A stretch of 61,223 nt of DNA, taken from positions 1 through 61,223 of the IMG/VR virus record IMGVR_UViG_3300028844_002929. One strand, given 5' to 3'. How positions within the stretch are numbered: position 1 is the first letter of the stretch; the number at the start of each line of letters is the position of its first letter. The notes below the pieces were generated by a model. That model saw only the letters and a program-made list of their open reading frames with translations, did no database searches and was not told the origin of the DNA. The stretch comes from a virus. The translations under genes were made by a program, and so were the position numbers. Of this stretch, positions 1 to 61,223 are shown piece by piece.

Positions 1-144
1 AAGTAGACAAGACCGCACCCTTCTGGGTTGCGCTTGAAGATGAAAACGCGCCAACAATTATTGTAGATGGAGTGAAGATGAAGCACGCTGTGTGGAATCT
101 ACTGATCCACCTCAGAGACATGAGGATGTACTGTGGGCCCATCA
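1..144. repeat. Terminal direct repeat, left copy
   Basis: Identical to 61080-61223 over 144 bases. It shows the contig closes into a circle of 61,079 bp, either as assembler overlap of a circularly permuted genome or as a true short terminal redundancy. An open reading frame passes through the join without a break, which supports a correct closure. Confidence 0.97.
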
Positions 145-275
145 GTATGAAGCCTCACAGGAATTGGAAAATCACCACCGTCAAGAAATACTACGGTCTC
201 AAAGGTGGCAAGCATAAAATCCATGACAGCCTTCGCCATATCTACAAAGAACTGCGGGAGAAAAACAAGAAATAA
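1..275 (+). CDS. Small early protein, 3' part (starts at 61049)
   Basis: This is the continuation of the gene that starts at 61049. Across the circular join it encodes 101 aa, beginning MTAKVDPGLNQVDKTAPFWV and ending KELREKNKK. The GTG at 72 is only an internal codon. The protein is basic toward the C-terminus, with a Trp/His-containing middle and a possible small nucleic-acid-binding role. No family is recognised. It is the last of the run of small early genes before the membrane micropeptide at 331 and the replication genes. Confidence 0.85.
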   Translation, partial: VDKTAPFWVALEDENAPTIIVDGVKMKHAVWNLLIHLRDMRMYCGPISMKPHRNWKITTVKKYYGLKGGKHKIHDSLRHIYKELREKNKK

Positions 276-330
276 TTTGCAGGTATAGACAAGATTCCTA
301 TAAGTTTGCGACAATCAATTGACATGAGTG

Positions 331-414
331 ATGAAAGATATTGACTTCACAGCAATTGGATGGGCAGGAATATTTCTGTGCATCCTTGCCCTCATGGTAA
401 TTAAATTCATATGA
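331..414 (+). CDS. 27-aa single-span membrane micropeptide
   Basis: The frame begins MKDIDFTAIGWAGIF and ends LMVIKFI. A short acidic N-terminus (KDID) is followed by about 18 hydrophobic residues and a lysine near the end, as in a single-pass inner-membrane peptide. Its stop overlaps the next start (ATGA at 411-414), which suggests translational coupling. It is too short for ordinary gene callers. Two similar tiny membrane ORFs occur at 3422 and 7854. The function is unknown and expression is inferred only from the coupling and composition. Confidence 0.55.
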   Translation: MKDIDFTAIGWAGIFLCILALMVIKFI

Positions 415-893
415 AAGAGAAAAAGTACAAGGTGCGATTCCACCTTGCCGCTGGGCCTAACTATCAACGGTGGCAAGTGCGGCATGGTGATGACGTAAAA
501 TACTACGACCCTGAAGATGTCACTTTAGATATGCACGGGTGCCAGTTGCGTAACCAAGCTAAAACCGCAGAGGGTATTTACTTAGGTAAGAGCAAGACGG
601 TATGTGCATGGGTAGAGTGCGACTCTCTGGAAGTGAAGGCCCGCCATGAGCATACCCTTCCTGATCCCAAAGGATTTGTTGCGGTCCAATACAACCCACG
701 CAAGGCTCCTCATTGGTTCAGGGACAACTACAAAAACAACGTCGATAATATGAGGTACTTGTGCCTCACAACCATAGGTCGTCTCATTGTAATACCAGAT
801 ATTAATGAAGAGTGGAAGCGTTCTCAAGCATCTCGAAAAGCTACACGGTCAAGCGAGATCGTGCAGAGTGAAAGTAATAGCACAAACAAGTGA
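411..893 (+). CDS. Conserved early phage protein of unknown function
   Basis: 160 aa starting MKEKKYKVRFHLAAGPNYQRW. The pattern of a basic beta-strand start, then YYDPEDV, then CQLRNQAKTAEGIY and KTVCAWVECD, resembles a hypothetical protein I have seen in other marine Bacteroidetes-type phages. I cannot name the family or a reaction. The tail is Ser/Lys-rich and probably disordered. The start is set by ATGA overlap with the upstream membrane micropeptide. It stands immediately before the DnaA-like gene. Confidence 0.85.
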   Translation: MKEKKYKVRFHLAAGPNYQRWQVRHGDDVKYYDPEDVTLDMHGCQLRNQAKTAEGIYLGKSKTVCAWVECDSLEVKARHEHTLPDPKGFVAVQYNPRKAPHWFRDNYKNNVDNMRYLCLTTIGRLIVIPDINEEWKRSQASRKATRSSEIVQSESNSTNK

Positions 894-900
894 AATAAGT

Positions 901-1407
901 ATGTCTAAAACAGAAACGATTATTGCCAACGTTGTTATGAACTCTGTATGCTCAGTGTTCATGGTGACCCCCTCGGATATTCGAGGCTTATCACGCCACA
1001 GTAGTATCATCAACGCCCGCCATGCATATGTTATGCTGCGCAACCAACTGAGCTCCCCTACCTACACTCAAATAGGATCTGAGTTGAATGGTCGTAGCCA
1101 TAGCACAGTGATCTCCAGCTTGCGCAAGAGTAGCGAGCTCATTGAACAGGATAATGTGTTTAGGCTGCAGTGCAAAACAGTTATGGATCAGTTGGCTGAA
1201 TCTGATAACGTGGTGGTGCAGACCCTTGCGCGAGACACAAATCGAAAAGGACAGGCAGACTCAGTGAAGGGAGACACTGCCCGTAAACTTATGCGAGAGT
1301 TCCTCAACACCTTTGATGGCTTCATACAGGGCAACTCATCAGCAGTTGTGCTCAAGAAACTACATGGCATCAGAGAAGAAGCTATTGATGCAAACCTTAA
1401 TGACTAA
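901..1407 (+). CDS. DnaA domain-IV-like DNA-binding protein
   Basis: 168 aa from ATG 901; the open frame extends further upstream but overlaps the previous gene. Residues about 15-85 match the C-terminal DNA-binding domain of DnaA: a DIRGLSRHSSI helix, then ARHAYVMLRNQL, then IGSELNGRSHSTVISS. This corresponds to the DnaA signature region in which the helix-turn-helix reads the DnaA box. There is no AAA+ ATPase domain, so it is not a full initiator. It may bind the phage origin, recruit the host replisome, or compete with host DnaA. The rest (residues 90-168) is unassigned and helical. Proximity to recombination and primase genes fits a replication role. Family match strong, precise role inferred. 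Confidence 0.8.
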   Translation: MSKTETIIANVVMNSVCSVFMVTPSDIRGLSRHSSIINARHAYVMLRNQLSSPTYTQIGSELNGRSHSTVISSLRKSSELIEQDNVFRLQCKTVMDQLAESDNVVVQTLARDTNRKGQADSVKGDTARKLMREFLNTFDGFIQGNSSAVVLKKLHGIREEAIDANLND

Positions 1408-1419
1408 ACCCCAAAACCA

Positions 1420-1614
1420 ATGACGAAGCGAAAGCTGACTCAGCAAGAGCGTGACGACAAAGTCGAACGATACATTGACAGCGCCCTCGACGGAGTATCC
1501 TACTCCGACCTGCACGACATGGTCTGTGAATACATACGCAGCAGCTTTGCTGACGTGTCCGATGAGGAACTCAACGCTCACATTGACGACCACTTCGGTC
1601 AGTACGAAAAATAA
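1420..1614 (+). CDS. Small acidic early protein, unknown
   Basis: 64 aa, MTKRKLTQQERDDKVERYID at the start, then mostly acidic and helical (DVSDEELNAHIDDHF). The leader (TAAACCCCAAAACCA before the ATG) recurs almost unchanged before the next gene, an A/C-rich initiation region without a Shine-Dalgarno sequence, as is usual in Bacteroidetes. No family recognised. Confidence 0.7.
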   Translation: MTKRKLTQQERDDKVERYIDSALDGVSYSDLHDMVCEYIRSSFADVSDEELNAHIDDHFGQYEK

Positions 1615-1635
1615 ACCCCAAACCCTAAATTCAAA

Positions 1636-2028
1636 ATGAGTTCATCCCAAAAGACTTGGACATCCAGCGAATTGGCTGTTGTCCACCATCACCTTGCTGA
1701 TATCCTAGAGGAGAGTAAGGGCGGTGTGTCCTCCACGTCCCCAACCCTGCATCGATTGCATGCACAATTCCCCGACCGCACCTTCAGTGCAGTATCCAAC
1801 AAAGTTCGTGTAGAGATGGCGCGGAAGGGCTTGGTCGAGCCTAAAACAAAACAGATTGAAGCGCTCAGGAAACAGCTTGAGCTAATGAATTCAGACGAAA
1901 CTCCGCCAGTACTCGTCTTGCCTGAGCCTAAGCCGCAGGTCAATGCTGGATCCATCGTGTCGGTCCCTTTGAAAAAACTGTACGGCAAAGTAGACTATGA
2001 AACATTTATGTCCCTGATCAATGAGTGA
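1636..2028 (+). CDS. Putative SANT/Myb-like helical protein
   Basis: 130 aa. Residues 6-65 run KTWTSSELAVVHHHLADIL and later RTFSAVSNKVRVEM, the Trp plus alternating helix layout of a homeodomain-like or SANT/Myb-type DNA-binding fold in which many copies contain RT-x-x-A-V-x-x-K. The C-terminus has a Pro/Val-rich linker and a short YETFMSLINE end. It overlaps the annealing-protein start at 2021 by 8 nt, so it belongs to the recombination operon. The DNA-binding assignment is inference from pattern only. Confidence 0.6.
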   Translation: MSSSQKTWTSSELAVVHHHLADILEESKGGVSSTSPTLHRLHAQFPDRTFSAVSNKVRVEMARKGLVEPKTKQIEALRKQLELMNSDETPPVLVLPEPKPQVNAGSIVSVPLKKLYGKVDYETFMSLINE

Positions 2029-2665
2029 ACCTAAGAAACCACGTGCGCCACGCACGACGACCTCTGTGTATACGCGCCTCAATACAGTTGATGTTCGCCC
2101 TCGTGTAAGAAAGAAAGGTAAGGTTGAGTACATATCCTGGGCGGATGCCTGGCACATGCTGATGACCGAGTTCCCTGACTCAACTAGGAAGGTGTACAAG
2201 GATGAAGCCACAGGCCTGAACTTCTTTACCGATGGACGCACCGCCTATGTGGAGGTGGGTGTCACAGTGAAGGGGACCGAGCATGTCGTAGACCTACCTG
2301 TTATGGACTTCCGTAACAACTCCATCCCCATCGACAAGATGAACAGCTTCGACGTCAACAAGACAGTCCAACGTGCTATGGTAAAAGCCATAGCTATGCA
2401 TGGGCTGGGCTTACAACTGTGGACCAAGGAGGATCTGTATGATGCGGATGAGAAAGCCCCTGTGCAACAGGCAGCCGCGCCTGTCGCTAAGCAGGCAGCT
2501 GTAGATACCAATGACCCAAGTGCCATTGTAGATGCGACCATCAACTACCTGAAGACTCTTCCGAACGTCACAGCTAAGACTAAAGCGTCTCAGAGTATGA
2601 TCAAGAAGTACAAGGACAAGCTCTCTGAGCAAGACATCGAGAAGATTAACAAGTTTGTACGATGA
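2021..2665 (+). CDS. Single-strand annealing protein (Sak3/DUF1071-like)
   Basis: 214 aa. The core is typical of the Sak3-type recombinase family (DUF1071): YTRLNTVDVRPRV, YISWADAWHMLMTEFPDST, NFFTDGRTAYVEVGVTV, LPVMDFRNNSIP, then FDVNKTVQRAMVKAIAMHGLGL. These proteins coat resected single strands and anneal them to homologous DNA during phage recombination-dependent replication. The C-terminal third is an Ala/Gln linker followed by a helical tail. It overlaps the previous gene and is coupled by ATGA to the exonuclease gene, the usual pairing of annealase and exonuclease. Confidence 0.9.
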   Translation: MSEPKKPRAPRTTTSVYTRLNTVDVRPRVRKKGKVEYISWADAWHMLMTEFPDSTRKVYKDEATGLNFFTDGRTAYVEVGVTVKGTEHVVDLPVMDFRNNSIPIDKMNSFDVNKTVQRAMVKAIAMHGLGLQLWTKEDLYDADEKAPVQQAAAPVAKQAAVDTNDPSAIVDATINYLKTLPNVTAKTKASQSMIKKYKDKLSEQDIEKINKFVR

Positions 2666-3441
2666 GCATGAGAGAATTATTACAGGAGAGGTACGGTAAG
2701 GGACACTTGTCGTACTCATCTATCAAGCATGCCCTCGGTGACATGCGCAAGTGGGAGATGTATATGCGTGGTGAGTTGAAGAAAGAGTCTACGGCTTTGA
2801 ACTTCGGATCGCTTTACGACTGTATGCTACTGACACCTGATGAATTTGATAGTAGGTATATGATCCTGCACGAAGAGGATGTCCTAGCTGCTTGCAGTAA
2901 GGAGACCCGTTCCAAGAGCAGGCCTACGACAACCAAAGAGTACGGTCAGGTGGTCGCTATGCTGACAGAGGATAGTGGCAAAGAGGTGGTCAAGGCTAGT
3001 GATCATAAGGAGGCCCTGCTAATGATCGAGCGCCTAGGTAACGAAGGGCTGATAGATCAGTATCTGACAGGCGGACAGGCCCAGGTGGAGTTCAACGTTG
3101 ATGTCCATGACGTACCCTTGAGAGGATTCTTAGACTATTTACATGACGATTATATCTTGGACAGCAAGACAGTCGGCAGGGAGTCATCTAAGTTCAAGTG
3201 GGATGTGCAGTCATGGAGCTATGACATCCAAGCATACATCTATATGCAGGTCTTCCCTCGTGATGAATTCCTATGGCTAATACAGGAGAAGTCAGCACCT
3301 TTCTATCCTGGCGTAGTTACCTGCACCCAGCAGACCTTGTTTAACGGTGAGATGAAGTTTGAGGAGGCGCTTGATAACATCAAAGCGTGGTTGTCAACAG
3401 ACCCTAGTGAACAAACAGGCCATGGACGATTTTCAGTTTGA
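2662..3441 (+). CDS. RecE/lambda-exo-like PD-(D/E)XK exonuclease
   Basis: 259 aa. The N-terminal half has the LSYSSIKHAL and LNFGSLYDCMLLTPDEF motifs seen in exodeoxyribonuclease VIII/DUF3799-type nucleases. The catalytic region around residue 155 reads GFLDYLHDDYILDSKTV, supplying the D...D-S-K of a PD-(D/E)XK site, followed by a Gln/Tyr helix (SYDIQAYIYMQ). It should resect double-stranded ends to give the substrate for the annealing protein encoded just upstream, with which it overlaps by 4 nt. Its 3' end overlaps a 23-aa membrane micropeptide frame. Confidence 0.85.
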   Translation: MSMRELLQERYGKGHLSYSSIKHALGDMRKWEMYMRGELKKESTALNFGSLYDCMLLTPDEFDSRYMILHEEDVLAACSKETRSKSRPTTTKEYGQVVAMLTEDSGKEVVKASDHKEALLMIERLGNEGLIDQYLTGGQAQVEFNVDVHDVPLRGFLDYLHDDYILDSKTVGRESSKFKWDVQSWSYDIQAYIYMQVFPRDEFLWLIQEKSAPFYPGVVTCTQQTLFNGEMKFEEALDNIKAWLSTDPSEQTGHGRFSV

Positions 3442-3493
3442 CGTTTTCTTATACGTGATATTAATTACCTTGCTGTCACTAAATTTTTTATAG
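3422..3493 (+). CDS. 23-aa membrane micropeptide
   Basis: The frame starts with ATG 3422 inside the exonuclease 3' end and reads MDDFQFDVFLYVILITLLSL, then NFL. An acidic start (DD, D) is followed by an uninterrupted hydrophobic stretch. The stop at 3491-3493 lies 2 nt before the SSB-like gene start, so the frame exactly fills the gap between two genes. This design is the same as the 27-aa frame at 331. Whether it is translated cannot be judged without comparison. Confidence 0.45.
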   Translation: MDDFQFDVFLYVILITLLSLNFL

Positions 3494-3495
3494 CC

Positions 3496-3804
3496 ATGAG
3501 CGAAGAGATGAAATCAGATAGTGTTCTGATTGGGTGGACCGACCCACAAAAGCAAGCTGAAGACGGGAGTTGCAAGTCTTGGAGAGTCAAGTTCAAAGCA
3601 GCTGAGTTGAAAGACATGCTTGACAACTACGTCACCACTACAAATAGTGAGGGGCATGGTGGCAATGTCTATGTGACCCTCTTTGTTTCGAAGTCTGGCA
3701 AGTCATGCTGCAGAGTATGGGACCCCAACAGCGAGGGTGCCAAGCAGCAGAGAGCCAACACTGCGAAAAAGAAGGAGTCACTGGCAGATGACCTGCCATT
3801 CTAA
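3496..3804 (+). CDS. Putative single-stranded DNA-binding protein
   Basis: 102 aa. The core (WRVKFKAAELKDML, NVYVTLFVSKSGKSCCRVWD) looks like a small beta-rich nucleic-acid-binding domain. The last residues, KKESLADDLPF, reproduce the acidic DDDIPF-type tail that bacterial SSBs use to recruit repair and replication proteins. Position between the exonuclease and primase-helicase genes supports an SSB role. No classical OB-fold signature is obvious, so it may be an SSB analogue rather than a homologue. Confidence 0.65.
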   Translation: MSEEMKSDSVLIGWTDPQKQAEDGSCKSWRVKFKAAELKDMLDNYVTTTNSEGHGGNVYVTLFVSKSGKSCCRVWDPNSEGAKQQRANTAKKKESLADDLPF

Positions 3805-4078
3805 AGCGACGATCTATCTCCTAGACCTTGAGGTGCAGGTTAAAAAAAAACAGCACTTCAAGACCTTTAAATCATGGGCGGTGTCTTGCTTTACTGATCC
3901 CCTCGACATTCTGAAACACGACAAGAAGACTGTCACTAGGTTGATGAACGAGGGATATGGTAAGGGCAAGGTGAAGCAGCGCCTGATCAAGATTAAAAGT
4001 GTTACAGTGATAAAGGAGATAGGGAAATCGCAGCAAACCTTGGATGACAAGAAGAGACCAGATAGTAGCAGCGACTAA
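3788..4078 (+). CDS. Small basic early protein, unknown
   Basis: 96 aa from ATG 3788 (MTCHSKATIYLLDLEVQVKK), overlapping the SSB-like gene by 17 nt; the frame is open further upstream but only inside the previous gene. It is lysine-rich with a strand-forming N-terminus and a KSWAVSCFTDPLDI segment. The last 35 nt overlap the next gene. No family recognised. Its setting suggests replication or recombination support. Confidence 0.65.
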   Translation: MTCHSKATIYLLDLEVQVKKKQHFKTFKSWAVSCFTDPLDILKHDKKTVTRLMNEGYGKGKVKQRLIKIKSVTVIKEIGKSQQTLDDKKRPDSSSD

Positions 4079-4424
4079 CAAAGTTAGGGAGTTGCTCCTT
4101 GAAAAGAATGATGCTTACGGTGACAGTGCGCTGTCCCCCCTGAACATCTTTTCTTCCGCCAACGCCGAGTACGGGATACGAAACCGCATCGATGATAAGC
4201 TGAAGCGCATAAAAAACGCTGGCTTAAATGATGATACGGAGGATACCCTACTCGACTTGGCGGGGTACATCATCCTGCTAATGATTGCACGGGATGAAGG
4301 TCACCATATTCAAAACAATATTCGAGACGAGCGACCCGAAGTATCGGGATCTGTCAGTCATACTGAACAGGATTCGGGATGGAGCGTCTCGTATGACCGT
4401 GGAAGCGGTACGACAGGGGAATAA
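4044..4424 (+). CDS. DUF1599-like (MazG-type helical) protein with overlapped tail
   Basis: 126 aa. Residues 1-85 fit the DUF1599 family, an all-helical domain often compared with MazG-type nucleotide pyrophosphohydrolases: LLEKNDAYGDSALSPLNIFS, RNRIDDKLKRIKN, then EDTLLDLAGYIILLMIARDE. A nucleotide-pool role is plausible but unproved. The remaining 42 residues (from GHHIQNN) lie wholly within the 131-nt overlap with the primase gene and look like low-complexity sequence from the other frame. Confidence 0.7.
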   Translation: MTRRDQIVAATNKVRELLLEKNDAYGDSALSPLNIFSSANAEYGIRNRIDDKLKRIKNAGLNDDTEDTLLDLAGYIILLMIARDEGHHIQNNIRDERPEVSGSVSHTEQDSGWSVSYDRGSGTTGE

Positions 4425-6201
4425 AGAGAGGAAGAAAGACCTTCCTGCAGTCCTGTTTAGCGGGACATTTGAGTCAAGGTCAGACGATAGTATACAGGAC
4501 CACAATGGTCTTATCGTATTAGACTTTGACCACGTTGACGTAGAAGCAACGAAGTCTGCGCTTGCTATGGATGAGCACATCCAAGCATGCTGGATATCAC
4601 CTTCAGGTGATGGCATAAAAGCCCTCACTAAAATAACAAACCCTGAGCGGCACCGCGATCACTTTCGTGCACTGGTCAGGTACTTCGATGAGAGGTATGG
4701 CCTGGCTCTAGACGAGTCAGGCAAGAATGAAAGTCGGGCTTGCTGGGAGAGCTATGACCCCGACATCATAATCAAAGGCAAGTGCGCACCCTTTGGAAAG
4801 TTTGTAAGTGAGGAGGTAGCAAACGCCCCTCCTGCTGCACCGACAGTCAGCACTACAGACTACACGAAACTGCAGATAGCTGTACGCATGATACAGAATG
4901 CTGCCGATGGTGAGAAGCACCATGTCTTAATCAAAGCTGCCACCCTCTGCGGAGGATATGTGGCAGCAGGTAAGATCGAGGAAGACGAGGTTCACCGCAT
5001 CCTATTGCGAGAGATCCTGAAGCGTGACATAAGCAGCGAAAAGAATGCCATCGATGCCATACAAGAGGGAGTAGAGTATGGCAAGACGCGCCCGATCAGA
5101 GAGATTATTCAGGAAGAGGAGGAGCAACTGCGACTCATGGAGGTCATGGATGGGGACATGTCATTCATCAGCAGTGATGAAGATGACTACCATTGGATCG
5201 ATGACTTCAGTGAAGGTCGTATTGAGCATGGCCTGGAGTCAGGGAATGAGACATGGGATAAGTACTTCAGGTACAAGAGGGAGTTGACTATCATCAACGG
5301 GCACAGCAACGTAGGTAAGACGACCACTGCGCTGTACCTCATCGTGAACAGTGCAATTCGTCATGGCTGGAAGTGGTTGATTTACAGTGCTGAGAACAAG
5401 ACTGCGTCCGTGAAGATGACGTTGATGCAGATGGCTGCTGATAAGCCTGTGTCTAGCATGACCTACAGCGAGAAGAAGAACAGCTATGATTGGGTTAAGA
5501 AGCATTTCTATATCGTCAGCAACACGAAGGTGTACAGCTACCTGGACATCCTCTTGTTTATGGAGAAGGTTCACCATTACAACAAGATTGACGGTGTCTT
5601 TGTAGACCCATACAATAGCCTGCGCTTGGATCTCAGAAGATCGGAGATGCAGAACACACACGACTATCACTACGAAGCGGCTACTGCTTTCCTGACCTTC
5701 AGCACCAACAACAACATAGCCGTGTGGTTGAACATGCACGCAGTCACTGAAGCTCAACGCAGGAAGGGACCTGATGGATTGCCTAGCGCCCCGTATGCGG
5801 AGGACACAGAGGGTGGCGGTAAGTTTGTGAATAGGGCGGACTGCTTCTTGACCATCCACAGAAAGGTCCAGGCTCCTGACCCACATATTCGGCAGTTGAG
5901 TGAGGTTCATGTGCGGAAAGTAAGGACCACTGAGACAGGAGGCAAGCCTACACCTTTGGCAGATCCATTGACCTTGCTCATTAACACTCGGCATACAGGA
6001 TTTACTGCGACTGGACTCAAGCCACTTGTATCTAAGATTGACTTCAGCACCTTTGGTGAGCAGACGGAGATGTTAGATAAAATGACTTGGGATATGTATC
6101 AATCGTCAATAGATAATAACGTCGATTTTCTTACTACATTGCCTATCAATGAGGAAGAAAGCAGCAGCTCGGAGGCCAAGTCGAAAAAAGAATCTAGGTA
6201 A
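4294..6201 (+). CDS. Primase-helicase (BT4734-like N-domain + RecA-like helicase)
   Basis: 635 aa from ATG 4294; a TTG lies 9 nt upstream. Residues about 40-175 match the BT4734/VirE-N-like domain common in Bacteroidetes elements: PAVLFSGTFESR, GLIVLDFDHVDVE, ISPSGDGIKALTK. A linker leads to a RecA-like ATPase, with Walker A GHSNVGKTTTAL near residue 335 and Walker B DGVFVDPYN near 433, then a HAVTEAQRR segment and an acidic Ser-rich end. It probably primes and unwinds DNA at the fork for a host polymerase, since no phage DNA polymerase is present. Confidence 0.85.
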   Translation: MKVTIFKTIFETSDPKYRDLSVILNRIRDGASRMTVEAVRQGNKERKKDLPAVLFSGTFESRSDDSIQDHNGLIVLDFDHVDVEATKSALAMDEHIQACWISPSGDGIKALTKITNPERHRDHFRALVRYFDERYGLALDESGKNESRACWESYDPDIIIKGKCAPFGKFVSEEVANAPPAAPTVSTTDYTKLQIAVRMIQNAADGEKHHVLIKAATLCGGYVAAGKIEEDEVHRILLREILKRDISSEKNAIDAIQEGVEYGKTRPIREIIQEEEEQLRLMEVMDGDMSFISSDEDDYHWIDDFSEGRIEHGLESGNETWDKYFRYKRELTIINGHSNVGKTTTALYLIVNSAIRHGWKWLIYSAENKTASVKMTLMQMAADKPVSSMTYSEKKNSYDWVKKHFYIVSNTKVYSYLDILLFMEKVHHYNKIDGVFVDPYNSLRLDLRRSEMQNTHDYHYEAATAFLTFSTNNNIAVWLNMHAVTEAQRRKGPDGLPSAPYAEDTEGGGKFVNRADCFLTIHRKVQAPDPHIRQLSEVHVRKVRTTETGGKPTPLADPLTLLINTRHTGFTATGLKPLVSKIDFSTFGEQTEMLDKMTWDMYQSSIDNNVDFLTTLPINEEESSSSEAKSKKESR

Positions 6202-6601
6202 ATTTAAAAGTGGGATTGAGAAGTATTGCAATGATCAACTTCGAGCCGCTGGCCTAGCATTTGAGTACGAGGGCAAAGAGTATTTATTGGCAGAGAAGTT
6301 CAGATACCCTGGTAGATACCTGAAGATGACTGCTAAGCGCAAAGACCTTAGCGATCGTACTGACACTATACAGCTGCCGATTAGGTATACCCCTGACTTT
6401 GTTGCAAAGGATGAGAGCTGGGTCATTGAGACGAAAGGTTATGTCCATTCCCATCATGACTTCCCAATGAGGTGGAAGCTTTTCCTGAAACATCTTGTTG
6501 ATAATAACAAGACGTGTGCTGTATATATTGCAAAGAATAAGTCGCAAATTGATAGCGTCATTGCAGATATAAAACGTATTCGAGATGAAGGAACTGAGTG
6601 A
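6149..6601 (+). CDS. PD-(D/E)XK endonuclease (T7 endo I/DUF1064-like)
   Basis: 150 aa. After a very basic start (MRKKAAARRPSRKK) comes FKSGIEKYCNDQLRAAGL, then the catalytic block YTPDFVAKDESWVIETKGY near residue 80, giving D...E-T-K of a PD-(D/E)XK nuclease, and a C-terminal RWKLFLKHLVDNN helix. Small nucleases of this type resolve Holliday junctions or act in packaging and host DNA degradation. It overlaps the primase end by 53 nt and the next gene by 17 nt. Confidence 0.8.
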   Translation: MRKKAAARRPSRKKNLGKFKSGIEKYCNDQLRAAGLAFEYEGKEYLLAEKFRYPGRYLKMTAKRKDLSDRTDTIQLPIRYTPDFVAKDESWVIETKGYVHSHHDFPMRWKLFLKHLVDNNKTCAVYIAKNKSQIDSVIADIKRIRDEGTE

Positions 6602-6809
6602 GCTGTTTCAAGGTGCATGTCAAAGGATGCATACTGCCACTACAAACCTGTATGAGGTCTTGCATGGGGATGACGGCTTGCCGATTACAGATAGGGAGTT
6701 AGTTGCGAGTAAGCTAACTGAGTGGAGGCAGTGGGTGAACATTGAAGTGGACTTGATTAGACAGTCCGTGAGAGAACACGAAGAGTATTTTGGACAAAAG
6801 CCTAAGTAG
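6585..6809 (+). CDS. Small helical early protein, unknown
   Basis: 74 aa (MKELSELFQGACQRMHTATT at the start), predicted mostly helical with charged residues, no recognised family. It is sandwiched by overlaps between two nuclease-like genes, so it is probably co-expressed with them. Confidence 0.65.
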   Translation: MKELSELFQGACQRMHTATTNLYEVLHGDDGLPITDRELVASKLTEWRQWVNIEVDLIRQSVREHEEYFGQKPK

Positions 6810-7311
6810 GATCCGCAGTTGGCAGCGTGGCAACAACGCAGCTAAGAGGTACGAACGTGCCAACCCTGATGTACGCAAGTCATCACGGGGTGAGGATATA
6901 TTTATGCATGTCGATTACTGGCACGACGACGAAGGTGTGGATGTAAAAGGCAACAACCTTCCCGATGAAATCTGGGTGGAGTTTAAGAACGTCAATGGTA
7001 ATAAGGGGTGGCTCTTTGGTGAGGCTACCACTATTGCATTTGACATGCCCGAACTAGCAGGCTTTGTAGTCGTCGATCGTAAAGACCTGGCTGACTACTG
7101 CAAAGAGAACGTAGACTTCTCTGCCACTGTTCCGCGCAAAGACGCATACAAGAAGGTGTATCGCCGTCATGGCAGGCAAGACATGATAACTAAGCTGTGC
7201 TTAGAGGACCTTCAAACCCTTGATAGTTACCGAGTCATGGGGTACTGTCAGACTTACACACATCCAGCAGAATATTACATTTGTAGTATTAGCAACGAGG
7301 ACATACTTTAG
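6790..7311 (+). CDS. Putative restriction-fold phage nuclease
   Basis: 173 aa using TTG 6790, the only initiation codon that keeps the conserved start; the next ATG would remove RGEDIF and earlier residues. The sequence EDIFMHVDYW, GVDVKGNN, DEIWVEFKNVNGNKGWLFGEA, AFDMPELAGFVVVDRKDL resembles a widespread marine-virus protein with a D...ExK pattern (D in GVDVK, EFK), suggesting a PD-(D/E)XK-like fold. It is the last gene of the rightward block and is followed by several hairpins. Confidence 0.7.
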   Translation: MDKSLSRIRSWQRGNNAAKRYERANPDVRKSSRGEDIFMHVDYWHDDEGVDVKGNNLPDEIWVEFKNVNGNKGWLFGEATTIAFDMPELAGFVVVDRKDLADYCKENVDFSATVPRKDAYKKVYRRHGRQDMITKLCLEDLQTLDSYRVMGYCQTYTHPAEYYICSISNEDIL

Positions 7312-7371
7312 TGTCGAGATCCAGCACACCCCTTGCCTGATCGGGGCATGGTTTACAAAGATCAGGCGGTG

Positions 7372-7419
7372 TTAGTGGGAGGGAGTAGGCAAGGTCAAAG
7401 CCGCTCCCTCTTTACACAT
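7372..7419 (-). CDS. 15-aa leader-like ORF behind a strong -7 element
   Basis: ATG 7419 lies exactly 4 nt after TACTTTTG (7424-7431) and opens MCKEGAALTLPTPSH before a TAA. The arrangement matches the leaderless promoter units in front of real late genes. It may be a leader peptide for a short RNA that contains the GCCTGATC stem, or the ATG may be incidental to a small-RNA promoter. Too short to judge by coding content. Confidence 0.25.
   Translation of the reverse strand: MCKEGAALTLPTPSH
7379..7410 (+). terminator. Early-block terminator stem I
   Basis: GAGGGAG (7379-7385) pairs with CTCCCTC (7404-7410) and is followed by TTTAC. It lies downstream of the last early gene. The loop is 18 nt and the U-run short, so it may act together with the following stems. 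Confidence 0.4.
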
Positions 7420-7423
7420 TATA

Positions 7424-7431
7424 CAAAAGTA
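7424..7431 (-). promoter_or_regulatory. Leftward TAnnTTTG promoter element
   Basis: TACTTTTG on the minus strand, 4 nt before the ATG at 7419. It lies downstream of the late-block terminator stems, so it would start a separate transcript antisense to the early 3' region. Confidence 0.45.
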
Positions 7432-7446
7432 GATGCGTACATTGAT

Positions 7447-7468
7447 CTCATGCGGACAAGCGCATGAG
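7447..7468. terminator. Perfect 8-bp hairpin
   Basis: CTCATGCG, loop GACAAG, CGCATGAG. In the + direction it is followed by TTTGGTTT. Located between convergent blocks, it could end either transcript. Confidence 0.5.
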
Positions 7469-7490
7469 TTTGGTTTACATTGCGAAGAAG

Positions 7491-7510
7491 AGGGGGGCAA
7501 CGGCCTCCCT
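7491..7510. terminator. GC-rich convergent terminator
   Basis: AGGGGGG pairs with CCTCCCT (one G-U) around a CAACGG loop. In the + direction the stem's closing T and the next bases form TTTTC; in the - direction, CTTCTTC follows. It abuts the stop of the last late gene at 7513, a good position for a shared terminator. Confidence 0.6.
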
Positions 7511-7512
7511 TT

Positions 7513-7821
7513 TCATTGGCAGTCTTTTTGCCTGAGCTCGTCCACGAGCACCTCTAGGTGTGCAATGCGCTTCTCAACGTGCATCAGCCTTAAGTTCTGC
7601 TCCGCATCATCAGGTAGGCTGCCCATCTCTCCTCGTGGCCACTTCACCCTGAATTCAGAGTTCAGCTCTATCTCCTGGTTGTGACGCAGCGTTTCAAGCT
7701 CCAGGTTATTGAGCGAAGAAATAATGGTAAAGTACAAGGTGACCGCAGCACCTACGCCCAAGACGATTTGAATCAACCACTTGATGTTGATCCCCATGCT
7801 GGTGTTGTCGTCAAGATTCAT
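7513..7821 (-). CDS. Small membrane protein with coiled-coil (lysis module)
   Basis: 102 aa. One transmembrane helix at residues about 12-32 (IKWLIQIVLGVGAAVTLYF), then a charged region ELNSEFRVKWPRGEMGSLPD that I recognise as a highly conserved block in small membrane proteins of marine phages, then a coiled coil (HVEKRIAHLEVLVDEL). It is the last late gene, next to the 3-TM holin, so a spanin-like or holin-modulating role is possible. Function not established. Confidence 0.75.
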   Translation of the reverse strand: MNLDDNTSMGINIKWLIQIVLGVGAAVTLYFTIISSLNNLELETLRHNQEIELNSEFRVKWPRGEMGSLPDDAEQNLRLMHVEKRIAHLEVLVDELRQKDCQ

Positions 7822-7841
7822 TGTGTTAAGAGAATGTTATG

Positions 7842-7849
7842 TACCTTTG
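7842..7849 (+). promoter_or_regulatory. Rightward TAnnTTTG element
   Basis: TACCTTTG followed by TAAG and then ATG at 7854, the same 4-nt spacing as several leftward late promoters, but facing the opposite way within the lysis genes. Confidence 0.4.
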
Positions 7850-7853
7850 TAAG

Positions 7854-7907
7854 ATGATTGAATTTATAATTTTTGTGTTTGGCCTGGCGGTCATGGTCAA
7901 CGCCTGA
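7854..7907 (+). CDS. 17-aa hydrophobic micropeptide, opposite strand
   Basis: MIEFIIFVFGLAVMVNA: one acidic residue, then an all-hydrophobic stretch. It sits in the gap between the two leftward lysis genes and overlaps the holin gene's end. A promoter-like element lies 4 nt upstream. It could be a membrane peptide affecting lysis, or a chance frame. Confidence 0.3.
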   Translation: MIEFIIFVFGLAVMVNA

Positions 7908-8325
7908 CTTTTTCTACTGTTCGCCCCGCGAAGTATGCTCCGAATACTGTGAGCATAAGAATCTCTAAGAGGTTGATGTAGTTTTCTGGTGGCATAAACG
8001 AGGGGTCAACGCCATCCCATACGGTGAGGATCATATAGAAGAGGCAGAGGGCAATCAGCATCACTGGTCGGATGAGCTTCGCCAGTGTTACATCTGACTG
8101 GGCATCCGCTTTCCACCGATCCGTTACATTCTGCTGGGCCTCCATCTCCGAATCCAGTACTGCCTTGAAGCTCTCGCTGTCCAGGGTAGGGTCCTTGTCC
8201 ACCAAATTCTTGATGACACCTAAGACACCTCGATCGGGCAAGACATCGCCCACTACATCGAGAACAGAGGGCGCCTTGTCTTTCAGCCACTCCCCCACCT
8301 TCGTGTCCTTTAGCTTCTTGTTCAT
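7897..8325 (-). CDS. Three-TM holin (GTA_holin_3TM-like)
   Basis: 142 aa. A soluble charged N-terminal 80 residues precedes LIRPVMLIALCLFYMILTVW, a short loop, ENYINLLEILMLTVFGAYFA and a basic GRTVEKVRR end. This is the layout and wording of the 3-TM holin family first noted in gene transfer agents (RP-x-x-x and GGRSxEK endings). It should permeabilise the inner membrane at lysis. Start and upstream stop overlap as ATGA. Confidence 0.8.
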   Translation of the reverse strand: MNKKLKDTKVGEWLKDKAPSVLDVVGDVLPDRGVLGVIKNLVDKDPTLDSESFKAVLDSEMEAQQNVTDRWKADAQSDVTLAKLIRPVMLIALCLFYMILTVWDGVDPSFMPPENYINLLEILMLTVFGAYFAGRTVEKVRR

Positions 8326-11300
8326 CAGGGATCAGGCTTAAGGTATTGATCTGCATAACGAAGAAAGAGAATCATGAGTGTCTCAGTCCTAGAATCATGG
8401 GCAGCCAGTTCTTGATTGAGCTTGTAGTATTCATTGCGGGTACTGTCTGGAGAATTCCAGGTGTAGTCAAGCTCATTGATCTTACGTTTGATGGCAGCAC
8501 GTTGTGTACCCATACCTACACGGTTCATACCACTGAGGTCACGTTTCAGTGACAGTTCGCCTCCCCCCATCACCTGATTCAGCTGCTGCTGTACCAAGCC
8601 TGCCATGAGGTACGCTTCGTTACGATCGAACACGGAAGCGTCATCACCGAATACACGTCCGTCAACGGCATCCCTCTCAGGTTCCGTCATGTTCTCGTAC
8701 TTATCCCAGTCTAGAAAGTCTGTAAGTTGATCCCGCTGCGGAGCCAGGCGCTCTAGTGTTTCGTAGTAACGCTGTGCAATCTGATTGTTTGGGGCCTCCT
8801 CGTAGTAATACCTAACAACAGGTGTGTTGTTGGCACTCAACAAACGACTAGGTGTTTCTACGATCTGGCGAATCATGTCTGCACCCTGTCGAACCTCTTG
8901 CTCTTGATTGACATAAAAACTTTTATCGTTGGCAGGGATATCACTCTCCTTCACATACTCACCAGTATGGATGTGTTGATAGAACTCCTCAGCACCTACC
9001 TGCTTATTGACTGAATCCAGCTCAGCTTGCAAGGCCCCTTGCCCACTAGCAATGGTTTGTTTTGTGGAGTACCAGTTCCCTACACTGTTGAATGTCATAT
9101 AGACTCCCCCCATGTACGATTGAATAGGATACCACAAGTAGTCAGGATTAATATCGACGCCTCCAGATCGATAGTCATCGCCACCCGTGTTCAGGTTCAT
9201 CATCTGAAAAAACTCCTTCACAGGCTTAGGGGCCATGCGACTGCGCTCTGCGTTCGACATTTTACTGAGATACTCTGGCTCGATAGGCATACCATTGTAC
9301 ATCTCGTTAGTCATCACGTCAACGACAGGTTGTAAGGCACTGGGTAGCACAACATCTGCCATCTCTTTGGCAAAATTTGCACTAGGCTCTCGTGCTGCAT
9401 CCTCTACATAAGAGTGATCCGTAATCATCCAGGGGCTAAAGTTGTGCTTAAGCCCTGTGACTATGTCTCCACCTGCCTCCATCATACTCTGCCTTCCGTT
9501 CATCGTCTCTACTAATTCACGGCCCATGTCAGTGAAGAAACCTACGGCATACGGCTTAGGTAACTTAAGCATATCACCATCAGTTCCAGGTAGCATAATA
9601 ACGAAGTTGCGCTGAAGGGTGCTATGATCAAGCTGATCGTAGTAAGGGATGCCCGTCTCATCGACATCTCCAAAGAGCATGTTCCACTCTGTTAGGAATG
9701 CTCCAAACGCAACCCCTGCCGCTGTCATTTTCTGCATGATCTGCCTGCGGTTTTTGATTGGCTGACCATCCATATCTAGCTCAGGTTTCTTGGATGTAAC
9801 CATACGGGAAAAGTTGTCTAGTCCCTCTGCACTAGGGTTAAAGAACCAGTACCACTGACCAAGTTGATCAGTCATGCTCCCCTTACGATTAAAGTCTACA
9901 GAGAAGTCACGACCAAATGCTGTAGCGTACTCCCTGCTCACCCCTTGATCTCGCAATGCCATATAGCTGGCAAACCTCACGCCATTCTCTGCCGTATTGT
10001 TCATGGCCTCAATCATCTTGAAGAAGTTGACCCGATCAAAAGCGCTACGGGCTTTATCGTACCTCTTGGCAGGGTCAGTTTCCCTCTCTATCTGCTGCTG
10101 GATTTTAAGCATATCATCGAGGTGACCATAACCTGTGACAAGGCCGTCTTGCTTTGCCTCATTCCAATACTTGTGATGCTTGCGCGATAGGTTTGGATCC
10201 TTTACACCTCTTAATAAACCAGTGGTATTGAACTCATCTCTACCTACAGCGTACATAGCCATAGGAATCTTCTTTGTGACTTCTGCTAAGACCGTCGAGC
10301 TCTTAAGCTGGTTGCCCTTGGCGTCAGTTAATCCCCATCCAAACTCTTTTTGCGTGTTTACGTATGCGTTGTGATAGCCGAATACGATGTCCCTAACTGG
10401 AGCGTAGGTTACAAACAAAGGATTGTACGAGGTAAATGTCTTCCTGAACTTAGAAGTAAACTGAAAGAATGACTTCCCCATTCCTAGAAGGGCTTTCGTT
10501 TCGCGTGGACTAGCATTGGTTATCGCATCGACAAACCTATGACCACGGATAGTGACCATGTCCTCATCGCGTGCCCTTTCCACCCGATCAAACATCGGTT
10601 GGTTGCCTCTTCTCCTAGATCTGGCATCCCTATACATCTGATAGCGATCACGGTTTGTCTTGGATACCTCCTTATCTAAGAACATAATGTAATGCTCCTG
10701 GCCATCTTTGAAACTAAGCAGCACATTAGGGGCGAGGTTACCCTTAACGTCGCGGAGCGGGCCGACAGGGTCATCCTTAGAGCCATACTGAATGTGCTTC
10801 TCGTAGCTTTCTTTGGTGAACGTGCGATATGAAGAGTCAGGATACTCGTTAAAGAAATCCCAGTAGCTCTGCATGACTTTGTTCTTAGCAGCCAAGATGT
10901 AGTTACGTTCGTGCTGTTGCACCATGCGCCCGATTACGTCAGTGATCTGCCCCTCCCTACCCATGGACTCTCGGTAAGGATACCTTTCTGCAAACTCCTT
11001 AGGTACATTGGGGTAGGCTCCAGTGCTTACGGGTACACCATCGGCATCAATCTCTGATCCATAGAGTTGGATGTAGTTTTTAAATCGGGCTTTGCCGTCA
11101 ACATATGCTTGCTGACTGAGAAAGCCACTCTCATACATGATGTCCCAATTGCTATCAAAGTCCTTTCGCAAAACTTTGTTGAGCTTCTCGAAAGAAGTAA
11201 GTAGCTCATCAGGCAGTGCCTTAATAAACTGTCCTGCTGCTTCATCAGTAAAGCCACTACCTGACCGACTGTTGATACGATCCAGTTCATCTTGCTCATC

Positions 11301-14132
11301 CTGCCGCAATTGCTTCTTCGACATCAAAGTCTGACGCCTCTTCTGTGTCTCTGCCTTATTGTAGATGAAGTCATTGCGCTCTGAAGCATGGACAGCTTGA
11401 AGCAAATAGCTGAGAAATCCGTCTGTCGTTCTAGGGAAATCCTTAGGCAGAAGGTCAAACTCAGCTTCCGTAAGGCCCTTGCCCCATGCTAAAATCTGAT
11501 CATACATCCCGCCCTTGCCAACACGGGCGTCTTGATACCTCTTCAAGTAGTCCTCTGTCTGTGTGCCTAGGAGTTTATACAAGACCTCTGGGTCCATGCC
11601 TTTGTTCAACGGAGGACGTAAGCCACGCTTAGCCTCAGGTTCCTGACTCCACCTATCTAGTACCAACCTATCTAAAGAAGCTGAGCTACTCTTAGCTTCC
11701 TCATACCACCGAGCATATGGTCGCGTGGTGAGAGGGTACAGCGGCACAAGCTTTTGATCATTCTCACGAGGTACAAAGTAGAGAGATCCATCCCGCTCAG
11801 GGATACCATCTTGCAATGGCTTGAGAGGAACTTCGTTCTCTCCCCTCTCATAAAACATCTCTAGCTTATTACGCTGGACAGTGAGCTCTTCAAACTTCAC
11901 CTTTAGAACTTCCGATTCATCTTCTGTAGAAACGCGCAGCTTCCTGAGTAGATCGGTCTGCTCTAGGCTAATCACTCGAAGGGCTTCAATATCCTCAGGG
12001 TTCATGTTTGCATAGAACTCTTCATCCTGCAATAGCCTGCTGGTGCTAGGCGTGTTGTACAGATCCCTCAACTGCTGCTCCATCCTCTGCTTGTAAGCAG
12101 TGCTGACATCCTCACGTAGCAACTCTTTACGAAGAATCATCTCGGTCTGATGGAACTTCAGGTTGCGACCACCCCGCCCATACGAGTCTCTAGACAGTGC
12201 AATGCCAGTCATCACACCTGCAGAACTCATGCCACCAGCCAAGACTCCGCCTCTTACAGCAGCTTCCACGCCAACCTCCCTAAGCTCAGCCCATGTAGCT
12301 GTCCTACCTGCAAGCTCTTGCTCATCGGCATATTGCTGCATGGCTACGACCCCACTAATAGTCGCACCTTGAGGCACACTTATACCTGAAGCGATCAGGT
12401 GGTGCTTCCACCACTGCATCCCTGCCCCTGTGACATTGTTTGGCGCAATGCTACGCAAGCCACGAACAAAAGCCAGGCTGGTTACACCATCAACCACGAA
12501 GTTGGTTAGAAAAACCTTGCTTAAGAAACCGTTCTTGGCATTAGGGTTAGTCTCCTTCGCCCACTCTACTTTTGAATTAGGGTTTTCCTGCTCGAACTGC
12601 ATATAGCCCTCGTAGTCAAGGACCTCTTCTGTTTGAGGGTTGGTGTATGTCTGGAAGAACGGGCTGTCTACATACCGAGCAGCGGTTGTTGCCGTATGTA
12701 AAGTCGCCCCCTCTAAAGCAGTGAGTGCTACAATCCAGGTCGGCCCAATACCTGTCATACTAAGAGCCACACCAGATGGAACGAGAAGGCTCATAGTGGG
12801 GGCCGCCTCTAGGAATCCCCCCATTGCCTGCTCTGCTTTCTGTTGAAACTCAGCTTCAGTAATCCCCTGCTCGTACTGTCGCGTGGTCCCCCTGGTTTCT
12901 TCGGCACGCTTAGCATAGTCCTTTGCAAGTTGGGGTTCATTCGAAAGCATAGCCCATGCAGAAAGCAGATCCATTTCCCCCGCTTCCAGCATATCGGCTA
13001 CGTATCCCGTCCACTTAGGTACAGGAAACTGGAACCCGCCCGTACCATTACGTCCATCACCACCATACATCTGCCAGCCTTCCCAACGAGCAAAGGGTAC
13101 ATTGCCTACAATGCCATCCTTATCCATGTCAAGCATAGTACCATACTCTTCCAGGAAGTACTGCTCAAGACCCTCGATGTACGCGTCATCTGTTTGATAC
13201 TCCGTAGGCAGCATCTTCAGGTACTGTTCGGCTAGGGAATCATACAAGGTCTTCTCCATATACTGAGAAACCTCGTACTTCAGGTCAGCCCTAGACTTCA
13301 TCTGCTTATTGGGGAACATCATAGATTCGACAGGAATCTCAGGCGCCCCGTCAACAGGGCGTCCTTCATTGTCCCGCCAGTACAGCATACCCTTGTAATT
13401 CTTAGCGTTGTTCTCAGCACTGCCTTCGTGGAACATACTGATGTTCATCTGCTGCAGGATATCAGGGCTTTGCATAGCCAAGTCCCCGATGGCACTGAAC
13501 CCTTCAAACGCAGGGGTGTTTCCAAAGACAACCTGCTGCATGATGTCATTAACCTGTTGGCCCTGCTCTTCATTCCAATTGAAAAGCTTTTGGCTGCGCG
13601 AAATCACATCGACCCCAGCTATCTCCGCTAGACTATAAAAAGCCTCTGGACTTTTCAGAGCCTGCTCGTAGGCATTGACGTCTTGAACTGATTCCGCAAT
13701 GACATCAGCCTGATTAAATTTGCGCGAATCAAACGGGGAGTCTACTAAAATCTGATGAGCTGACTGAGCAGCATCTCTCCTTCGAGCCTCGTAGTTCGGA
13801 CCTTCGTAATTAAGACCAGGTACATCCTGCTCGATAGACCCTGGATCCAATGTGGAAGGAGAGTCCAAAGAAGTTGCCGCTTCTACCGAAGGAGGCGGAG
13901 AAAGTTGTGGGGTTCCCCCAAGTGCGGTCTCGTCTTTTTTTTTTAAAGGATCGGATACACCGTAATCAATCTGCCCCTGGTACTGTGGGTATTGCTCCTC
14001 AATAGATCGAGCCACCTCCTCATCACTCATGTTGTCATAAGTACCAGGACTTTTCTGCCTGATTTGAGCAGCAAAATCCTGGACTGTGAAGATTGTCGAT
14101 GGTCCTGTGACCCCTGTTGGTTCTGTAATCAT
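8325..14132 (-). CDS. Giant internal virion/polyvalent protein (LPD38-like region)
   Basis: 1935 aa. The N-terminus (FAAQIRQKSPGTYDNMSDEE, then YPQYQGQIDYG) is a short motif frequent at the start of phage ejection proteins. Around residue 1240 the sequence FTSYNPLFVTYAPVRDIVFG matches the pattern of large polyvalent protein-associated domain 38, found in MuF-type polyproteins. Hydrophobic stretches occur at about residues 435-475 and 620-650. It is probably packaged and ejected with the DNA into the host. It is translated just before the holin and just after another virion protein, 3 nt away. Confidence 0.75.
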   Translation of the reverse strand: MITEPTGVTGPSTIFTVQDFAAQIRQKSPGTYDNMSDEEVARSIEEQYPQYQGQIDYGVSDPLKKKDETALGGTPQLSPPPSVEAATSLDSPSTLDPGSIEQDVPGLNYEGPNYEARRRDAAQSAHQILVDSPFDSRKFNQADVIAESVQDVNAYEQALKSPEAFYSLAEIAGVDVISRSQKLFNWNEEQGQQVNDIMQQVVFGNTPAFEGFSAIGDLAMQSPDILQQMNISMFHEGSAENNAKNYKGMLYWRDNEGRPVDGAPEIPVESMMFPNKQMKSRADLKYEVSQYMEKTLYDSLAEQYLKMLPTEYQTDDAYIEGLEQYFLEEYGTMLDMDKDGIVGNVPFARWEGWQMYGGDGRNGTGGFQFPVPKWTGYVADMLEAGEMDLLSAWAMLSNEPQLAKDYAKRAEETRGTTRQYEQGITEAEFQQKAEQAMGGFLEAAPTMSLLVPSGVALSMTGIGPTWIVALTALEGATLHTATTAARYVDSPFFQTYTNPQTEEVLDYEGYMQFEQENPNSKVEWAKETNPNAKNGFLSKVFLTNFVVDGVTSLAFVRGLRSIAPNNVTGAGMQWWKHHLIASGISVPQGATISGVVAMQQYADEQELAGRTATWAELREVGVEAAVRGGVLAGGMSSAGVMTGIALSRDSYGRGGRNLKFHQTEMILRKELLREDVSTAYKQRMEQQLRDLYNTPSTSRLLQDEEFYANMNPEDIEALRVISLEQTDLLRKLRVSTEDESEVLKVKFEELTVQRNKLEMFYERGENEVPLKPLQDGIPERDGSLYFVPRENDQKLVPLYPLTTRPYARWYEEAKSSSASLDRLVLDRWSQEPEAKRGLRPPLNKGMDPEVLYKLLGTQTEDYLKRYQDARVGKGGMYDQILAWGKGLTEAEFDLLPKDFPRTTDGFLSYLLQAVHASERNDFIYNKAETQKRRQTLMSKKQLRQDEQDELDRINSRSGSGFTDEAAGQFIKALPDELLTSFEKLNKVLRKDFDSNWDIMYESGFLSQQAYVDGKARFKNYIQLYGSEIDADGVPVSTGAYPNVPKEFAERYPYRESMGREGQITDVIGRMVQQHERNYILAAKNKVMQSYWDFFNEYPDSSYRTFTKESYEKHIQYGSKDDPVGPLRDVKGNLAPNVLLSFKDGQEHYIMFLDKEVSKTNRDRYQMYRDARSRRRGNQPMFDRVERARDEDMVTIRGHRFVDAITNASPRETKALLGMGKSFFQFTSKFRKTFTSYNPLFVTYAPVRDIVFGYHNAYVNTQKEFGWGLTDAKGNQLKSSTVLAEVTKKIPMAMYAVGRDEFNTTGLLRGVKDPNLSRKHHKYWNEAKQDGLVTGYGHLDDMLKIQQQIERETDPAKRYDKARSAFDRVNFFKMIEAMNNTAENGVRFASYMALRDQGVSREYATAFGRDFSVDFNRKGSMTDQLGQWYWFFNPSAEGLDNFSRMVTSKKPELDMDGQPIKNRRQIMQKMTAAGVAFGAFLTEWNMLFGDVDETGIPYYDQLDHSTLQRNFVIMLPGTDGDMLKLPKPYAVGFFTDMGRELVETMNGRQSMMEAGGDIVTGLKHNFSPWMITDHSYVEDAAREPSANFAKEMADVVLPSALQPVVDVMTNEMYNGMPIEPEYLSKMSNAERSRMAPKPVKEFFQMMNLNTGGDDYRSGGVDINPDYLWYPIQSYMGGVYMTFNSVGNWYSTKQTIASGQGALQAELDSVNKQVGAEEFYQHIHTGEYVKESDIPANDKSFYVNQEQEVRQGADMIRQIVETPSRLLSANNTPVVRYYYEEAPNNQIAQRYYETLERLAPQRDQLTDFLDWDKYENMTEPERDAVDGRVFGDDASVFDRNEAYLMAGLVQQQLNQVMGGGELSLKRDLSGMNRVGMGTQRAAIKRKINELDYTWNSPDSTRNEYYKLNQELAAHDSRTETLMILFLRYADQYLKPDP

Positions 14133-14135
14133 CCT

Positions 14136-15833
14136 TTAATTTCTACTTCCAGTTCCTGGTCGGCCTTGATTTGATGATCGCACACCCAGTGGGTTAGGGT
14201 CTACCAAACCTAGCAACTGTACCAAAGAGCTTGGTGGGTTGGCGTTTAACAATGCCTGCTGAACGTTAGACAAAATTGCTGATTCGCTTGGTGTACGTTT
14301 AGTCTGATCCATAGAGATTGCAACAGGTGTTACGTGACCTACAGGCTGGACCATCAAGATGTCATTGCGATCATCAATCTTTCCTATTCCTGACACCTCA
14401 ATGTTGGCATACGGATTACCCCTCACCATCTGATCAATCAATGAAACTAGAGTGTTGTCGGTTGGTGTGTTTGCTCCTTTGCTAAAGTTTCCAGTTAGCG
14501 GATTAAACTTGACAAACTTTTTTTCGAGCCAAAACGCAGCACCTCTAGCAAAATCAGGCTTTAAGAAGTCACCCTTTATTGTTTGGATTCCTTGGCTGCC
14601 TAAAGATTGAATACCCAGCATTTGAAGTTGACCAATGGGCTTCTGTTTTTGAGGATCATTGTTTGCCGAAAAATTCAACACCTCTGTGTTGCTCCAGTAC
14701 TGACTAGCCAGTACATCAGTCAGCTCAGAAGGCATGGCCGCTTCGTCGTAAAGAGTTTCCAAGGGCCTACCTGATCCACTACCCTTTGGTAGGAAATATT
14801 TCACCATGGGCTCGAAGACATCATTCCATTCTTTCTTGAGCTCCTGCTTAATGGTGGTGGAGAGCGTTGGATAGTCCTCTTGTGCCTTGGCATCCAGGTC
14901 AAACATCTCAACCAGTACCTCTGGTGGCATCTGTGCTGCAATTTGATTGTACCTATCACTGTCAGGGTTGCGCATGTCCATCATAATGCGCTCAGCTGCA
15001 GCCATCCTCCACTCGTATGATTCAGACTCACGATTGCTTGTCGCAAAATCCATAGGGTCCTGCCAGTGCCGACTTAAGTTAGCAGTGATGGCGCTCCAGT
15101 CGTATTCATTTCTACGGCCAGAGTAGCTACCTGCAATATCTTGAGCGATCTCTTCGTACTGACGGGGGGCAACACGCATGGTGCTAGGAGAAAACCAACT
15201 CTCATCATTGAAGTGCTTCCCCATGCGCCCATCAATCTCTGTTGCACTTACTGGTTGCCCTGTTGTAGGGTCAACGTCGAAGCCCATGACACTGAACGAA
15301 CCGTCACGGTTGTATACGTTGTGCGCACCTTGCAACAACCCTTTTGTCTGGTAGTTCCATTTCTCCTGAAACTCCTGCATGCTGGCGTTCAACCTACGGT
15401 CAGCAGGAAGTGATGCCTGCATGGTGCTATACGACTCAGTATTGGGATCGATATACCCAGGGTATTCCTGGGCCTTGTTAATCATGTCTTGATTTACTTT
15501 GTACTTGTCTACAGAACTGACAAAGCTTTCATACTTCATCTTCATCATCCCTGGAGCAAGGCTAGGATCCATGGCTAAGATCTGAGGCACCTCTTCACTC
15601 TTGAAACGTTCCCATGCTTCAGTGACGTAAGGCTTATAGAACGGGTGGATGTCTTGCTCAATACCCCCCAACTGAGCCAAAGCCTTAGATCGCGCATCAT
15701 TCGCTGCCTTCAACGCATCGGCCTGTTGCTTTCGCCCAGCTGCATACGCCTTATTACGAGCAATGTATGCCTGGGGGATCATCTCCATCCCCTTAGTCAG
15801 GTCAGGTATAGCAATCTTTCCTGTATACTTCAT
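14136..15833 (-). CDS. Internal virion protein, unknown family
   Basis: 565 aa, soluble, rich in Met/Gln/Ala, predicted helical N-terminus (YIARNKAYAAGRKQQADAL) and a C-terminus ending in a Gly/Arg/Ser tail. It lies between two putative ejection-type proteins with ATGA and 3-nt spacing, so it probably belongs to the same internal or tail complex. No known domain recognised. Confidence 0.7.
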   Translation of the reverse strand: MKYTGKIAIPDLTKGMEMIPQAYIARNKAYAAGRKQQADALKAANDARSKALAQLGGIEQDIHPFYKPYVTEAWERFKSEEVPQILAMDPSLAPGMMKMKYESFVSSVDKYKVNQDMINKAQEYPGYIDPNTESYSTMQASLPADRRLNASMQEFQEKWNYQTKGLLQGAHNVYNRDGSFSVMGFDVDPTTGQPVSATEIDGRMGKHFNDESWFSPSTMRVAPRQYEEIAQDIAGSYSGRRNEYDWSAITANLSRHWQDPMDFATSNRESESYEWRMAAAERIMMDMRNPDSDRYNQIAAQMPPEVLVEMFDLDAKAQEDYPTLSTTIKQELKKEWNDVFEPMVKYFLPKGSGSGRPLETLYDEAAMPSELTDVLASQYWSNTEVLNFSANNDPQKQKPIGQLQMLGIQSLGSQGIQTIKGDFLKPDFARGAAFWLEKKFVKFNPLTGNFSKGANTPTDNTLVSLIDQMVRGNPYANIEVSGIGKIDDRNDILMVQPVGHVTPVAISMDQTKRTPSESAILSNVQQALLNANPPSSLVQLLGLVDPNPLGVRSSNQGRPGTGSRN

Positions 15834-17026
15834 GCCTCTTGGAATTGCGGTAAGGAGAAGAGCATGCTCATATAGTTCAGCAGCCCCTCGGCGTCCCGTC
15901 CTTCCACAAAGTCTTCGATCTTATCTGTCTGCTCTGGGTTAAACACGATCTCCCCTCCAGTCAACTCACCTTCCTTCTGTCCGTTCTCCTCGTCGATGAT
16001 TGCCTTCTTGTTAGTCTCGTGGCTGAACTCCCCTTCAGTCACACCACCACCCTCGGCGATGTAGCCACCCTTCTCATTACGGTAAAACTGGCCTATGCCT
16101 AATCCAGATTGATTAGGGAAGTCATCGACGTCCATACCGACTGGATTGATCTGCATGCCGAATGGCAAGGGGGGTAGGTCAAGCTCAACGTTGAGTGAAT
16201 CTAAACCGACACCTGTACTATAATTGTTGAGCCCGCCTGCACCCTGAGAAAAAGCACTGTTGTTTATCCCAAAAGGAGTCCCTGAATTATACAGAGCATC
16301 ATGCTGCGCCTCTGTTCCATCAAAAACCTCTTGAGACCTCCCCATAATTCTTTCAAAAGGGGTATCACCCTCATTGAGGTAGTTGATCTCAGTACCATCA
16401 GCACCTCCGCCACCGCCCTGACGCTGGGCTCTTGCCAAGGCCCGCTGATTAGGCGTACCTGAAGCAGCAATCAGTGAGCTGCTTAGGGTGGTGCCTGCTG
16501 CTGCAAACTGTTCCGCCGCCGCTGCCTTACTACCGAAGTAAGCGTCCATGCCCGTGTTGATGCGGGCTAGGTCACGCTCCCTGGTGTCAGCGATGTTAAA
16601 CTCCATGCCGCGCTTAGTGTCTTCAAGACCTTCAGCCCGCTTAGTAAGCCCCGCTTCACCTTGAAGTTTCATGAGCGCACCCTCTAACCGAGCGTCACGC
16701 TTACCCTTCATTACGTCTTTGACCTTTCCAATAGCAGCCATCTCCTCACGGGAGTCGCCGATGCCCGCCATCATCTGTGAGGCGATCTCATCTGCGTCTG
16801 CTACACCAGCTTTGGATAGCTCCTCGGCAATCTGATAGTGGGTGTCCCGTAGCTTATAGCTCTGCTGCGAAAGTCCTACGTCGTCAGCAATCTTAGACAG
16901 GCGGTTGATGGACAGATCATAATCTGCCTCCCCGCCCGCTGCCAAGGCTTCACCTTCTTCCCCTAGCTTTTGATTCTCCTTGTACCCTAAGTACTGACCT
17001 GCTGCAAATGGTATTAACTGCCACAT
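15830..17026 (-). CDS. Virion protein with C-terminal GG-E-hook region
   Basis: 398 aa. A short hydrophobic start (MWQLIPFAAGQYLGY) is followed by long helices rich in Ala/Glu/Arg (residues 30-190), a Gly-rich hinge, and a C-terminal region GGYIAEGGGVTEGEFSHE then LTGGEIVFNPEQ, a pattern common in internal or tape-like proteins of Bacteroidetes phages. The start ATG is 8 nt from a TACTTTTG element, making it the first gene of the ejection-protein transcript. Confidence 0.7.
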   Translation of the reverse strand: MWQLIPFAAGQYLGYKENQKLGEEGEALAAGGEADYDLSINRLSKIADDVGLSQQSYKLRDTHYQIAEELSKAGVADADEIASQMMAGIGDSREEMAAIGKVKDVMKGKRDARLEGALMKLQGEAGLTKRAEGLEDTKRGMEFNIADTRERDLARINTGMDAYFGSKAAAAEQFAAAGTTLSSSLIAASGTPNQRALARAQRQGGGGGADGTEINYLNEGDTPFERIMGRSQEVFDGTEAQHDALYNSGTPFGINNSAFSQGAGGLNNYSTGVGLDSLNVELDLPPLPFGMQINPVGMDVDDFPNQSGLGIGQFYRNEKGGYIAEGGGVTEGEFSHETNKKAIIDEENGQKEGELTGGEIVFNPEQTDKIEDFVEGRDAEGLLNYMSMLFSLPQFQEA

Positions 17027-17034
17027 TATTATTA

Positions 17035-17042
17035 CAAAAGTA
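17035..17042 (-). promoter_or_regulatory. TAnnTTTG promoter for the ejection/lysis group
   Basis: TACTTTTG on the minus strand, 8 nt before ATG 17026 in a short intergenic gap. No clear -33 TTG is visible at the usual distance. Confidence 0.6.
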
Positions 17043-17047
17043 AATGA

Positions 17048-17866
17048 TTATTGTCTACGACGCCTTTGGTTCCCTGACGTTCTACGCCTTGATCTTTGTG
17101 GCGTTACAGCCGTTTCGCGATGATCATAGTCTGTTGCTTCATACTCTAGGTTTAAAGCATACAACTCATAGTCAGCCGCACCCAGCGTAAGAACTGCATT
17201 AACAGTATGTCCGCGTGCCTGCTCTCCATTAATATTGCCTGGAGTCACGGAGTATAGGTAGACATTACCTGTTTGAGGTAGGACAATCTCACCGCCAGAT
17301 AAGTATATAACATTGGTGCCTATACTTTCCTGGTCAACTAAAGGAGCTAAACTCAAAGCTTCTGGGATACCATCGTAAGTCTGGATCCCAATCGGAGCCG
17401 CAACATTAAACTGAAAGTATGTCGTGTTCGTCGTGCCATCAGGGTTGTCCTGAATATTGGCCAAGAAATACTTTGTATCCCCATCTTGATCGAAGTTGTA
17501 TGCCACGCCCCGTTCCGTAAGTATAGATGCGGCTGGGTTGACTGTCTGATTAGCAACGGTACTATCGTTTACAGTTAAGACTGAAATGCCTTCTACATTA
17601 TTCGTTGACTCTAATGAAAGAGATTTATAGATCTTGTTTCTACTAGGCTTGTCATTGAATGACACTGCAATAGAACTACCACCAGCTGCGCCATAAAAGT
17701 TCGTTCGTCCAGCGCCCTCTGCGTTGTGCTCCCAGATCGGCTGTCGCTCAAACACTTGATTGAAGCTAAAAAACAGGCGGTCAATGAAGGCATAACAGTA
17801 GCTGTAAAAGCTATACCGAGTCTTCCAGAACCCCCCCTTATGGCTAAATGCTATTGTCCTAGGCAT
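17048..17866 (-). CDS. Tail/virion protein next to the giant tail gene
   Basis: 272 aa from ATG 17866 (MPRTIAFSHKGGFWKTRYSF); the frame is open upstream but only within the giant gene. The N-terminal FSHKGGFWKTRYSF and W-HN-type segment (IWEHNAEGAGRTNFYGAA) resemble a protein regularly found beside the large stabilisation/tail protein in Bacteroidetes podoviruses. The C-terminus is strongly basic (RSRRRTSGNQRRRRQ), so it may contact DNA or the portal vertex. Overlaps the upstream gene by 8 nt. Confidence 0.65.
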   Translation of the reverse strand: MPRTIAFSHKGGFWKTRYSFYSYCYAFIDRLFFSFNQVFERQPIWEHNAEGAGRTNFYGAAGGSSIAVSFNDKPSRNKIYKSLSLESTNNVEGISVLTVNDSTVANQTVNPAASILTERGVAYNFDQDGDTKYFLANIQDNPDGTTNTTYFQFNVAAPIGIQTYDGIPEALSLAPLVDQESIGTNVIYLSGGEIVLPQTGNVYLYSVTPGNINGEQARGHTVNAVLTLGAADYELYALNLEYEATDYDHRETAVTPQRSRRRTSGNQRRRRQ

Positions 17867-20800
17867 TATAGTTATTAATTGCGTCCACGATGGCCTGATT
17901 AATGCTCGCTGCACTTAAATTAGTACCGTTTCCACTACGTCTTCCAAAAAAGTTAGATCCTGCAATAGCATTTTGTGGATTAGTAATGCTCCATTCTGCG
18001 TTCTCTTCAATGCCTACTTCCGTTTCAAGCGCCACTTGATTTATAGTTGGGTTTGCATTTCCCCCATCAACTAACCTTCTATACGCCAAGGTGATGTAAA
18101 ACCACTTTGGTGGTGAAGGTATTCCTCCATAGATTAGGTCTAAGATGAAGGAAAAAGGCGCAAATTCGATGAGGCCTAGATATACGAGGGCATCATTGTT
18201 TATTGGCATACTCTGATTGTCCAGAAGTAAACTATTAGGTGAGATTGGGGCTATAGCAATGTTATCTGCCTCTAACTTTGTTATCATTACCGTAGGATCG
18301 TCGGGCGACGGCACCATTGTATAGGCGTAGTCCTCTGTCTCTGGATTCCAAAACAAATAGCCACCTTTAATCCACTGAAAAAATTTAGTGCGAATAACAA
18401 ATTTTGTATTCCAGTCTTTTGCACCGCCATTAGCATTTGGTCCCCACCTATTTTCAAAGGTCAAGCCAGCTGCATTGGCGGTGGCCAGCCAAGCATCAAA
18501 AGGATCGCTGCTCACGGTAGCCGAGTCGAGCCAAGATTGATACGCCGATATCATATTAAGAGACGGCAGGAGAGGAGCAGCTGGAAACTGGCTGTTATAT
18601 AAGCCTAGGCCCGAAGTGTCGGGGTCATTATAACGGGAGAATGAAGCGAGCAAGTCAGCAGTGGTATATCCTGCGCTGCCAGTAATATTATAAGGATCAA
18701 CAAATGCGGTGTAGTTCGACAGTATTGTAGCAGTCGGATTTGAGGAGTTAGAAACTAGATTGCCTAACGACTGTAAAGATAGATTGGGTTTGTCCGAGGA
18801 TAAACTATTGCCGTCTAATTCGTCGGGGCTCGTTGCAGTAACGTCAGCACCCGCTAGGTTACCTAAGACCTCAAACGCGAGCCTTGCTACTGCATCAGGC
18901 TCTAGTTCTATAGCTCCAGGATTACTAAGACCGAGGTTGTCCACGATGAACTGAATACTCTCAAGACTAAAGTCACGCTGTACATCGTTAAAACCTAAGA
19001 CCCCATCACCAGCAATCGTAGATATAGTTGTAGACTCAAGCTGACCAGAAGTGACATTAGGTATAAACGAAGCTGCACCTGGAGCGAAGCTACTAGGAGC
19101 GTCACTTAAAGCCTGGACTTGATCAGCCAGTACATCAACCTGACCCCGTAGCGTTGAAGCTGTGTCAATTAACCTTGCAACAGCGGAACTAATGTCGATG
19201 GAGTTTAGGTTCAGCAGTGGCGTAATGCTATCACCGACATTATTGACTAGGCTCTTAAGCTGCGATAGACTGTTAATCTCTGGCCCACTCAAGGGGTAAT
19301 CGCTTAGCTGAAAGCTGGTCAGTCCTGTAACAATTGTTGAGGGTTTATACTTAGAGACATACTGGATACTGATGGATGGACCAGCCATCATCACAGTACT
19401 CATATAATCCTGCAGCTCTTGGTTTGCAAGAACTGTCGCGTTCAACAGCACAGCAATATTAGGCTCGGTACTTAGTCCCGCTAAAGACAACTGATCTGAC
19501 ACATCTATAACTGTATCTCCGATATCCGTAATGAGTTGTACAATCTGATCCTCTGGACCTGTTTTTAAGCCTACAATTATGTCAAGTATGGTGTCGGCTA
19601 AAGCAAGGCTCCTAATTTGAAGGGCCTGCCTCAAAGTCACACCAGGTAAGTTAGGGTTGTTAGACTGAATCAAATTATTATCGAGGTAATCCTCGTAATT
19701 TGCAATATCCGTCAGGCCTACACTTATGTCCGCAAGACCATTTGCGGGATCAATATTGGTATTGACTTCAGTGATCAGGCCAGAGCTTGCTTTAAAATTA
19801 CCTAAGTAAGCGCCTTCCCCATTGGTCAGGGTGAAGTCCCCTAAGGTCCCTGCAGCTCCATCAGTGAAGACCCCCTTTGTACTTATGGTAACCCCCGTGG
19901 TGGGATCACCTGAAGCGTCATCCCAAGATGTAGGTTCATATGGAGGGTTATACCCAGTTGGGCTATTACCATTGAAGTAATCTAGAATACGATCTTTATT
20001 GAAGTCTGCAACGCTGACTGTTCCAGGAGGATTCGTCGGGGGGTAGGGGTCCGCATCCGTTGGGACCACACCGTCTGGTGCTGTGCCACCTGTGTCAACC
20101 ACCTCATCCACTAATTCTTCTATCGGCCCACCGTAAGTGTCATCCCATTCAGTAATGCCGTCGCCATCTTCACCAGGAGAAAATCCGCCGCTGTTTCCAC
20201 CGCCCTGATCTCCGAGTAGAGCTAGGTCTGGCTGTGTGTATGTTGAATAAGCGTTCGATGCGATCACATTGGTAGTCATTACCGTTATGATGTACTCATC
20301 ATTGAGTGGGTCGTAACCACTAACAACGCGCACTAAATCACCATAACCGTACTCCTCAAAAGTATCGACGAAGTATGCGTTCATACCTGCATCAGAGATG
20401 ACCTCGACACCCTTTTTAGGATTGTACCGATAGACCTGCTTCTTTGTTTTGTGAGCAAAGTATACACTGTCGTCAACCTTAATGACACTCTCTCTATTGT
20501 TGTCCGCACCTGCGCTGCTGGGCATCATCTGTTGATTGCCAACAACTTTACTGGTAGCGATCAGGCTTTCTGCTCCAAGGACATCACTAATAATCTGCCT
20601 GTTTACAGGGAGCATGCTCACCTTGTCCTCTTGCACCACGAACAAAGAGTCGTTGTAGTTTAAGAGTGCATTGATGTTTCCAAACTCGTTGGGCAGATCT
20701 TTAAATGGAGCGAGATAAGGATTGAATACCGTAAACCTCAAGCGCCGCACACTGTAGTTGTTCTCGTCACTAAATATGACACTTGAAAATCGGCGGACTT

Positions 20801-23800
20801 GAGCAGCGTCAGGCTTGTACCTTTTTACTTTACCTAATCCATTAACGTCACACCCTGGAAAGGTGTCGTTGAAGGTGTCGGTTTCAAGATAAACACTACG
20901 GAATCGTGGCTGTGTAGAGAAGGGATTGTCATTTCCCAAAGCATCCACATCAGGTTGAATGATGTTTATGAAACTACTGTCTTGGTAGTCATTGATGTTA
21001 ACAGGAACAGCCCTCCACCACACATCACCATTAGCAAACAGTAGCGTTGGGGTCTGGTAGTATACACCCGTATTATTCCGAGCTACATTGTATACCTGTG
21101 ATGTCTCCCTATACACAATTTCATCACCCTCAGCCAAACGGTTTGGGGTCACAATCTCTACTATGCACCGACCCCGCCAAAAGTTATCTCCTTGAGGGTT
21201 GTTGTTGTCGAGAAGGACTGACTCAAAGCTGAAGCCACCAGATTGTTGATTGTTCTTGAGTATTAAGAACTGACCTGTCAAGTGAACCGCATCTACATTA
21301 TCAGCCTCCATAAGGGGATTCGTATCCGAATCCGAGGTTAAGGTTACTTGCCCTGCAATCTCAAAAATAAGATTCGAAGGGTAGATCTGAGTAGTGTCGT
21401 CCGTAAAGTAGCTTATGACTCTTAGGTAATCACCTGGAGAATAAACGTAAAGATCGCTAGTGCCATCAGGATGCACCGCACCAAAGGCCTCAGCGTATGA
21501 GACAGAAGGATTGAACTGGAGGTAGTTCAAAGAGACGTAGATATTGTTTAACGCCTCCTCCTCAGAGTCAATGGCATGATATCCACCACCAACGCTGTAC
21601 TGAATAAAGTCTTGAACTGTACTGCTACCCGCATAAACTAGCTGGTAATAGAACGCCCAATCTGGAGGATCACTAAGCAATGCTATCTCCATACCAACAC
21701 GCCCCTGACGGCCAGTACCACCTCTCTCTGCTGGAGAATACCCTGGTACAAAAACAGTGGGGAGTGGACGAACGTTTCCTGGTCGGCCTCTTTGATCGTA
21801 ATGGATGATACCTAAGGCGTGAGTAGCATTGGTCTTAAATGTGCGGAATGCACCGCTGAAATCAGTCTCTCCTAAGAATATATCAGTTGCGATTTCTGCC
21901 CTAGGTCCTGCAGTAGAAGTGGTTTGAGTGAATTCGTATAGGTCTGTAGGGTCCCCTGCTCCGTCATCTGCTGCACCGACGCCTCCAGAATTAATGAGTT
22001 GCCCCCCAATCCTTTCAAGCGAACTAGCAAAATTAAAACCTTCAGGCAGCAGGTCACCTTCCGCCGCACCCTCAAGGTTTTGATTAAACGATGTCGCCCA
22101 GGCAGCAACACCAAATAAGATTGCCATAGATCCATAAGGTCCTATCTCAGGGTCACTATCTGTGAAAATGTGATCGGAGCCTGAACCTGCTTCTGGTGTG
22201 TTATAATCCACGTATTCTCCTCGGTAGATAGCGGCATGGATTTCTCCGTCACATAGCGAAGTAGCCGCTATAAAAAGCGTGGGGCTATTTAGGACTATTT
22301 CATCTGGCTCGATATCCTGACTTTGCAGATACTCGATTCTCCGAGTCTCATTGTTAACGAAGAGGTCTTCACCAGGAACTGGACCCGTGAGGGCCCCCTC
22401 TGTACTATACAGCCACCCTAGAAGTCGCGACCGTCTAGTCAGTGAAAGCAAATCATTATCGGGTCCGCCCGCTATATTCGCTAAGAAGGCAGTCTGATCC
22501 CGTGGGTCAGCAAGGGAAAAACCAAACAGATTGTTTTCAGACAAGTAGCTGGGGGAGAAGACACGCCAACCTTCAAACCTCAAGCGCTGATCCAAAGGTC
22601 CTACACCGCCAGCTAGGGTGCCAGCAGAATTGAGGACAGGTAGGCACGTTCGTACATCGCAATCACTTAAAGAACCAATCTCTAAGTGCATTACAAGCGT
22701 ACCGTTAGGGTCAGATTGTATCGGGGTTTGCCTAAGCCTAAAGCTAATAGAAGCAGAGTTTACAATAGAGTACCCTAGTGGAGCATTTGAACCCCATACG
22801 CCTGACGAGCTACCATACGTAGTGTTTGCATTTATAGCGGCTACTGGAAAGATGAGCTTAGATACGTCTAGGTGACTACTGTTTTTAGTAGGAAGAATAG
22901 CGTACTCTGGCGTGTCTGTATTAATGGCGTTGTATGTTGCCACGTAATTGTCGCCAGGTGCGTCAGGACCTGTGCCCAATGTCAATGCCCCAACACCTTC
23001 GATGCCTGTAACCGCAGTTCCAGCATCATTTAGATAATCTACGTAGAGGTCGTTATCAGTCGGGTCCTTAAGTCCTAAATCAAAACCATATGATGGATTG
23101 ACCTGTGAGTTGGATACCGTCCAGTTGGCTGGAGTCGTCGCAGCAGGCCCGCCACTTAACCCAAAATTTAAGATCTGACTGATCTGTACTAGTGTGTTCG
23201 TAATAGCCTCAGTCGCCGTAGCAGTAAAAGAAAAAGTTAGTTGCTCTGCCGACCCTTGCGGACCACGGAAACGAAGGGGAGACAAACCATGCATGCCAAC
23301 TTTAGCTGGTGAGTTATTTTGGTTGCCAAATAGACCTTCACCCTCTGCTGTAGTCCTCCACCGTAAATTGGGTGATCCAACACCAGTACCAATACCGCCG
23401 ACAGGGAGTGCCCCGTAGTCAGCATTTGTACTAGCATAAAGACTACCAGGCTGTTGACCGTTGCTAAAGGCATTATTGTTAGCAAAGTCAAGGGTTTGAG
23501 CATTCGATGCGATTGAGTCTACACCTATAGTTTGACTAGCGTGGTAATTATCTTCTGCTTGATACGCCTCAATAGCCCCTCCAAAAGCCACACGAATTTG
23601 AGCGGTTATTGTCGTTCCTGCGGGCAAGGACTCAGGCAATTGAGACAGGTCCATCACAAATCCCGTGGATCTGTTTGAGAAGTTAGAGGGGTCACCTTCT
23701 AATGTAGTAGCATCCTCATCGATAGGTACCACTGCTGCCCGTACAGGGATGTTGATGTTAATGAACTCGTTAGGTCGGTCTTGGTATAGGAGCGTGATGT

Positions 23801-24935
23801 TAGCTTCTATAGGCTCCTCATCAAAACCCTCAACATAATTGCCATAGAACAACCTGTTTTCAACCACAGATACAGCCTCAGCAACTTGAGGGTGGGCATC
23901 GAAATCCCTGTTCTGTTCTTCGTTGGTCAGTCCTGTAAGAACCTCATCGTTATAGAAGTCGTATACAATAGGGTTGCCTCCAAAACCAGGCCATTCTACT
24001 TCGTCGATTTCATACCACGCTCCAATATTACCCTGCCTCACCAAGAGACGAACCCGATCTACTTCTTCGGAAAAGTTGGGCATCCCGTCAACTAGAGACG
24101 GTGCAACAAGCCGAATAAACATCGGGAGCTCCAACTGCGTAGCTGCAAAGCCTTGACGCAGATACTCCTCTGGTACAGCAATGTCAGAATAAGTTGATAT
24201 AGCCGACTCTTCGCCAGTAAAGTAGATGCATTGAAAAGCAAACTGTAATCCAGGTATGCGACGGAAGTTGCTTTGAGCCCGCGTCGGGTCAGCCTCGAAA
24301 GTAAACTGGATGGGATGGATAGGGGCCTTAGTACAAGCCGTTATTAGGTCCACGTCATCTACACTGTTTTCTGTATAGTTAAACCCTGTAGGTCCATAAC
24401 CATTTTCTACACAGCGCAGAACGTCTAGTCTCCGAGGCTCATTCTCGTTGTCCGTAAAGTATAGGATGGGACGGTACGTATCGTTAGGGCCTGTGATATG
24501 GACTACGTCACCGACAACTCTGGCGGTAGAGTTGAATTGAAACTCACTCGTTGTATATATCGGCCTCCAAGCTTGATCACCCCCAGCAAAAAATCCATAA
24601 GCATCGTAAGCATACACCCCCATTTCACTAGGGTTCTGGGAATAGATGAACATATAGATAACTCCCGATCTGGGGTCACTTATCCTACCCAGTACCCGTC
24701 GTTGATAGACTGGCTCAGGCGGAAACACTGCATCTAAGTCAAACGTTTTAATATTTCTTACCTCATTACCTTTCTGAGGCTTTATTACACCTGAATCACC
24801 ACCCTCATTCGCTCCCGCCAACTGATCAAAGTCGTCTGTAACTACGACGTTGAGGGCGTCGTTCATCTCAGTTTTGTTTCGGATCCGATTGTCCTTTCCT
24901 GAATTAAGAAGTCTGGGAAATAACTTATCGATCAT
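17859..24935 (-). CDS. Giant tail stabilisation/muzzle-like protein
   Basis: 2358 aa. The opening MIDKLFPRLLNSGKDNRIRN, then NDALNVVVTDD and GVIKPQKGN, closely follows the start of the large tail (stabilisation or muzzle) proteins of crAss-like phages. The body is beta-rich, dominated by Asn, Asp, Gly, Ser and Thr, with Pro/Gly/Asp linkers (residues about 1560-1640) separating the conserved N-terminal two thirds from a helical C-terminal part. It should form the tail nozzle below the connector rings. Its size is large even for this family. Confidence 0.75.
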   Translation of the reverse strand: MIDKLFPRLLNSGKDNRIRNKTEMNDALNVVVTDDFDQLAGANEGGDSGVIKPQKGNEVRNIKTFDLDAVFPPEPVYQRRVLGRISDPRSGVIYMFIYSQNPSEMGVYAYDAYGFFAGGDQAWRPIYTTSEFQFNSTARVVGDVVHITGPNDTYRPILYFTDNENEPRRLDVLRCVENGYGPTGFNYTENSVDDVDLITACTKAPIHPIQFTFEADPTRAQSNFRRIPGLQFAFQCIYFTGEESAISTYSDIAVPEEYLRQGFAATQLELPMFIRLVAPSLVDGMPNFSEEVDRVRLLVRQGNIGAWYEIDEVEWPGFGGNPIVYDFYNDEVLTGLTNEEQNRDFDAHPQVAEAVSVVENRLFYGNYVEGFDEEPIEANITLLYQDRPNEFININIPVRAAVVPIDEDATTLEGDPSNFSNRSTGFVMDLSQLPESLPAGTTITAQIRVAFGGAIEAYQAEDNYHASQTIGVDSIASNAQTLDFANNNAFSNGQQPGSLYASTNADYGALPVGGIGTGVGSPNLRWRTTAEGEGLFGNQNNSPAKVGMHGLSPLRFRGPQGSAEQLTFSFTATATEAITNTLVQISQILNFGLSGGPAATTPANWTVSNSQVNPSYGFDLGLKDPTDNDLYVDYLNDAGTAVTGIEGVGALTLGTGPDAPGDNYVATYNAINTDTPEYAILPTKNSSHLDVSKLIFPVAAINANTTYGSSSGVWGSNAPLGYSIVNSASISFRLRQTPIQSDPNGTLVMHLEIGSLSDCDVRTCLPVLNSAGTLAGGVGPLDQRLRFEGWRVFSPSYLSENNLFGFSLADPRDQTAFLANIAGGPDNDLLSLTRRSRLLGWLYSTEGALTGPVPGEDLFVNNETRRIEYLQSQDIEPDEIVLNSPTLFIAATSLCDGEIHAAIYRGEYVDYNTPEAGSGSDHIFTDSDPEIGPYGSMAILFGVAAWATSFNQNLEGAAEGDLLPEGFNFASSLERIGGQLINSGGVGAADDGAGDPTDLYEFTQTTSTAGPRAEIATDIFLGETDFSGAFRTFKTNATHALGIIHYDQRGRPGNVRPLPTVFVPGYSPAERGGTGRQGRVGMEIALLSDPPDWAFYYQLVYAGSSTVQDFIQYSVGGGYHAIDSEEEALNNIYVSLNYLQFNPSVSYAEAFGAVHPDGTSDLYVYSPGDYLRVISYFTDDTTQIYPSNLIFEIAGQVTLTSDSDTNPLMEADNVDAVHLTGQFLILKNNQQSGGFSFESVLLDNNNPQGDNFWRGRCIVEIVTPNRLAEGDEIVYRETSQVYNVARNNTGVYYQTPTLLFANGDVWWRAVPVNINDYQDSSFINIIQPDVDALGNDNPFSTQPRFRSVYLETDTFNDTFPGCDVNGLGKVKRYKPDAAQVRRFSSVIFSDENNYSVRRLRFTVFNPYLAPFKDLPNEFGNINALLNYNDSLFVVQEDKVSMLPVNRQIISDVLGAESLIATSKVVGNQQMMPSSAGADNNRESVIKVDDSVYFAHKTKKQVYRYNPKKGVEVISDAGMNAYFVDTFEEYGYGDLVRVVSGYDPLNDEYIITVMTTNVIASNAYSTYTQPDLALLGDQGGGNSGGFSPGEDGDGITEWDDTYGGPIEELVDEVVDTGGTAPDGVVPTDADPYPPTNPPGTVSVADFNKDRILDYFNGNSPTGYNPPYEPTSWDDASGDPTTGVTISTKGVFTDGAAGTLGDFTLTNGEGAYLGNFKASSGLITEVNTNIDPANGLADISVGLTDIANYEDYLDNNLIQSNNPNLPGVTLRQALQIRSLALADTILDIIVGLKTGPEDQIVQLITDIGDTVIDVSDQLSLAGLSTEPNIAVLLNATVLANQELQDYMSTVMMAGPSISIQYVSKYKPSTIVTGLTSFQLSDYPLSGPEINSLSQLKSLVNNVGDSITPLLNLNSIDISSAVARLIDTASTLRGQVDVLADQVQALSDAPSSFAPGAASFIPNVTSGQLESTTISTIAGDGVLGFNDVQRDFSLESIQFIVDNLGLSNPGAIELEPDAVARLAFEVLGNLAGADVTATSPDELDGNSLSSDKPNLSLQSLGNLVSNSSNPTATILSNYTAFVDPYNITGSAGYTTADLLASFSRYNDPDTSGLGLYNSQFPAAPLLPSLNMISAYQSWLDSATVSSDPFDAWLATANAAGLTFENRWGPNANGGAKDWNTKFVIRTKFFQWIKGGYLFWNPETEDYAYTMVPSPDDPTVMITKLEADNIAIAPISPNSLLLDNQSMPINNDALVYLGLIEFAPFSFILDLIYGGIPSPPKWFYITLAYRRLVDGGNANPTINQVALETEVGIEENAEWSITNPQNAIAGSNFFGRRSGNGTNLSAASINQAIVDAINNYNA

Positions 24936-25798
24936 CAGTGCTTGGGGGACTGTCGGAAGTTCTGACGCACAGTCTTCAACGCCTCTTCTTTCGTAAAGTT
25001 GTTCATCCGTGCCTTAGACTTGCGTCGCTCATTGTAATACTCTTGCCGAGCCCGTGCCTTCTCTCCCTGAGGAATCGTTGACTTACGCTCACACAACTTG
25101 TAGTACATGTAACTACGAAGGGCTTCTTCAGCATAAACATGAATGACAGGGAATGTAGAACGCGCCTCATCTGCCACATACTCAAGGACTACCTCAGATG
25201 TACTGGAGTGAGTATCAAGTTCAATCCTATTCTGCTCCAGGTTCATGCGGTAATAACCGCGAAGGTGGCCCCCACCAGAACCATAGAGTCGGCCCAAGCC
25301 GCCCTGGTATAGGTAGTTCTGAAACACATAGAAGTCGTGATCGTTTTCACCACTGCTGGCACCCGCCGTATCTGTGCCATCAGCGTCGCGATTATCAATG
25401 AGATTGGCTTCAATAGGTAGAGTACCGCCTTCACTGTCCGTTTCACTAATTACATTGTCTACCGCAGGCTCGATGACTTGACTCATATTCAAGTGCTTGT
25501 TCTCACCTAGCACATACACCACACCTCCTGAAACCACGCCAAGCTTAATTAGATCTACAAAGTCATCAGGCAAGGTTACCGTATTTGTTGCAGCATCGAT
25601 GGTCCTCTTCAGAGATCTCACTCGACTCGTCACGTCAAACCCAAACTCACGGATACCCCGTAGCGCGATGTTGCGGATTGCAGTATCGTTGACATTACTG
25701 ATGTAATCATCAGTGTCCATTGTAATAATGAAATCATCAATCACCTGTCGGAGACTGACGTAGTTCATGGCATCCTGTGCGACGTTAGTTAATGGCAT
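24935..25798 (-). CDS. Head-tail connector/ring protein
   Basis: 287 aa. The pattern IRNIALRGIREFGFDVTSRV, SLKRTIDAATNTVTLPDDFV, LIKLGVVSGGVVYVL is the adaptor or tail-tube-A-like layout (helical bundle, then LP-x-D/E-hydrophobic strand) seen in podovirus connectors such as crAss ring proteins. The C-terminus is basic and helical with an Arg-rich tail. Stop and start overlap both neighbours by 1 nt, so stoichiometric co-translation with the other ring protein is likely. Confidence 0.75.
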   Translation of the reverse strand: MPLTNVAQDAMNYVSLRQVIDDFIITMDTDDYISNVNDTAIRNIALRGIREFGFDVTSRVRSLKRTIDAATNTVTLPDDFVDLIKLGVVSGGVVYVLGENKHLNMSQVIEPAVDNVISETDSEGGTLPIEANLIDNRDADGTDTAGASSGENDHDFYVFQNYLYQGGLGRLYGSGGGHLRGYYRMNLEQNRIELDTHSSTSEVVLEYVADEARSTFPVIHVYAEEALRSYMYYKLCERKSTIPQGEKARARQEYYNERRKSKARMNNFTKEEALKTVRQNFRQSPKH

Positions 25799-26655
25799 TA
25801 CTCAGCTTGGGTTTCCATCATTCCATATTGCATCAGCACACTGTCTCTAAGGCGGACGCCAATAAGCTGACAAATCTCCATAACAACCTCATGAATGTAA
25901 TGAGCAGGAAGGTCAAAGCCTCTGCTGCTGTTCAGGTTGGGGACAATAAATCCTGTCCCGTCATTGACTGTATTTGCCACGAATCTTGGTGAACTGTTTG
26001 GGACAAGATCGCCGAGGGCATAGTCCACTGAGGTGGACACTCCATTTACCAATGTGTTCAGCCTGACCGCTGCCTCAGCACGGGATTGTGGCTGCCTGTA
26101 ATACCGAAGTACCACCCCTGTTACATCTGTAGGGAAGACCTGAAACACCTCGTTCATCTCCAAGGCCACAGGGAACTGCAGCGTCGGTGTAGAGAGGTTA
26201 CTATTTAATACTCTATTAGCCTTCTCCGAATCATACAACAGTTCCACGCTGGTATTTGTATTCTCTACCTGCATAGATATTAGGTGACCAAAATCCGCTG
26301 GCCTGCGGAAAGTAAACGCCCCGTCAGGGTTAATCTCTACGGTAATCTCCTGGTCAGGATTGTCAGGATCTGCGACCGTGTCCTCATATGCATCAATGTC
26401 TACAGTGATAAGACGGTTGTTGATGTAGGTAGAGAGATCCTCCTCCACCATCTTGTATGCTGACTTGTCTCTACCACCATCCCGACCAGACTTACGCAGG
26501 GCTGTGGCCAGTTTCATTTCATTGAACATCTCGTTATAGATGTTCTGTTGCGCTACCTCTGCAAACGAAGAAAAGACGTTGGGGGATATAAATCCCTTTT
26601 GATCCTTATTCGCCATATCGCGAACAATATTGTACACCCTGACGATACTGACCAT
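25798..26655 (-). CDS. Ring/adaptor structural protein
   Basis: 285 aa starting at ATG 26655 (MVSIVRVYNIVRDMANKDQK). The N-terminal block VYNIVRDMANKDQKGFISPN then VFSSFAEVAQQNIYNEMFNE resembles connector proteins of Bacteroidetes podoviruses. ATG 26655 is only 6 nt from TATATTTG and would give a nearly leaderless mRNA; ATG 26616 (MANKDQ) would leave a 40-nt leader but cuts the conserved block. I favour 26655. A TTG at 26664 overlaps the promoter and is unlikely. Confidence 0.7.
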   Translation of the reverse strand: MVSIVRVYNIVRDMANKDQKGFISPNVFSSFAEVAQQNIYNEMFNEMKLATALRKSGRDGGRDKSAYKMVEEDLSTYINNRLITVDIDAYEDTVADPDNPDQEITVEINPDGAFTFRRPADFGHLISMQVENTNTSVELLYDSEKANRVLNSNLSTPTLQFPVALEMNEVFQVFPTDVTGVVLRYYRQPQSRAEAAVRLNTLVNGVSTSVDYALGDLVPNSSPRFVANTVNDGTGFIVPNLNSSRGFDLPAHYIHEVVMEICQLIGVRLRDSVLMQYGMMETQAE

Positions 26656-26661
26656 AGTATA

Positions 26662-26669
26662 CAAATATA
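26662..26669 (-). promoter_or_regulatory. TATATTTG promoter, connector group
   Basis: Minus-strand TATATTTG, 6 nt from ATG 26655. Its upstream edge is the U-tract of the preceding terminator, giving a fused terminator-promoter. Confidence 0.75.
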
Positions 26670-26679
26670 AAAAAGAAAA

Positions 26680-26696
26680 GGCCGCGCTAGGCGACC
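26680..26696 (-). terminator. Rho-independent terminator
   Basis: On the minus strand GGTCGC, loop CTAGC, GCGGCC (one G-U), followed by TTTTCTTTTTT. It ends the transcript of 26719-27564 just before the next promoter. Confidence 0.8.
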
Positions 26697-26718
26697 TTGT
26701 CTCTTGTATGTCAGATAC

Positions 26719-27564
26719 TTAAGCCAGCTTACCTAGCTTGTCTTCAAGGGACCCTAATACCGCTGCTCCCTTCTCTGTCAGACAGAAGCGAGTCATCACA
26801 TCGACTGGACTCATGCCTGCGGGTACACTGACAATAACCTGGTTACTATCAAACCACCGTACTGAGTCAGGCTTCATGGCAATAAACTGATAGTCAGCTG
26901 CCTGTTGCACGATAGATCGGGCGGTGACCATGGGGTCATCGAATGACTGAATGAAGTTGCCAGGATTTTTCTTGGCCACCTGAAGCAGGTTGTAACGGAT
27001 GTCACTTGTGGATGCGTTGACGCTGACACCATGATAAATAGCAACAGCAAGGAGGTCCTCGATTTGCTTCTCCCTAACCATTTGGATAGCATCGTTCAGC
27101 AAGAACTCCTTCTCTAGCTCCTCCTTAGCCTCCTGTCTCTTATCGACCAGCCGAAACAATTTTCCGCCATTGAGATAATTGCCTGGGTGCAGCTCCAAGA
27201 ACTTCTTGAGATTAGGCTTCTCCTTGGGTACAAAGATCCGACCATCCCGAAAGATTACTGCTTCTCGGCGTGCCTTGTCGCCCTGCTCATCTGTCCAGAT
27301 GCTAGGCTCATTGGGGCAATAGCGGATCTCCCGTACAGTATCTTGCTCTGAATCGTATACCGTCACTCCTTTCTGAGGAAGCATAGTAACGATACCCCCA
27401 CCACCAGTAATTTCGTATTCCGTGTTTCCCGTCGGCGCCTCTTTACGCTTTAAGACATTTTTCTTTTTAGTGGGGGTAGCTGTCGCTGCAACGGGCGGGG
27501 TTTCAGCTTTGCTCTCAGATTTGCGTGGACGACCTGGCGCCCTACGTGTAGTAGTTTCACTCAT
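26719..27564 (-). CDS. Virion-associated protein with AT-hook-like N-terminus
   Basis: 281 aa. Residues 7-14 APGRPRKS form a GRP-core AT-hook, embedded in a basic disordered start (residues 1-45). A conserved block follows: VREIRYCPNEPSIWTDEQGD, AVIFRDGRIFVPKEKPNLKK, FLELHPGN. I recognise this only as a phage protein of unknown function. The C-terminal half is helical. Monocistronic: own promoter upstream and terminator downstream. A DNA-contacting capsid or vertex role is possible. Confidence 0.7.
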   Translation of the reverse strand: MSETTTRRAPGRPRKSESKAETPPVAATATPTKKKNVLKRKEAPTGNTEYEITGGGGIVTMLPQKGVTVYDSEQDTVREIRYCPNEPSIWTDEQGDKARREAVIFRDGRIFVPKEKPNLKKFLELHPGNYLNGGKLFRLVDKRQEAKEELEKEFLLNDAIQMVREKQIEDLLAVAIYHGVSVNASTSDIRYNLLQVAKKNPGNFIQSFDDPMVTARSIVQQAADYQFIAMKPDSVRWFDSNQVIVSVPAGMSPVDVMTRFCLTEKGAAVLGSLEDKLGKLA

Positions 27565-27583
27565 ATTAATTAAATTTCAACAA

Positions 27584-27591
27584 CAAATATA
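27584..27591 (-). promoter_or_regulatory. TATATTTG promoter for 27564 gene
   Basis: Minus-strand TATATTTG in an A/T-rich gap, 19 nt before ATG 27564, giving a short conventional leader. Confidence 0.7.
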
Positions 27592-28866
27592 CTACAAAGG
27601 ATAATAGTTGTATCTATCGAAAAGCTCCTTGGCAATACGACTAGCCTCAGAGGCTCCAATGTCAGATTCAATCACACCAAATCGAGCTAACTCACCCTTC
27701 CAATCAGGCGAACTCCCTGATCCTCCAAGGCGATCAATCTTCAGGTCCCCATCAGTCCTGTGATCAGTTGAGGCGAGACCACCGACTTTTGCTGGGATAA
27801 AACCTACGGCCTCTCCCGTGTAATCATGTACGTAGATATTGAAATCTTTATCACGCCTAATTACCCATACATTACAGATCCGAGCCTTTAGAGTTGCTTT
27901 GTTAGCTGTAGTCAGGCTGTCTAGTTTGGGATCTTGAAGCTTAATTGCCTTGGTTCCGTAATCGTTGGTGTTCAAGTCTACCTGTGCTGGGCGCCCTACA
28001 TTGCCATCAAAGGTGAAGTACATAGTGTTGTCAGCACGACCGTCACCAAATCCCTGAGTCCGCCCAGAAGCATCCCCATAGATAGGATACATCTGAATGA
28101 TACCAGCCAGCCCGTAAACGACATACATTGTAAAGTCACCCTCTACAGTCAACTCGTTGGCGAAGTGCAGTGAGTCGCTGGCAGTAAGCGTTACAGCATT
28201 AGTAGCTAAGTCGTTATTCCTGGCCCTACTCTTAATGGGATTTCCAGTATCCGCATCTAAATCGTAGGTGTTTCCTCCCCGCCCCGCGTTAACCCATGCA
28301 TTAGTAGCCCCTACGTTAGCTGCTATCGACATTGTTAAGTTCGTCTCATTGAAGTCTACGATAGGAGACAGTGTATGACTGGTGAATCGGATTCCTGCGA
28401 ATTCGTTGGAGACCGTAGATGTCACATCTAAATCATCAGGGTTATTACTGACTAACTGTGTTGACATAACCACTGGCTGCTTGAAGACCTTAGCACTAAT
28501 GGCCTGGGGTACTGTGAGCTGCGGCTGACGAAATGTAGATGTACCTGTGACCACGTCAAACACCATCGTGTTCTTAGTGGATTTATCGTTTGCTATAAAG
28601 TCTAGCACGTCGCGGATCATACTGAACTCCTCACCCTCGCTGCACCCTACGTCAATACTAGTTTTTCTCAGTGCCTCTCTTACACTACTAGTCTGCTGCT
28701 CATAGACTCCTGCATCATTAAATACAAATGTCACTCCTCCCGAAATACCTTTAATGTGAGATATATGTGAGGCTGGGATAGCGATTACCGACAGGTTCTC
28801 CCCTGTGTTTGAAACATCCTCACTAAAAATATTAGGCGTCTCTCTGCGGAATAAGAAGAACTTCAT
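27592..28866 (-). CDS. Virion surface protein with LamG/ConA-like end
   Basis: 424 aa. The N-terminal ~100 residues (FFLFRRETPNIFSEDVSNTG start) look like an attachment domain. The C-terminal part, with LHFANELTVEGDFTMYVVYG, NVWVIRRDKDFNIYVHDYTG, then ELARFGVIESDIGASEASRI, has the strand order and closing helix typical of concanavalin A/LamG-type lectin domains on phage fibres and capsid decorations. Probably binds host glycans. Promoter 4 nt upstream and terminator between it and the previous gene make it an independent unit. Confidence 0.65.
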   Translation of the reverse strand: MKFFLFRRETPNIFSEDVSNTGENLSVIAIPASHISHIKGISGGVTFVFNDAGVYEQQTSSVREALRKTSIDVGCSEGEEFSMIRDVLDFIANDKSTKNTMVFDVVTGTSTFRQPQLTVPQAISAKVFKQPVVMSTQLVSNNPDDLDVTSTVSNEFAGIRFTSHTLSPIVDFNETNLTMSIAANVGATNAWVNAGRGGNTYDLDADTGNPIKSRARNNDLATNAVTLTASDSLHFANELTVEGDFTMYVVYGLAGIIQMYPIYGDASGRTQGFGDGRADNTMYFTFDGNVGRPAQVDLNTNDYGTKAIKLQDPKLDSLTTANKATLKARICNVWVIRRDKDFNIYVHDYTGEAVGFIPAKVGGLASTDHRTDGDLKIDRLGGSGSSPDWKGELARFGVIESDIGASEASRIAKELFDRYNYYPL

Positions 28867-28870
28867 ATTA

Positions 28871-28878
28871 CAAATATA
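28871..28878 (-). promoter_or_regulatory. TATATTTG promoter, 4 nt from ATG
   Basis: Minus-strand TATATTTG-TAAT-ATG leading into the gene starting at 28866. With Bacteroidetes spacing the transcript would begin at or beside the A of ATG. Confidence 0.75.
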
Positions 28879-28892
28879 CCGACAATAAAAAA

Positions 28893-28909
28893 GGCCCCAC
28901 TAGGGGGCC
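28893..28909 (-). terminator. Rho-independent terminator after 28933 gene
   Basis: Minus strand GGCCCC, loop CTAGT, GGGGCC, followed by six T residues and then the next promoter. Confidence 0.85.
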
Positions 28910-28932
28910 CTTTTCTATCAGTTGGTGTTTGA

Positions 28933-29328
28933 TCACGCAATCGTGAACCCAGTGTTCTCGAGGATTGCATATCCACTAGTACCCGCCACCAAGAGCAGAG
29001 TGTCGCCAGCGTCAGCAGTTGCAGCAGTTTTACTAGTCCCCGCTAAATTAGGGTAGGTGATAGTAAAAGTACTTCCACCGTCCGTGCCGTGCGTAATCAA
29101 TAGAAGTTGACCGACGGTAACCTTCGGGTCTCCCTTCGCTCCAGTGCGCTCAATCTTAGCATTGTAAGCAGTAGGGGTGGGCAGGGAAGCTGCGTCAGCA
29201 CCAGCGCTGGACGTGATAATAATCTCAAAAGCTCCGTTAGGATCGAGCTCTTGTGTGGTTGTGGACACAGTGATAGCAGTGCTCTGTGTCGCTTTGGGCA
29301 TAATAACCCCAGTGAAAACTGTAGCCAT
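28933..29328 (-). CDS. Probable capsid decoration protein
   Basis: 131 aa, Thr/Ala/Gly-rich beta protein (MATVFTGVIMPKATQSTAIT) with strand-turn-strand pattern and a DAGDTLLLVAGTSGYAILEN ending typical of small phage capsid decoration proteins. It directly follows the major capsid protein, separated by a strong UUCG hairpin, and is closed by a terminator. Role inferred from position. Confidence 0.65.
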   Translation of the reverse strand: MATVFTGVIMPKATQSTAITVSTTTQELDPNGAFEIIITSSAGADAASLPTPTAYNAKIERTGAKGDPKVTVGQLLLITHGTDGGSTFTITYPNLAGTSKTAATADAGDTLLLVAGTSGYAILENTGFTIA

Positions 29329-29351
29329 AATCGTTTGTGATTATGAAGGTT

Positions 29352-29375
29352 GAGGGGACCCCGAAGGATCCCCTC
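29352..29375 (-). other. Strong UUCG-capped hairpin downstream of capsid gene
   Basis: Minus strand GAGGGGATCC, TTCG, GGGTCCCCTC: ten pairs (one G-U) closed by a C(UUCG)G tetraloop. No U-run follows, so it is more likely an RNA stabiliser, processing site or partial attenuator after the capsid gene than a classical terminator. Confidence 0.65.
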
Positions 29376-29388
29376 TTACTTCAGGTTA

Positions 29389-30819
29389 TTAGAGTCCCTT
29401 GATGATCACGTGCTTGTTAGCAGCACGGACACACAAAGCAACCTCAGAGCGGTAGTGGAACGTAGCCACGTCGCGACCTGCGTCACCGTTGTTGTTGTGT
29501 CCGAGGACGCCTCCACCAGTAATCCAGTGCTCCATCTCACGGCTGTAACCGTTAGCCTCCTTGTAGTACATGGCCAAAGACGGAGCGCTACCGCCCGTGC
29601 GTGGGTCAGTTACGTTCGCCAATGGGATGCATGCACCCTGAAGGTAGTTGGTCGCACCCAAGAGGGTAGGATCGTTCAGCAACTTCCAATCGTGCTTGTG
29701 GAATGTATACCCACCACGCGTGAAGCTCTTGAAGCCAAGCTTGACAGCCATATCAGCATCGTTGTTGAACGCACCGAACTGACCAGGAAGACCAGCAGTG
29801 ACACTCGTAGCGATACCTGACGCAAGCATGTCGTCGATAGCGAGGTCTTGCTTCCGATTCAAGTACATAGCGTACTCGGCAGGAGCGCCTTGCTTATCCA
29901 GCTCAAGGATGAGGTCGTCAAACTCTGCGAAGCTGTCCATCGGATTTCCGAAAGCTCCAGAGATTACGATACCGCGATCCTCAACAGCAGAGACATAGCC
30001 CTCGGAACCGAGACCCATGTCTTGATCAGCGTCGTATGCTGCAGTATTCCCTGCAGAACCGTCGTTACCAGTCTGTCCGAAGAGCATCATCATCTCACGG
30101 CGATCCTCGAAGCGCTTCCGTGCCTCTTGCTCACCGTACATAAACCAACGGTACTCGCCACCACCGACGTTTACCCAACCGATGTTCGTAGCCTGAGAAC
30201 CGTTCACTTGGTAGCGGTCCTTGACGATCATGAATGGGTTCTTACGCTTCACAGCGTCAGAGTCCGTGAAGTGAGCTGGCTGCTCCGTTCCCTGACCGTA
30301 CATGTTACCGAGGACGATAAACTCACGATCGGTAGAGTTGGCAGCACCTGCGGCTGCTCCATCCAAAGGCTGGATAGTAGCCTCCGTAGCATCGGTCTGA
30401 GACGCGTTGTTTACAACCGTCACAATATAACGGCGACCATCAGCGCTGTCCATCACCACATCGTTTGCACCGATCGGAATTCCGTTGGTGCCGTCTGCCG
30501 AAAAGTGCAGAACCTGAGTGTCAGGGCTCGTGCCAGCGGCGTCATCCGTGCTTGCAGTAAGCGTGCGGTGACGACGTCCAGCTTCCCACCAGTCAACTTG
30601 GTCAGAAGTACCGCCGCTCTTTACAGCGCCAGTAAGGTCGAGGAATCCAGTGATACCCTGATCGCCGTAGGTCTCTACGAGGTCGGGCATAACGAAATCC
30701 TTCGTCGTCTTGACGAGGGTGTCCAGAGTCGTGTAGGTCTCTGGTGTCAGACGCAAGTTTGACTGAGCATCGAATTCAGTTGAGCCCGACGTAGTCGAGG
30801 CTCCAGTAATAGTTGCCAT
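29389..30819 (-). CDS. Major capsid protein
   Basis: 476 aa. The gene follows the scaffold gene and has the length and composition of HK97-fold capsid proteins of crAss/Cellulophaga-type podoviruses. The start (LRLTPETYTTLDTLVKTTKD, FVMPDLVETYGDQGITGFLD) gives an N-arm and E-loop-like region, and the middle (ERQEARKR-type EEARKRFEDRREMMMLFGQT) a helix like the spine. The C-terminal part, FHYRSEVALCVRAANKHVII, is the usual P-domain strand end. Expected to be the most abundant virion protein. Confidence 0.85.
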   Translation of the reverse strand: MATITGASTTSGSTEFDAQSNLRLTPETYTTLDTLVKTTKDFVMPDLVETYGDQGITGFLDLTGAVKSGGTSDQVDWWEAGRRHRTLTASTDDAAGTSPDTQVLHFSADGTNGIPIGANDVVMDSADGRRYIVTVVNNASQTDATEATIQPLDGAAAGAANSTDREFIVLGNMYGQGTEQPAHFTDSDAVKRKNPFMIVKDRYQVNGSQATNIGWVNVGGGEYRWFMYGEQEARKRFEDRREMMMLFGQTGNDGSAGNTAAYDADQDMGLGSEGYVSAVEDRGIVISGAFGNPMDSFAEFDDLILELDKQGAPAEYAMYLNRKQDLAIDDMLASGIATSVTAGLPGQFGAFNNDADMAVKLGFKSFTRGGYTFHKHDWKLLNDPTLLGATNYLQGACIPLANVTDPRTGGSAPSLAMYYKEANGYSREMEHWITGGGVLGHNNNGDAGRDVATFHYRSEVALCVRAANKHVIIKGL

Positions 30820-30831
30820 ATTTTCTTGTTC

Positions 30832-32001
30832 TTAGATTTTGAAGGTCATGGTAGACCGATTTCTTTGAAGAATGTCCCTGACCTGTTCGCCCAGGGGATT
30901 CGAGTTCTGTGTCCCCGAAGTATCATCGGGGGATTTTGCTTGCACGTTCGCTGCATTCTGCACTACACCTCGTTGACCGTCACTCATGCCCTGCCGATAA
31001 GCAGACTGCACGATAGTGTCGATGTTGTCAATTACAGTGCGGTGAGAGGACAACATATCGTAGTCCCAGCTTCCGTCTTCATGGACATACGGATCAAAGA
31101 AGTTTTCGAGCTTAGCGTTTTTCTGCGCCAAGTGCTTCTTGTAATCAGCATCCATCCCGAAGGTGAATGTCTTGTCGTTACCGAGATCGAACTCGATACC
31201 TTCCATGGCGTCCAGGTTGTGAGCCATCTCCGAAACCCAGTTCTGATCAATCAGTGGCTCATCAGCCTGCTGAGGGACCTCTTTAGGTTTTGGGGTAGCG
31301 TAACCAGAACGCATACGATCGATACCTGATCGAGCAGTCTCGGCGTCCATCTTCAATTGAAGCTGAGCCATACGCTTCTGATCCTCCGTAGCGTCGGAAC
31401 TAAAAGCATACTTACTCTTAATGAGAAGTCCCAGTTCCTCGCCGTTCAGGTTTGGATGCTCTGACGCCATATGGACACGCACCGCCGTCATATCGTCCAT
31501 CTCGGACGGGTTCAACGACTGATACCTAAACCAATCTTGCGCAGACCTACCAGTGTCCTGCATAAACTTTGAGATAACCTGCAGCCCCTCATCGAGCTGT
31601 GGTTGCGATAAGTCATCGAATGACTGAACTTGCCTCCCCAGCTTCTCGCTGATATAGGACATTACAGCACCATCAACATCTTGTTGCGAAAACTGACCCT
31701 GCTGTGGTTCAGGCTGAAACCTTTGCTGCTCGGCGGGGTTGTTTTGGATAGCCTCTTCCTGAGGCGCGGGCTCGACATCCTGACCTTCTGTAGGCAATGC
31801 AGCCTCTCGCTGCATACTAGCCGCCAGGTCGGCAGGGTTGTCAAAGATCTCAAACGGAGCTTTCGTCTCTGGTGCAGGGGTTTCCTCAACCTGAGATTCT
31901 TGTACTGGTGCCGCTGATGGGGTTTCCTGTACTGTCTCCGTTTCCGCTTGTTGTGCGGGAGCCTGCTCGATGGCAGGCTCTTGTACTAATGCTTCTTCCA
32001 T
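30832..32001 (-). CDS. Scaffolding protein
   Basis: 389 aa immediately upstream of the capsid gene. The first ~120 residues are Glu/Gln/Pro/Ala-rich and disordered; the middle is helical (EDQKRMAQLQLKMDAETARS); the last residues are basic (RDILQRNRSTMTFKI), as needed to bind the inner capsid wall. This composition and position are typical of podovirus scaffolds. No protease domain is visible. Confidence 0.8.
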   Translation of the reverse strand: MEEALVQEPAIEQAPAQQAETETVQETPSAAPVQESQVEETPAPETKAPFEIFDNPADLAASMQREAALPTEGQDVEPAPQEEAIQNNPAEQQRFQPEPQQGQFSQQDVDGAVMSYISEKLGRQVQSFDDLSQPQLDEGLQVISKFMQDTGRSAQDWFRYQSLNPSEMDDMTAVRVHMASEHPNLNGEELGLLIKSKYAFSSDATEDQKRMAQLQLKMDAETARSGIDRMRSGYATPKPKEVPQQADEPLIDQNWVSEMAHNLDAMEGIEFDLGNDKTFTFGMDADYKKHLAQKNAKLENFFDPYVHEDGSWDYDMLSSHRTVIDNIDTIVQSAYRQGMSDGQRGVVQNAANVQAKSPDDTSGTQNSNPLGEQVRDILQRNRSTMTFKI

Positions 32002-32010
32002 TTAATTTAA

Positions 32011-32400
32011 TTATTTCAGATACGCTATAATTTTATCGGATGCAGTACCTGTGATGCTATTGAAGTTTCCGTAGATGGTGTTGCCAGCCGTACACGGAAT
32101 GACGGTGTCTACCGTCGATACCCTTTCGTAGAACCCAGCATCTTTTCCCTCCGCCAAGTCATTAGCACTCCCATCGACAACCGCAGGGAATGCCGCGCCC
32201 GTATCAGGGTTGATGTACTTGACTACCTCCCCGACAGTTGCACTGTCAATGTCAACGTAAACACGGATGCCACTGCCTTTAACCGTGAGGTTTGCATCTG
32301 CTGCAGCCAAGACATGGATGGCAAAAAAATCCCCCGTGGCCGTCTGGGCTTCGTCGATCAGGACAAACTCTTTCGGAAGTGCGTTACTTGGATGTGCCAT
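32011..32400 (-). CDS. Small beta-rich virion protein A
   Basis: 129 aa, beta-rich (VDIDSATVGEVVKYINPDTG), with no recognised family. Third of three short genes leading into the scaffold gene, starting at the stop of the gene before it. Probably a capsid decoration or vertex protein; it is less like the other two, lacking their F/Y-I-x-N motif. Confidence 0.6.
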   Translation of the reverse strand: MAHPSNALPKEFVLIDEAQTATGDFFAIHVLAAADANLTVKGSGIRVYVDIDSATVGEVVKYINPDTGAAFPAVVDGSANDLAEGKDAGFYERVSTVDTVIPCTAGNTIYGNFNSITGTASDKIIAYLK

Positions 32401-32807
32401 TAGCTAAGTCTTACTGCGGAGCTATCCAATCCGAATACTCCATAATCAATGAGCTGATCCACCTTAGTCCCGTAGGCCTTAAGGCTGGTATCGTTTTGAG
32501 CGGGAAAAAAAGCAAACTCACCAGCAGCAAGTTTCATGATGACGGGATCATCACTAGTGGTGTCCGCATAGATGTAGATGTAGTCCTCCTTCTCTGTAGC
32601 GAGATTCTGAATGAATACGTAGGCTACGTCAAGCTTGTCGCTGGGCTTATTAATTACCGTCGCGTCACTCCCTGCACTGGTACCCAGCACCTTACCTCGA
32701 ATCAAACTTCCTGAGTCTGCCAAAAGGTTTGTGGAAGCACTAAGTGACAAGGGTGAACTCATCACCCCTGGACTCTGAAGCGAGATGTTGGCCCGAATGT
32801 TTGCCAT
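32400..32807 (-). CDS. Small decoration-type protein B
   Basis: 135 aa. The central pattern AYVFIQNLATEKEDYIYIYA then KLAAGEFAFFPAQ parallels YFRITNLD...AGESYLLF in 46940-47392 and KFYIKNCS...SGDWLFIPWS in 32807-33217. I take these as members of one beta-sandwich family in which a strand with I-x-N precedes an aGE/D-hydrophobic strand. Likely exposed on the capsid. Confidence 0.6.
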   Translation of the reverse strand: MANIRANISLQSPGVMSSPLSLSASTNLLADSGSLIRGKVLGTSAGSDATVINKPSDKLDVAYVFIQNLATEKEDYIYIYADTTSDDPVIMKLAAGEFAFFPAQNDTSLKAYGTKVDQLIDYGVFGLDSSAVRLS

Positions 32808-33217
32808 TAGGCTTCGAAGATCAGGGCGTATTCAACCGTGAGCGTAGTGGATACACTAGGGGTGTAGAGAATATCCGCATTAGTGCCTGTAGTGTCAGCG
32901 CTCCAGGGGATGAACAACCAATCGCCAGAGTACAAGCGGCCCACTTCAGTACCTCCAATCTTGACAGTAAGAAACTCTGTTGCAACAGTAGAACAGTTCT
33001 TGATGTAGAACTTGTGCCCCTTGTCGTCACTATAGTCAGCAGCAGCAAACAGGGTTACGTCTGCAGTAGCCAAGGTTGTCTTCCGACCTAAACCAGTAGT
33101 CTGATCTAGACCTGTTGTTGTACCAGCCTTGGTCAAGGTAGCGGTGGTGGACAAAGCCAGTGCGTCACCAGTCAGGTCTGAACTTGAGAGAGTTACCGTT
33201 GCAGTTGTCGTAGGCAT
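32807..33217 (-). CDS. Small decoration-type protein C
   Basis: 136 aa, Thr-rich N-terminus, then KFYIKNCSTVATEFLTVKIG and YSGDWLFIPWS. First gene of the capsid transcript, preceded by TATATTTG at 33239-33246 with a 21-nt leader. Paralogous in layout to two other small proteins. Confidence 0.65.
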   Translation of the reverse strand: MPTTTATVTLSSSDLTGDALALSTTATLTKAGTTTGLDQTTGLGRKTTLATADVTLFAAADYSDDKGHKFYIKNCSTVATEFLTVKIGGTEVGRLYSGDWLFIPWSADTTGTNADILYTPSVSTTLTVEYALIFEA

Positions 33218-33238
33218 CTTACTGTTAGTATTTACCTA

Positions 33239-33246
33239 CAAATATA
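33239..33246 (-). promoter_or_regulatory. TATATTTG promoter of the capsid group
   Basis: Minus-strand TATATTTG, 21 nt before ATG 33217. It would drive the decoration, scaffold and capsid genes down to the terminator at 28893. Confidence 0.75.
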
Positions 33247-33255
33247 ATACTAAAT

Positions 33256-33516
33256 CTATTTGCTCTTTTTCTTCTTGATTACCCGAAACTTCTTTGTCTT
33301 CTTCGCAACCTTCTTTGGCTGGGCAACATGTTGCTTGCCCTTCTTATTGCCAGCAGCTTTCGCCTTATTTGTTGCTGCTTTCTCTGCAGCACTCAATGCC
33401 TTCCAAGCAGCGTCTGGCAAATAGCGCTTCTTACCCTTAGACTTACTGCCGTCTGAGGTACGCCATTTCTGTTTAGTCCAGGCTCGTAAGGACTCTTGTG
33501 ATGCCTTCCTTGCCAT
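33256..33516 (-). CDS. Small basic protein, DUF5872-like
   Basis: 86 aa from ATG 33516. The pattern SLRAWTKQKWRTSDG, KRYLPDAAWKALSAAEKAAT, NKAKAAGNKKGKQHVAQPKK is shared by small proteins of marine phages and large algal viruses (I believe DUF5872). Extremely Lys-rich; nucleic-acid binding is likely. It ends KKTKKFRVIKKKKSK, which contains the F-R-V-I-K-K tail shared with other late proteins. Start and upstream stop overlap (TAATG). Confidence 0.75.
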   Translation of the reverse strand: MARKASQESLRAWTKQKWRTSDGSKSKGKKRYLPDAAWKALSAAEKAATNKAKAAGNKKGKQHVAQPKKVAKKTKKFRVIKKKKSK

Positions 33517-33716
33517 TAGTCCCGATAACCTCCCCCTGCGGCTTTGTATTGCTGCGCCAACATCTGCGCCTTTCGAGCAGACCATTGACCTGGCTTGCCA
33601 CCTTTGGATCCTGCTTTGATCTTATTGAACAGCCGTTTACGCATACCAGGCTTGGTGTAGTTGCCAGCCTCATTGACACGCGACTTCGTCTTGCCACCTT
33701 TCTTCAAGACCTTCAT
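33516..33716 (-). CDS. Small basic protein with GKPGQWSARKAQ motif
   Basis: 66 aa. The sequence SRVNEAGNYTKPGMRKRLFN then GGKPGQWSARKAQMLAQQYK is one of the most conserved small-protein blocks in marine phages and algal viruses; function unknown. It begins MKVLKKGGKTK, an N-terminal version of the KVLKK-GGK motif. The gene is one of five consecutive overlapping small genes (34376 to 33256). Confidence 0.8.
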   Translation of the reverse strand: MKVLKKGGKTKSRVNEAGNYTKPGMRKRLFNKIKAGSKGGKPGQWSARKAQMLAQQYKAAGGGYRD

Positions 33717-33898
33717 CCGTGAGATACCGTTTTAAACTTCGCTTTCTCTACAGCACCTGGGTGCGGCTTGTACCCACCCTTCATTAGGAAGTACCTACCG
33801 TTCTCTTGCATCCAGTGGTATCCAGACGGTGGGTCTACACTCACAGTCTTCTGGCTAATCTTAAGCTTACCGCCTTTGTTGTACTTGACGGTATTCAT
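33713..33898 (-). CDS. Small conserved GG-motif protein
   Basis: 61 aa, starting MNTVKYNKGGKLKI and containing VDPPSGYHWMQENGRYFLMK then KPHPGAVEKAKF, a block I know from small marine-virus proteins without assigned function. It carries the N-terminal K-Y-x-x-GG motif found in other late proteins. Coupled on both sides by ATGA overlaps. Confidence 0.75.
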   Translation of the reverse strand: MNTVKYNKGGKLKISQKTVSVDPPSGYHWMQENGRYFLMKGGYKPHPGAVEKAKFKTVSHG

Positions 33899-34098
33899 TG
33901 CACCTGATTCTTGGCTAAGAGCATTTTGATCTCTTGGATCTCAGTCAACAGAGTGTCCACCTTGCCCTTAAAAGCGCTGTTATCCATCTCTAGAACCTTG
34001 ACTCTAGACTTGAGGGTGGTGAACTCAGACTGAAACTTCAGCCACATCCCAATCAATGCCCCCGCAATACTCAGTAATTCAAATTGTGTCAGATCCAT
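33895..34098 (-). CDS. Small membrane/coiled-coil protein
   Basis: 67 aa from ATG 34098 (MDLTQFELLSIAGALIGMWL); a GTG 6 nt upstream is less likely because the ATG overlaps the preceding stop. One TM helix (residues 7-23) followed by a heptad-like coiled coil (LKSRVKVLEMDNSAFKGKVD). Layout like the lysis-region protein at 7513, suggesting a holin accessory or membrane-anchored virion component. Confidence 0.7.
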   Translation of the reverse strand: MDLTQFELLSIAGALIGMWLKFQSEFTTLKSRVKVLEMDNSAFKGKVDTLLTEIQEIKMLLAKNQVQ

Positions 34099-34376
34099 TA
34101 CCACTTCACTTTATTAGCCCAGTATGCTGCGCTCATCTTACCCTTCTTAATGTTCCGTGCGTGACGCGCCTTAAATGAAGCACGCTGTTTCGCGTTCTGG
34201 TTTGTCTTGGCTCCCTGCTCTCCAAATCGAATAAGCTTCACCTTGTTCCCTTCCTTAGCCAACACGATGTGTGACTTCTTGGGGTGCTTAGGTGTACGCT
34301 TAGCTTTGTTTACACCTGACAACCCGTGCTTCTTGAGTAGGTTTTTTACTCTAGTTGATGTAGGACTACTCGCCAT
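34098..34376 (-). CDS. Small basic protein, DUF6321-like
   Basis: 92 aa. NKAKRTPKHPKKSHIVLAKE, VKLIRFGEQGAKTNQNAKQR, ASFKARHARNIKKGKMSAAY-WANKVKW: a block shared by marine phages and large algal viruses (I believe DUF6321). Unknown function, strongly basic. First gene of the five-gene group; ATG lies 4 nt from TATATTTG. Confidence 0.8.
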   Translation of the reverse strand: MASSPTSTRVKNLLKKHGLSGVNKAKRTPKHPKKSHIVLAKEGNKVKLIRFGEQGAKTNQNAKQRASFKARHARNIKKGKMSAAYWANKVKW

Positions 34377-34380
34377 TAAG

Positions 34381-34388
34381 CAAATATA
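34381..34388 (-). promoter_or_regulatory. TATATTTG promoter, 4 nt from ATG
   Basis: Minus-strand TATATTTG-CTTA-ATG before 34376, driving the group of small basic proteins. Confidence 0.75.
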
Positions 34389-34414
34389 AAATAAGAAACG
34401 ATGCGGTTAACCTT

Positions 34415-34687
34415 TCAATCCTCCCCAGAGAGAGTCGCTTCGTCCTCCTCATCTTTCCAAAAAGGTTTTTGAACCTCAACAAGTATATTGGTATAACTAT
34501 ACTGGCCAGATGCGCCTTGGATAGAAGAAATGCTCTGAGGCATTGCACCTTCATACTTGATTATGAATTTAGTTCCGTCAAGAGAATACCTCAGGTATTC
34601 AGAAGTCTCCAGAACCTCAGTGAAATCTACTAAGGCGATTTCAGACGATGGCACTATAACATAATTCCTGCCTTCTTCAATAACCAT
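34415..34687 (-). CDS. Small fibre-associated protein, unknown
   Basis: 90 aa, beta-rich (YVIVPSSEIALVDFTEVLET) with an acidic end. Overlaps the LamG gene end by 11 nt, so likely co-translated; possibly a fibre chaperone or small tail-tip protein. No family recognised. Confidence 0.65.
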   Translation of the reverse strand: MVIEEGRNYVIVPSSEIALVDFTEVLETSEYLRYSLDGTKFIIKYEGAMPQSISSIQGASGQYSYTNILVEVQKPFWKDEEDEATLSGED

Positions 34688-35636
34688 ACCTAGCCTTTGT
34701 TGCGTTGAAGTTATTTAGCACTTCTGCGTCTGTAAGTATGTCATTATAGATTTGAATTTGAGATACATGCCCCTGCCTGAAGTTGCCCCTGTTCATACCG
34801 ACACCTCCGTGATACTTTGCAGATTGAGAGCTGGTGAATTTAGCCCGATACCCTACGCCTGAACCTGTTCCGCTTGCAGCAGCATAGCTACTAACCTCTA
34901 CCCCATTTACATACAACTTCGAGTCATTATTTATTTGAGTTGCAGTATCCCCATAAATAACAGCCGTAAAGAGTTGCCAAGAATCAAATGTAAATGAACT
35001 ATCTGCGCTTCTTCTCCATCTCCTATCCCTTGAGGCGTTTCCTCCGTTTCCGTCAAAAATAAAGCATATAATCGCCCCGTTTTGATTGGTGATTAACTCC
35101 ATACCCTGATAGTACTTATATCTACTGCTAGTTGCCTCTGAAGTTGTTACTGAAGTGTTATTACACCACATCATATTTACTTGACCAGTATTACACTTAG
35201 CCCAAATCTGAATAGTTATACCTCCGTCAGCAGCTAAATCTCCGTATGTCCTAGATATACCACTAGATCCTATAGCGTCAACCTCTCCTGAGTCCTCTCC
35301 GATCCTAATTGGCGCAGAATCATCATAATCAAATTTGATTGCATCGTCAACCCCATCAAATAAGAAAGATCCCCCTCCATCAGTAGAGCTATAGGTAGGT
35401 GCTCCCCTGAAGCTGCCATCTACATTATTTGATGTCAAGTCAACCCATGTGGTACCAGATCCAGAGTAACTATTGGAGTCTCCAGCGTCTAGGTGTTGGA
35501 CAAGGTTTGTTGTTATCAAGGTCGGAGCAGCAGCTAAAGACTGAGCGTTGACCTCTGCGATACTCCCCTTAGCTATCCCGTTAAAATCGGATATGTCTGC
35601 CAAAGGAACACTTGAGAACTTTGATAGCGTACCCAT
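34677..35636 (-). CDS. LamG/ConA-like lectin fibre protein
   Basis: 319 aa. After a 40-residue linker comes NLVQHLDAGDSNSYSGSGTT-WVDL, SFLFDGVDDAIKFD, GGITIQIWAKC, SWQLFTAVIYGD, SKLYVNGVEV and ISQIQIYNDILTDAEVLNNF-type ending, the classic Laminin_G_3 series of strands. Such domains bind sugars; this is a candidate receptor-binding protein working with the collagen-like fibre encoded just upstream (stop and start overlap by 1 nt). Confidence 0.85.
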   Translation of the reverse strand: MGTLSKFSSVPLADISDFNGIAKGSIAEVNAQSLAAAPTLITTNLVQHLDAGDSNSYSGSGTTWVDLTSNNVDGSFRGAPTYSSTDGGGSFLFDGVDDAIKFDYDDSAPIRIGEDSGEVDAIGSSGISRTYGDLAADGGITIQIWAKCNTGQVNMMWCNNTSVTTSEATSSRYKYYQGMELITNQNGAIICFIFDGNGGNASRDRRWRRSADSSFTFDSWQLFTAVIYGDTATQINNDSKLYVNGVEVSSYAAASGTGSGVGYRAKFTSSQSAKYHGGVGMNRGNFRQGHVSQIQIYNDILTDAEVLNNFNATKARYGY

Positions 35637-36919
35637 TAAGACAACTCAATATAGTCTGGTGATGGATCAAGATAAATTAGCTGGGTACTCAGAGAATACC
35701 CCACTGCTCGGACATAGTCTCCTGTCGTGTGAGAAGACAAGTCATCGGTAAGTTGACCCGCAGTTAGACTGATATAGAGCGGCGCACCTACGGTAAAGCT
35801 GTTTGACAACGACCTTATCCCCCGCACAAGCAATCCATCTGTTGTTGGGCTAGTCCCTAGAGCCATACCAAACAACCCCTTGGTTTGTATCTCAACATCA
35901 GCATCGGCTTCCTCCCAAAGACCAGTACCGCTATTATCTCTTAATACATAGAACTTTGATGCAGTGAGAGTTCCTGTACCAAACTTAACTACATGACCCT
36001 CAAATGAAGCCGCTCCGTAGGCTGAGGATCGCGTGATTACCTCAAGATAAATACCGTCAAGCTCATTGCTAGATCCAGCAGCACCCGTTGGACCTGTAGG
36101 TCCCGTGACACCAGTCGCGCCATCGCTTCCGTTAGATCCATTAGAACCGTTCGAACCAGCCGCTCCCGCCGCACCCGTGGGACCCGTGGGACCTGTGGCA
36201 CCAGTTGCTCCATCAGAACCATTAGAACCGTTTGAACCATTGCTACCCGCTGCTCCTGCTGCTCCCGTTGGACCTGTAGGACCTGTAGCTCCAGTCGCTC
36301 CATCGCTACCATTACTACCATTAGATCCATTAGATCCTGCAGCACCCGCCGCACCAGTAGGGCCTGTAGGACCTGTCGGGCCTGCTGCACCGTCGCTACC
36401 ATTGGAGCCATTAGAACCATTAGAGCCTGCTGCGCCAGCCGCACCTGTCGGTCCAGTGGCTCCCGTAGGACCTGCCACTGTTGAGTCTGCCCCTCCTGCC
36501 CCTGCTGCTCCTGTCGGACCAGTAGCGCCTGTAGCGCCAACGGCACCATTTGAACCATTGCTGCCTGCTGCACCCGTAGGTCCTGTAGGACCTGCCACAG
36601 TAGAATCTGCACCAGCGGCACCCGTAGGGCCTGTAGCTCCTGTAGGACCTGTAGGGCCTGCCACTGTTGAATCAGCTCCTGTGAGTCCAGTGGCACCTGT
36701 GGGGCCTGTGGCACCAGTAGCACCAGTTGGGCCCGTTGCACCATCCTGACCTGCGGCTCCCGTGGAACCCGTGGGGCCTGTGGCTCCCTTCTCTCCTTTA
36801 CTACCCCTACCTGCTACTGTAACAGATGTATCAGAAGCATCCACGACGGATACCGAAGACGTAGTCGGTACACTAACGTTAATAGAAGTGCTACCCGTTA
36901 CCGTAATCTCCGTAGCCAT
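35636..36919 (-). CDS. Collagen-like fibre protein
   Basis: 427 aa. Residues 1-40 form a beta attachment domain; residues about 42-283 are an unbroken Gly-X-Y tract ([18 protein letters not shown]), predicted to be a triple helix; residues 285-427 form a globular head ([20 protein letters not shown]). No hydroxyproline machinery is expected, so stability would come from Pro/Thr and Asn/Asp repeats. Four 30-aa repeats give tandem DNA repeats that may allow length variation. Probably a capsid or tail fibre. Confidence 0.85.
36104..36463. repeat. Four 90-bp tandem repeats in collagen gene
   Basis: Encodes four 30-aa units of the form [30 protein letters not shown] (first unit GAT at start, last GVT at end). 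The period is exact at protein level, with synonymous differences between units. Confidence 0.85.
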
Positions 36920-37386
36920 TAGATACTCTTTGAGACGTCCGAGTTGACTCTAAAGCTGCCCTCTAAAATTGTCTTCTGTGTAGTCCCTACATTGTACTGC
37001 AGGTCATATTTATATCGCCCTGAAGGCACCTTCCGCATATCTTGAGCGGAAAGAAAAACAGTCACGTTCCCGCTGTCATCTTTATTAATGAAGCTGAAAT
37101 TGACTAAGCCTTTAACGCCAGATTCTGAGCTACCAACGACAATACCGTCACTGATCACCGCATCGTCTGAATCCGCTTCTCCGCCACCACCACCAGGAAC
37201 TCTAAGTACTGTAGGACCAACAGTCTTAATGTTCTTTTTAACCTGCATCAGGAAAGTGTAGTCGTCAGTCACTAATGGTAATGCGGCACCCGCAGAATCT
37301 TTAAGTGTTAAGGTCAACTCAAAGGTGTCACCACCTCTACAAGTAATGTCTAGCCGCTCGGCTATGTCAAGATTTACTTTAGACAT
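36919..37386 (-). CDS. Fibre adaptor/baseplate-like protein
   Basis: 155 aa. [31 protein letters not shown], then [20 protein letters not shown] and [13 protein letters not shown] match a short beta domain commonly found at the base of phage fibres (BppU-N-like). It likely links the following collagen fibre to the portal or tail. It starts inside the portal gene's end (8-nt overlap). Confidence 0.7.
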
Positions 37387-39832
37387 CTATCTGTGTGAGT
37401 ATTGTATCTAGATCAAGAGACATCATGCCAGCCGAAGGATCACCCTGCAACTCTTCCCTGGAACCCTGGCGCTGACTAATTAGTTTGCTTTGCTCTACTG
37501 CTTGCTTTTTCACCCGTTGATCCTTACGGTCATCTTTCTGAGTTTCAATCTCTTTCCTGTTGGACATTTCGCCCTGCTGTGTAGCAGACTGAATCTGCAT
37601 CTTCATCTGCATAATCTCTTTCTCAAACTGATGCTTGATCTTAACGAGCTCGGCATCAGCCATGGCCTTAGCCTGAATGACTTGGACATCAGCCTGAGTC
37701 TGAGTAACAATCTCTTGTTGACGCCCCTGCATTTTAACTGCCTCTGTTTGCTGGGCCTGCTGGGCCTGGGCCTGCTGCATCTGCATCTGCTGATCCTGCA
37801 TCTTCTTCATGCGCTTTTGACGGCGCAGAATCAAAAGACGTTCTGCCTGATTAATATCCTTTAGACTACGGATTGCCATAACATCCTCCAGGTCAATCTC
37901 TTTTTGATTCAAAGACATCTGGATGTTCTGTTCTAAGAACGCCTTGTCTTTATCCTCCATGTCCTTCATGACCTTCACCCCAAAGTTGTACATCGGGAGA
38001 TCAGAAAAGCTACCTAGCACCCGCATGTTCGAGTCCCCAATAGCATTACGGTAATTCTTGTGGATGATTGTTTCCTCAGGCAACACCTGGAGACACTTCA
38101 CTACGTCCTCGCAGACCTTACGATACAAGACCATAGCTGCATTCGTAATGTCATAGGTGGCGTTGTTACTCGCTGCGATCGCCTGCTGCTGAACCCCCAC
38201 CAGGGTATCACCCTTAGGTGTCGAAGCGTCAGCCATCTCATTGATTCCAGTAGTGTCACGGATCATTCGCAGGTAATGATTGTACAAGGCAATCAACTCA
38301 TTGATGTTCCGAATACTATTACCAATCTCTCGAACTGGCGGATTCTGGAAACCACCCTCAGGATTCTTGCTCCTGTAGTAGAACACACCAGTCTGTTCAT
38401 AGATGTCGTGGAGATCCAGAGGTTGGAGCTCGCCACTCTTACCTAATTGGACGTTCTCTAACCCCTCAATATCAATGATCAAACCATCAGGCTTGGCCTT
38501 AGCAATAGCTTGTTGGAGCTTCAGGTGAGTCAGCTGAAGCATATCAGAGAAACCAACACAGCTGTCCACCATAGACTTTGGCATATTTGCCACCATGTTA
38601 GTTGATACCACAGAGTAGGACATTTTAGCCCTAGTGATATCATGCATGTTCTTTGGTGTGTTGTACTGCTTACCATAATTAATCAAGTGATCAGTACCCA
38701 GGATATACATACCCGTGTATACACACTCAATCTCCATGCTATGGGCAGTGCGGTCATACACACTCCCTTTCTTCTCTTTGTACGAGAAGCCCTCATAAAA
38801 GAAGTTGGTATTACCATACTGGTTCTCCTTCTCCTCGAAGTACATGCAGTCCACTGTCTTGAACTCAAACTCCAAAACCTCTACGACATGCCCACTAAAA
38901 TTCTCGCGTTGAACACCGCCACTTGAATAGGGATGATCTGGATATTTACTGGAGCTAGAACGACGGGACTTCTTCAGCAAATCCTTGAGGTCTTTCTCAG
39001 AAATCTGATCCCCTGCAAGACGCTTCAGTTCTGATACAGTGATCTCGCGGACGTGACCCATATACCCAACGTCCTCAAAGTTTGGGTCCTGTGTATACCC
39101 ATGAACAAAGTGGACAGGGTCTACGTAGTCCAGCTTAATACCGTAGTTGGGGTCATTGCTTCTCTTCACCACCGCCATTCCACAGGAGGTCAAGTCATTG
39201 ACGCACCTGCGATAAGACCCATCAGCAAAGCTATTCCACTGCAGAGTTAGTTCAGTAGCCACCTGTGCTGCTATCTCAGCGTCGGTTTTAATATTAGTGT
39301 CTAAGAAAATCTCCGCCTCCTCTTGTGTTTCGGGGATCTGTTCACTGGGCTCATCCAACACTGGGCTCCCCATCTTCTTTTCTAACTCCATGAACATAGG
39401 CCGCATGGCAACCTTGTTCTTCATGATGTTCTTTTGCTGATTCTTCTCACTCGAAGAGAGTGGATCAACAGCCTCCAGGTTGGGATACATATTCCGACCT
39501 AAGATCTTATTTACCACGATACGGACGAACTTGGGTAGGATAGGAACAGGAGTGTAGTCCAGGTTCATCAAAGAACCCTCTCCGTTGTTCGGATCAGATG
39601 TGTTCAGCAGCTGCTTATAAATAGCTGTGTCCTGTGTGCCGTTAGCGTAATCTCTGTTACGAGCAAAGATTGACTTACGACCTCCAAAGGTAGAACTGCT
39701 ATCTTGCGTATTGCCCCATTGAGACTCAATCGCCTTAGCATATTGCAACCCATACTTTTTCGTAAGCTTCTCCTCTTGCGATGCCAGTGGATCTGGAAAA
39801 CCCCCTGGATCACTTGGCTTTTTATTGTACAT
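37379..39832 (-). CDS. Portal protein
   Basis: 817 aa. The N-terminal sequence ESQWGNTQDSSSTFGGRKSI, RNRDYANGTQDTAIYKQLLN, LDYTPVPILPKFVRIVVNKI closely follows crAss-like and Cellulophaga phage portals. The middle contains TSCGMAVVKRSNDPNYGIKL and a crown region; the C-terminal ~130 residues are a Gln/Met-rich coiled coil (MQMQQAQAQQAQQTEAVKMQ) that would form the barrel inside the capsid. Own promoter 22 nt upstream. Forms the dodecameric DNA channel. Confidence 0.88.
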   Translation of the reverse strand: MYNKKPSDPGGFPDPLASQEEKLTKKYGLQYAKAIESQWGNTQDSSSTFGGRKSIFARNRDYANGTQDTAIYKQLLNTSDPNNGEGSLMNLDYTPVPILPKFVRIVVNKILGRNMYPNLEAVDPLSSSEKNQQKNIMKNKVAMRPMFMELEKKMGSPVLDEPSEQIPETQEEAEIFLDTNIKTDAEIAAQVATELTLQWNSFADGSYRRCVNDLTSCGMAVVKRSNDPNYGIKLDYVDPVHFVHGYTQDPNFEDVGYMGHVREITVSELKRLAGDQISEKDLKDLLKKSRRSSSSKYPDHPYSSGGVQRENFSGHVVEVLEFEFKTVDCMYFEEKENQYGNTNFFYEGFSYKEKKGSVYDRTAHSMEIECVYTGMYILGTDHLINYGKQYNTPKNMHDITRAKMSYSVVSTNMVANMPKSMVDSCVGFSDMLQLTHLKLQQAIAKAKPDGLIIDIEGLENVQLGKSGELQPLDLHDIYEQTGVFYYRSKNPEGGFQNPPVREIGNSIRNINELIALYNHYLRMIRDTTGINEMADASTPKGDTLVGVQQQAIAASNNATYDITNAAMVLYRKVCEDVVKCLQVLPEETIIHKNYRNAIGDSNMRVLGSFSDLPMYNFGVKVMKDMEDKDKAFLEQNIQMSLNQKEIDLEDVMAIRSLKDINQAERLLILRRQKRMKKMQDQQMQMQQAQAQQAQQTEAVKMQGRQQEIVTQTQADVQVIQAKAMADAELVKIKHQFEKEIMQMKMQIQSATQQGEMSNRKEIETQKDDRKDQRVKKQAVEQSKLISQRQGSREELQGDPSAGMMSLDLDTILTQIDV

Positions 39833-39834
39833 GT

Positions 39835-39853
39835 GGGTTATCCGTTATCACCC
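39835..39853. promoter_or_regulatory. Imperfect palindrome between promoter and portal ATG
   Basis: GGGTTATCCGTTATCACCC, pairing at six of nine positions, lies exactly between TATATTTG and the portal start. It could be a repressor operator or a small RNA hairpin in the leader. Confidence 0.35.
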
Positions 39854-39854
39854 A

Positions 39855-39862
39855 CAAATATA
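39855..39862 (-). promoter_or_regulatory. TATATTTG promoter of portal/fibre group
   Basis: Minus-strand TATATTTG in the 36-nt gap between terL and the portal gene, giving a leader of roughly 17-20 nt. Confidence 0.75.
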
Positions 39863-39868
39863 ACTAAT

Positions 39869-41992
39869 TCAACCGCGCACGTCATAACGCCTGAAAAAGC
39901 GCTTCTCGTCAAAATTATCCTTCTTTTTTTTCTGCTTGACTTTCTGTGCTGCTAACAGCGCAAGACCCGAACTAATAGTTAAGTCAAACTTAGTTCTGTT
40001 ATGGATGTCATAGCCAATCCAATCCTCCAAGGTTTTGTTGAAGTACATACTCCCCATCTCCCCACTCTCCCTATTGACCCCTACATATCCGTGGATATAC
40101 GCTTCGATAGCCTGGGCGTGAGACTGTATTACATCCGCTGAGTTTGACGGGATGCCCTTTGTCTTCACCTTTATATTGGTATTGGGTGCGACTAAATGCT
40201 TAGGCCTGTCCATTAAGTAACCATCGTAACCCCGCTGCTCAAAGTACCTGGCTATCCCGTACTTGTTATTCTCGATTAAGATTGGATACCCATAAAACAC
40301 TGCCGCCATTAAGACGTCCTCATAAAATATTGCAGCCAATGGCGGACGGGAAGCGTACTCAAGAACAAACATATTAGCAGGTACTTCCATATTGAACTTG
40401 TTGTACAAATGCAACGCACCCTTGGATCCTCTGCCATCCACAGTAGCATCGAGATCATAGCTATCCACCCCCCCACAACCAAGATGAGAATTGGGTGCGA
40501 TTCGCTTATTTTTTTCATACACCTTTAAGTTCCTGGACTCCTTTGGAGGGAGCCATGCGATATTGAATCGACCCTTAACATCGGGGGTAAAGACCACCTC
40601 ACTATCCTTCTTGCCCCCCTTCCAGCTCAAGCTTCCAGTAATGACGGGATTGGGATATAGGTCGTCATTGTGTTCTATCTGCTCATAGATCTGACCGATA
40701 TTAAAGAGACTCGACTCAATGCTATCCCGAAATGCCTCATCAGTCGTGAAAGGAAACTGTCTTATGACTTCGTTTAACTCACTAGGATCATCACGCAAAC
40801 TATCCCTCTCATTCTTAAGGAAGGTCTTAGCACCCATATGCACCCACTCCCCATCGATACCCTGAACATCTTCTTTCGGATCCTCTACAACAGGACGTCC
40901 ATAAATATCGAAGAACCCCTCTAGTGACTCATAGGCAGGAATGAATAGCCGATACAGCCCCGATCTAGTCCTCCCATTCTTGTTCCTCTCCTGAGGCGCC
41001 GAATCCTCCCATAAATCTTTGTACTCCCTTCCTCCCTTTCCCATAGGATTTACCGTGCTTCCGACCATCGCCTTGCCGACGACCTTGCGACCGACGATTA
41101 AACAAGTCCTCTGAATCCTCCAGGCTTCTCTTATGTCTGTGGGTTTTTCCCATTTCCCCGCTTCGTCTAAGTACAGCAAGTGAACTTTCTCACCGTCATA
41201 AGCATTGTTAGTTGTGTTCTTCCAGTTGATGACGGTGTTCAAGGCGTCTCCAACCAAAGCAGTCTTGTTTTTCTTGGTGATCTTCTTTGATGGCTCACGG
41301 AAAGCCAACTCCATACGAGGGTTAGTAGTACCGTCTTGAATCGGCTTGAAGAAGAATGGATACTTACGGAACATGTTGACCACCTTCTTCATGAAGATGT
41401 TCTCTTGAGCGTCCTTACCAGTCTTGCTCTGTATGCCTATGAGCTTATCCTTAACCTGGGTTGATTCATCAACTATGACAGAAGAACAAATGTTAGTGTA
41501 TCCAGATCGACGACATTTAGTATATAGCTGACCAATACACCTTGGGTCCGCCTCACACGCTGCCAAATGTAAGAAAATATCTCTCTGAAAATCAAGGTAG
41601 TAAGGGGATCCTATGTCTAACTGCCCCCACTGCAACATCATATAGTGTCTACCAGTGATGTATGTAGCATCACCTCGGTTGTAAAACCAAACACCTTCAC
41701 GCCTCCGCCGAAACTCCTCTTCGATATATGGACGAAACTTCTCCCTGAATTCCCTGGGCATTTCCGCCCACTCATCCATAGAACGTATACGCGATAACTC
41801 TTTGGGTATATCAGATCTCCGCCAGAACTGATCCAGCACGGGAAGATTATGGAAGAGGATGCTTCTGATTTTAGGGGTCTTGGGAAGGACAATGACAATC
41901 CCACCGACTTCGACGTGGTCCCCCATCGTACCGTTGGGACAAATCGAGATAGCTGGGTCCTCATAATCCTTTAACTTAATTAATGTATCCAT
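39869..41992 (-). CDS. terL: Terminase large subunit
   Basis: 707 aa. The ATPase has the degenerate P-loop segment KCRRSGYTNIC near residue 160 and the block GIQSKTGKDAQENIF with FRKYPFFFKPIQDGTTNP, hallmarks of the crAss/Cellulophaga-type TerL. Walker B lies in VHLLYLDEAGKW. The nuclease part includes GCGGVDSYDLDATVDGRGSK and a later ADVIQSHAQAIEAYI. It packages DNA through the portal encoded next. It starts 5 nt after the glycosyltransferase gene stop. Confidence 0.9.
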   Translation of the reverse strand: MDTLIKLKDYEDPAISICPNGTMGDHVEVGGIVIVLPKTPKIRSILFHNLPVLDQFWRRSDIPKELSRIRSMDEWAEMPREFREKFRPYIEEEFRRRREGVWFYNRGDATYITGRHYMMLQWGQLDIGSPYYLDFQRDIFLHLAACEADPRCIGQLYTKCRRSGYTNICSSVIVDESTQVKDKLIGIQSKTGKDAQENIFMKKVVNMFRKYPFFFKPIQDGTTNPRMELAFREPSKKITKKNKTALVGDALNTVINWKNTTNNAYDGEKVHLLYLDEAGKWEKPTDIREAWRIQRTCLIVGRKVVGKAMVGSTVNPMGKGGREYKDLWEDSAPQERNKNGRTRSGLYRLFIPAYESLEGFFDIYGRPVVEDPKEDVQGIDGEWVHMGAKTFLKNERDSLRDDPSELNEVIRQFPFTTDEAFRDSIESSLFNIGQIYEQIEHNDDLYPNPVITGSLSWKGGKKDSEVVFTPDVKGRFNIAWLPPKESRNLKVYEKNKRIAPNSHLGCGGVDSYDLDATVDGRGSKGALHLYNKFNMEVPANMFVLEYASRPPLAAIFYEDVLMAAVFYGYPILIENNKYGIARYFEQRGYDGYLMDRPKHLVAPNTNIKVKTKGIPSNSADVIQSHAQAIEAYIHGYVGVNRESGEMGSMYFNKTLEDWIGYDIHNRTKFDLTISSGLALLAAQKVKQKKKKDNFDEKRFFRRYDVRG

Positions 41993-41997
41993 GATAC

Positions 41998-42732
41998 TTA
42001 ATCGTAAAAGCCCTGCACCAGCATCTGTAGCCTAGGGAAACGCGGTACGATTTGGTTGGACGGAAGGTACTCTGGATAGACCTTACGATAGGACTCGTAG
42101 TTGTGCATGTCCAAGGTACTCTTGACATCGATGCAATCTTCTTCATCAAACTCCACATACTCAATAATATCCTTGCCCCACTTGTCTGTCATCTTGTCCA
42201 GAACCTTTCCGTCAAAGTTAAACTGCTGATCTAAATCGTAGACAGTCAGTATGTTAACAGCATTAGTAAAACTGTAGGTCAAGAAGAACTGACCTGAACT
42301 TATGAGGTAGTGACTGTGAGGTTTGAAGTGACAAGTCTTAGGGGTATCCTTATCTCTATGCAAGATGATGCAATTGCGACTTCCAAAAGTTGCCACCTTA
42401 TTCTCACTGAGTTTGTTCAGCGCCTTCTCCCAGTAGCCATCACTGTGAATGTTGTTGCTGCCCATCCAACAGATGTAGTCTTTGTTCTCTTGTGCCGCTA
42501 ACATCCAAGCATAAGTGAACTTTCCTGAGAGAGGATTGTTAGGATGGCTTTCATGCTTCAACCCCCTGTTTTTTGCAAATCTTGCAATAGCAGAAGAGGA
42601 GCCTATCGTGATCCCCACAGCGTCAATGCCCCGCTCTTTGAATACATCAATAACGTCAGCCATATGATCTATGGCCATTCGAGTTACGGCTGGTCTACGG
42701 TGGTAAACCATAAAAAAGCAAACACTCCTCAT
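41998..42732 (-). CDS. GT-A-like glycosyltransferase
   Basis: 244 aa. The start VCFFMVYHRRPAVTRMAIDH, the Rossmann-like VGITIGSSSAIARFAKNRGL, then GKFTYAWMLAAQENKDYICW-MGSNNIHSDG follow family-2 glycosyltransferases, with MGSNN in the place of the metal-binding DXD. The loss of a clear DXD leaves activity uncertain. It may modify virion proteins, DNA bases or host surface. Position beside terL is notable; it overlaps the upstream gene by 4 nt. Confidence 0.7.
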   Translation of the reverse strand: MRSVCFFMVYHRRPAVTRMAIDHMADVIDVFKERGIDAVGITIGSSSAIARFAKNRGLKHESHPNNPLSGKFTYAWMLAAQENKDYICWMGSNNIHSDGYWEKALNKLSENKVATFGSRNCIILHRDKDTPKTCHFKPHSHYLISSGQFFLTYSFTNAVNILTVYDLDQQFNFDGKVLDKMTDKWGKDIIEYVEFDEEDCIDVKSTLDMHNYESYRKVYPEYLPSNQIVPRFPRLQMLVQGFYD

Positions 42733-43016
42733 GGTTTCTTCTGTACGCGGGCTGCATCCAGATGAACTACCAGTGGCGTCTTAGGCCCTAAGTATCCCCC
42801 CAGAGTATTGTACTGTAAGTGCTCGACCGCAGTCTCATAGCTCATATCGTCTCGATGCATGCACACATCAACCATTTTACTCCAGTCGTAAACCGCCACT
42901 CGCTCAATGCCAACCGTAATCCCCACTAGGGCGTCATCTAGTCCATCCCATGTAATGCATTCCTCTTCTTCTAAAGAGTCCATGAGTCTATCCCAATTCT
43001 CTGCTTGCCAACTCAT
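42729..43016 (-). CDS. Conserved small phage protein (WDGLDDA type)
   Basis: 95 aa: CITWDGLDDALVGITVGIER, VAVYDWSKMVDVCMHRDDMS, YETAVEHLQYNTLGGYLGPK-TP. I recognise this arrangement from many marine phages, always as a hypothetical protein. Acidic, helical, soluble. Coupled by ATGA overlaps to both neighbours. Confidence 0.75.
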   Translation of the reverse strand: MSWQAENWDRLMDSLEEEECITWDGLDDALVGITVGIERVAVYDWSKMVDVCMHRDDMSYETAVEHLQYNTLGGYLGPKTPLVVHLDAARVQKKP

Positions 43017-43303
43017 CTTGAAAATCTTTCTGCGAAACCACCAGAGTAATCTTTACCCTCTGGCATTGTTCCACTCAATGTAAGATCTTTCATCATCTGC
43101 TCCAACTTTTGTCTTTCAACAAGCAGCTCTTTACAATCGATCGCCGTCTGCTTAATAGACTGAAGCTCAGCCTTTCTAGCACTACCGTTGATCTCTTTAT
43201 CGACAGGCTTCTTGATCTCCTCGATCATGTTGTTGATAGCTACCTCCATTGAGGCCATGAGGCGCTGGGCCGCATCAATCGCTGTGAACTTCTTGTTCGA
43301 CAT
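43013..43303 (-). CDS. Coiled-coil protein in packaging group
   Basis: 96 aa from ATG 43303 (MSNKKFTAIDAAQRLMASME). Mostly helical with a central KAELQSIKQTAIDCKELLVE-RQKLEQMM coiled coil. Its place upstream of terL makes it a candidate for the otherwise missing small terminase, but no DNA-binding HTH is evident. Overlaps the GroES-like gene end by 29 nt. Confidence 0.55.
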   Translation of the reverse strand: MSNKKFTAIDAAQRLMASMEVAINNMIEEIKKPVDKEINGSARKAELQSIKQTAIDCKELLVERQKLEQMMKDLTLSGTMPEGKDYSGGFAERFSR

Positions 43304-43874
43304 ACAATAAGTCAGATGTTCGTACACGGTACATAATACCGCCTTCGAGATTTTTAAAGTCGTATCGATACTTGCTGGGGAAGACAACCTTATCAAGCAG
43401 GTTTAGTCCCATATCCTTATGATCACTAGTCACATAAGCTAAGTGTCCCCTATCAGGATTCTCAGTCTTTAAGGACACAGACTCAATGACTGCAGATTCC
43501 TCCCGTATTTCTGCCGCACATGCAGATAGTACTGACCACATAGATAGCGGTATGATCTCATCCGAACCCTGCGGTGTGTAGGCAAACGCATGACAGTTGA
43601 TCATCACGTCTGGATCGTAAGAGACCAAGAACTCACCCTCTCGATCACCAAAGGGCATGCCTCCATCGACCACCACTAAGTGATGAAAGAAGAGCCTGTC
43701 CCCAACGTTTACCGGAGTGTCATACTTCTCTGGCACAGAAATCACCTCACCGTGGCAGACCCGATGATCGAACTCGTTGAACTTGGTGTCCACATATATC
43801 TCCTTGTCCCCAAGGGATACCGTGTCATGTAGCCGCTTGTCAAGCTTGACTACAAAATAGTGTAGCATCCTCAT
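43275..43874 (-). CDS. GroES-like co-chaperonin protein
   Basis: 199 aa. VCHGEVISVPEKYDTPVNVG-DRLFFHHLVVVDGG resembles the Cpn10 barrel (G-x-V, then V-x-x-GD-x-V-x-F). A second part, LLDKVVFPSKYRYDFKNLEG then YRVRTSDLLYVE, completes a similar strand set. Like T4 gp31 it might adapt host GroEL for folding phage capsid or tail proteins. The similarity is by pattern and it is longer than a single GroES. Confidence 0.65.
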   Translation of the reverse strand: MRMLHYFVVKLDKRLHDTVSLGDKEIYVDTKFNEFDHRVCHGEVISVPEKYDTPVNVGDRLFFHHLVVVDGGMPFGDREGEFLVSYDPDVMINCHAFAYTPQGSDEIIPLSMWSVLSACAAEIREESAVIESVSLKTENPDRGHLAYVTSDHKDMGLNLLDKVVFPSKYRYDFKNLEGGIMYRVRTSDLLYVEQEVHSD

Positions 43875-44110
43875 CAGAAGTTCAAGTCAAATTCCACCAA
43901 GCAGGGCAGCCCATCGATTGCCTTCCACAAAGACTGGGCGTCCTCAACAGTAATATAGATCATATACCTGCTGACACCGTAGTGGTGTAGGTGTGCTTCA
44001 TCCAGGACAATAGTGGAGACACTCCCGTCACCCACCCGCATACCTACATAGTACGCCATCGCGTCCTTGGGGTTCGGACCGATTATGATTTTTCTAATTA
44101 TTCCATTCAT
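43874..44110 (-). CDS. Small conserved phage protein, unknown
   Basis: 78 aa from ATG 44110, overlapping the upstream stop as ATGA. NGIIRKIIIGPNPKDAMAYY-VGMRVGD, RYMIYITVEDAQSLWKAIDG and EFDLNF recall a small hypothetical protein of other marine phages. Beta-alpha pattern, no function known. Confidence 0.7.
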   Translation of the reverse strand: MNGIIRKIIIGPNPKDAMAYYVGMRVGDGSVSTIVLDEAHLHHYGVSRYMIYITVEDAQSLWKAIDGLPCLVEFDLNF

Positions 44111-44457
44111 CAATTACAAGATGGGTCAGGACCCCCTCTCGCATTCATCTCATCGATAATTTCTTTAAACCAGTTTTCACTAGCGAAATCAACATCCTCC
44201 TCTAGTGGGAAGAAGTCATCGAAGTAAGAGAATTTCAGGAAATCAAAAACCTCATCCATAAGATCTTCTGAATCAACGTCCAGAGAGAACACTGCCTTGA
44301 GAACAGGCTCATCAAACTCATCACTTGACAAGAATCCCGTCAGCATAACATTAATGACCTCACCTTCTAAGCCATACTTCTTGACCAGCATGTCCACTAT
44401 CTTGTGGACCTTCTGCATTTCGACAAGAAACATTTCCTTATTAGTTTGATCATCCAT
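44110..44457 (-). CDS. Acidic protein, first gene of packaging group
   Basis: 115 aa from ATG 44457 (MDDQTNKEMFLVEMQKVHKI). The frame is open upstream but a TATCTTTG element at 44504 makes the upstream part untranslated. Very acidic (DEVFDFLKFSYFDDFFPLEE), which suggests interaction with a basic partner. Its start codon overlaps that of the divergent winged-helix gene (CATG), an unusually tight arrangement. Confidence 0.65.
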   Translation of the reverse strand: MDDQTNKEMFLVEMQKVHKIVDMLVKKYGLEGEVINVMLTGFLSSDEFDEPVLKAVFSLDVDSEDLMDEVFDFLKFSYFDDFFPLEEDVDFASENWFKEIIDEMNARGGPDPSCN

Positions 44458-44863
44458 GTCAGTATCAAATAAAAAGATCTTTAGGGAACACTCCCGATTA
44501 AAACAAAGATACGTAAACAAAAACGACCTTAAAGACTTGAGAGCCAGGCTACTATCTTTTGAACAGAAGTACGATCTCTATCAAAAAGAAATGTTTTTTA
44601 TTCTATGGGCCTACGACCTGGAGTTCTGGACCCTCAGGTACGCAAGTCAAGAGTATGGGTACGACGAAAAAAAACTAGGAGATAGGATTGTATATCCCCT
44701 TCAAAAAGAAGGATATATCAAAAAGCAGTTTGATAAGCTGACACCCTCACAAAAAAGAGAAGACCACCTCTTCAGAGAAGAGACTAAGTACAACTACAGG
44801 GTACGCTACGCTCTGACCCAGAAAGCTAGGCTAATGGTGCAGAGGTTCTACAACAGCCTTTAG
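44456..44863 (+). CDS. Winged-helix (MarR-like) protein, opposite strand
   Basis: 135 aa, the only substantial + strand gene in the late block. Residues 45-130 follow a winged helix: FILWAYDLEFWTLRYASQEY, IVYPLQKEGYIKKQFD, YNYRVRYALTQKARLMVQRF. The last segment gives the wing and dimer helix as in MarR/PadR-type regulators. Its start overlaps the divergent packaging gene start and its stop overlaps the convergent adhesin gene stop. It may regulate late transcription; no promoter of the TAnnTTTG class is visible for it. Confidence 0.75.
   Translation: MSVSNKKIFREHSRLKQRYVNKNDLKDLRARLLSFEQKYDLYQKEMFFILWAYDLEFWTLRYASQEYGYDEKKLGDRIVYPLQKEGYIKKQFDKLTPSQKREDHLFREETKYNYRVRYALTQKARLMVQRFYNSL
44504..44511 (-). 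promoter_or_regulatory. TATCTTTG promoter of packaging group
   Basis: Minus-strand TATCTTTG, 46 nt before ATG 44457, lying inside the opposite-strand winged-helix gene. Confidence 0.55.
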
Positions 44864-45384
44864 AGAACAGCGTAGATTTTAAGGTCTTTATAATAGACTT
44901 TAGCCCCACTAGCAATGGTGGTCACGTTGCCAGCGCCGTACAGAAAGGCCAACTCTGACGATGCCATCGGAGAGACACCAGATTTAGTAACTGAGAAATC
45001 AATCGCTTGATTGACTGCAAAGTCGCGAGTCGTTGCAGCGTCAGCAAACTGTATTCTCCAAGCAGTGATGGCACCACCCCACTCCGCCGATGTTTCTTCA
45101 AAATAAACCTTCCCTGTTATCCTCCATGCTGTTGCACCTTGAGCATCAGATGGAACAGCAGCAGTGCGACTCATGCCTCCGTTATTCGTTTCTTCGGCAC
45201 CGAATGTTTGCAATAGCCAACCCGTACTGGTATCTGGGGCAGTCTGATTAAAGGTAATTGTGGTGCCCGCTGGCACTGTATATAGAGCCCAACCATTAAC
45301 ACTTGAAGTAAAGTCTGATGAATAAATCAGAACCTCTGTACTTGCTGCCTTGGTACGGCCAAGACCAAGACCAAGACCAAGCAT
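44860..45384 (-). CDS. Adhesin/tail-tip beta-sandwich protein
   Basis: 174 aa. It starts MLGLGLGLGRTKAA, a Leu-Gly repeat common at the N-terminus of phage fibre/adhesin proteins, followed by a jelly-roll-like carbohydrate-binding region (YSSDFTSSVNGWALYTVPAG, WRITGKVYFEETSAEWGG, GAKVYYKDLKIYAVL). A galactose-binding-like fold is likely. It overlaps the small membrane gene stop (TAATG). Confidence 0.65.
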   Translation of the reverse strand: MLGLGLGLGRTKAASTEVLIYSSDFTSSVNGWALYTVPAGTTITFNQTAPDTSTGWLLQTFGAEETNNGGMSRTAAVPSDAQGATAWRITGKVYFEETSAEWGGAITAWRIQFADAATTRDFAVNQAIDFSVTKSGVSPMASSELAFLYGAGNVTTIASGAKVYYKDLKIYAVL

Positions 45385-45545
45385 TACTTCTTGATCCGAT
45401 CAGTAAAGATCATGTTGATGAGTGCATCGATGTAACCAAACACTTGGTTGTCCTTCTCCGTCGGAGTGATATTCACAATGATCTTCGCAAAAGCCAGCAA
45501 ACCAATTACCAGCTCGGCAAGGTTATCAATAATAAAATCCCACAT
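45384..45545 (-). CDS. 53-aa holin-like membrane protein
   Basis: MWDFIIDNLAELVIGLLAFA then KIIVNITPTEKDNQVFGYID and a short second hydrophobic stretch ALINMIFTDRIKK. One clear TM helix, a conserved-looking NITPTEKDNQVFG loop and a basic end. It is sandwiched between the DUF5675 lysis gene (1-nt gap) and the adhesin, with overlapping stop/start. Likely a holin or accessory pore; just below ordinary ORF length limits. Confidence 0.7.
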   Translation of the reverse strand: MWDFIIDNLAELVIGLLAFAKIIVNITPTEKDNQVFGYIDALINMIFTDRIKK

Positions 45546-45546
45546 A

Positions 45547-46050
45547 TCAGTTTGTTTTTCTAGGTGTATCGAAATCAGTGTACAAGATAGTAACTAGTTC
45601 CTTTCTCTCCAGAGCAGCAGCGATGTAAGGGTATACGCGGAAATAAGCGCGAGTGCTGTGTCCAATGAAACCATCCTTCTTTACTTGGTTGTTTTCTTGC
45701 GTATCACCCAACAACAAACATCCAGAAGTATGCTCATCAGTATTACCGCAATGAATGAGAATGTATTCAAAATCAGGTACATCACGAACCCAAAGCATTC
45801 CTTTATGTATCGTCCGAAATCGAGAAGCATATTTCTCATGGAATCCACCAACCCTCCGAAAAGAAAGTTTATACTCTCCCGGTGGGATGCGTGTCTCACC
45901 AGCCACCTTCTTATCACGATGCTCGTCTTCTAGAGTGTAGCACAGAAACTTTCTCGTTCCGTTGGAGATATCGAACAATGCTCCGTTGGTTGAGTCCATC
46001 TCCGAGCTGAACCTTACGACCTCCAGCTGCATCCTTTTTAAGTTGCTCAT
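45547..46050 (-). CDS. DUF5675 family putative lysis enzyme
   Basis: 167 aa. The family pattern is clear: LEVVRFSSEMDSTNGALFDI, FLCYTLEDEHRDKKVAGETR, IPPGEYKLSF, ILIHCGNTDEHTSGCLLLGD. The His-x-Gly and S-G-C arrangement recalls L,D-transpeptidase-like active sites, so it may act on peptidoglycan. Start may be MSNLKR (46050) or MQLEVV (46032). It pairs with the membrane protein encoded immediately downstream. Confidence 0.75.
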   Translation of the reverse strand: MSNLKRMQLEVVRFSSEMDSTNGALFDISNGTRKFLCYTLEDEHRDKKVAGETRIPPGEYKLSFRRVGGFHEKYASRFRTIHKGMLWVRDVPDFEYILIHCGNTDEHTSGCLLLGDTQENNQVKKDGFIGHSTRAYFRVYPYIAAALERKELVTILYTDFDTPRKTN

Positions 46051-46090
46051 ATCTCTTTAACCTGGGGTTGTGATAATACTTGTTAGGCAT
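45914..46090 (-). CDS. 58-aa overlapping ORF before DUF5675 gene
   Basis: The frame MPNKYYHNPRLKRYEQLKKD begins with ATG 46090 that overlaps the preceding stop (TAATG) and continues in another frame over the first 137 nt of the DUF5675 gene. The first 19 residues look natural, the rest is basic and low quality. It may be a coupling ORF, or its start may join the DUF5675 frame by frameshift. Confidence 0.3.
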   Translation of the reverse strand: MPNKYYHNPRLKRYEQLKKDAAGGRKVQLGDGLNQRSIVRYLQRNEKVSVLHSRRRAS

Positions 46091-46365
46091 TAGCAGTTAG
46101 GTTTGGCGCAAGACTCAGATGTTTTCCTTCCCTTTGATTGATTCCTGCGCTTACTAACCTTCTGCTTTACCCTACGCATGAGAGAGTTCCGATTCACAGT
46201 CTTAGGACGACGGGGCTTCTCCTCTTTTTCCTCCTCCGCTTTTTCTTCCATTTCCCCCTCCATCTGAGAAGATGGTAAGAACCTAGGGTTAGACGGCGCT
46301 ACGTTTCTGCGCTTTTTCTTTTTCCTGCGGAACGGTCCGCCGTCGTCATACCTACGAACTTTCAT
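46090..46365 (-). CDS. Basic GG-motif late protein
   Basis: 91 aa from ATG 46365 (MKVRRYDDGGPFRRKKKKRR). Alternating Lys/Arg-rich and Glu-rich blocks indicate disorder and nucleic-acid or capsid-lumen binding; it ends in CAKPNC. The start KVRRYDDGG resembles KVRRKYLHGG of the 47442 gene. ATGA coupling to the upstream gene. Confidence 0.65.
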   Translation of the reverse strand: MKVRRYDDGGPFRRKKKKRRNVAPSNPRFLPSSQMEGEMEEKAEEEKEEKPRRPKTVNRNSLMRRVKQKVSKRRNQSKGRKTSESCAKPNC

Positions 46366-46943
46366 CAATAGGGGCCAAGACCCAGCATCAGTCCAATGCG
46401 CTGCAAGGTGTTCAAATCTGTAGGGATCTGCTGACCACCAGGTCCCATGACGCCTGGCACGGTCTTCGGGGTTTTGCTGTATTCGCTAATACCTATACCA
46501 AGAGCAGCAAGCAAAGCATTTCTGCCCATCATACGAGCACTTTCGTTACGAAAACCCTTTTTCATCATGTCCTCACGGTTGAACCGATCACTAGACAGGC
46601 CGTCTAACAGAAAGGAAACGTCACTAGGACGAGCGGGGAAGGATCCAGTGCGGCGACCCTCACGATTCGCCATGCGGTTCTCCTTTCTCATATCCTGTCT
46701 TAGCTGAGCCAAGATCCCTTTGTCTGCAAAGTATTGATCATTGGCAAAGCGATCACGACCCATGGGTGGGCTAGTCATGCGATCTTCATCAGGGCGCATA
46801 CCTCCATTCTCAGCCATGAAGAACGGGACTTTCTTGCCGTCCTTCTCTACCATCTTCAGGCCTTCCTTGCCATAGTACATACCGCCTCCACCATACTCCT
46901 CGGTTTCGGGACGCATGCCCCCATACTTATACATAGTCTTCAT
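46365..46943 (-). CDS. GG-motif virion-associated protein
   Basis: 192 aa from ATG 46943 (MKTMYKYGGMRPETEEYGGG); the open frame upstream lies in the previous gene. Repeated GGM/GGG motifs (KYGGMRP, EYGGGGMYY, ENGGMRP), Arg/Met-rich helices (RQDMRKENRMANREGRRTGS) and a hydrophobic C-terminus. Probably internal to the virion. Function unknown. Confidence 0.65.
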   Translation of the reverse strand: MKTMYKYGGMRPETEEYGGGGMYYGKEGLKMVEKDGKKVPFFMAENGGMRPDEDRMTSPPMGRDRFANDQYFADKGILAQLRQDMRKENRMANREGRRTGSFPARPSDVSFLLDGLSSDRFNREDMMKKGFRNESARMMGRNALLAALGIGISEYSKTPKTVPGVMGPGGQQIPTDLNTLQRIGLMLGLGPY

Positions 46944-47392
46944 GTCAATGCTGCAAAAACCTCCAACTGGCAAGACGCGCTGTCTGCCTGAGCGAGGATG
47001 TTATCTATGTCTGTCAAGTTCCCCGCCGCAGCGCTAGAATTACCAGCTGCGTTGGCATCGATCTTACTATTAAATAGAAGGTAGCTTTCGCCAGCATCCA
47101 ATTTAATCATATACTCCTCTGTACCATCGTTCTGGATGGTGATGGCAACAAAGTTTGTTGCGTCTAGATTCGTAATACGGAAGTAAGAGACGTTAGTCGT
47201 AAGCAGAGTACCCCCTGCTGCATTGGCTGCCGAAGCATCCATTTGGACTACGGTCTGCGCCGAAGCCGTACCAACATCCAAGATCCGATGGAATGTCTCA
47301 GTGATGCTCGTGACATCAATAGAAACCTCACTGCCACGCTCCCTTCCATTGAGCTCTAGCTCTTCAGTAACTTTTACTGTTAGTGTTGCCAT
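46940..47392 (-). CDS. Small decoration-type protein D
   Basis: 150 aa. The region NVSYFRITNLDATNFVAITI then MIKLDAGESYLLFNSKIDAN matches the layout of the decoration proteins at 32400 and 32807, so it is likely a fourth small beta protein of the virion surface. ATG 47392 lies 4 nt from TATATTTG, making it the first gene of this transcript. Confidence 0.65.
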   Translation of the reverse strand: MATLTVKVTEELELNGRERGSEVSIDVTSITETFHRILDVGTASAQTVVQMDASAANAAGGTLLTTNVSYFRITNLDATNFVAITIQNDGTEEYMIKLDAGESYLLFNSKIDANAAGNSSAAAGNLTDIDNILAQADSASCQLEVFAALT

Positions 47393-47396
47393 ACTA

Positions 47397-47404
47397 CAAA
47401 TATA
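47397..47404 (-). promoter_or_regulatory. TATATTTG promoter, 4 nt from ATG
   Basis: Minus-strand TATATTTG-TAGT-ATG before 47392; drives the decoration, GG-motif, lysis and adhesin genes down to 44860. Confidence 0.75.
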
Positions 47405-47410
47405 AACAGA

Positions 47411-47443
47411 TTAACCGCTGCAGCTTTCGCAGTCTTCCTCTTC
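47411..47443 (-). pseudogene. Decayed copy of the small Cys-rich gene
   Basis: Reads EEEDCESCSG and a TAA in a frame one base off the KK-stop of the upstream gene, with no start codon. The intact gene at 48449 ends PEDCESCSG. The two share 15 identical bases (GACTGCGAAAGCTGC, 47420-47434 and 48458-48472). Each copy directly follows a gene ending PFKV(I/L)KK, so the pair looks duplicated. Confidence 0.6.
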
Positions 47444-48452
47444 ATTTCTTAATCACTTTAAAAGGGGTCTTCACCTTACCGCCACTTCCGAACTCAATCT
47501 CGTATTTCTCTCGATACTCTTGAACCTCCTTTTCGCCAAGGTCTCTGACCTTCCACTGTTTTCTTTTATCGTCCCACTCTTTCACGGCGTAAGGAACCTG
47601 GCCTGTCCTAGTGGTCCCCCTACCTCCAGTATTTGCGGCCTTGAATAGATATTCTGGCTGCCTTCCAGTGGGCTCCTTGATTACTCTAAAGTTACGTTCA
47701 GGAATAGGGTCTGGCTCAGGGGACGGTTCTGGTTCTGGCTGGGGCTCAGGCTCAGGCTCAGGGGCAGAAACTTGCTTTGCAACCCTAACCTGTTCTTTCT
47801 CAAAAGGCTCTGGACCATACTTTTCTCTACGCTGTTTCTTTTCTTCTTCCGTGAGGAGGTCATAGGGTTTTACAGCGATAGGATCGTAGTAAGGAAACTC
47901 CACCTTGTCGCCACCAGGACTCTCCTGCTCATAAGGCGGATTTAATTCTCTTACCTCTCTAGGGTTTACAATCGGCACGTATTGCGTGGCGGCACCTCTA
48001 ATTAACCCTTGTGGCTGAATACCAGTGTCATAGTATCCCAGTGGAAGTCTAGGATTTACAACCGAAGTAGTCAACTCTCTAACCCTAGTAACATCACCAT
48101 CAGTCGTAGGGTTATATATCCCGTAATAGTCATCTATAGAATCTATGCCTTCATAATGACCCTGACCTAGAATGCCCCCATCACGAAGATCATTATATAT
48201 TGCTATTTCTGCATCAGTGTATTCTCCTCTAGATTTTCTAAAATGATCTGCCAGTCTTTGTAAGACGTCTTCTCCTGTTTCTACTCTAGTTTCATAAGGC
48301 CACATCTCAACCATTCTTTGTAGCCATTGAGCAGCGTCGTAAGCGTCCAAACTATCCTGTCTAGTAGCTACAGACGCAGGAAAGGCGTCAGTGCCTTCTG
48401 GAGGCCAGTTTCCATGGCTGCCTCCGTGTAGATACTTCCTTCTTACTTTCAT
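47442..48452 (-). CDS. GG-motif/KVIKK-tailed late protein
   Basis: 336 aa from ATG 48452 (MKVRRKYLHGGSHGNWPPEG), overlapping the stop of the 44-aa gene. It contains an acidic Pro-Glu linker (PEPEPEPQPEPEPSPEPDP), then NFRVIKEPTG and a C-terminal GSGGKVKTPFKVIKK. The tail matches those of 48580-52617 and 52614-53270. No enzymatic domain recognised. Probably a packaged or capsid-associated protein of the same system. Confidence 0.65.
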   Translation of the reverse strand: MKVRRKYLHGGSHGNWPPEGTDAFPASVATRQDSLDAYDAAQWLQRMVEMWPYETRVETGEDVLQRLADHFRKSRGEYTDAEIAIYNDLRDGGILGQGHYEGIDSIDDYYGIYNPTTDGDVTRVRELTTSVVNPRLPLGYYDTGIQPQGLIRGAATQYVPIVNPREVRELNPPYEQESPGGDKVEFPYYDPIAVKPYDLLTEEEKKQRREKYGPEPFEKEQVRVAKQVSAPEPEPEPQPEPEPSPEPDPIPERNFRVIKEPTGRQPEYLFKAANTGGRGTTRTGQVPYAVKEWDDKRKQWKVRDLGEKEVQEYREKYEIEFGSGGKVKTPFKVIKK

Positions 48453-48583
48453 CCTGAGCAGCTTTCGCAGTCCTCTGGAGAGTCCAGGTTGCACGTGATC
48501 TCCCCACTCTTCAGCTTCTCGGCTGTATCCTGGAGTTTTTTCTTATCAAGGAATGTCGGAGCATCCCATTCTTCTTCCTTCAT
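48449..48583 (-). CDS. 44-aa Cys-rich small protein
   Basis: MKEEEWDAPTFLDKKKLQDT then AEKLKSGEITCNLDSPEDCE and SCSG. Acidic, with C-x(8)-C-x(2)-C near the end, suggesting metal binding or disulfide. ATGA overlap with both the giant gene upstream and the next gene downstream. A decayed copy follows the next gene. Real gene likely because of the coupling and the retained copy. Confidence 0.6.
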   Translation of the reverse strand: MKEEEWDAPTFLDKKKLQDTAEKLKSGEITCNLDSPEDCESCSG

Positions 48584-51500
48584 TTCTTCAGCACTTTAAA
48601 TGGTGATTTCTTTTTGACCTTAATACGCCCGCCTTGCTTGTACCCTCGGATTTCTCCCGATCCTTGCTGAAGAGACTTCGGAACCTTAAGCTCAAACCAA
48701 GTGTTGCCATGCTCATCCGTTACAGGTTTGAACTCATATCCCAGCTTCTTGGCAACCTTGGGTAGGCGGTCATAACTCTTCATTACTGTTTTATGACTAT
48801 CGCTAACGCCTTCACCACGCAGTAATGCGTCGAGTTGCGATTGAAGGCTGCTCATGTGATTCTCTACAGCTGATACTCTTCCCTTTGCCTCTACACCTCT
48901 CCTCAAATTCTTGCTCAAAATCGCAGCTTGATCACTGAAATTAGCATAGTTGAACATTGGAGACTTATCTGGCCGACCCGAAAGGCTATGGAGTTTATCG
49001 ATATCATCCATCAAGTGCTTATAGAGGTAGTCCTTCTCCATCATCCAGTGGTAATCCTTAGATTCCTGAATAGATGCTTGATTCTGGGGTGGGGGAGTGT
49101 TCCCTGCAATAGGCATATGGAAAGGAATGTCATCTTGCGGGCTCTGTTTAGTTGTGCTTCTATACAGAGCAGCAAAATTATCTTCTACAGACGGTTCGCC
49201 CATAGGCCTGTCATACATCGTCGGAACATAATTCTCTATATACAAATCCACAACGTCTATTGGAGCCATCCGCATCCTATCCAATACAGTATGGGGCTCG
49301 AAGAACCTATTGTTAAACAGATAATTTGAGAAGCGCTCGGCGATTCTCTCCATTGCATCTATACCCCGGTCGTTCACAGCAGAGCCCCGATACTTAGTGT
49401 ATTCTTGGTAATCTGGATGCTCTAAGAAAGCCCCCGATAAATAATCTTCAGCTGGTAATTTTGTTACTACAAGTCTATCTTGAGTCGCAGGCCTCTGATC
49501 CGCTGCCCACTGAGCCTCCTGTACTATATTTTCGACAGCCGTATCCATCTGCCCTGAGCCCTTGAAATCCTCATACAAATTGGATAGTCGAACGTCACTA
49601 GAGAACGTTGCAAAGGTCTGATCCATACTGGCGTACATCTTCCCAGGGACACGACTTGCACTCGTTACATACTGATCTAGCCGACGATCGAATCGATGCC
49701 TAGCAGATTCGCTCATTGCACGCGTTACCCGACCATTTCGCCAGTGATCAGCGAACTTCATGAAGTTGTAACTATGTACAGATTTTTGCCTCGCCAGTGA
49801 TATCTCCCCATTGTATATTTTGTCAGCCGTATCTTCAGAAGAATAAATTAAATCATCAACATAATCAGGAAGCTTGCGAGCAAACTTCTCGGAGTAATCC
49901 TCCATTGAGTCAGTGCCAGTAAGGGCAGATTTACCCTGACTTACAAGAGGTGTCCTAAACAAGAGTTGCTGAGCGCCTTCTCCCAGAGCTTCTATCTGCT
50001 GGCCAAAAATAGTGGCCTCACCATTGTCAAATGGGGTTGCGGTGTTTTCGTACTGACCAAGAGGACTGTCCAAATAGTTCTGAGCGTGGTTAAGCTCCAT
50101 TTGAAGTGTCTCGAGGGCTTGTTGTTGAGTTTCAATATCCTGTTCTACGCGTCGGGGACTTCTAGTGTAGCCCTGAATAACAGCAGTAGTAATGCCAGTA
50201 GGAAAGCGGATAGCGTCATACCCAGAATTTTGACCTACGATTTGTGACAATAAGAACTCATCCTGGTTCTTCACAAAAGCCTTCTGTATTCTTTCGTCAA
50301 CAGGCCCTATCTGATCTTGTCCGAAGTCATCTATATCACCATAGATCTCACCAGTTCCAAACACCTCATCCATCTCTTGCTCCGTACCCTCCATCTCCTC
50401 GACTGCACGACTGAAGCCCTCTAAGGCATTATCATATTCTGATGCGATGTTAGCGTCTGTAAAAGTACCAGGAGGATTTATGTCGTTCTTCTCCAATGCG
50501 TCGATAATCTCACCTGAGAAAAGCTGCAAGTCGTTTGATATGCTTGCGCCCTTAAATTCTTTATCGTCTAACCACTCCAGTGTTTTTTGCCCCTCATCAT
50601 GGGCTTCAATTGCCGCCGCATATAGCTGATCAGACAATTTCCTATGCCTCCTGTCCAAGTCACTATATTCTGGGAATAGATTAGTCACCTTCTTTTGAGT
50701 GTCCATCCACCAATTGACATCATATAGGAAGGCATTATTCTCATCGATGACGCCGTCCTTCATTACCTCAGCAATCTGTTTTTTGACAGAGACACCAGAG
50801 GCCCCTGGGGCCAGATCTTCAACATCAAATCGATAAGAGCCTCCAATATTCTGGAATAGCTCGTGCGGGTTTCGAGCTTGAACCTTACCTACGGTTGGAT
50901 TTACAGTAGCAAACCTTCTGGTCAAAGTGTTGTAGGCTTCATCGGGAAAACTGTACGCGAAACGACGAGGCTCCCCAGGAGTCTGCGTGGCATCTAACTC
51001 CATTATGTTTGTCGGGAAGTCTGGGTTGTAATCGTAACTGTCTTGAATAAATCGACCCCTTTGAGCCACATCCGACTGCATTTCTCCGATGTACAAAGTT
51101 CTCGTTTGAGCCAGATTGCCCCCTCTAACAAACCCTCTGTAGTGACCTACTACATTAGGGGAGATGCTCCTCCAATGACCAGAGTCCTGACCAATGTAAC
51201 TACGACCTACAGGATTCTGAGGATTAGCAATAATAAGTTGAGTGCCAATATCATTGATCTCGGACCGTGGGCCCTGAAGATTACCGAACCCATAGTCAGA
51301 ATACGACTGAGTTTCGTCATGCACGAATCGATCACCTAAAACCTTAGCCGTTTCTTGTCGCACTGAATTCAAGTCATAGAACTCCTTACCCTTTTTACCT
51401 ATGACTGGATCCATATCCATCAAGGCATCCGTGAGTACGATCTTATCGAATTCAGACAGACCTCCTTTACTAAGGTACTGAGCCATCTGAGCCTTCGGTA

Positions 51501-52617
51501 TCAACCCTTGCTTATTAACGCGCTTCTCCAACTCACCCCCTATCATGAGGGAAGGAATCTGCTGGACGTTTTTCTCCTTACGGGCATCAATTGGACCGTA
51601 AGCGTCCTCAAATTTCTCTGCTTGATACAACCCCAACTCATGTGAAAACTGCATCGCACGATCCAGGTCACCACTAGGGGCAGCAGCGGTCATCTCCTGC
51701 TGCGTCATCCCTTGCAGCTTCTTATATGGAATCTTTGCCGCTGCCTCTTCTCCCAGCTTAGAACCTTCAATTAAGTTCCGAGTTACGCGACGCTCTGCGG
51801 TTTCCAGTCTAGGCCCGCCGCCAGGCAAAGCCCGACGGCCAAACACGGCTTCTTCTCCCGCAAGGATCTCTGCCTCCCGTGCTGCCGCCTCCGCTGCATC
51901 ATATATCCCTGACATAGACGGAGGTTGCATTCGAGCCTGGCCCTCACGACTCATCCCCGATGCTAGGCGATCTATCTCATTAGCAAACCTACCTTGCTGC
52001 CCTACTATGTCTGATGTCCGTGCTGTGATCTTAGGGTCCTTCCCCATCATACGACGGAAGAAGTTCTTGACATCCTCTGCACCCTGTCTCAACACACCAC
52101 CGACAGCAGGGCCAGAAGGCATCTTACGCATCGCAGCAGAACCAGCGGTAGCTACTAAGGATGGTAGATCGTCAGTATCGACCCCTTCCCGAAGCAACAT
52201 GTTCATCATCGCGGGATTACCCATCGCACTTAACATCAATGGCAGTTCCATATAGTCCTGATAGAACTTGTTCTGCGCATCGATCACACCCCCCGTCATA
52301 TCCAAGTAGTCCGTCACCCCCTGGCTACCAAGGTTCTGATAGACTGCAGCTAGGTCGCCCTCCGTCCTAGCGATCTGTTCGGGGACGTTGGGACTATACG
52401 CAGGCACACTACCATCAGTCACGACCTCCGCAGCAGGGAGATTCACTTGGGCAACAGGTAAATCGTATGGATCTGTAGGTACCATGGCATTTCCGCCTTG
52501 ATACGTATTGAGATAACTCAGTAGCTCCTGAACATCCTGGGGACGTCCACCTTCCTCATACTTAGATACACGCCGCTTCTTTAAGTGCGTGCCCTTGCGC
52601 TTAGATTTCGACTTCAC
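48580..52617 (-). CDS. Large polyvalent-type virion protein
   Basis: 1345 aa. The middle has TRTLYIGEMQSDVAQRGRFI and, later, FLLSQIVGQNSGYDAIRFPT-G; the end has KSYDRLPKVAKKLGYEFKPV and a WFELKVPKSLQQG segment. This series (Y-x-x-E-x-QSD, GYDA/I-hydrophobic, D-x-LP..LKK-G) occurs in large polyvalent proteins of phages and giant viruses. It begins with a basic KRRVSKYEEGGRP and ends YKQGGRIKVKKKSPFKVLKK, so it carries both shared motifs. Probably packaged and delivered with the DNA; activity unknown. Confidence 0.7.
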   Translation of the reverse strand: MKSKSKRKGTHLKKRRVSKYEEGGRPQDVQELLSYLNTYQGGNAMVPTDPYDLPVAQVNLPAAEVVTDGSVPAYSPNVPEQIARTEGDLAAVYQNLGSQGVTDYLDMTGGVIDAQNKFYQDYMELPLMLSAMGNPAMMNMLLREGVDTDDLPSLVATAGSAAMRKMPSGPAVGGVLRQGAEDVKNFFRRMMGKDPKITARTSDIVGQQGRFANEIDRLASGMSREGQARMQPPSMSGIYDAAEAAAREAEILAGEEAVFGRRALPGGGPRLETAERRVTRNLIEGSKLGEEAAAKIPYKKLQGMTQQEMTAAAPSGDLDRAMQFSHELGLYQAEKFEDAYGPIDARKEKNVQQIPSLMIGGELEKRVNKQGLIPKAQMAQYLSKGGLSEFDKIVLTDALMDMDPVIGKKGKEFYDLNSVRQETAKVLGDRFVHDETQSYSDYGFGNLQGPRSEINDIGTQLIIANPQNPVGRSYIGQDSGHWRSISPNVVGHYRGFVRGGNLAQTRTLYIGEMQSDVAQRGRFIQDSYDYNPDFPTNIMELDATQTPGEPRRFAYSFPDEAYNTLTRRFATVNPTVGKVQARNPHELFQNIGGSYRFDVEDLAPGASGVSVKKQIAEVMKDGVIDENNAFLYDVNWWMDTQKKVTNLFPEYSDLDRRHRKLSDQLYAAAIEAHDEGQKTLEWLDDKEFKGASISNDLQLFSGEIIDALEKNDINPPGTFTDANIASEYDNALEGFSRAVEEMEGTEQEMDEVFGTGEIYGDIDDFGQDQIGPVDERIQKAFVKNQDEFLLSQIVGQNSGYDAIRFPTGITTAVIQGYTRSPRRVEQDIETQQQALETLQMELNHAQNYLDSPLGQYENTATPFDNGEATIFGQQIEALGEGAQQLLFRTPLVSQGKSALTGTDSMEDYSEKFARKLPDYVDDLIYSSEDTADKIYNGEISLARQKSVHSYNFMKFADHWRNGRVTRAMSESARHRFDRRLDQYVTSASRVPGKMYASMDQTFATFSSDVRLSNLYEDFKGSGQMDTAVENIVQEAQWAADQRPATQDRLVVTKLPAEDYLSGAFLEHPDYQEYTKYRGSAVNDRGIDAMERIAERFSNYLFNNRFFEPHTVLDRMRMAPIDVVDLYIENYVPTMYDRPMGEPSVEDNFAALYRSTTKQSPQDDIPFHMPIAGNTPPPQNQASIQESKDYHWMMEKDYLYKHLMDDIDKLHSLSGRPDKSPMFNYANFSDQAAILSKNLRRGVEAKGRVSAVENHMSSLQSQLDALLRGEGVSDSHKTVMKSYDRLPKVAKKLGYEFKPVTDEHGNTWFELKVPKSLQQGSGEIRGYKQGGRIKVKKKSPFKVLKK

Positions 52618-53270
52618 TTCTTTACGATTTTGTAAGGGATCTTACCACCATCTTTATTCAAACGTGCTGCATTTCTAGCTTGCAGCGCATATCGCCCTGG
52701 ATCAACATTCATACTAGGGGCAATGAAATCATTGGAGTAACCCTGCGCCTGCTGACCCCCGCGCCCTACACTGAACATATCCTCAATGTCACGCAAGAAG
52801 GACTTGTAGCCGATATTGTTCATCCTACCAGTGAGATTCATTTCATCAATGACATTCATAGCACGGCGCTGGACATCAAGGATGTTCATAGACTCGTCTC
52901 TGGCGCCCTCATTGATCGCCCTTTGCGCATAATACTGCAGTGGCTCTGCTGCACGTCTAGGATCTAGTGAAGGCCCTAACTCACCGTATGTCAGTGCTTT
53001 GCGTGGTATTGATGAGGCAGCTGGGGCAGCCTTAGCCCCCAACCCTAAGGCTTGTCCTACAGCGCGAGCCGCAGGAGCCAAGAATCGAGCCAGGGGAAAC
53101 GTCCCTAGCAGATAATCCTGTGGACCAAATGTGTTTTGAATAGCCCCGCTGCCCCCACGAGCATACGGGGACTGAGCCATATACTCCTCCATAGACGAGT
53201 ACTGGGGGATTGTGTCTTGAACAGATGGGGATGAAGGGTCGCCACCTCCTTCTAACTTCTTGATCTTCAT
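52614..53270 (-). CDS. First late gene, GG-motif/KIVKK-tailed protein
   Basis: 218 aa, MKIKKLEGGGDPSSPSVQDT at the start and RLNKDGGKIPYKIVKK at the end, so it has both the N-terminal GG motif and the C-terminal tail. A hydrophobic Ala/Leu/Gly stretch (LARFLAPAARAVGQALGLGA, residues about 60-80) could be membrane active. It opens the leftward block from the divergent region, with a promoter-like TATCTTTA 4 nt upstream. Confidence 0.65.
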   Translation of the reverse strand: MKIKKLEGGGDPSSPSVQDTIPQYSSMEEYMAQSPYARGGSGAIQNTFGPQDYLLGTFPLARFLAPAARAVGQALGLGAKAAPAASSIPRKALTYGELGPSLDPRRAAEPLQYYAQRAINEGARDESMNILDVQRRAMNVIDEMNLTGRMNNIGYKSFLRDIEDMFSVGRGGQQAQGYSNDFIAPSMNVDPGRYALQARNAARLNKDGGKIPYKIVKK

Positions 53271-53274
53271 AGTG

Positions 53275-53282
53275 TAAAGATA
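53275..53282 (-). promoter_or_regulatory. Weak -7 element, 4 nt from ATG
   Basis: Minus-strand TATCTTTA (one mismatch to TAnnTTTG) with CACT before ATG 53270. The same 4-nt spacing as the stronger late elements argues it is used. Confidence 0.4.
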
Positions 53283-53512
53283 AGAATCCTACTTAGACAA
53301 CAGAAGGCAGTAATAGTCCTTGGGAATAGGGCACAAGTACCGCGAATACACCAAATGTCTCACAGAATCCCAGGGTAATATTATTTTATACCCCCCATTC
53401 CTCTGCGTCTATAAGGTAAAGTTACACCAAAAAATTGACATTGTCAAATTACCCCCAGTATTACACATCACATGCACAATTCCCCTGTTTATCGACTGTC
53501 TCTCTACGCTAG

Positions 53513-53540
53513 TTTTCGACATTGTCTATAAATCTGCCCT
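53513..53540 (+). repeat. TTGTCTATA element, copy 1
   Basis: TTTTCGAC, 1 nt, TTGTCTATAAATCTGCCCT. The second copy is at 54057-54085, where the 8-mer is present as its reverse complement GTCGAAAA and the 3' part reads TTGTCTATACATTTGGCCCT. Confidence 0.5.
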
Positions 53541-53746
53541 TTTTTTTTCTGAGTACCCATAGTTATAGACGAACTGTAGATAAAGCACCTGGGGTTGAAA
53601 TAGCGAAGGAGGGGTTTTGGGGAAAATAAGAAACGGAGAACACACATCTGAAAAAAAATGGGTGAACATTAGAGATCGGGGATTATATATATGTATATGC
53701 GTTGGCGGCGGCGAACCGAAATGACTTTGCGGCGGTGGCTTTTGTG

Positions 53747-53754
53747 TTAGTATT
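53747..53754. repeat. TTAGTATT repeat 1
   Basis: First of the TTAGTATT elements in the divergent region; others lie at 53788-53797 and, inverted, 53898-53909, with a related GTATTAGT at 53860s. Confidence 0.5.
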
Positions 53755-53786
53755 TGTATTTGCGCAATTTTTCAGCGTTTTTTCCT

Positions 53787-53909
53787 GTTAGTATTAGCGT
53801 CTACCCCCCTGATTATCAGGCAATTAGGGGATCCCCCTGCCGGTGGCCCATTAACCTATTACTAATACCCGAATTCAATTGTCTATTATTTGTTTATGCT
53901 AATACTAAC
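53787..53909. repeat. 12-bp inverted repeat enclosing palindromes
   Basis: GTTAGTATTAGC at 53787-53798 and its exact reverse complement GCTAATACTAAC at 53898-53909. Between them lie CCTGATTATCAGG (53808-53820), GGGGATCCCC (53827-53836) and GCCGGTGGC (53839-53847). Such nested symmetry is typical of protein-binding or origin sequences. Confidence 0.6.
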
Positions 53910-54072
53910 AACAACTATATAATATCTATTTGCCCCCCTGTTTTTCGGTTCATCAGTATTACACCATTTTTCTTTCGTCGATAACTTGTTGGTTGTCAGT
54001 GAGTTACACAAAAGGGGGTCATTTTATACGGCTGTATGTCGAATCTTCGCTTCATAGTCGAAAAGTTGTCTA

Positions 54073-54080
54073 TACATTTG
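54073..54080 (+). promoter_or_regulatory. Rightward TACATTTG element
   Basis: TAnnTTTG match within element copy 2, pointing at the early block. If used, the transcript would begin near 54085 and carry a ~640-nt structured leader before the first early gene. No clear -33 box. Confidence 0.35.
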
Positions 54081-54695
54081 GCCCTGTCAAGCGACACGGG
54101 GTAACGACTCCTATATAGACCGCTCGACCTACGGCGACCACGCCGTTGATATAGTGTTTATTCAACCGACTACGGCCCCCCCGATATTACCTGACGGGGG
54201 CGACCACAGGACGAACACCAACCGACGAACCGTGCGGTGTGACTCTGAGGTAAGTGTAGGCCCCCGATTGTTCGTGGGGGTTTACGGTGAACCCTACCCA
54301 ACACGGGGCAACTAATAGAATAGACACGGAACCACAGACGCGCCCCTTTTGGGTTTTCGTTTGTGGGTAGGACGTTCACGGCCCCCTTATTACACGGGGT
54401 GTGCGGGCCTGCTGAAGTAACCCACTTACAGGGAGAAGCCGAATACGCGTGTTGACCGCGTTACGAACCTGCATATGTAGTGTGTGCGGGGGTAGGGCAT
54501 AATATGTAAGACGCAAGTACACGGATCGGTGAGCGATTAATGTTTGAGCGGCGTACCCTCACGCCCGCCATGACGACACGCGATGACACGCGATGTACAC
54601 GACTCGGAGCAGTTGTAAAGCGTGTGCGAATAATTGAGGGCGCGTAGATACGGATATGCACGACCTGTGCGGCGGTTCGACTCCCCCCTACGCAC

Positions 54696-54711
54696 GACTC
54701 AATGGTGAGTC
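54696..54711 (+). other. Hairpin just before first early gene
   Basis: GACTCA, ATGG, TGAGTC: a perfect 6-bp stem with a 4-nt loop, 17 nt before ATG 54729. Could be an operator or a translation-control hairpin. Confidence 0.4.
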
Positions 54712-54728
54712 AGTAAAAACCCAATACA

Positions 54729-55178
54729 ATGTTGGTTCAACAACCAAAAATGATGCGAGTACAACTCGCCCAATACAAGTCTGACGGCACTCTTAAAGCA
54801 GAGTACAAGATGACCCAATCGATACGCAAGGCCCGCGACGAACAAGACCTCTTGTTCAAGACGGCAACGCATATCGAATCATGGGCGGGTGAACTCATGA
54901 AGATGAACGAGGTGTTCGGCGACAAGTTCCAGACCCCCAAGGGTAACAGGAAGCGTCTGCCCTGCTCGTTCTCACCCACGCAAAAGATTGCTATCCGCGT
55001 CTACTACGGCGACGATATGCAAGAAGAATGTGTGATGACCACCACGGACTATACGTCCTCTGCGGTATGCGAATACCGCCTCACCCTCAAGAAGTTGGCA
55101 AGCGGTGAAGGCAAGCAAGTTCTGCTGTCCTCGTTCAAGCTGACACATATGCTTGGACAACACATCAAGTTCTCATGA
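54729..55178 (+). CDS. First early protein, unknown
   Basis: 149 aa (MLVQQPKMMRVQLAQYKSDG). Basic, mixed alpha/beta, with RKARDEQDLLFKTATHIESW and YYGDDMQEECVMTTTDYTSS. Alternative starts at MMRVQL are possible. As the first gene after the control region it is expected to be expressed at once on infection and is a good candidate for a host-takeover protein. No family recognised. Confidence 0.7.
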   Translation: MLVQQPKMMRVQLAQYKSDGTLKAEYKMTQSIRKARDEQDLLFKTATHIESWAGELMKMNEVFGDKFQTPKGNRKRLPCSFSPTQKIAIRVYYGDDMQEECVMTTTDYTSSAVCEYRLTLKKLASGEGKQVLLSSFKLTHMLGQHIKFS

Positions 55179-55429
55179 ACATCCACAACACCAAGGGAGG
55201 CCGCGCGACTACACACGCGTGGTCTTCCCCCTTCATGTCCAAGGCGGCACGAGTACAAGTCGTCGGTAAGATTTCACTTGCCGAGGCCCAAGACAAGACG
55301 CCACGATACAAGCGCAGGAAGAAGTGCGCACCACAACACGTCCTACCCAACGAAGTCAAACGATGGGCGAAGCACAAAGGTGTAGCGACCAGGACTAACG
55401 GACGCGGCGAACTCATCATCAAGCTGTAA
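55175..55429 (+). CDS. Small basic early protein, unknown
   Basis: 84 aa, Lys/Arg-rich (TPRYKRRKKCAPQHVLPNEV-KRWAKHKG) and coupled by ATGA overlap to the first early gene. DNA or RNA binding likely from charge; otherwise unrecognised. Confidence 0.65.
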   Translation: MNIHNTKGGRATTHAWSSPFMSKAARVQVVGKISLAEAQDKTPRYKRRKKCAPQHVLPNEVKRWAKHKGVATRTNGRGELIIKL

Positions 55430-55432
55430 CAC

Positions 55433-55585
55433 ATGACAATGGAGCACGAATGTAGAAAGTGTGGCGGCGAGGGGTTCGTTTACTCGACCCACTACGCCGA
55501 CCCCTATGCTACCACTCGGCGTTGCGAATGCCAAGGCGAACCAGACCCTGACGACAAACACGACAGAGAAAGAGTAGAACGATGA
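55433..55585 (+). CDS. 50-aa zinc-ribbon-like peptide
   Basis: MTMEHECRKCGGEGFVYSTH, then RRCECQGEPDPDDKHDRERV-ER. The C-x-x-C-GG-x-G knuckle with a second C-x-C pair matches DnaJ-like or rubredoxin-type zinc ribbons. Starts 3 nt after the preceding stop and overlaps the radC start by 4 nt. It is too short for default gene calling but well supported by spacing. Confidence 0.7.
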   Translation: MTMEHECRKCGGEGFVYSTHYADPYATTRRCECQGEPDPDDKHDRERVER

Positions 55586-56013
55586 CAGATTGGAAAGCAG
55601 GTGAGTTGGCTCTCACCTACAAACGAACAAAGCCAGACGGCAAGAAGGTAACCACCCCCGACCATGTAGTTGACTTGATACGCCAAGCAATCGGCGACGA
55701 GATAGAAGTGCGGGAGGTTGGCGTCATTATCGGTGTCAGTCGCGGCAACAGGGTACGCTCTGTATTCCGATGCGGCGAAGGCGGTGCAAGTGGATGCATC
55801 ATGGATCCGAAGATTGTATTCAGTAGGCTACTACTTGAGAACTGCTCGGCATTTGTGATGGCACACAACCATCCCAGTGGGAATTCATCGCCGTCTATGT
55901 CAGACAAGATGCTGACGCGCAGTTTCAAAAGCGCAGGGGAACTCCTAGACATCAGATTTCTTGACCACATCGTAGTGACAGTAGACAACCACAAATCAGT
56001 CATTGAATCATGA
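55582..56013 (+). CDS. radC: RadC family JAB-domain protein
   Basis: 143 aa. The MPN/JAB motif is complete at residues about 94-108: AHNHPSGNSSPSMSDK, followed by the RadC ending ELLDIRFLDHIVVTVDN. These proteins have a metalloprotease-like fold, are common on mobile elements of Bacteroidetes, and lack the N-terminal helix-hairpin-helix domain here, as in phage and anti-restriction-island versions. Function in phage unclear, possibly protection against host defence. Confidence 0.88.
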   Translation: MTDWKAGELALTYKRTKPDGKKVTTPDHVVDLIRQAIGDEIEVREVGVIIGVSRGNRVRSVFRCGEGGASGCIMDPKIVFSRLLLENCSAFVMAHNHPSGNSSPSMSDKMLTRSFKSAGELLDIRFLDHIVVTVDNHKSVIES

Positions 56014-56252
56014 AGACATCACGACCACCATGGCATAGGAAAAATAGCAAGGGCCGCACGAATTGGCGTGGCGGCATGTCAAAAGCAAGGGTGCAGGCCA
56101 TGAAGGACATCACCCAACACCTATGGGAGACCTCGCCATCGTTGCCATATCTCGGCCCCCGTTCCTGTGAGGTAGGGTACTACTGCATCACGCCAAGTCA
56201 GTTACTCAGTGACCCGACAATCACCCCACTTAACAGACAGCTTGGACTATGA
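56010..56252 (+). CDS. Small early protein, unknown
   Basis: 80 aa, basic N-terminus (RPPWHRKNSKGRTNWRGGMS) and a Pro/Cys-containing C-terminus. ATGA overlap with radC and with the next gene. No family recognised. Confidence 0.6.
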   Translation: MKTSRPPWHRKNSKGRTNWRGGMSKARVQAMKDITQHLWETSPSLPYLGPRSCEVGYYCITPSQLLSDPTITPLNRQLGL

Positions 56253-56563
56253 ATAATGCAGCGATGATAAAGGCTGAGAGCCTCGCACTTATTGAAGAGT
56301 GCAAGAAAGACTTCGAGCCTGTCGCAAGACTCATTAGCAGTAACGCGATGCTTGCATCATGTTTAGCAGGTATGGTAGACCGACCTGACTTACACGTTGA
56401 CGCCATCAAGAGTTGGAGTCTCCAGTGTAAAAACCGAAAGACGTATGAGCACATAGAAGCAGCAGGCATCAAAGTCCTGACCACTATGTACAACCAAGCT
56501 GTAGACGCAAGAAACAAAAGAAACAAAAGCCATGCCCAAAAGAATCAAGACCCGCCTACCTAA
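56249..56563 (+). CDS. Helical early protein, unknown
   Basis: 104 aa, mainly helical (MIKAESLALIEECKKDFEPV) with a Lys/Asn-rich tail that overlaps the next gene by 32 nt. No family recognised. Confidence 0.6.
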   Translation: MNNAAMIKAESLALIEECKKDFEPVARLISSNAMLASCLAGMVDRPDLHVDAIKSWSLQCKNRKTYEHIEAAGIKVLTTMYNQAVDARNKRNKSHAQKNQDPPT

Positions 56564-57287
56564 ACGTGTCGCGTGGTACGAAGGCGAAGTTCTGCACGTC
56601 ATCCGCCTCGGCAAGACCACCAACGACAAGATTGCCGAGTCATGGATGCAAGTGTTGCAAACGTATCACTTCGACCTACGTCAGTTGTCGCTTGTGCGGT
56701 CACACCTCGACGGCAAGCGCAAGCACACCATGAAGCAGTTCTTCGATCTCGATGGCGCCAACTGCCTCGACTGCCCGCTGTCCAACAACTCTGGCAACGG
56801 CAAGTGCTACACCCACAAGCTACGGCAGTACACGGGTATGCTATCCATGCTCAAGTCCCTGTGCAACGAGGACATCTACGAAGGTGTCAATGCAATGCAA
56901 CGTGCGGCCATCATGAAGATGGCAGAGCGTGCGGACTTCATACGCTTCGGCACTTACGGTGAGCCATCCCTGCTCGACATCGGACTTGTCGGTGACATCG
57001 TGCTGTCCAAGCGCGATAAGGTGCAGTGGACGGGGTACACCCACCAAGCTCGCAAGCCCTGGGCGCAACAGTACAAAGCCTACTTCATGGCCTCGGCTCA
57101 CTCTGACAAGGACGCCGCATCCATCACGGGGTGGCGCTCCTTCGTATGCGTGGAACCCAAGGACACGTCCACCGCAGTGCAATGCCCTGCATCCAAGGAA
57201 CTCAGCTTATCCAACTGCGCTTCCTGTGGGCTATGCTCAGGTGTAGTCGGCAAGGGTGACAAAAACGTCAAGACACTAATCCACTGA
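56532..57287 (+). CDS. Cys-rich conserved phage protein (RFGTYG-TGYTHQ type)
   Basis: 251 aa. The block FIRFGTYGEPSLLDIGLV, then QWTGYTHQARKPWAQQYKAY, FMASAHSDKDAASITGWRSF, and two Cys clusters (CLDCPLSNNSGNGKCY; CPASKELSLSNCASCGLCSG) are those of a widespread phage-encoded family of unknown function. The cysteines suggest Zn or Fe-S binding. It is the longest gene of the right early block, and its third-position GC appears higher than its neighbours. Confidence 0.75.
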   Translation: MPKRIKTRLPKRVAWYEGEVLHVIRLGKTTNDKIAESWMQVLQTYHFDLRQLSLVRSHLDGKRKHTMKQFFDLDGANCLDCPLSNNSGNGKCYTHKLRQYTGMLSMLKSLCNEDIYEGVNAMQRAAIMKMAERADFIRFGTYGEPSLLDIGLVGDIVLSKRDKVQWTGYTHQARKPWAQQYKAYFMASAHSDKDAASITGWRSFVCVEPKDTSTAVQCPASKELSLSNCASCGLCSGVVGKGDKNVKTLIH

Positions 57288-57288
57288 T

Positions 57289-57444
57289 ATGGACAAATAC
57301 ATACTCATGGGCCTCGACCGAGCAGGAAACTGGAAGATCCTCGCCAAGTGCGACTCTCTGGCCAAAGCAATCAGGCTTAAGAACGATTACCGCAACACTC
57401 GCGGTGTCAGACGCTACAAAGACTATGGAATTAAATACCCCTGA
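57289..57444 (+). CDS. 51-aa basic early protein
   Basis: MDKYILMGLDRAGNWKILAK, then CDSLAKAIRLKNDYRNTRGV. It fills the gap between the 251-aa gene (1-nt spacing) and the next gene. The shape (strand, W-K-I-L, helix) is like small phage DNA-binding or inhibitor peptides. Unrecognised. Confidence 0.6.
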   Translation: MDKYILMGLDRAGNWKILAKCDSLAKAIRLKNDYRNTRGVRRYKDYGIKYP

Positions 57445-57445
57445 C

Positions 57446-57673
57446 ATGAACGACACATACAAGATACCTGAGACGATTAAGAGCAAGGATTTTGGTGACA
57501 TCAGGGTCAGCCAAAACGCGGAGTGGGGTAGGCTGTCCCCGCATGAAGATGTAGGCTTCCCTGTAGGTGAGCACCTGTACTGCTTCGTGTACATGAGGAA
57601 TGACTCATCCCTTGGCTACTACTTGACAACTGCGTATGGTTCACAACGACAACTCGAAGACGGACAGATATGA
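57446..57673 (+). CDS. Small early protein, unknown
   Basis: 75 aa from ATG 57446 (MNDTYKIPETIKSKDFGDIR), 1 nt after the preceding stop; ATG 57425 or GTG 57404 would overlap it. Beta-rich, with FPVGEHLYCFVYMRNDSSLG. No family recognised. Confidence 0.55.
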   Translation: MNDTYKIPETIKSKDFGDIRVSQNAEWGRLSPHEDVGFPVGEHLYCFVYMRNDSSLGYYLTTAYGSQRQLEDGQI

Positions 57674-57704
57674 AACTTCATCCCAATAGAATACACCAAG
57701 AGTT

Positions 57705-58046
57705 ATGAGAGACCACATGATCTGCATCCTTCGCGATGCCCGCAAAGTAATAACTGAAGCCGCGTCCGTAGACGTTCAACAACTCGCCGAGTCTATTGAG
57801 ACCGAGGCCATGGCCGCCCTGCATGGCGGGGTAACCATCATCCCAAGCGAGCTGTTCGGAGACATCGACATCCTTCAGAATGTCATCATCGATATGAGCA
57901 ATGGCGCGGACGACCTGTGGTTCAGCGTTGGCAAGTACATCAAAGTCAACATCTTCTACACCTCCCTTGGCTGGCAGTTCGTCATCTACCCCGTCAAGAA
58001 CGGAACCATCGAAGAGCACAACCTCATTGAAAAAGGCAAGCTATGA
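57705..58046 (+). CDS. Early protein, unknown
   Basis: 113 aa (MRDHMICILRDARKVITEAA), helical first half and beta-rich second half (LWFSVGKYIKVNIFYTSLGW). ATGA coupling downstream. Thirty-one nt of upstream spacer includes a 12-aa frame (57671) that I do not count as a gene. Confidence 0.6.
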   Translation: MRDHMICILRDARKVITEAASVDVQQLAESIETEAMAALHGGVTIIPSELFGDIDILQNVIIDMSNGADDLWFSVGKYIKVNIFYTSLGWQFVIYPVKNGTIEEHNLIEKGKL

Positions 58047-58231
58047 AGACATACATCGTCATCGAGTGGTCCTGCCCGTGGGATTCAATCCTATTCGCCA
58101 TCACCGACCTGTCCCTGTACTTCAGGGAATTCAATAAAGACTTCGGCACGGACTACTCCACGATGGAGGAGTTCAACGAAGACCAAATCGACCGCACCAT
58201 GTACGAAATAAAAATGCCCAAATCATTATGA
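58043..58231 (+). CDS. Small acidic early protein, unknown
   Basis: 62 aa, MKTYIVIEWSCPWDSILFAI at the start, acidic in the middle (DYSTMEEFNEDQIDRTMYEI). ATGA overlaps at both ends. Unrecognised. Confidence 0.6.
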   Translation: MKTYIVIEWSCPWDSILFAITDLSLYFREFNKDFGTDYSTMEEFNEDQIDRTMYEIKMPKSL

Positions 58232-58350
58232 ACAACCCCAAGCCACGAATGGTGGAGGTCCACGAAGAGACCTGCCCCGACTGCGACATGGAAGTGGAGT
58301 TCACAGAAATCTATGAGTTCTGCCCTAACTGCTTATACGCTCTAACCTAA
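58228..58350 (+). CDS. 40-aa zinc-ribbon peptide
   Basis: MNNPKPRMVEVHEETCPDCD, then MEVEFTEIYEFCPNCLYALT. Two CPxC knuckles 12 residues apart form a classic rubredoxin-like zinc ribbon. The start overlaps the previous stop (ATGA). Below standard length limits but a convincing gene. Might modulate host transcription or translation. Confidence 0.7.
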   Translation: MNNPKPRMVEVHEETCPDCDMEVEFTEIYEFCPNCLYALT

Positions 58351-58359
58351 ACCGATCCC

Positions 58360-58617
58360 ATGACACAACAAGATAAGAGAGCCTCCGATATTCGGCTAGT
58401 CATAGCCTACACCTGGAGCAACCTTGGCAAAGTCTTAGACTTCAACTTCGCCCTCCACTACACAGTAGAGATGTTGGCCACAAACTTCGTGACTAATCAT
58501 CAACTGCCCGATGAAGAGTATGGCATTGGTGAAGGACGTAAGATGGATTGGGATGAACACGTAGAGACATTCATGCTGCGAGAACTACATGAGAAAGGAC
58601 TACCAGTAAACAAATAA
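58360..58617 (+). CDS. Helical early protein, WSNLG type
   Basis: 85 aa, with AYTWSNLGKVLDFNFALHYT. The W-S-N-L-G element also appears in 59584-59850 (DIWSNLGHGVTDTLECGIEM), so the two may be diverged paralogues. Acidic and helical; unknown function. Confidence 0.6.
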   Translation: MTQQDKRASDIRLVIAYTWSNLGKVLDFNFALHYTVEMLATNFVTNHQLPDEEYGIGEGRKMDWDEHVETFMLRELHEKGLPVNK

Positions 58618-58620
58618 ATC

Positions 58621-58932
58621 ATGAGTAAAGAAACCCCCCGACTCCCTAAGCTGGAGTATTTCAAGCTACGCCTAGCTCAAGCAGAAGCTGGAGGAGATAA
58701 GCGTAAGGCAAAGTATTATGAAGGGCGCATCAGTGAGATGACGGAACAAAAGTCACGATCGCTTACTAAGAAAGAAGCGGAAGACTTGTTCCTGCGAGCC
58801 GTCTCAGCAATGAACCAACACCTGAACCTACAGAAGGTGCTGATGGTGCCGCTGTCAGACGACTTGAAGCAGTGCGCTTCTGCCTTGCACGAACTCAAAG
58901 ACTATTTCACCCCCCGAACAGATAAATTATGA
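58621..58932 (+). CDS. Helical charged early protein, unknown
   Basis: 103 aa, strongly charged helices (YFKLRLAQAEAGGDKRKAKY) then KKEAEDLFLRAVSAMNQHLN. Overlaps the next gene by 4 nt. No family recognised. Confidence 0.6.
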   Translation: MSKETPRLPKLEYFKLRLAQAEAGGDKRKAKYYEGRISEMTEQKSRSLTKKEAEDLFLRAVSAMNQHLNLQKVLMVPLSDDLKQCASALHELKDYFTPRTDKL

Positions 58933-59396
58933 AGAGAGGATTCAAAACAGACCGCGTGGCCCAGGCCATCGGAGAAGCAATGACGTATGGTAGTTGCCTA
59001 ATGACCTTCGATGCGCTACTCAACTTAGCATCGACAGGATATTACTACATACCCTATGACCGAGAGGCCGAACCGCTAGGCTTGCCGCCACGGACGTCCG
59101 TCTTTGAGGAAGTGGCAAGACATCAGTCACAGATCTTGCTGAATGGTGACCTTGAAAGTGAGTACGCCATCTTGTTTACAAGCCGCCTTGGTACCAGGCC
59201 CAACGCACTCATCAAAGACAAGGATGTACTGAGTATCCGCGTGCAGCTTGTACGATACTGCTCGAAGTTTCCATGGTCACTTGACGAACTCAAGAAAGAC
59301 TACTTGAATAGTGGAGATGGGCAGGGCAACATCTATGAATACAACAATGGAGAAATCACCACCATTGATTGGGACTACGGACAGGATTATGTGTGA
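58929..59396 (+). CDS. Early protein, unknown
   Basis: 155 aa (MKRGFKTDRVAQAIGEAMTY), mixed alpha/beta, ends with an acidic Tyr/Trp-rich tail (YEYNNGEITTIDWDYGQDYV). No motif recognised. Confidence 0.6.
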   Translation: MKRGFKTDRVAQAIGEAMTYGSCLMTFDALLNLASTGYYYIPYDREAEPLGLPPRTSVFEEVARHQSQILLNGDLESEYAILFTSRLGTRPNALIKDKDVLSIRVQLVRYCSKFPWSLDELKKDYLNSGDGQGNIYEYNNGEITTIDWDYGQDYV

Positions 59397-59587
59397 TGCA
59401 TTACTACATCTACAACTTCGAAGAGGGCGGTTGGAACTTCAGCCAAGCAGCAAACATGAGGTCTGCTCGTAAGAAAGAGCGGGAACGCTGGAAGGACTGC
59501 CCCAACCTCACCATCAAGAAGGATTCCTTTAGGAGGGTGACCTCAAAAGAGCTCTCAGAAATTTACGCAAAAACTTCACAGCTATGA
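59396..59587 (+). CDS. Small early protein, unknown
   Basis: 63 aa from ATG 59396, overlapping the previous stop (TGATG); the open frame upstream is inside that gene. MHYYIYNFEEGGWNFSQAAN then a basic helix RSARKKERERWKDCPN. Likely small nucleic-acid or protein-binding peptide. Confidence 0.6.
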   Translation: MHYYIYNFEEGGWNFSQAANMRSARKKERERWKDCPNLTIKKDSFRRVTSKELSEIYAKTSQL

Positions 59588-59850
59588 GTTACTACGTAAC
59601 GACCAAGAAAGACGTGCTCACGACAAAGGAACGGATGCAATTCAACCGCATTAAGAGAATAGTCGATGAGCATGATGGGCTTATCTCAGACATCTGGAGT
59701 AACCTAGGTCACGGGGTCACCGACACCCTTGAATGCGGGATAGAGATGAGCAACTTCGAAGACGACCTGGTGAACTTCATCTTCAGGTGGGTCATGGGTG
59801 AAAAGATGAATGACATCGAGGCCAGGATAAAAGACATGCAAGAATCATAA
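59584..59850 (+). CDS. Helical early protein, WSNLG type
   Basis: 88 aa with SDIWSNLGHGVTDTLECGIE and an acidic amphipathic remainder. Possible paralogue of 58360-58617. Unknown function. Confidence 0.6.
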   Translation: MSYYVTTKKDVLTTKERMQFNRIKRIVDEHDGLISDIWSNLGHGVTDTLECGIEMSNFEDDLVNFIFRWVMGEKMNDIEARIKDMQES

Positions 59851-59855
59851 AACAA

Positions 59856-60554
59856 ATGAGACTACCTAATTTACAAACGACAGCTCACTACTTCGTCATC
59901 GACTCCATCGGTGGCATGAACGAAGGCTACTCAGAAACCATCTGCCGCCGCATCACGGACGCGTTGTCTCCTGAGTATGGCAAAGCTATGGTCGAGGAGT
60001 ACATCGACCAGTGGATTCACGATCGGTTGGAATACTATGTGTCCGCCATCGCCCAAACGGGAGCTACGTTCGAGGATCCTGTCAAGTACAACCTTGAGGA
60101 GCATTCACGAGGTGAGTGGGTCAAACTCACCCCTGAGTTCGACAAGAACCTTGACCCTAATCTTCTCGACGAGTTGGGCTACCACACGCTCTGTATCCAT
60201 GCTAATAGATGGATGACGCTCAAAACAGTCTTGGTGTACGACCAAATCAACGACAAGGTATTAGATTACTACGGGAGCAGGTCAACCGCTATCCGCATCG
60301 CTGAGGAGGTCATCTCCGTCGAGGTGGAGGGCATCAAGACCAAGGTGCACACCGATAGAGAACGTGGGTACAAGTTATTCGGCTTCACCAGCCTCCTCCA
60401 CGCTTACGACTCACTCGCTGACGTAGTGCGTTGCCTTGAGCACCCCCAAAAACCACAGTCATGTATGATTGACATCGACGACCGCTGTCTACACTTCTTC
60501 CCCGTGCAGGCTATCCAGAAGATGACCTACGACGATGATAACAGGATCTCATGA
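59856..60554 (+). CDS. Early protein, 232 aa, unknown
   Basis: Begins MRLPNLQTTAHYFVIDSIGG; the middle contains LDELGYHTLCIHANRWMTLK and the end KPQSCMIDIDDRCLHFFPVQ. Well-behaved mixed fold, no recognisable motif. The preceding gene ends 5 nt upstream. Confidence 0.65.
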   Translation: MRLPNLQTTAHYFVIDSIGGMNEGYSETICRRITDALSPEYGKAMVEEYIDQWIHDRLEYYVSAIAQTGATFEDPVKYNLEEHSRGEWVKLTPEFDKNLDPNLLDELGYHTLCIHANRWMTLKTVLVYDQINDKVLDYYGSRSTAIRIAEEVISVEVEGIKTKVHTDRERGYKLFGFTSLLHAYDSLADVVRCLEHPQKPQSCMIDIDDRCLHFFPVQAIQKMTYDDDNRIS

Positions 60555-60569
60555 AGACAATACCTACAA

Positions 60570-60752
60570 ATGAAATACTGTATTCCCAAGCCGTATAGAC
60601 TTCTCTACACCAATCATTTTGGAATTAAGGGGGTAGTATCATACGCTAATAGCAAAGCGCAATTAGTCAGCATGCTTGCGGTCATCTACGCTAGAAAAAA
60701 ATTAAACATCGATGACCTTAAACTGCAAGAAATTGAAGAAAGGAATGAGTAA
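60570..60752 (+). CDS. Small basic early protein, unknown
   Basis: 60 aa, MKYCIPKPYRLLYTNHFGIK, strand-rich start and a basic helix (MLAVIYARKKLNIDDLKLQE). A 15-aa frame at 60551 overlaps its leader and may act in coupling. Confidence 0.55.
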   Translation: MKYCIPKPYRLLYTNHFGIKGVVSYANSKAQLVSMLAVIYARKKLNIDDLKLQEIEERNE

Positions 60753-61077
60753 GATAAAACATAGTGTAGGTTGTGGTCAGTGTGGCCATCCCACAGGCCC
60801 AGCAGGATGCACTGGTGCTTGCTTCAACACCAACCTTCCAGTCACCCCAATCCGTCCTGATGAACTAACAATTGGTGATGTCAGAGAAGAAGAAAAACTC
60901 CTGACCGAAGTGTCCAAGTCACAACTTGATGATCTGTGGACTCAGGTAGAGTACATGACCGAACAACTGAAAGACGACCCCGACAACCAAGGCTTGGCTA
61001 AGTTGCTGAGCAATACAGTTGCCGAGTATAACGCAAAACTAAAGCAGTATGACAGCCAAAGTAGACCCTGGACTTAA
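60745..61077 (+). CDS. Cys-rich early protein
   Basis: 110 aa from ATG 60745 (MSKIKHSVGCGQCGHPTGPA), overlapping the previous stop; the longer frame from 60712 is inside that gene. An N-terminal CGQCGHPTGPAGCTGACFNT cluster suggests metal binding, and the rest is an acidic coiled coil (LDDLWTQVEYMTEQLKDDPD). Overlaps the next gene by 29 nt. Confidence 0.65.
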   Translation: MSKIKHSVGCGQCGHPTGPAGCTGACFNTNLPVTPIRPDELTIGDVREEEKLLTEVSKSQLDDLWTQVEYMTEQLKDDPDNQGLAKLLSNTVAEYNAKLKQYDSQSRPWT

Positions 61078-61223
61078 TCAAGTAGACAAGACCGCACCCT
61101 TCTGGGTTGCGCTTGAAGATGAAAACGCGCCAACAATTATTGTAGATGGAGTGAAGATGAAGCACGCTGTGTGGAATCTACTGATCCACCTCAGAGACAT
61201 GAGGATGTACTGTGGGCCCATCA
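61049..61223 (+). CDS. Small early protein, 5' part (continues at 1)
   Basis: Starts at ATG 61049 and continues past the end of the window into 1-275, giving 101 aa. See the entry at 1. The first 10 codons lie outside the terminal repeat. Confidence 0.85.
   Translation, partial: MTAKVDPGLNQVDKTAPFWVALEDENAPTIIVDGVKMKHAVWNLLIHLRDMRMYCGPI
61080..61223. repeat. Terminal direct repeat, right copy
   Basis: Exact copy of 1-144. See left copy. Confidence 0.97.

Follow-up and report, generated by a model that had tools for sequence, protein, structure and literature searches.

A phage microprotein gene resembling the redox tail of ribonucleotide reductase, and the relic of its second copy

Within a 61,223-base virus record from IMG/VR (G000; hereafter the window, by which we mean the whole stretch of DNA analyzed), a small gene that we call the Cys gene is present once intact and once as a relic. 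Sequence comparison with related phages confirmed that the relic, at positions 47411-47445 on the minus strand, is a real remnant of a second copy, extending from start codon to stop. Considering both copies together, we think it likely that 47411-47445 is a dead, stranded Cys gene and that the live gene provides a free-standing version of the C-terminal redox tail of the ribonucleotide reductase (RNR) α subunit, acting in trans on the host reductase.

The window most likely belongs to a Bacteroidota podovirus. Its terminase shows 41-48% identity to those of the Flavobacterium elemo phages and a related environmental podovirus, and its capsid protein matches PHROG 13704, with a weak match to the crassvirus capsid. 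The features relevant here are as follows.

48580..52617, minus strand: 1345-aa tailed gene, upstream of the Cys gene; it has only its tail in common with the 336-aa protein
48449..48583, minus strand: intact 44-aa Cys gene; the C-terminal 17 residues of its product match the NrdA redox tail
47442..48452, minus strand: 336-aa gene, apparently inserted; its start ATG overlaps the Cys stop, and its product has the N-terminal tag KYLHGG and the C-terminal tail GGKVKTPFKVIKK
47433..47465, minus strand: tail codons and Cys start; the junction at which the large tailed gene meets the Cys gene in L007-L009 is 91% identical
47411..47445, minus strand: relic of the second Cys gene copy, with ATG at 47445-47443, body shortened and frame broken, end DCESCSG intact and TAA at 47413-47411
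47397..47404, minus strand: TATATTTG, probable -7 promoter element of the 150-aa gene and right-hand boundary of the exchanged segment
46940..47392, minus strand: 150-aa gene, downstream; an intact Cys gene precedes its homologue in about 15 relatives
2021..2665, plus strand: Sak single-strand annealing protein (PF06378, E 2.5e-30), candidate agent of the exchange

Relatives were collected by scans with the flanking genes and then with the Cys protein alignment, which yielded 12 loci with the 150-aa gene and 67 with the Cys gene, with some contigs counted more than once. In most loci the Cys protein has a length of 41-60 aa, with an acidic N-terminal half (FLD..KLK) and a nearly invariant stretch of 14 residues at its end. 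The gene is under purifying selection (pN/pS 0.22 across 15 sequences) and was found as a single copy in each of the 24 records that carry it, the window included. It is absent from Pfam and PHROGs, and scans of these databases with the 336-aa and 1345-aa proteins likewise returned nothing relevant. A tblastn search of annotated phages with the Cys protein hit no named Bacteroidota phage, only an NrdA C-terminus and a Pseudomonas phage protein. Within the genome, the Cys gene sits in the late, structural strand and not among the nucleotide genes. It adjoins or lies near a holin or endolysin-type peptidase gene in several lineages (L030, L054, L059, L063, L064, L073 and L083; L031, L037, L039 and L040), and so often accompanies the late or lysis region.

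The end of the Cys protein closely matches the end of the RNR large subunit. When a profile of the Cys protein was searched against a collection of 84,980 genomes, the single confirmed match was the end of a Bacteroidetes protein (...QAQLTCSLDSPEDCEACGS) that is itself NrdA (PF02867, E 7e-220). Among all PDB sequences, the only matches at E < 1 were to the RNR large chain, yeast Rnr1, at its exact C-terminus (VIACAIDNPEACEMCSG, E 0.01). At E values up to 0.1, the profile also matched 107 of 198 Bacteroidota genomes, nearly always once per genome, through profile positions 28-44 and in almost every case at the end of a frame of ~800 aa. The motif was terminal in all 20 of the frames that we fetched, and PF02867 was present in 7/7 nrdA frames tested. 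A direct comparison of the Cys profile with the host-tail profile (hhalign) gave a probability of 97% and an E value of 3.3e-11. In the reverse direction, a profile of the host NrdA tail searched against 49,575 phage-locus frames matched 96 frames, every one a Cys microprotein, although the loci overlap and these are not 96 independent genes.

As in RNR α tails, the Cys protein has a CxxC within its last 6 residues, preceded by C-[SN]-L-D-x-P-E. The gene is thus predicted to encode a free-standing counterpart of the class I RNR α C-terminal redox tail. It does not encode an NrdA subunit: the protein has 44 aa, and the PF02867 barrel is absent from the window and from 25 other phage records. 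Neither NrdA (PF02867) nor NrdB (PF00268) gave a match in these 26 phage records with the Cys gene, some of which may be incomplete, while the same searches gave matches in control genomes. The match to the NrdA tail spans only about 17-22 residues, and an AlphaFold model of the peptide consists of two short helices at low confidence (mean pLDDT 67). A search of the open-access literature, which leaves most subscription papers outside its scope, found no description of a free-standing RNR-tail gene in phages.

Two further observations concern the host proteins. In the nrdA region of one bacterial genome (L155), extra copies of the nrdA 3′ end lie downstream of a complete nrdA: two in frames of 66 and 25 aa, and a third that is weaker. 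Bacteroidota NrdB proteins (L125-L154) end in FxLDxDF, and the Cys microprotein has SFLD.D near its N-terminus; we considered the latter as a mimic of the NrdB C-terminal peptide and found the likeness too weak to use.

Small proteins ending in SG.[TS]CN.[DE][AS]PEECESCQ, or nearly so, occur in Pseudomonas phages GP100 (L103, 124 aa), Lyrsu01 (L158, 71 aa), UFV-P2 (L161, 45 aa) and tf (L159, about 49 aa, in a frame that differs from the annotated tf_30). Phage GP100 has no PF02867 match, and the Lyrsu01 tail has no RNR match in the PDB. We regard the likeness of these proteins to the Cys tail as a resemblance at the sequence level.

The active site of class I RNR is re-reduced by a cysteine pair carried on a flexible C-terminal tail, and thioredoxin or glutaredoxin in turn recharges this pair (PMC5704485; PMC9669993). 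Redox cysteines can also be delivered between proteins: NrdJb supplies thiols to NrdJa in trans (PMC4520616), and NrdJd tails serve other subunits (PMC5704485). From the likeness of the two tails, we infer that RNR is the target of the Cys protein. The most economical proposal, by analogy with these systems, is that the Cys protein would serve as a trans-acting arm for host NrdA, most likely aiding its turnover during phage DNA synthesis, with its CxxC pair presumably recharged by host thioredoxin or glutaredoxin. A broader version, to which we give an even chance, is that a detached RNR tail is carried as a single-copy microprotein by a large group of Bacteroidota phages and, perhaps by independent origin, by some Pseudomonas podoviruses. 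Plugged into the host reductase in trans, it would control the turnover of that enzyme, and phages lacking an RNR could thereby steer the host dNTP supply with about 44 residues.

The main rival explanation has the microprotein act on RNR as a decoy, occupying the active-site cleft of NrdA or the redoxins and slowing host dNTP synthesis, for example late in infection. This would suit the position of the gene on the late strand near structural and lysis genes. It also has a precedent in the free 135-aa C-terminus of UN-24, which in yeast produces an incompatibility phenotype and binds Rnr1 in a non-reducible complex (PMC3618301), so a loose RNR C-terminus can be harmful in trans. However, conservation of the CxxC throughout, and the closeness with which the peptide follows the host tail, are explained at least as well by a working arm, and a replicating phage needs dNTPs. 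We consider a decoy unlikely, while acknowledging it as the most serious competitor to a working arm.

A further explanation dispenses with RNR altogether and takes the microprotein to be a thioredoxin- or glutaredoxin-docking peptide or a small metal-binding protein, its likeness to the NrdA tail arising by convergence. The match is short, C-x7-C-x2-C could bind metal, and the gene is linked to virion and lysis genes in several lineages. Convergence is nevertheless rather unlikely, as the match reaches the very last residue, includes positions other than cysteine (D-x-P-E-x-C-E) and is specific in both search directions. We retain the RNR tail acting in trans as the preferred reading of the live gene.

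The relic lies at the end of the 336-aa gene, which on the minus strand terminates in AAG AAA TGA. Right after this stop, the +1 frame reads GAA GAG GAA GAC TGC GAA AGC TGC AGC GGT TAA, that is, EEEDCESCSG. The original prediction had placed a remnant directly behind the KK-stop of 47442, read it as EEEDCESCSG out of frame and noted 15 identical bases in common with the small Cys gene; its coordinates and each of these observations hold on the sequence, where the +1 frame gives LRN-EEEDCESCSG-TAA and the shared bases are GACTGCGAAAGCTGC of the intact Cys gene at 48449-48583. The same prediction took the remnant to lack a start, and this needs amending. An ATG is retained at 47445-47443, where it overlaps the TGA of the 336-aa gene as the start of the intact Cys gene overlaps the end of the 1345-aa gene, making the relic slightly longer (47411-47445).

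Comparison with relatives supports a real relic and not a bare 15-base repeat. About 15 relatives have an intact Cys gene immediately before the 150-aa gene (e.g., ...GACTGCGAATCCTGCAGCGGGTAATCATATTATATTTGTAGTATG), and in L027, L028, L029, L056, L058, L061, L062, L065 and L068 the intact gene ends exactly at the site of the relic. In these relatives, the intact Cys gene end is followed by TAATC..TTATATTTGTA..ATG and then by the next gene. A stretch of 42 bases in L055 (GACTGCGAAAGCTGCAGCGGTTAATCTGTTTATATTTGTAGT), comprising the intact Cys end, stop, spacer and promoter, is identical to the relic and promoter of the window; the 150-aa proteins of L055 and the window are only 36% identical. On the left side, the KK codons and Cys start (47465-47433) are 91% identical to the L007-L009 junction. 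The motif formed by the Cys end and the promoter was found at 11 places among 2.9 million viral contigs scanned, and each of these was an intact Cys gene already seen.

The relic is homologous to the intact gene at the corresponding place, and its reading is disrupted by an internal deletion and loss of frame. Set against the L007-type start ATGAAGCAGGAAGAAGAATGG, the relic (ATGAAGAGGAAGAC) is one base short and continues directly into ...GAAGACTGCGAAAGC... from the end of the gene, the pattern that a deletion between GAAGA(C) repeats would leave. It may thus be the product of a 36-base in-frame deletion with one further base lost. The Cys 3′ end comes in two forms: TCAGGATGA (TCA GGA TGA), found when an ATGA-overlapping gene follows (the intact copy of the window, L020, L023, L026 and L057), and GGNTAATC (GGN TAA TC), found when the promoter follows. 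Both are present in the window, the intact copy having the first and the relic the second, which indicates that the relic is the end of a copy that once adjoined the promoter.

In L057 (3988-4040; the same contig as L013), CCTCTGCGAAAGTCGCAGGGGGTAAT lies between the inserted gene and the promoter of the 150-aa gene. It resembles a decayed Cys gene end and also forms a perfect 11-bp hairpin (z -3.6), so it could be a relic or a terminator. We had considered it as a clean second relic and set it aside because of the terminator reading.

The surroundings of the relic are mosaic. L008 is 81% identical to the window over 53397-48396, which covers the large tailed gene, the Cys gene and the N-terminal tag of the 336-aa gene; L002 is 85% identical over 48438-47491, the body of the 336-aa gene; and L007-L009 are 95% identical from 47404, the first base of TATATTTG. 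Around gene 47442-48452, four different relatives account for the matches to its body, the tail codons, the relic and the promoter. At the same place, L020 has a 64% homologue of the 336-aa protein without the KK tail, and L023-L025 have a different, 437-aa protein with the same N-terminal tag. These matches and alternative bodies indicate that gene bodies have been exchanged between the Cys gene and the promoter, with short conserved edges. The 1345-aa and 336-aa proteins align only in the KK tail (E 0.07), and their bodies are not homologous. Of the duplicated cassette originally envisaged (a tailed protein plus a Cys gene), the duplication of the tail end and the Cys gene therefore stands and that of the protein body does not. 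Its central point, that a second Cys gene with preceding tail codons existed and decayed, is borne out by the intact gene at the site in relatives and by the L055 identity.

The junction is best described as the site of a gene insertion after which both the tail codons and the Cys gene were present twice; the redundant copy has since decayed. The order of events that follows is our reconstruction. Recombination would have placed a new gene body (47442-48452) behind the Cys gene and ahead of the promoter that serves the 150-aa gene, stranding a second Cys copy. The annealing recombinase Sak may have made the exchange at short matches such as the tags, tails and Cys ends. The redundant copy would then have lost its middle between the GAAGA(C) repeats, plus one more base. 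Taken by itself, the relic is a scar of ordinary phage mosaicism and recombination, if an unusually legible one.

Neighboring, mostly unrelated proteins share terminal tags in the window (46090-53270, minus strand) and in L007, L020, L026, L027, L057 and L060. At the N-terminus these consist of basic residues and then Y/L..GG (MKVRRKYLHGG, KYEEGG, MYKYGG, RRYDDGG), and at the C-terminus of GGK..(PFKVI)KK; they coincide with the edges of the exchanged gene bodies. The tags could be packaging, sorting or protease signals, and the crassvirus virion paper contains no description of them. The TATATTTG element occurs 7 times in the window (47404, 39862, 34388, 33246, 28878, 27591 and 26669), always on the minus strand and intergenic, with several copies just before a start codon and two right after terminator-like hairpins. 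These copies are probable Bacteroidota-type -7 promoter elements. A suspected homology between the 150-aa protein and the protein at 32400-32807 was unsupported (E 0.13).

A relic could have been kept for a role at the DNA or RNA level, either by extending the promoter upstream or by coupling translation to the 150-aa gene through a 21-codon leader. Its ATG does open a 21-codon frame (47380-47445, minus strand) that ends 13 bases inside the 150-aa gene, as translational coupling might use, and the corresponding L057 stretch is the hairpin described above. Yet the sequence ahead of TATATTTG is unrelated in relatives that share this promoter, and the window stretch folds little better than its shuffles (z -1.3). 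We regard such a role as very unlikely.

The suggestion that a +1 shift at AAA-UGA appends the Cys tail to the 336-aa protein fared less well still. The frame is open (KK-EEEDCESCSG-TAA), but AAG-AAA-TGA also occurs at the intact copy, where it is an ordinary ATGA overlap between the KK gene and the Cys start. The 336-aa homologues in L020 and L002 end differently, without a Cys tail, and no fused tail was seen in any relative. No second intact Cys copy was found in the relatives, where the gene is single-copy as noted above, an outcome that the original prediction had named as refuting it; this argues against a conserved function of the second copy and is still compatible with a lineage-specific event. 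Translation of the relic by frameshifting is thus highly improbable. A chance resemblance or an assembly artefact can practically be dismissed: by our estimate about 3 to 4 repeats of 15 bases are expected by chance in 61 kb, so that the repeat alone is unremarkable, but the 42-nt identity to L055 and the position at the ancestral site are not, and the repeat is too short to mislead assembly. The stranded, decayed copy remains our reading of 47411-47445.

The Cys microprotein is conserved but unannotated in dozens of uncultured Bacteroidota phages, and it now has a concrete hypothesis attached. If it works in trans, phages without an RNR would intervene in dNTP synthesis through the redox arm alone, a new form of control over a central enzyme, and the peptide could serve as a tool in work on how tails function across RNR subunits. 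Inventories of RNR genes in phages tally whole reductases and would miss involvement through a detached tail.

Compared to the class I tail of NrdA and Rnr1, the Cys protein has the same last ~17 residues, roughly [IL][ST]C[SN]LD[SND]PE.CE.C[SG][GS], with the CxxC at the extreme C-terminus. It differs in being a separate protein, mostly of 41-60 aa, in which an N-terminal half takes the place of the reductase barrel, and no catalytic subunit was found in the phages. The split class II RNR of Pseudomonas aeruginosa, NrdJa-NrdJb, offers a possible parallel in that NrdJb is a separate small subunit giving C-terminal redox cysteines in trans (PMC4520616). NrdJb, however, is a class II domain and forms one enzyme with NrdJa, whereas the phage tail is class I-like and lacks a partner in its own genome. 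Aeromonas phage Aeh1 has a split NrdA whose pieces work together as the RNR α; it encodes both of them, and the break falls in the enzyme body, whereas here the tail alone exists. The junction itself resembles modular phage gene exchange by annealing recombinases, being mosaic, with breakpoints at short conserved edges and Sak present in the genome; it differs in that a start-to-stop relic of the displaced boundary gene remains in place.
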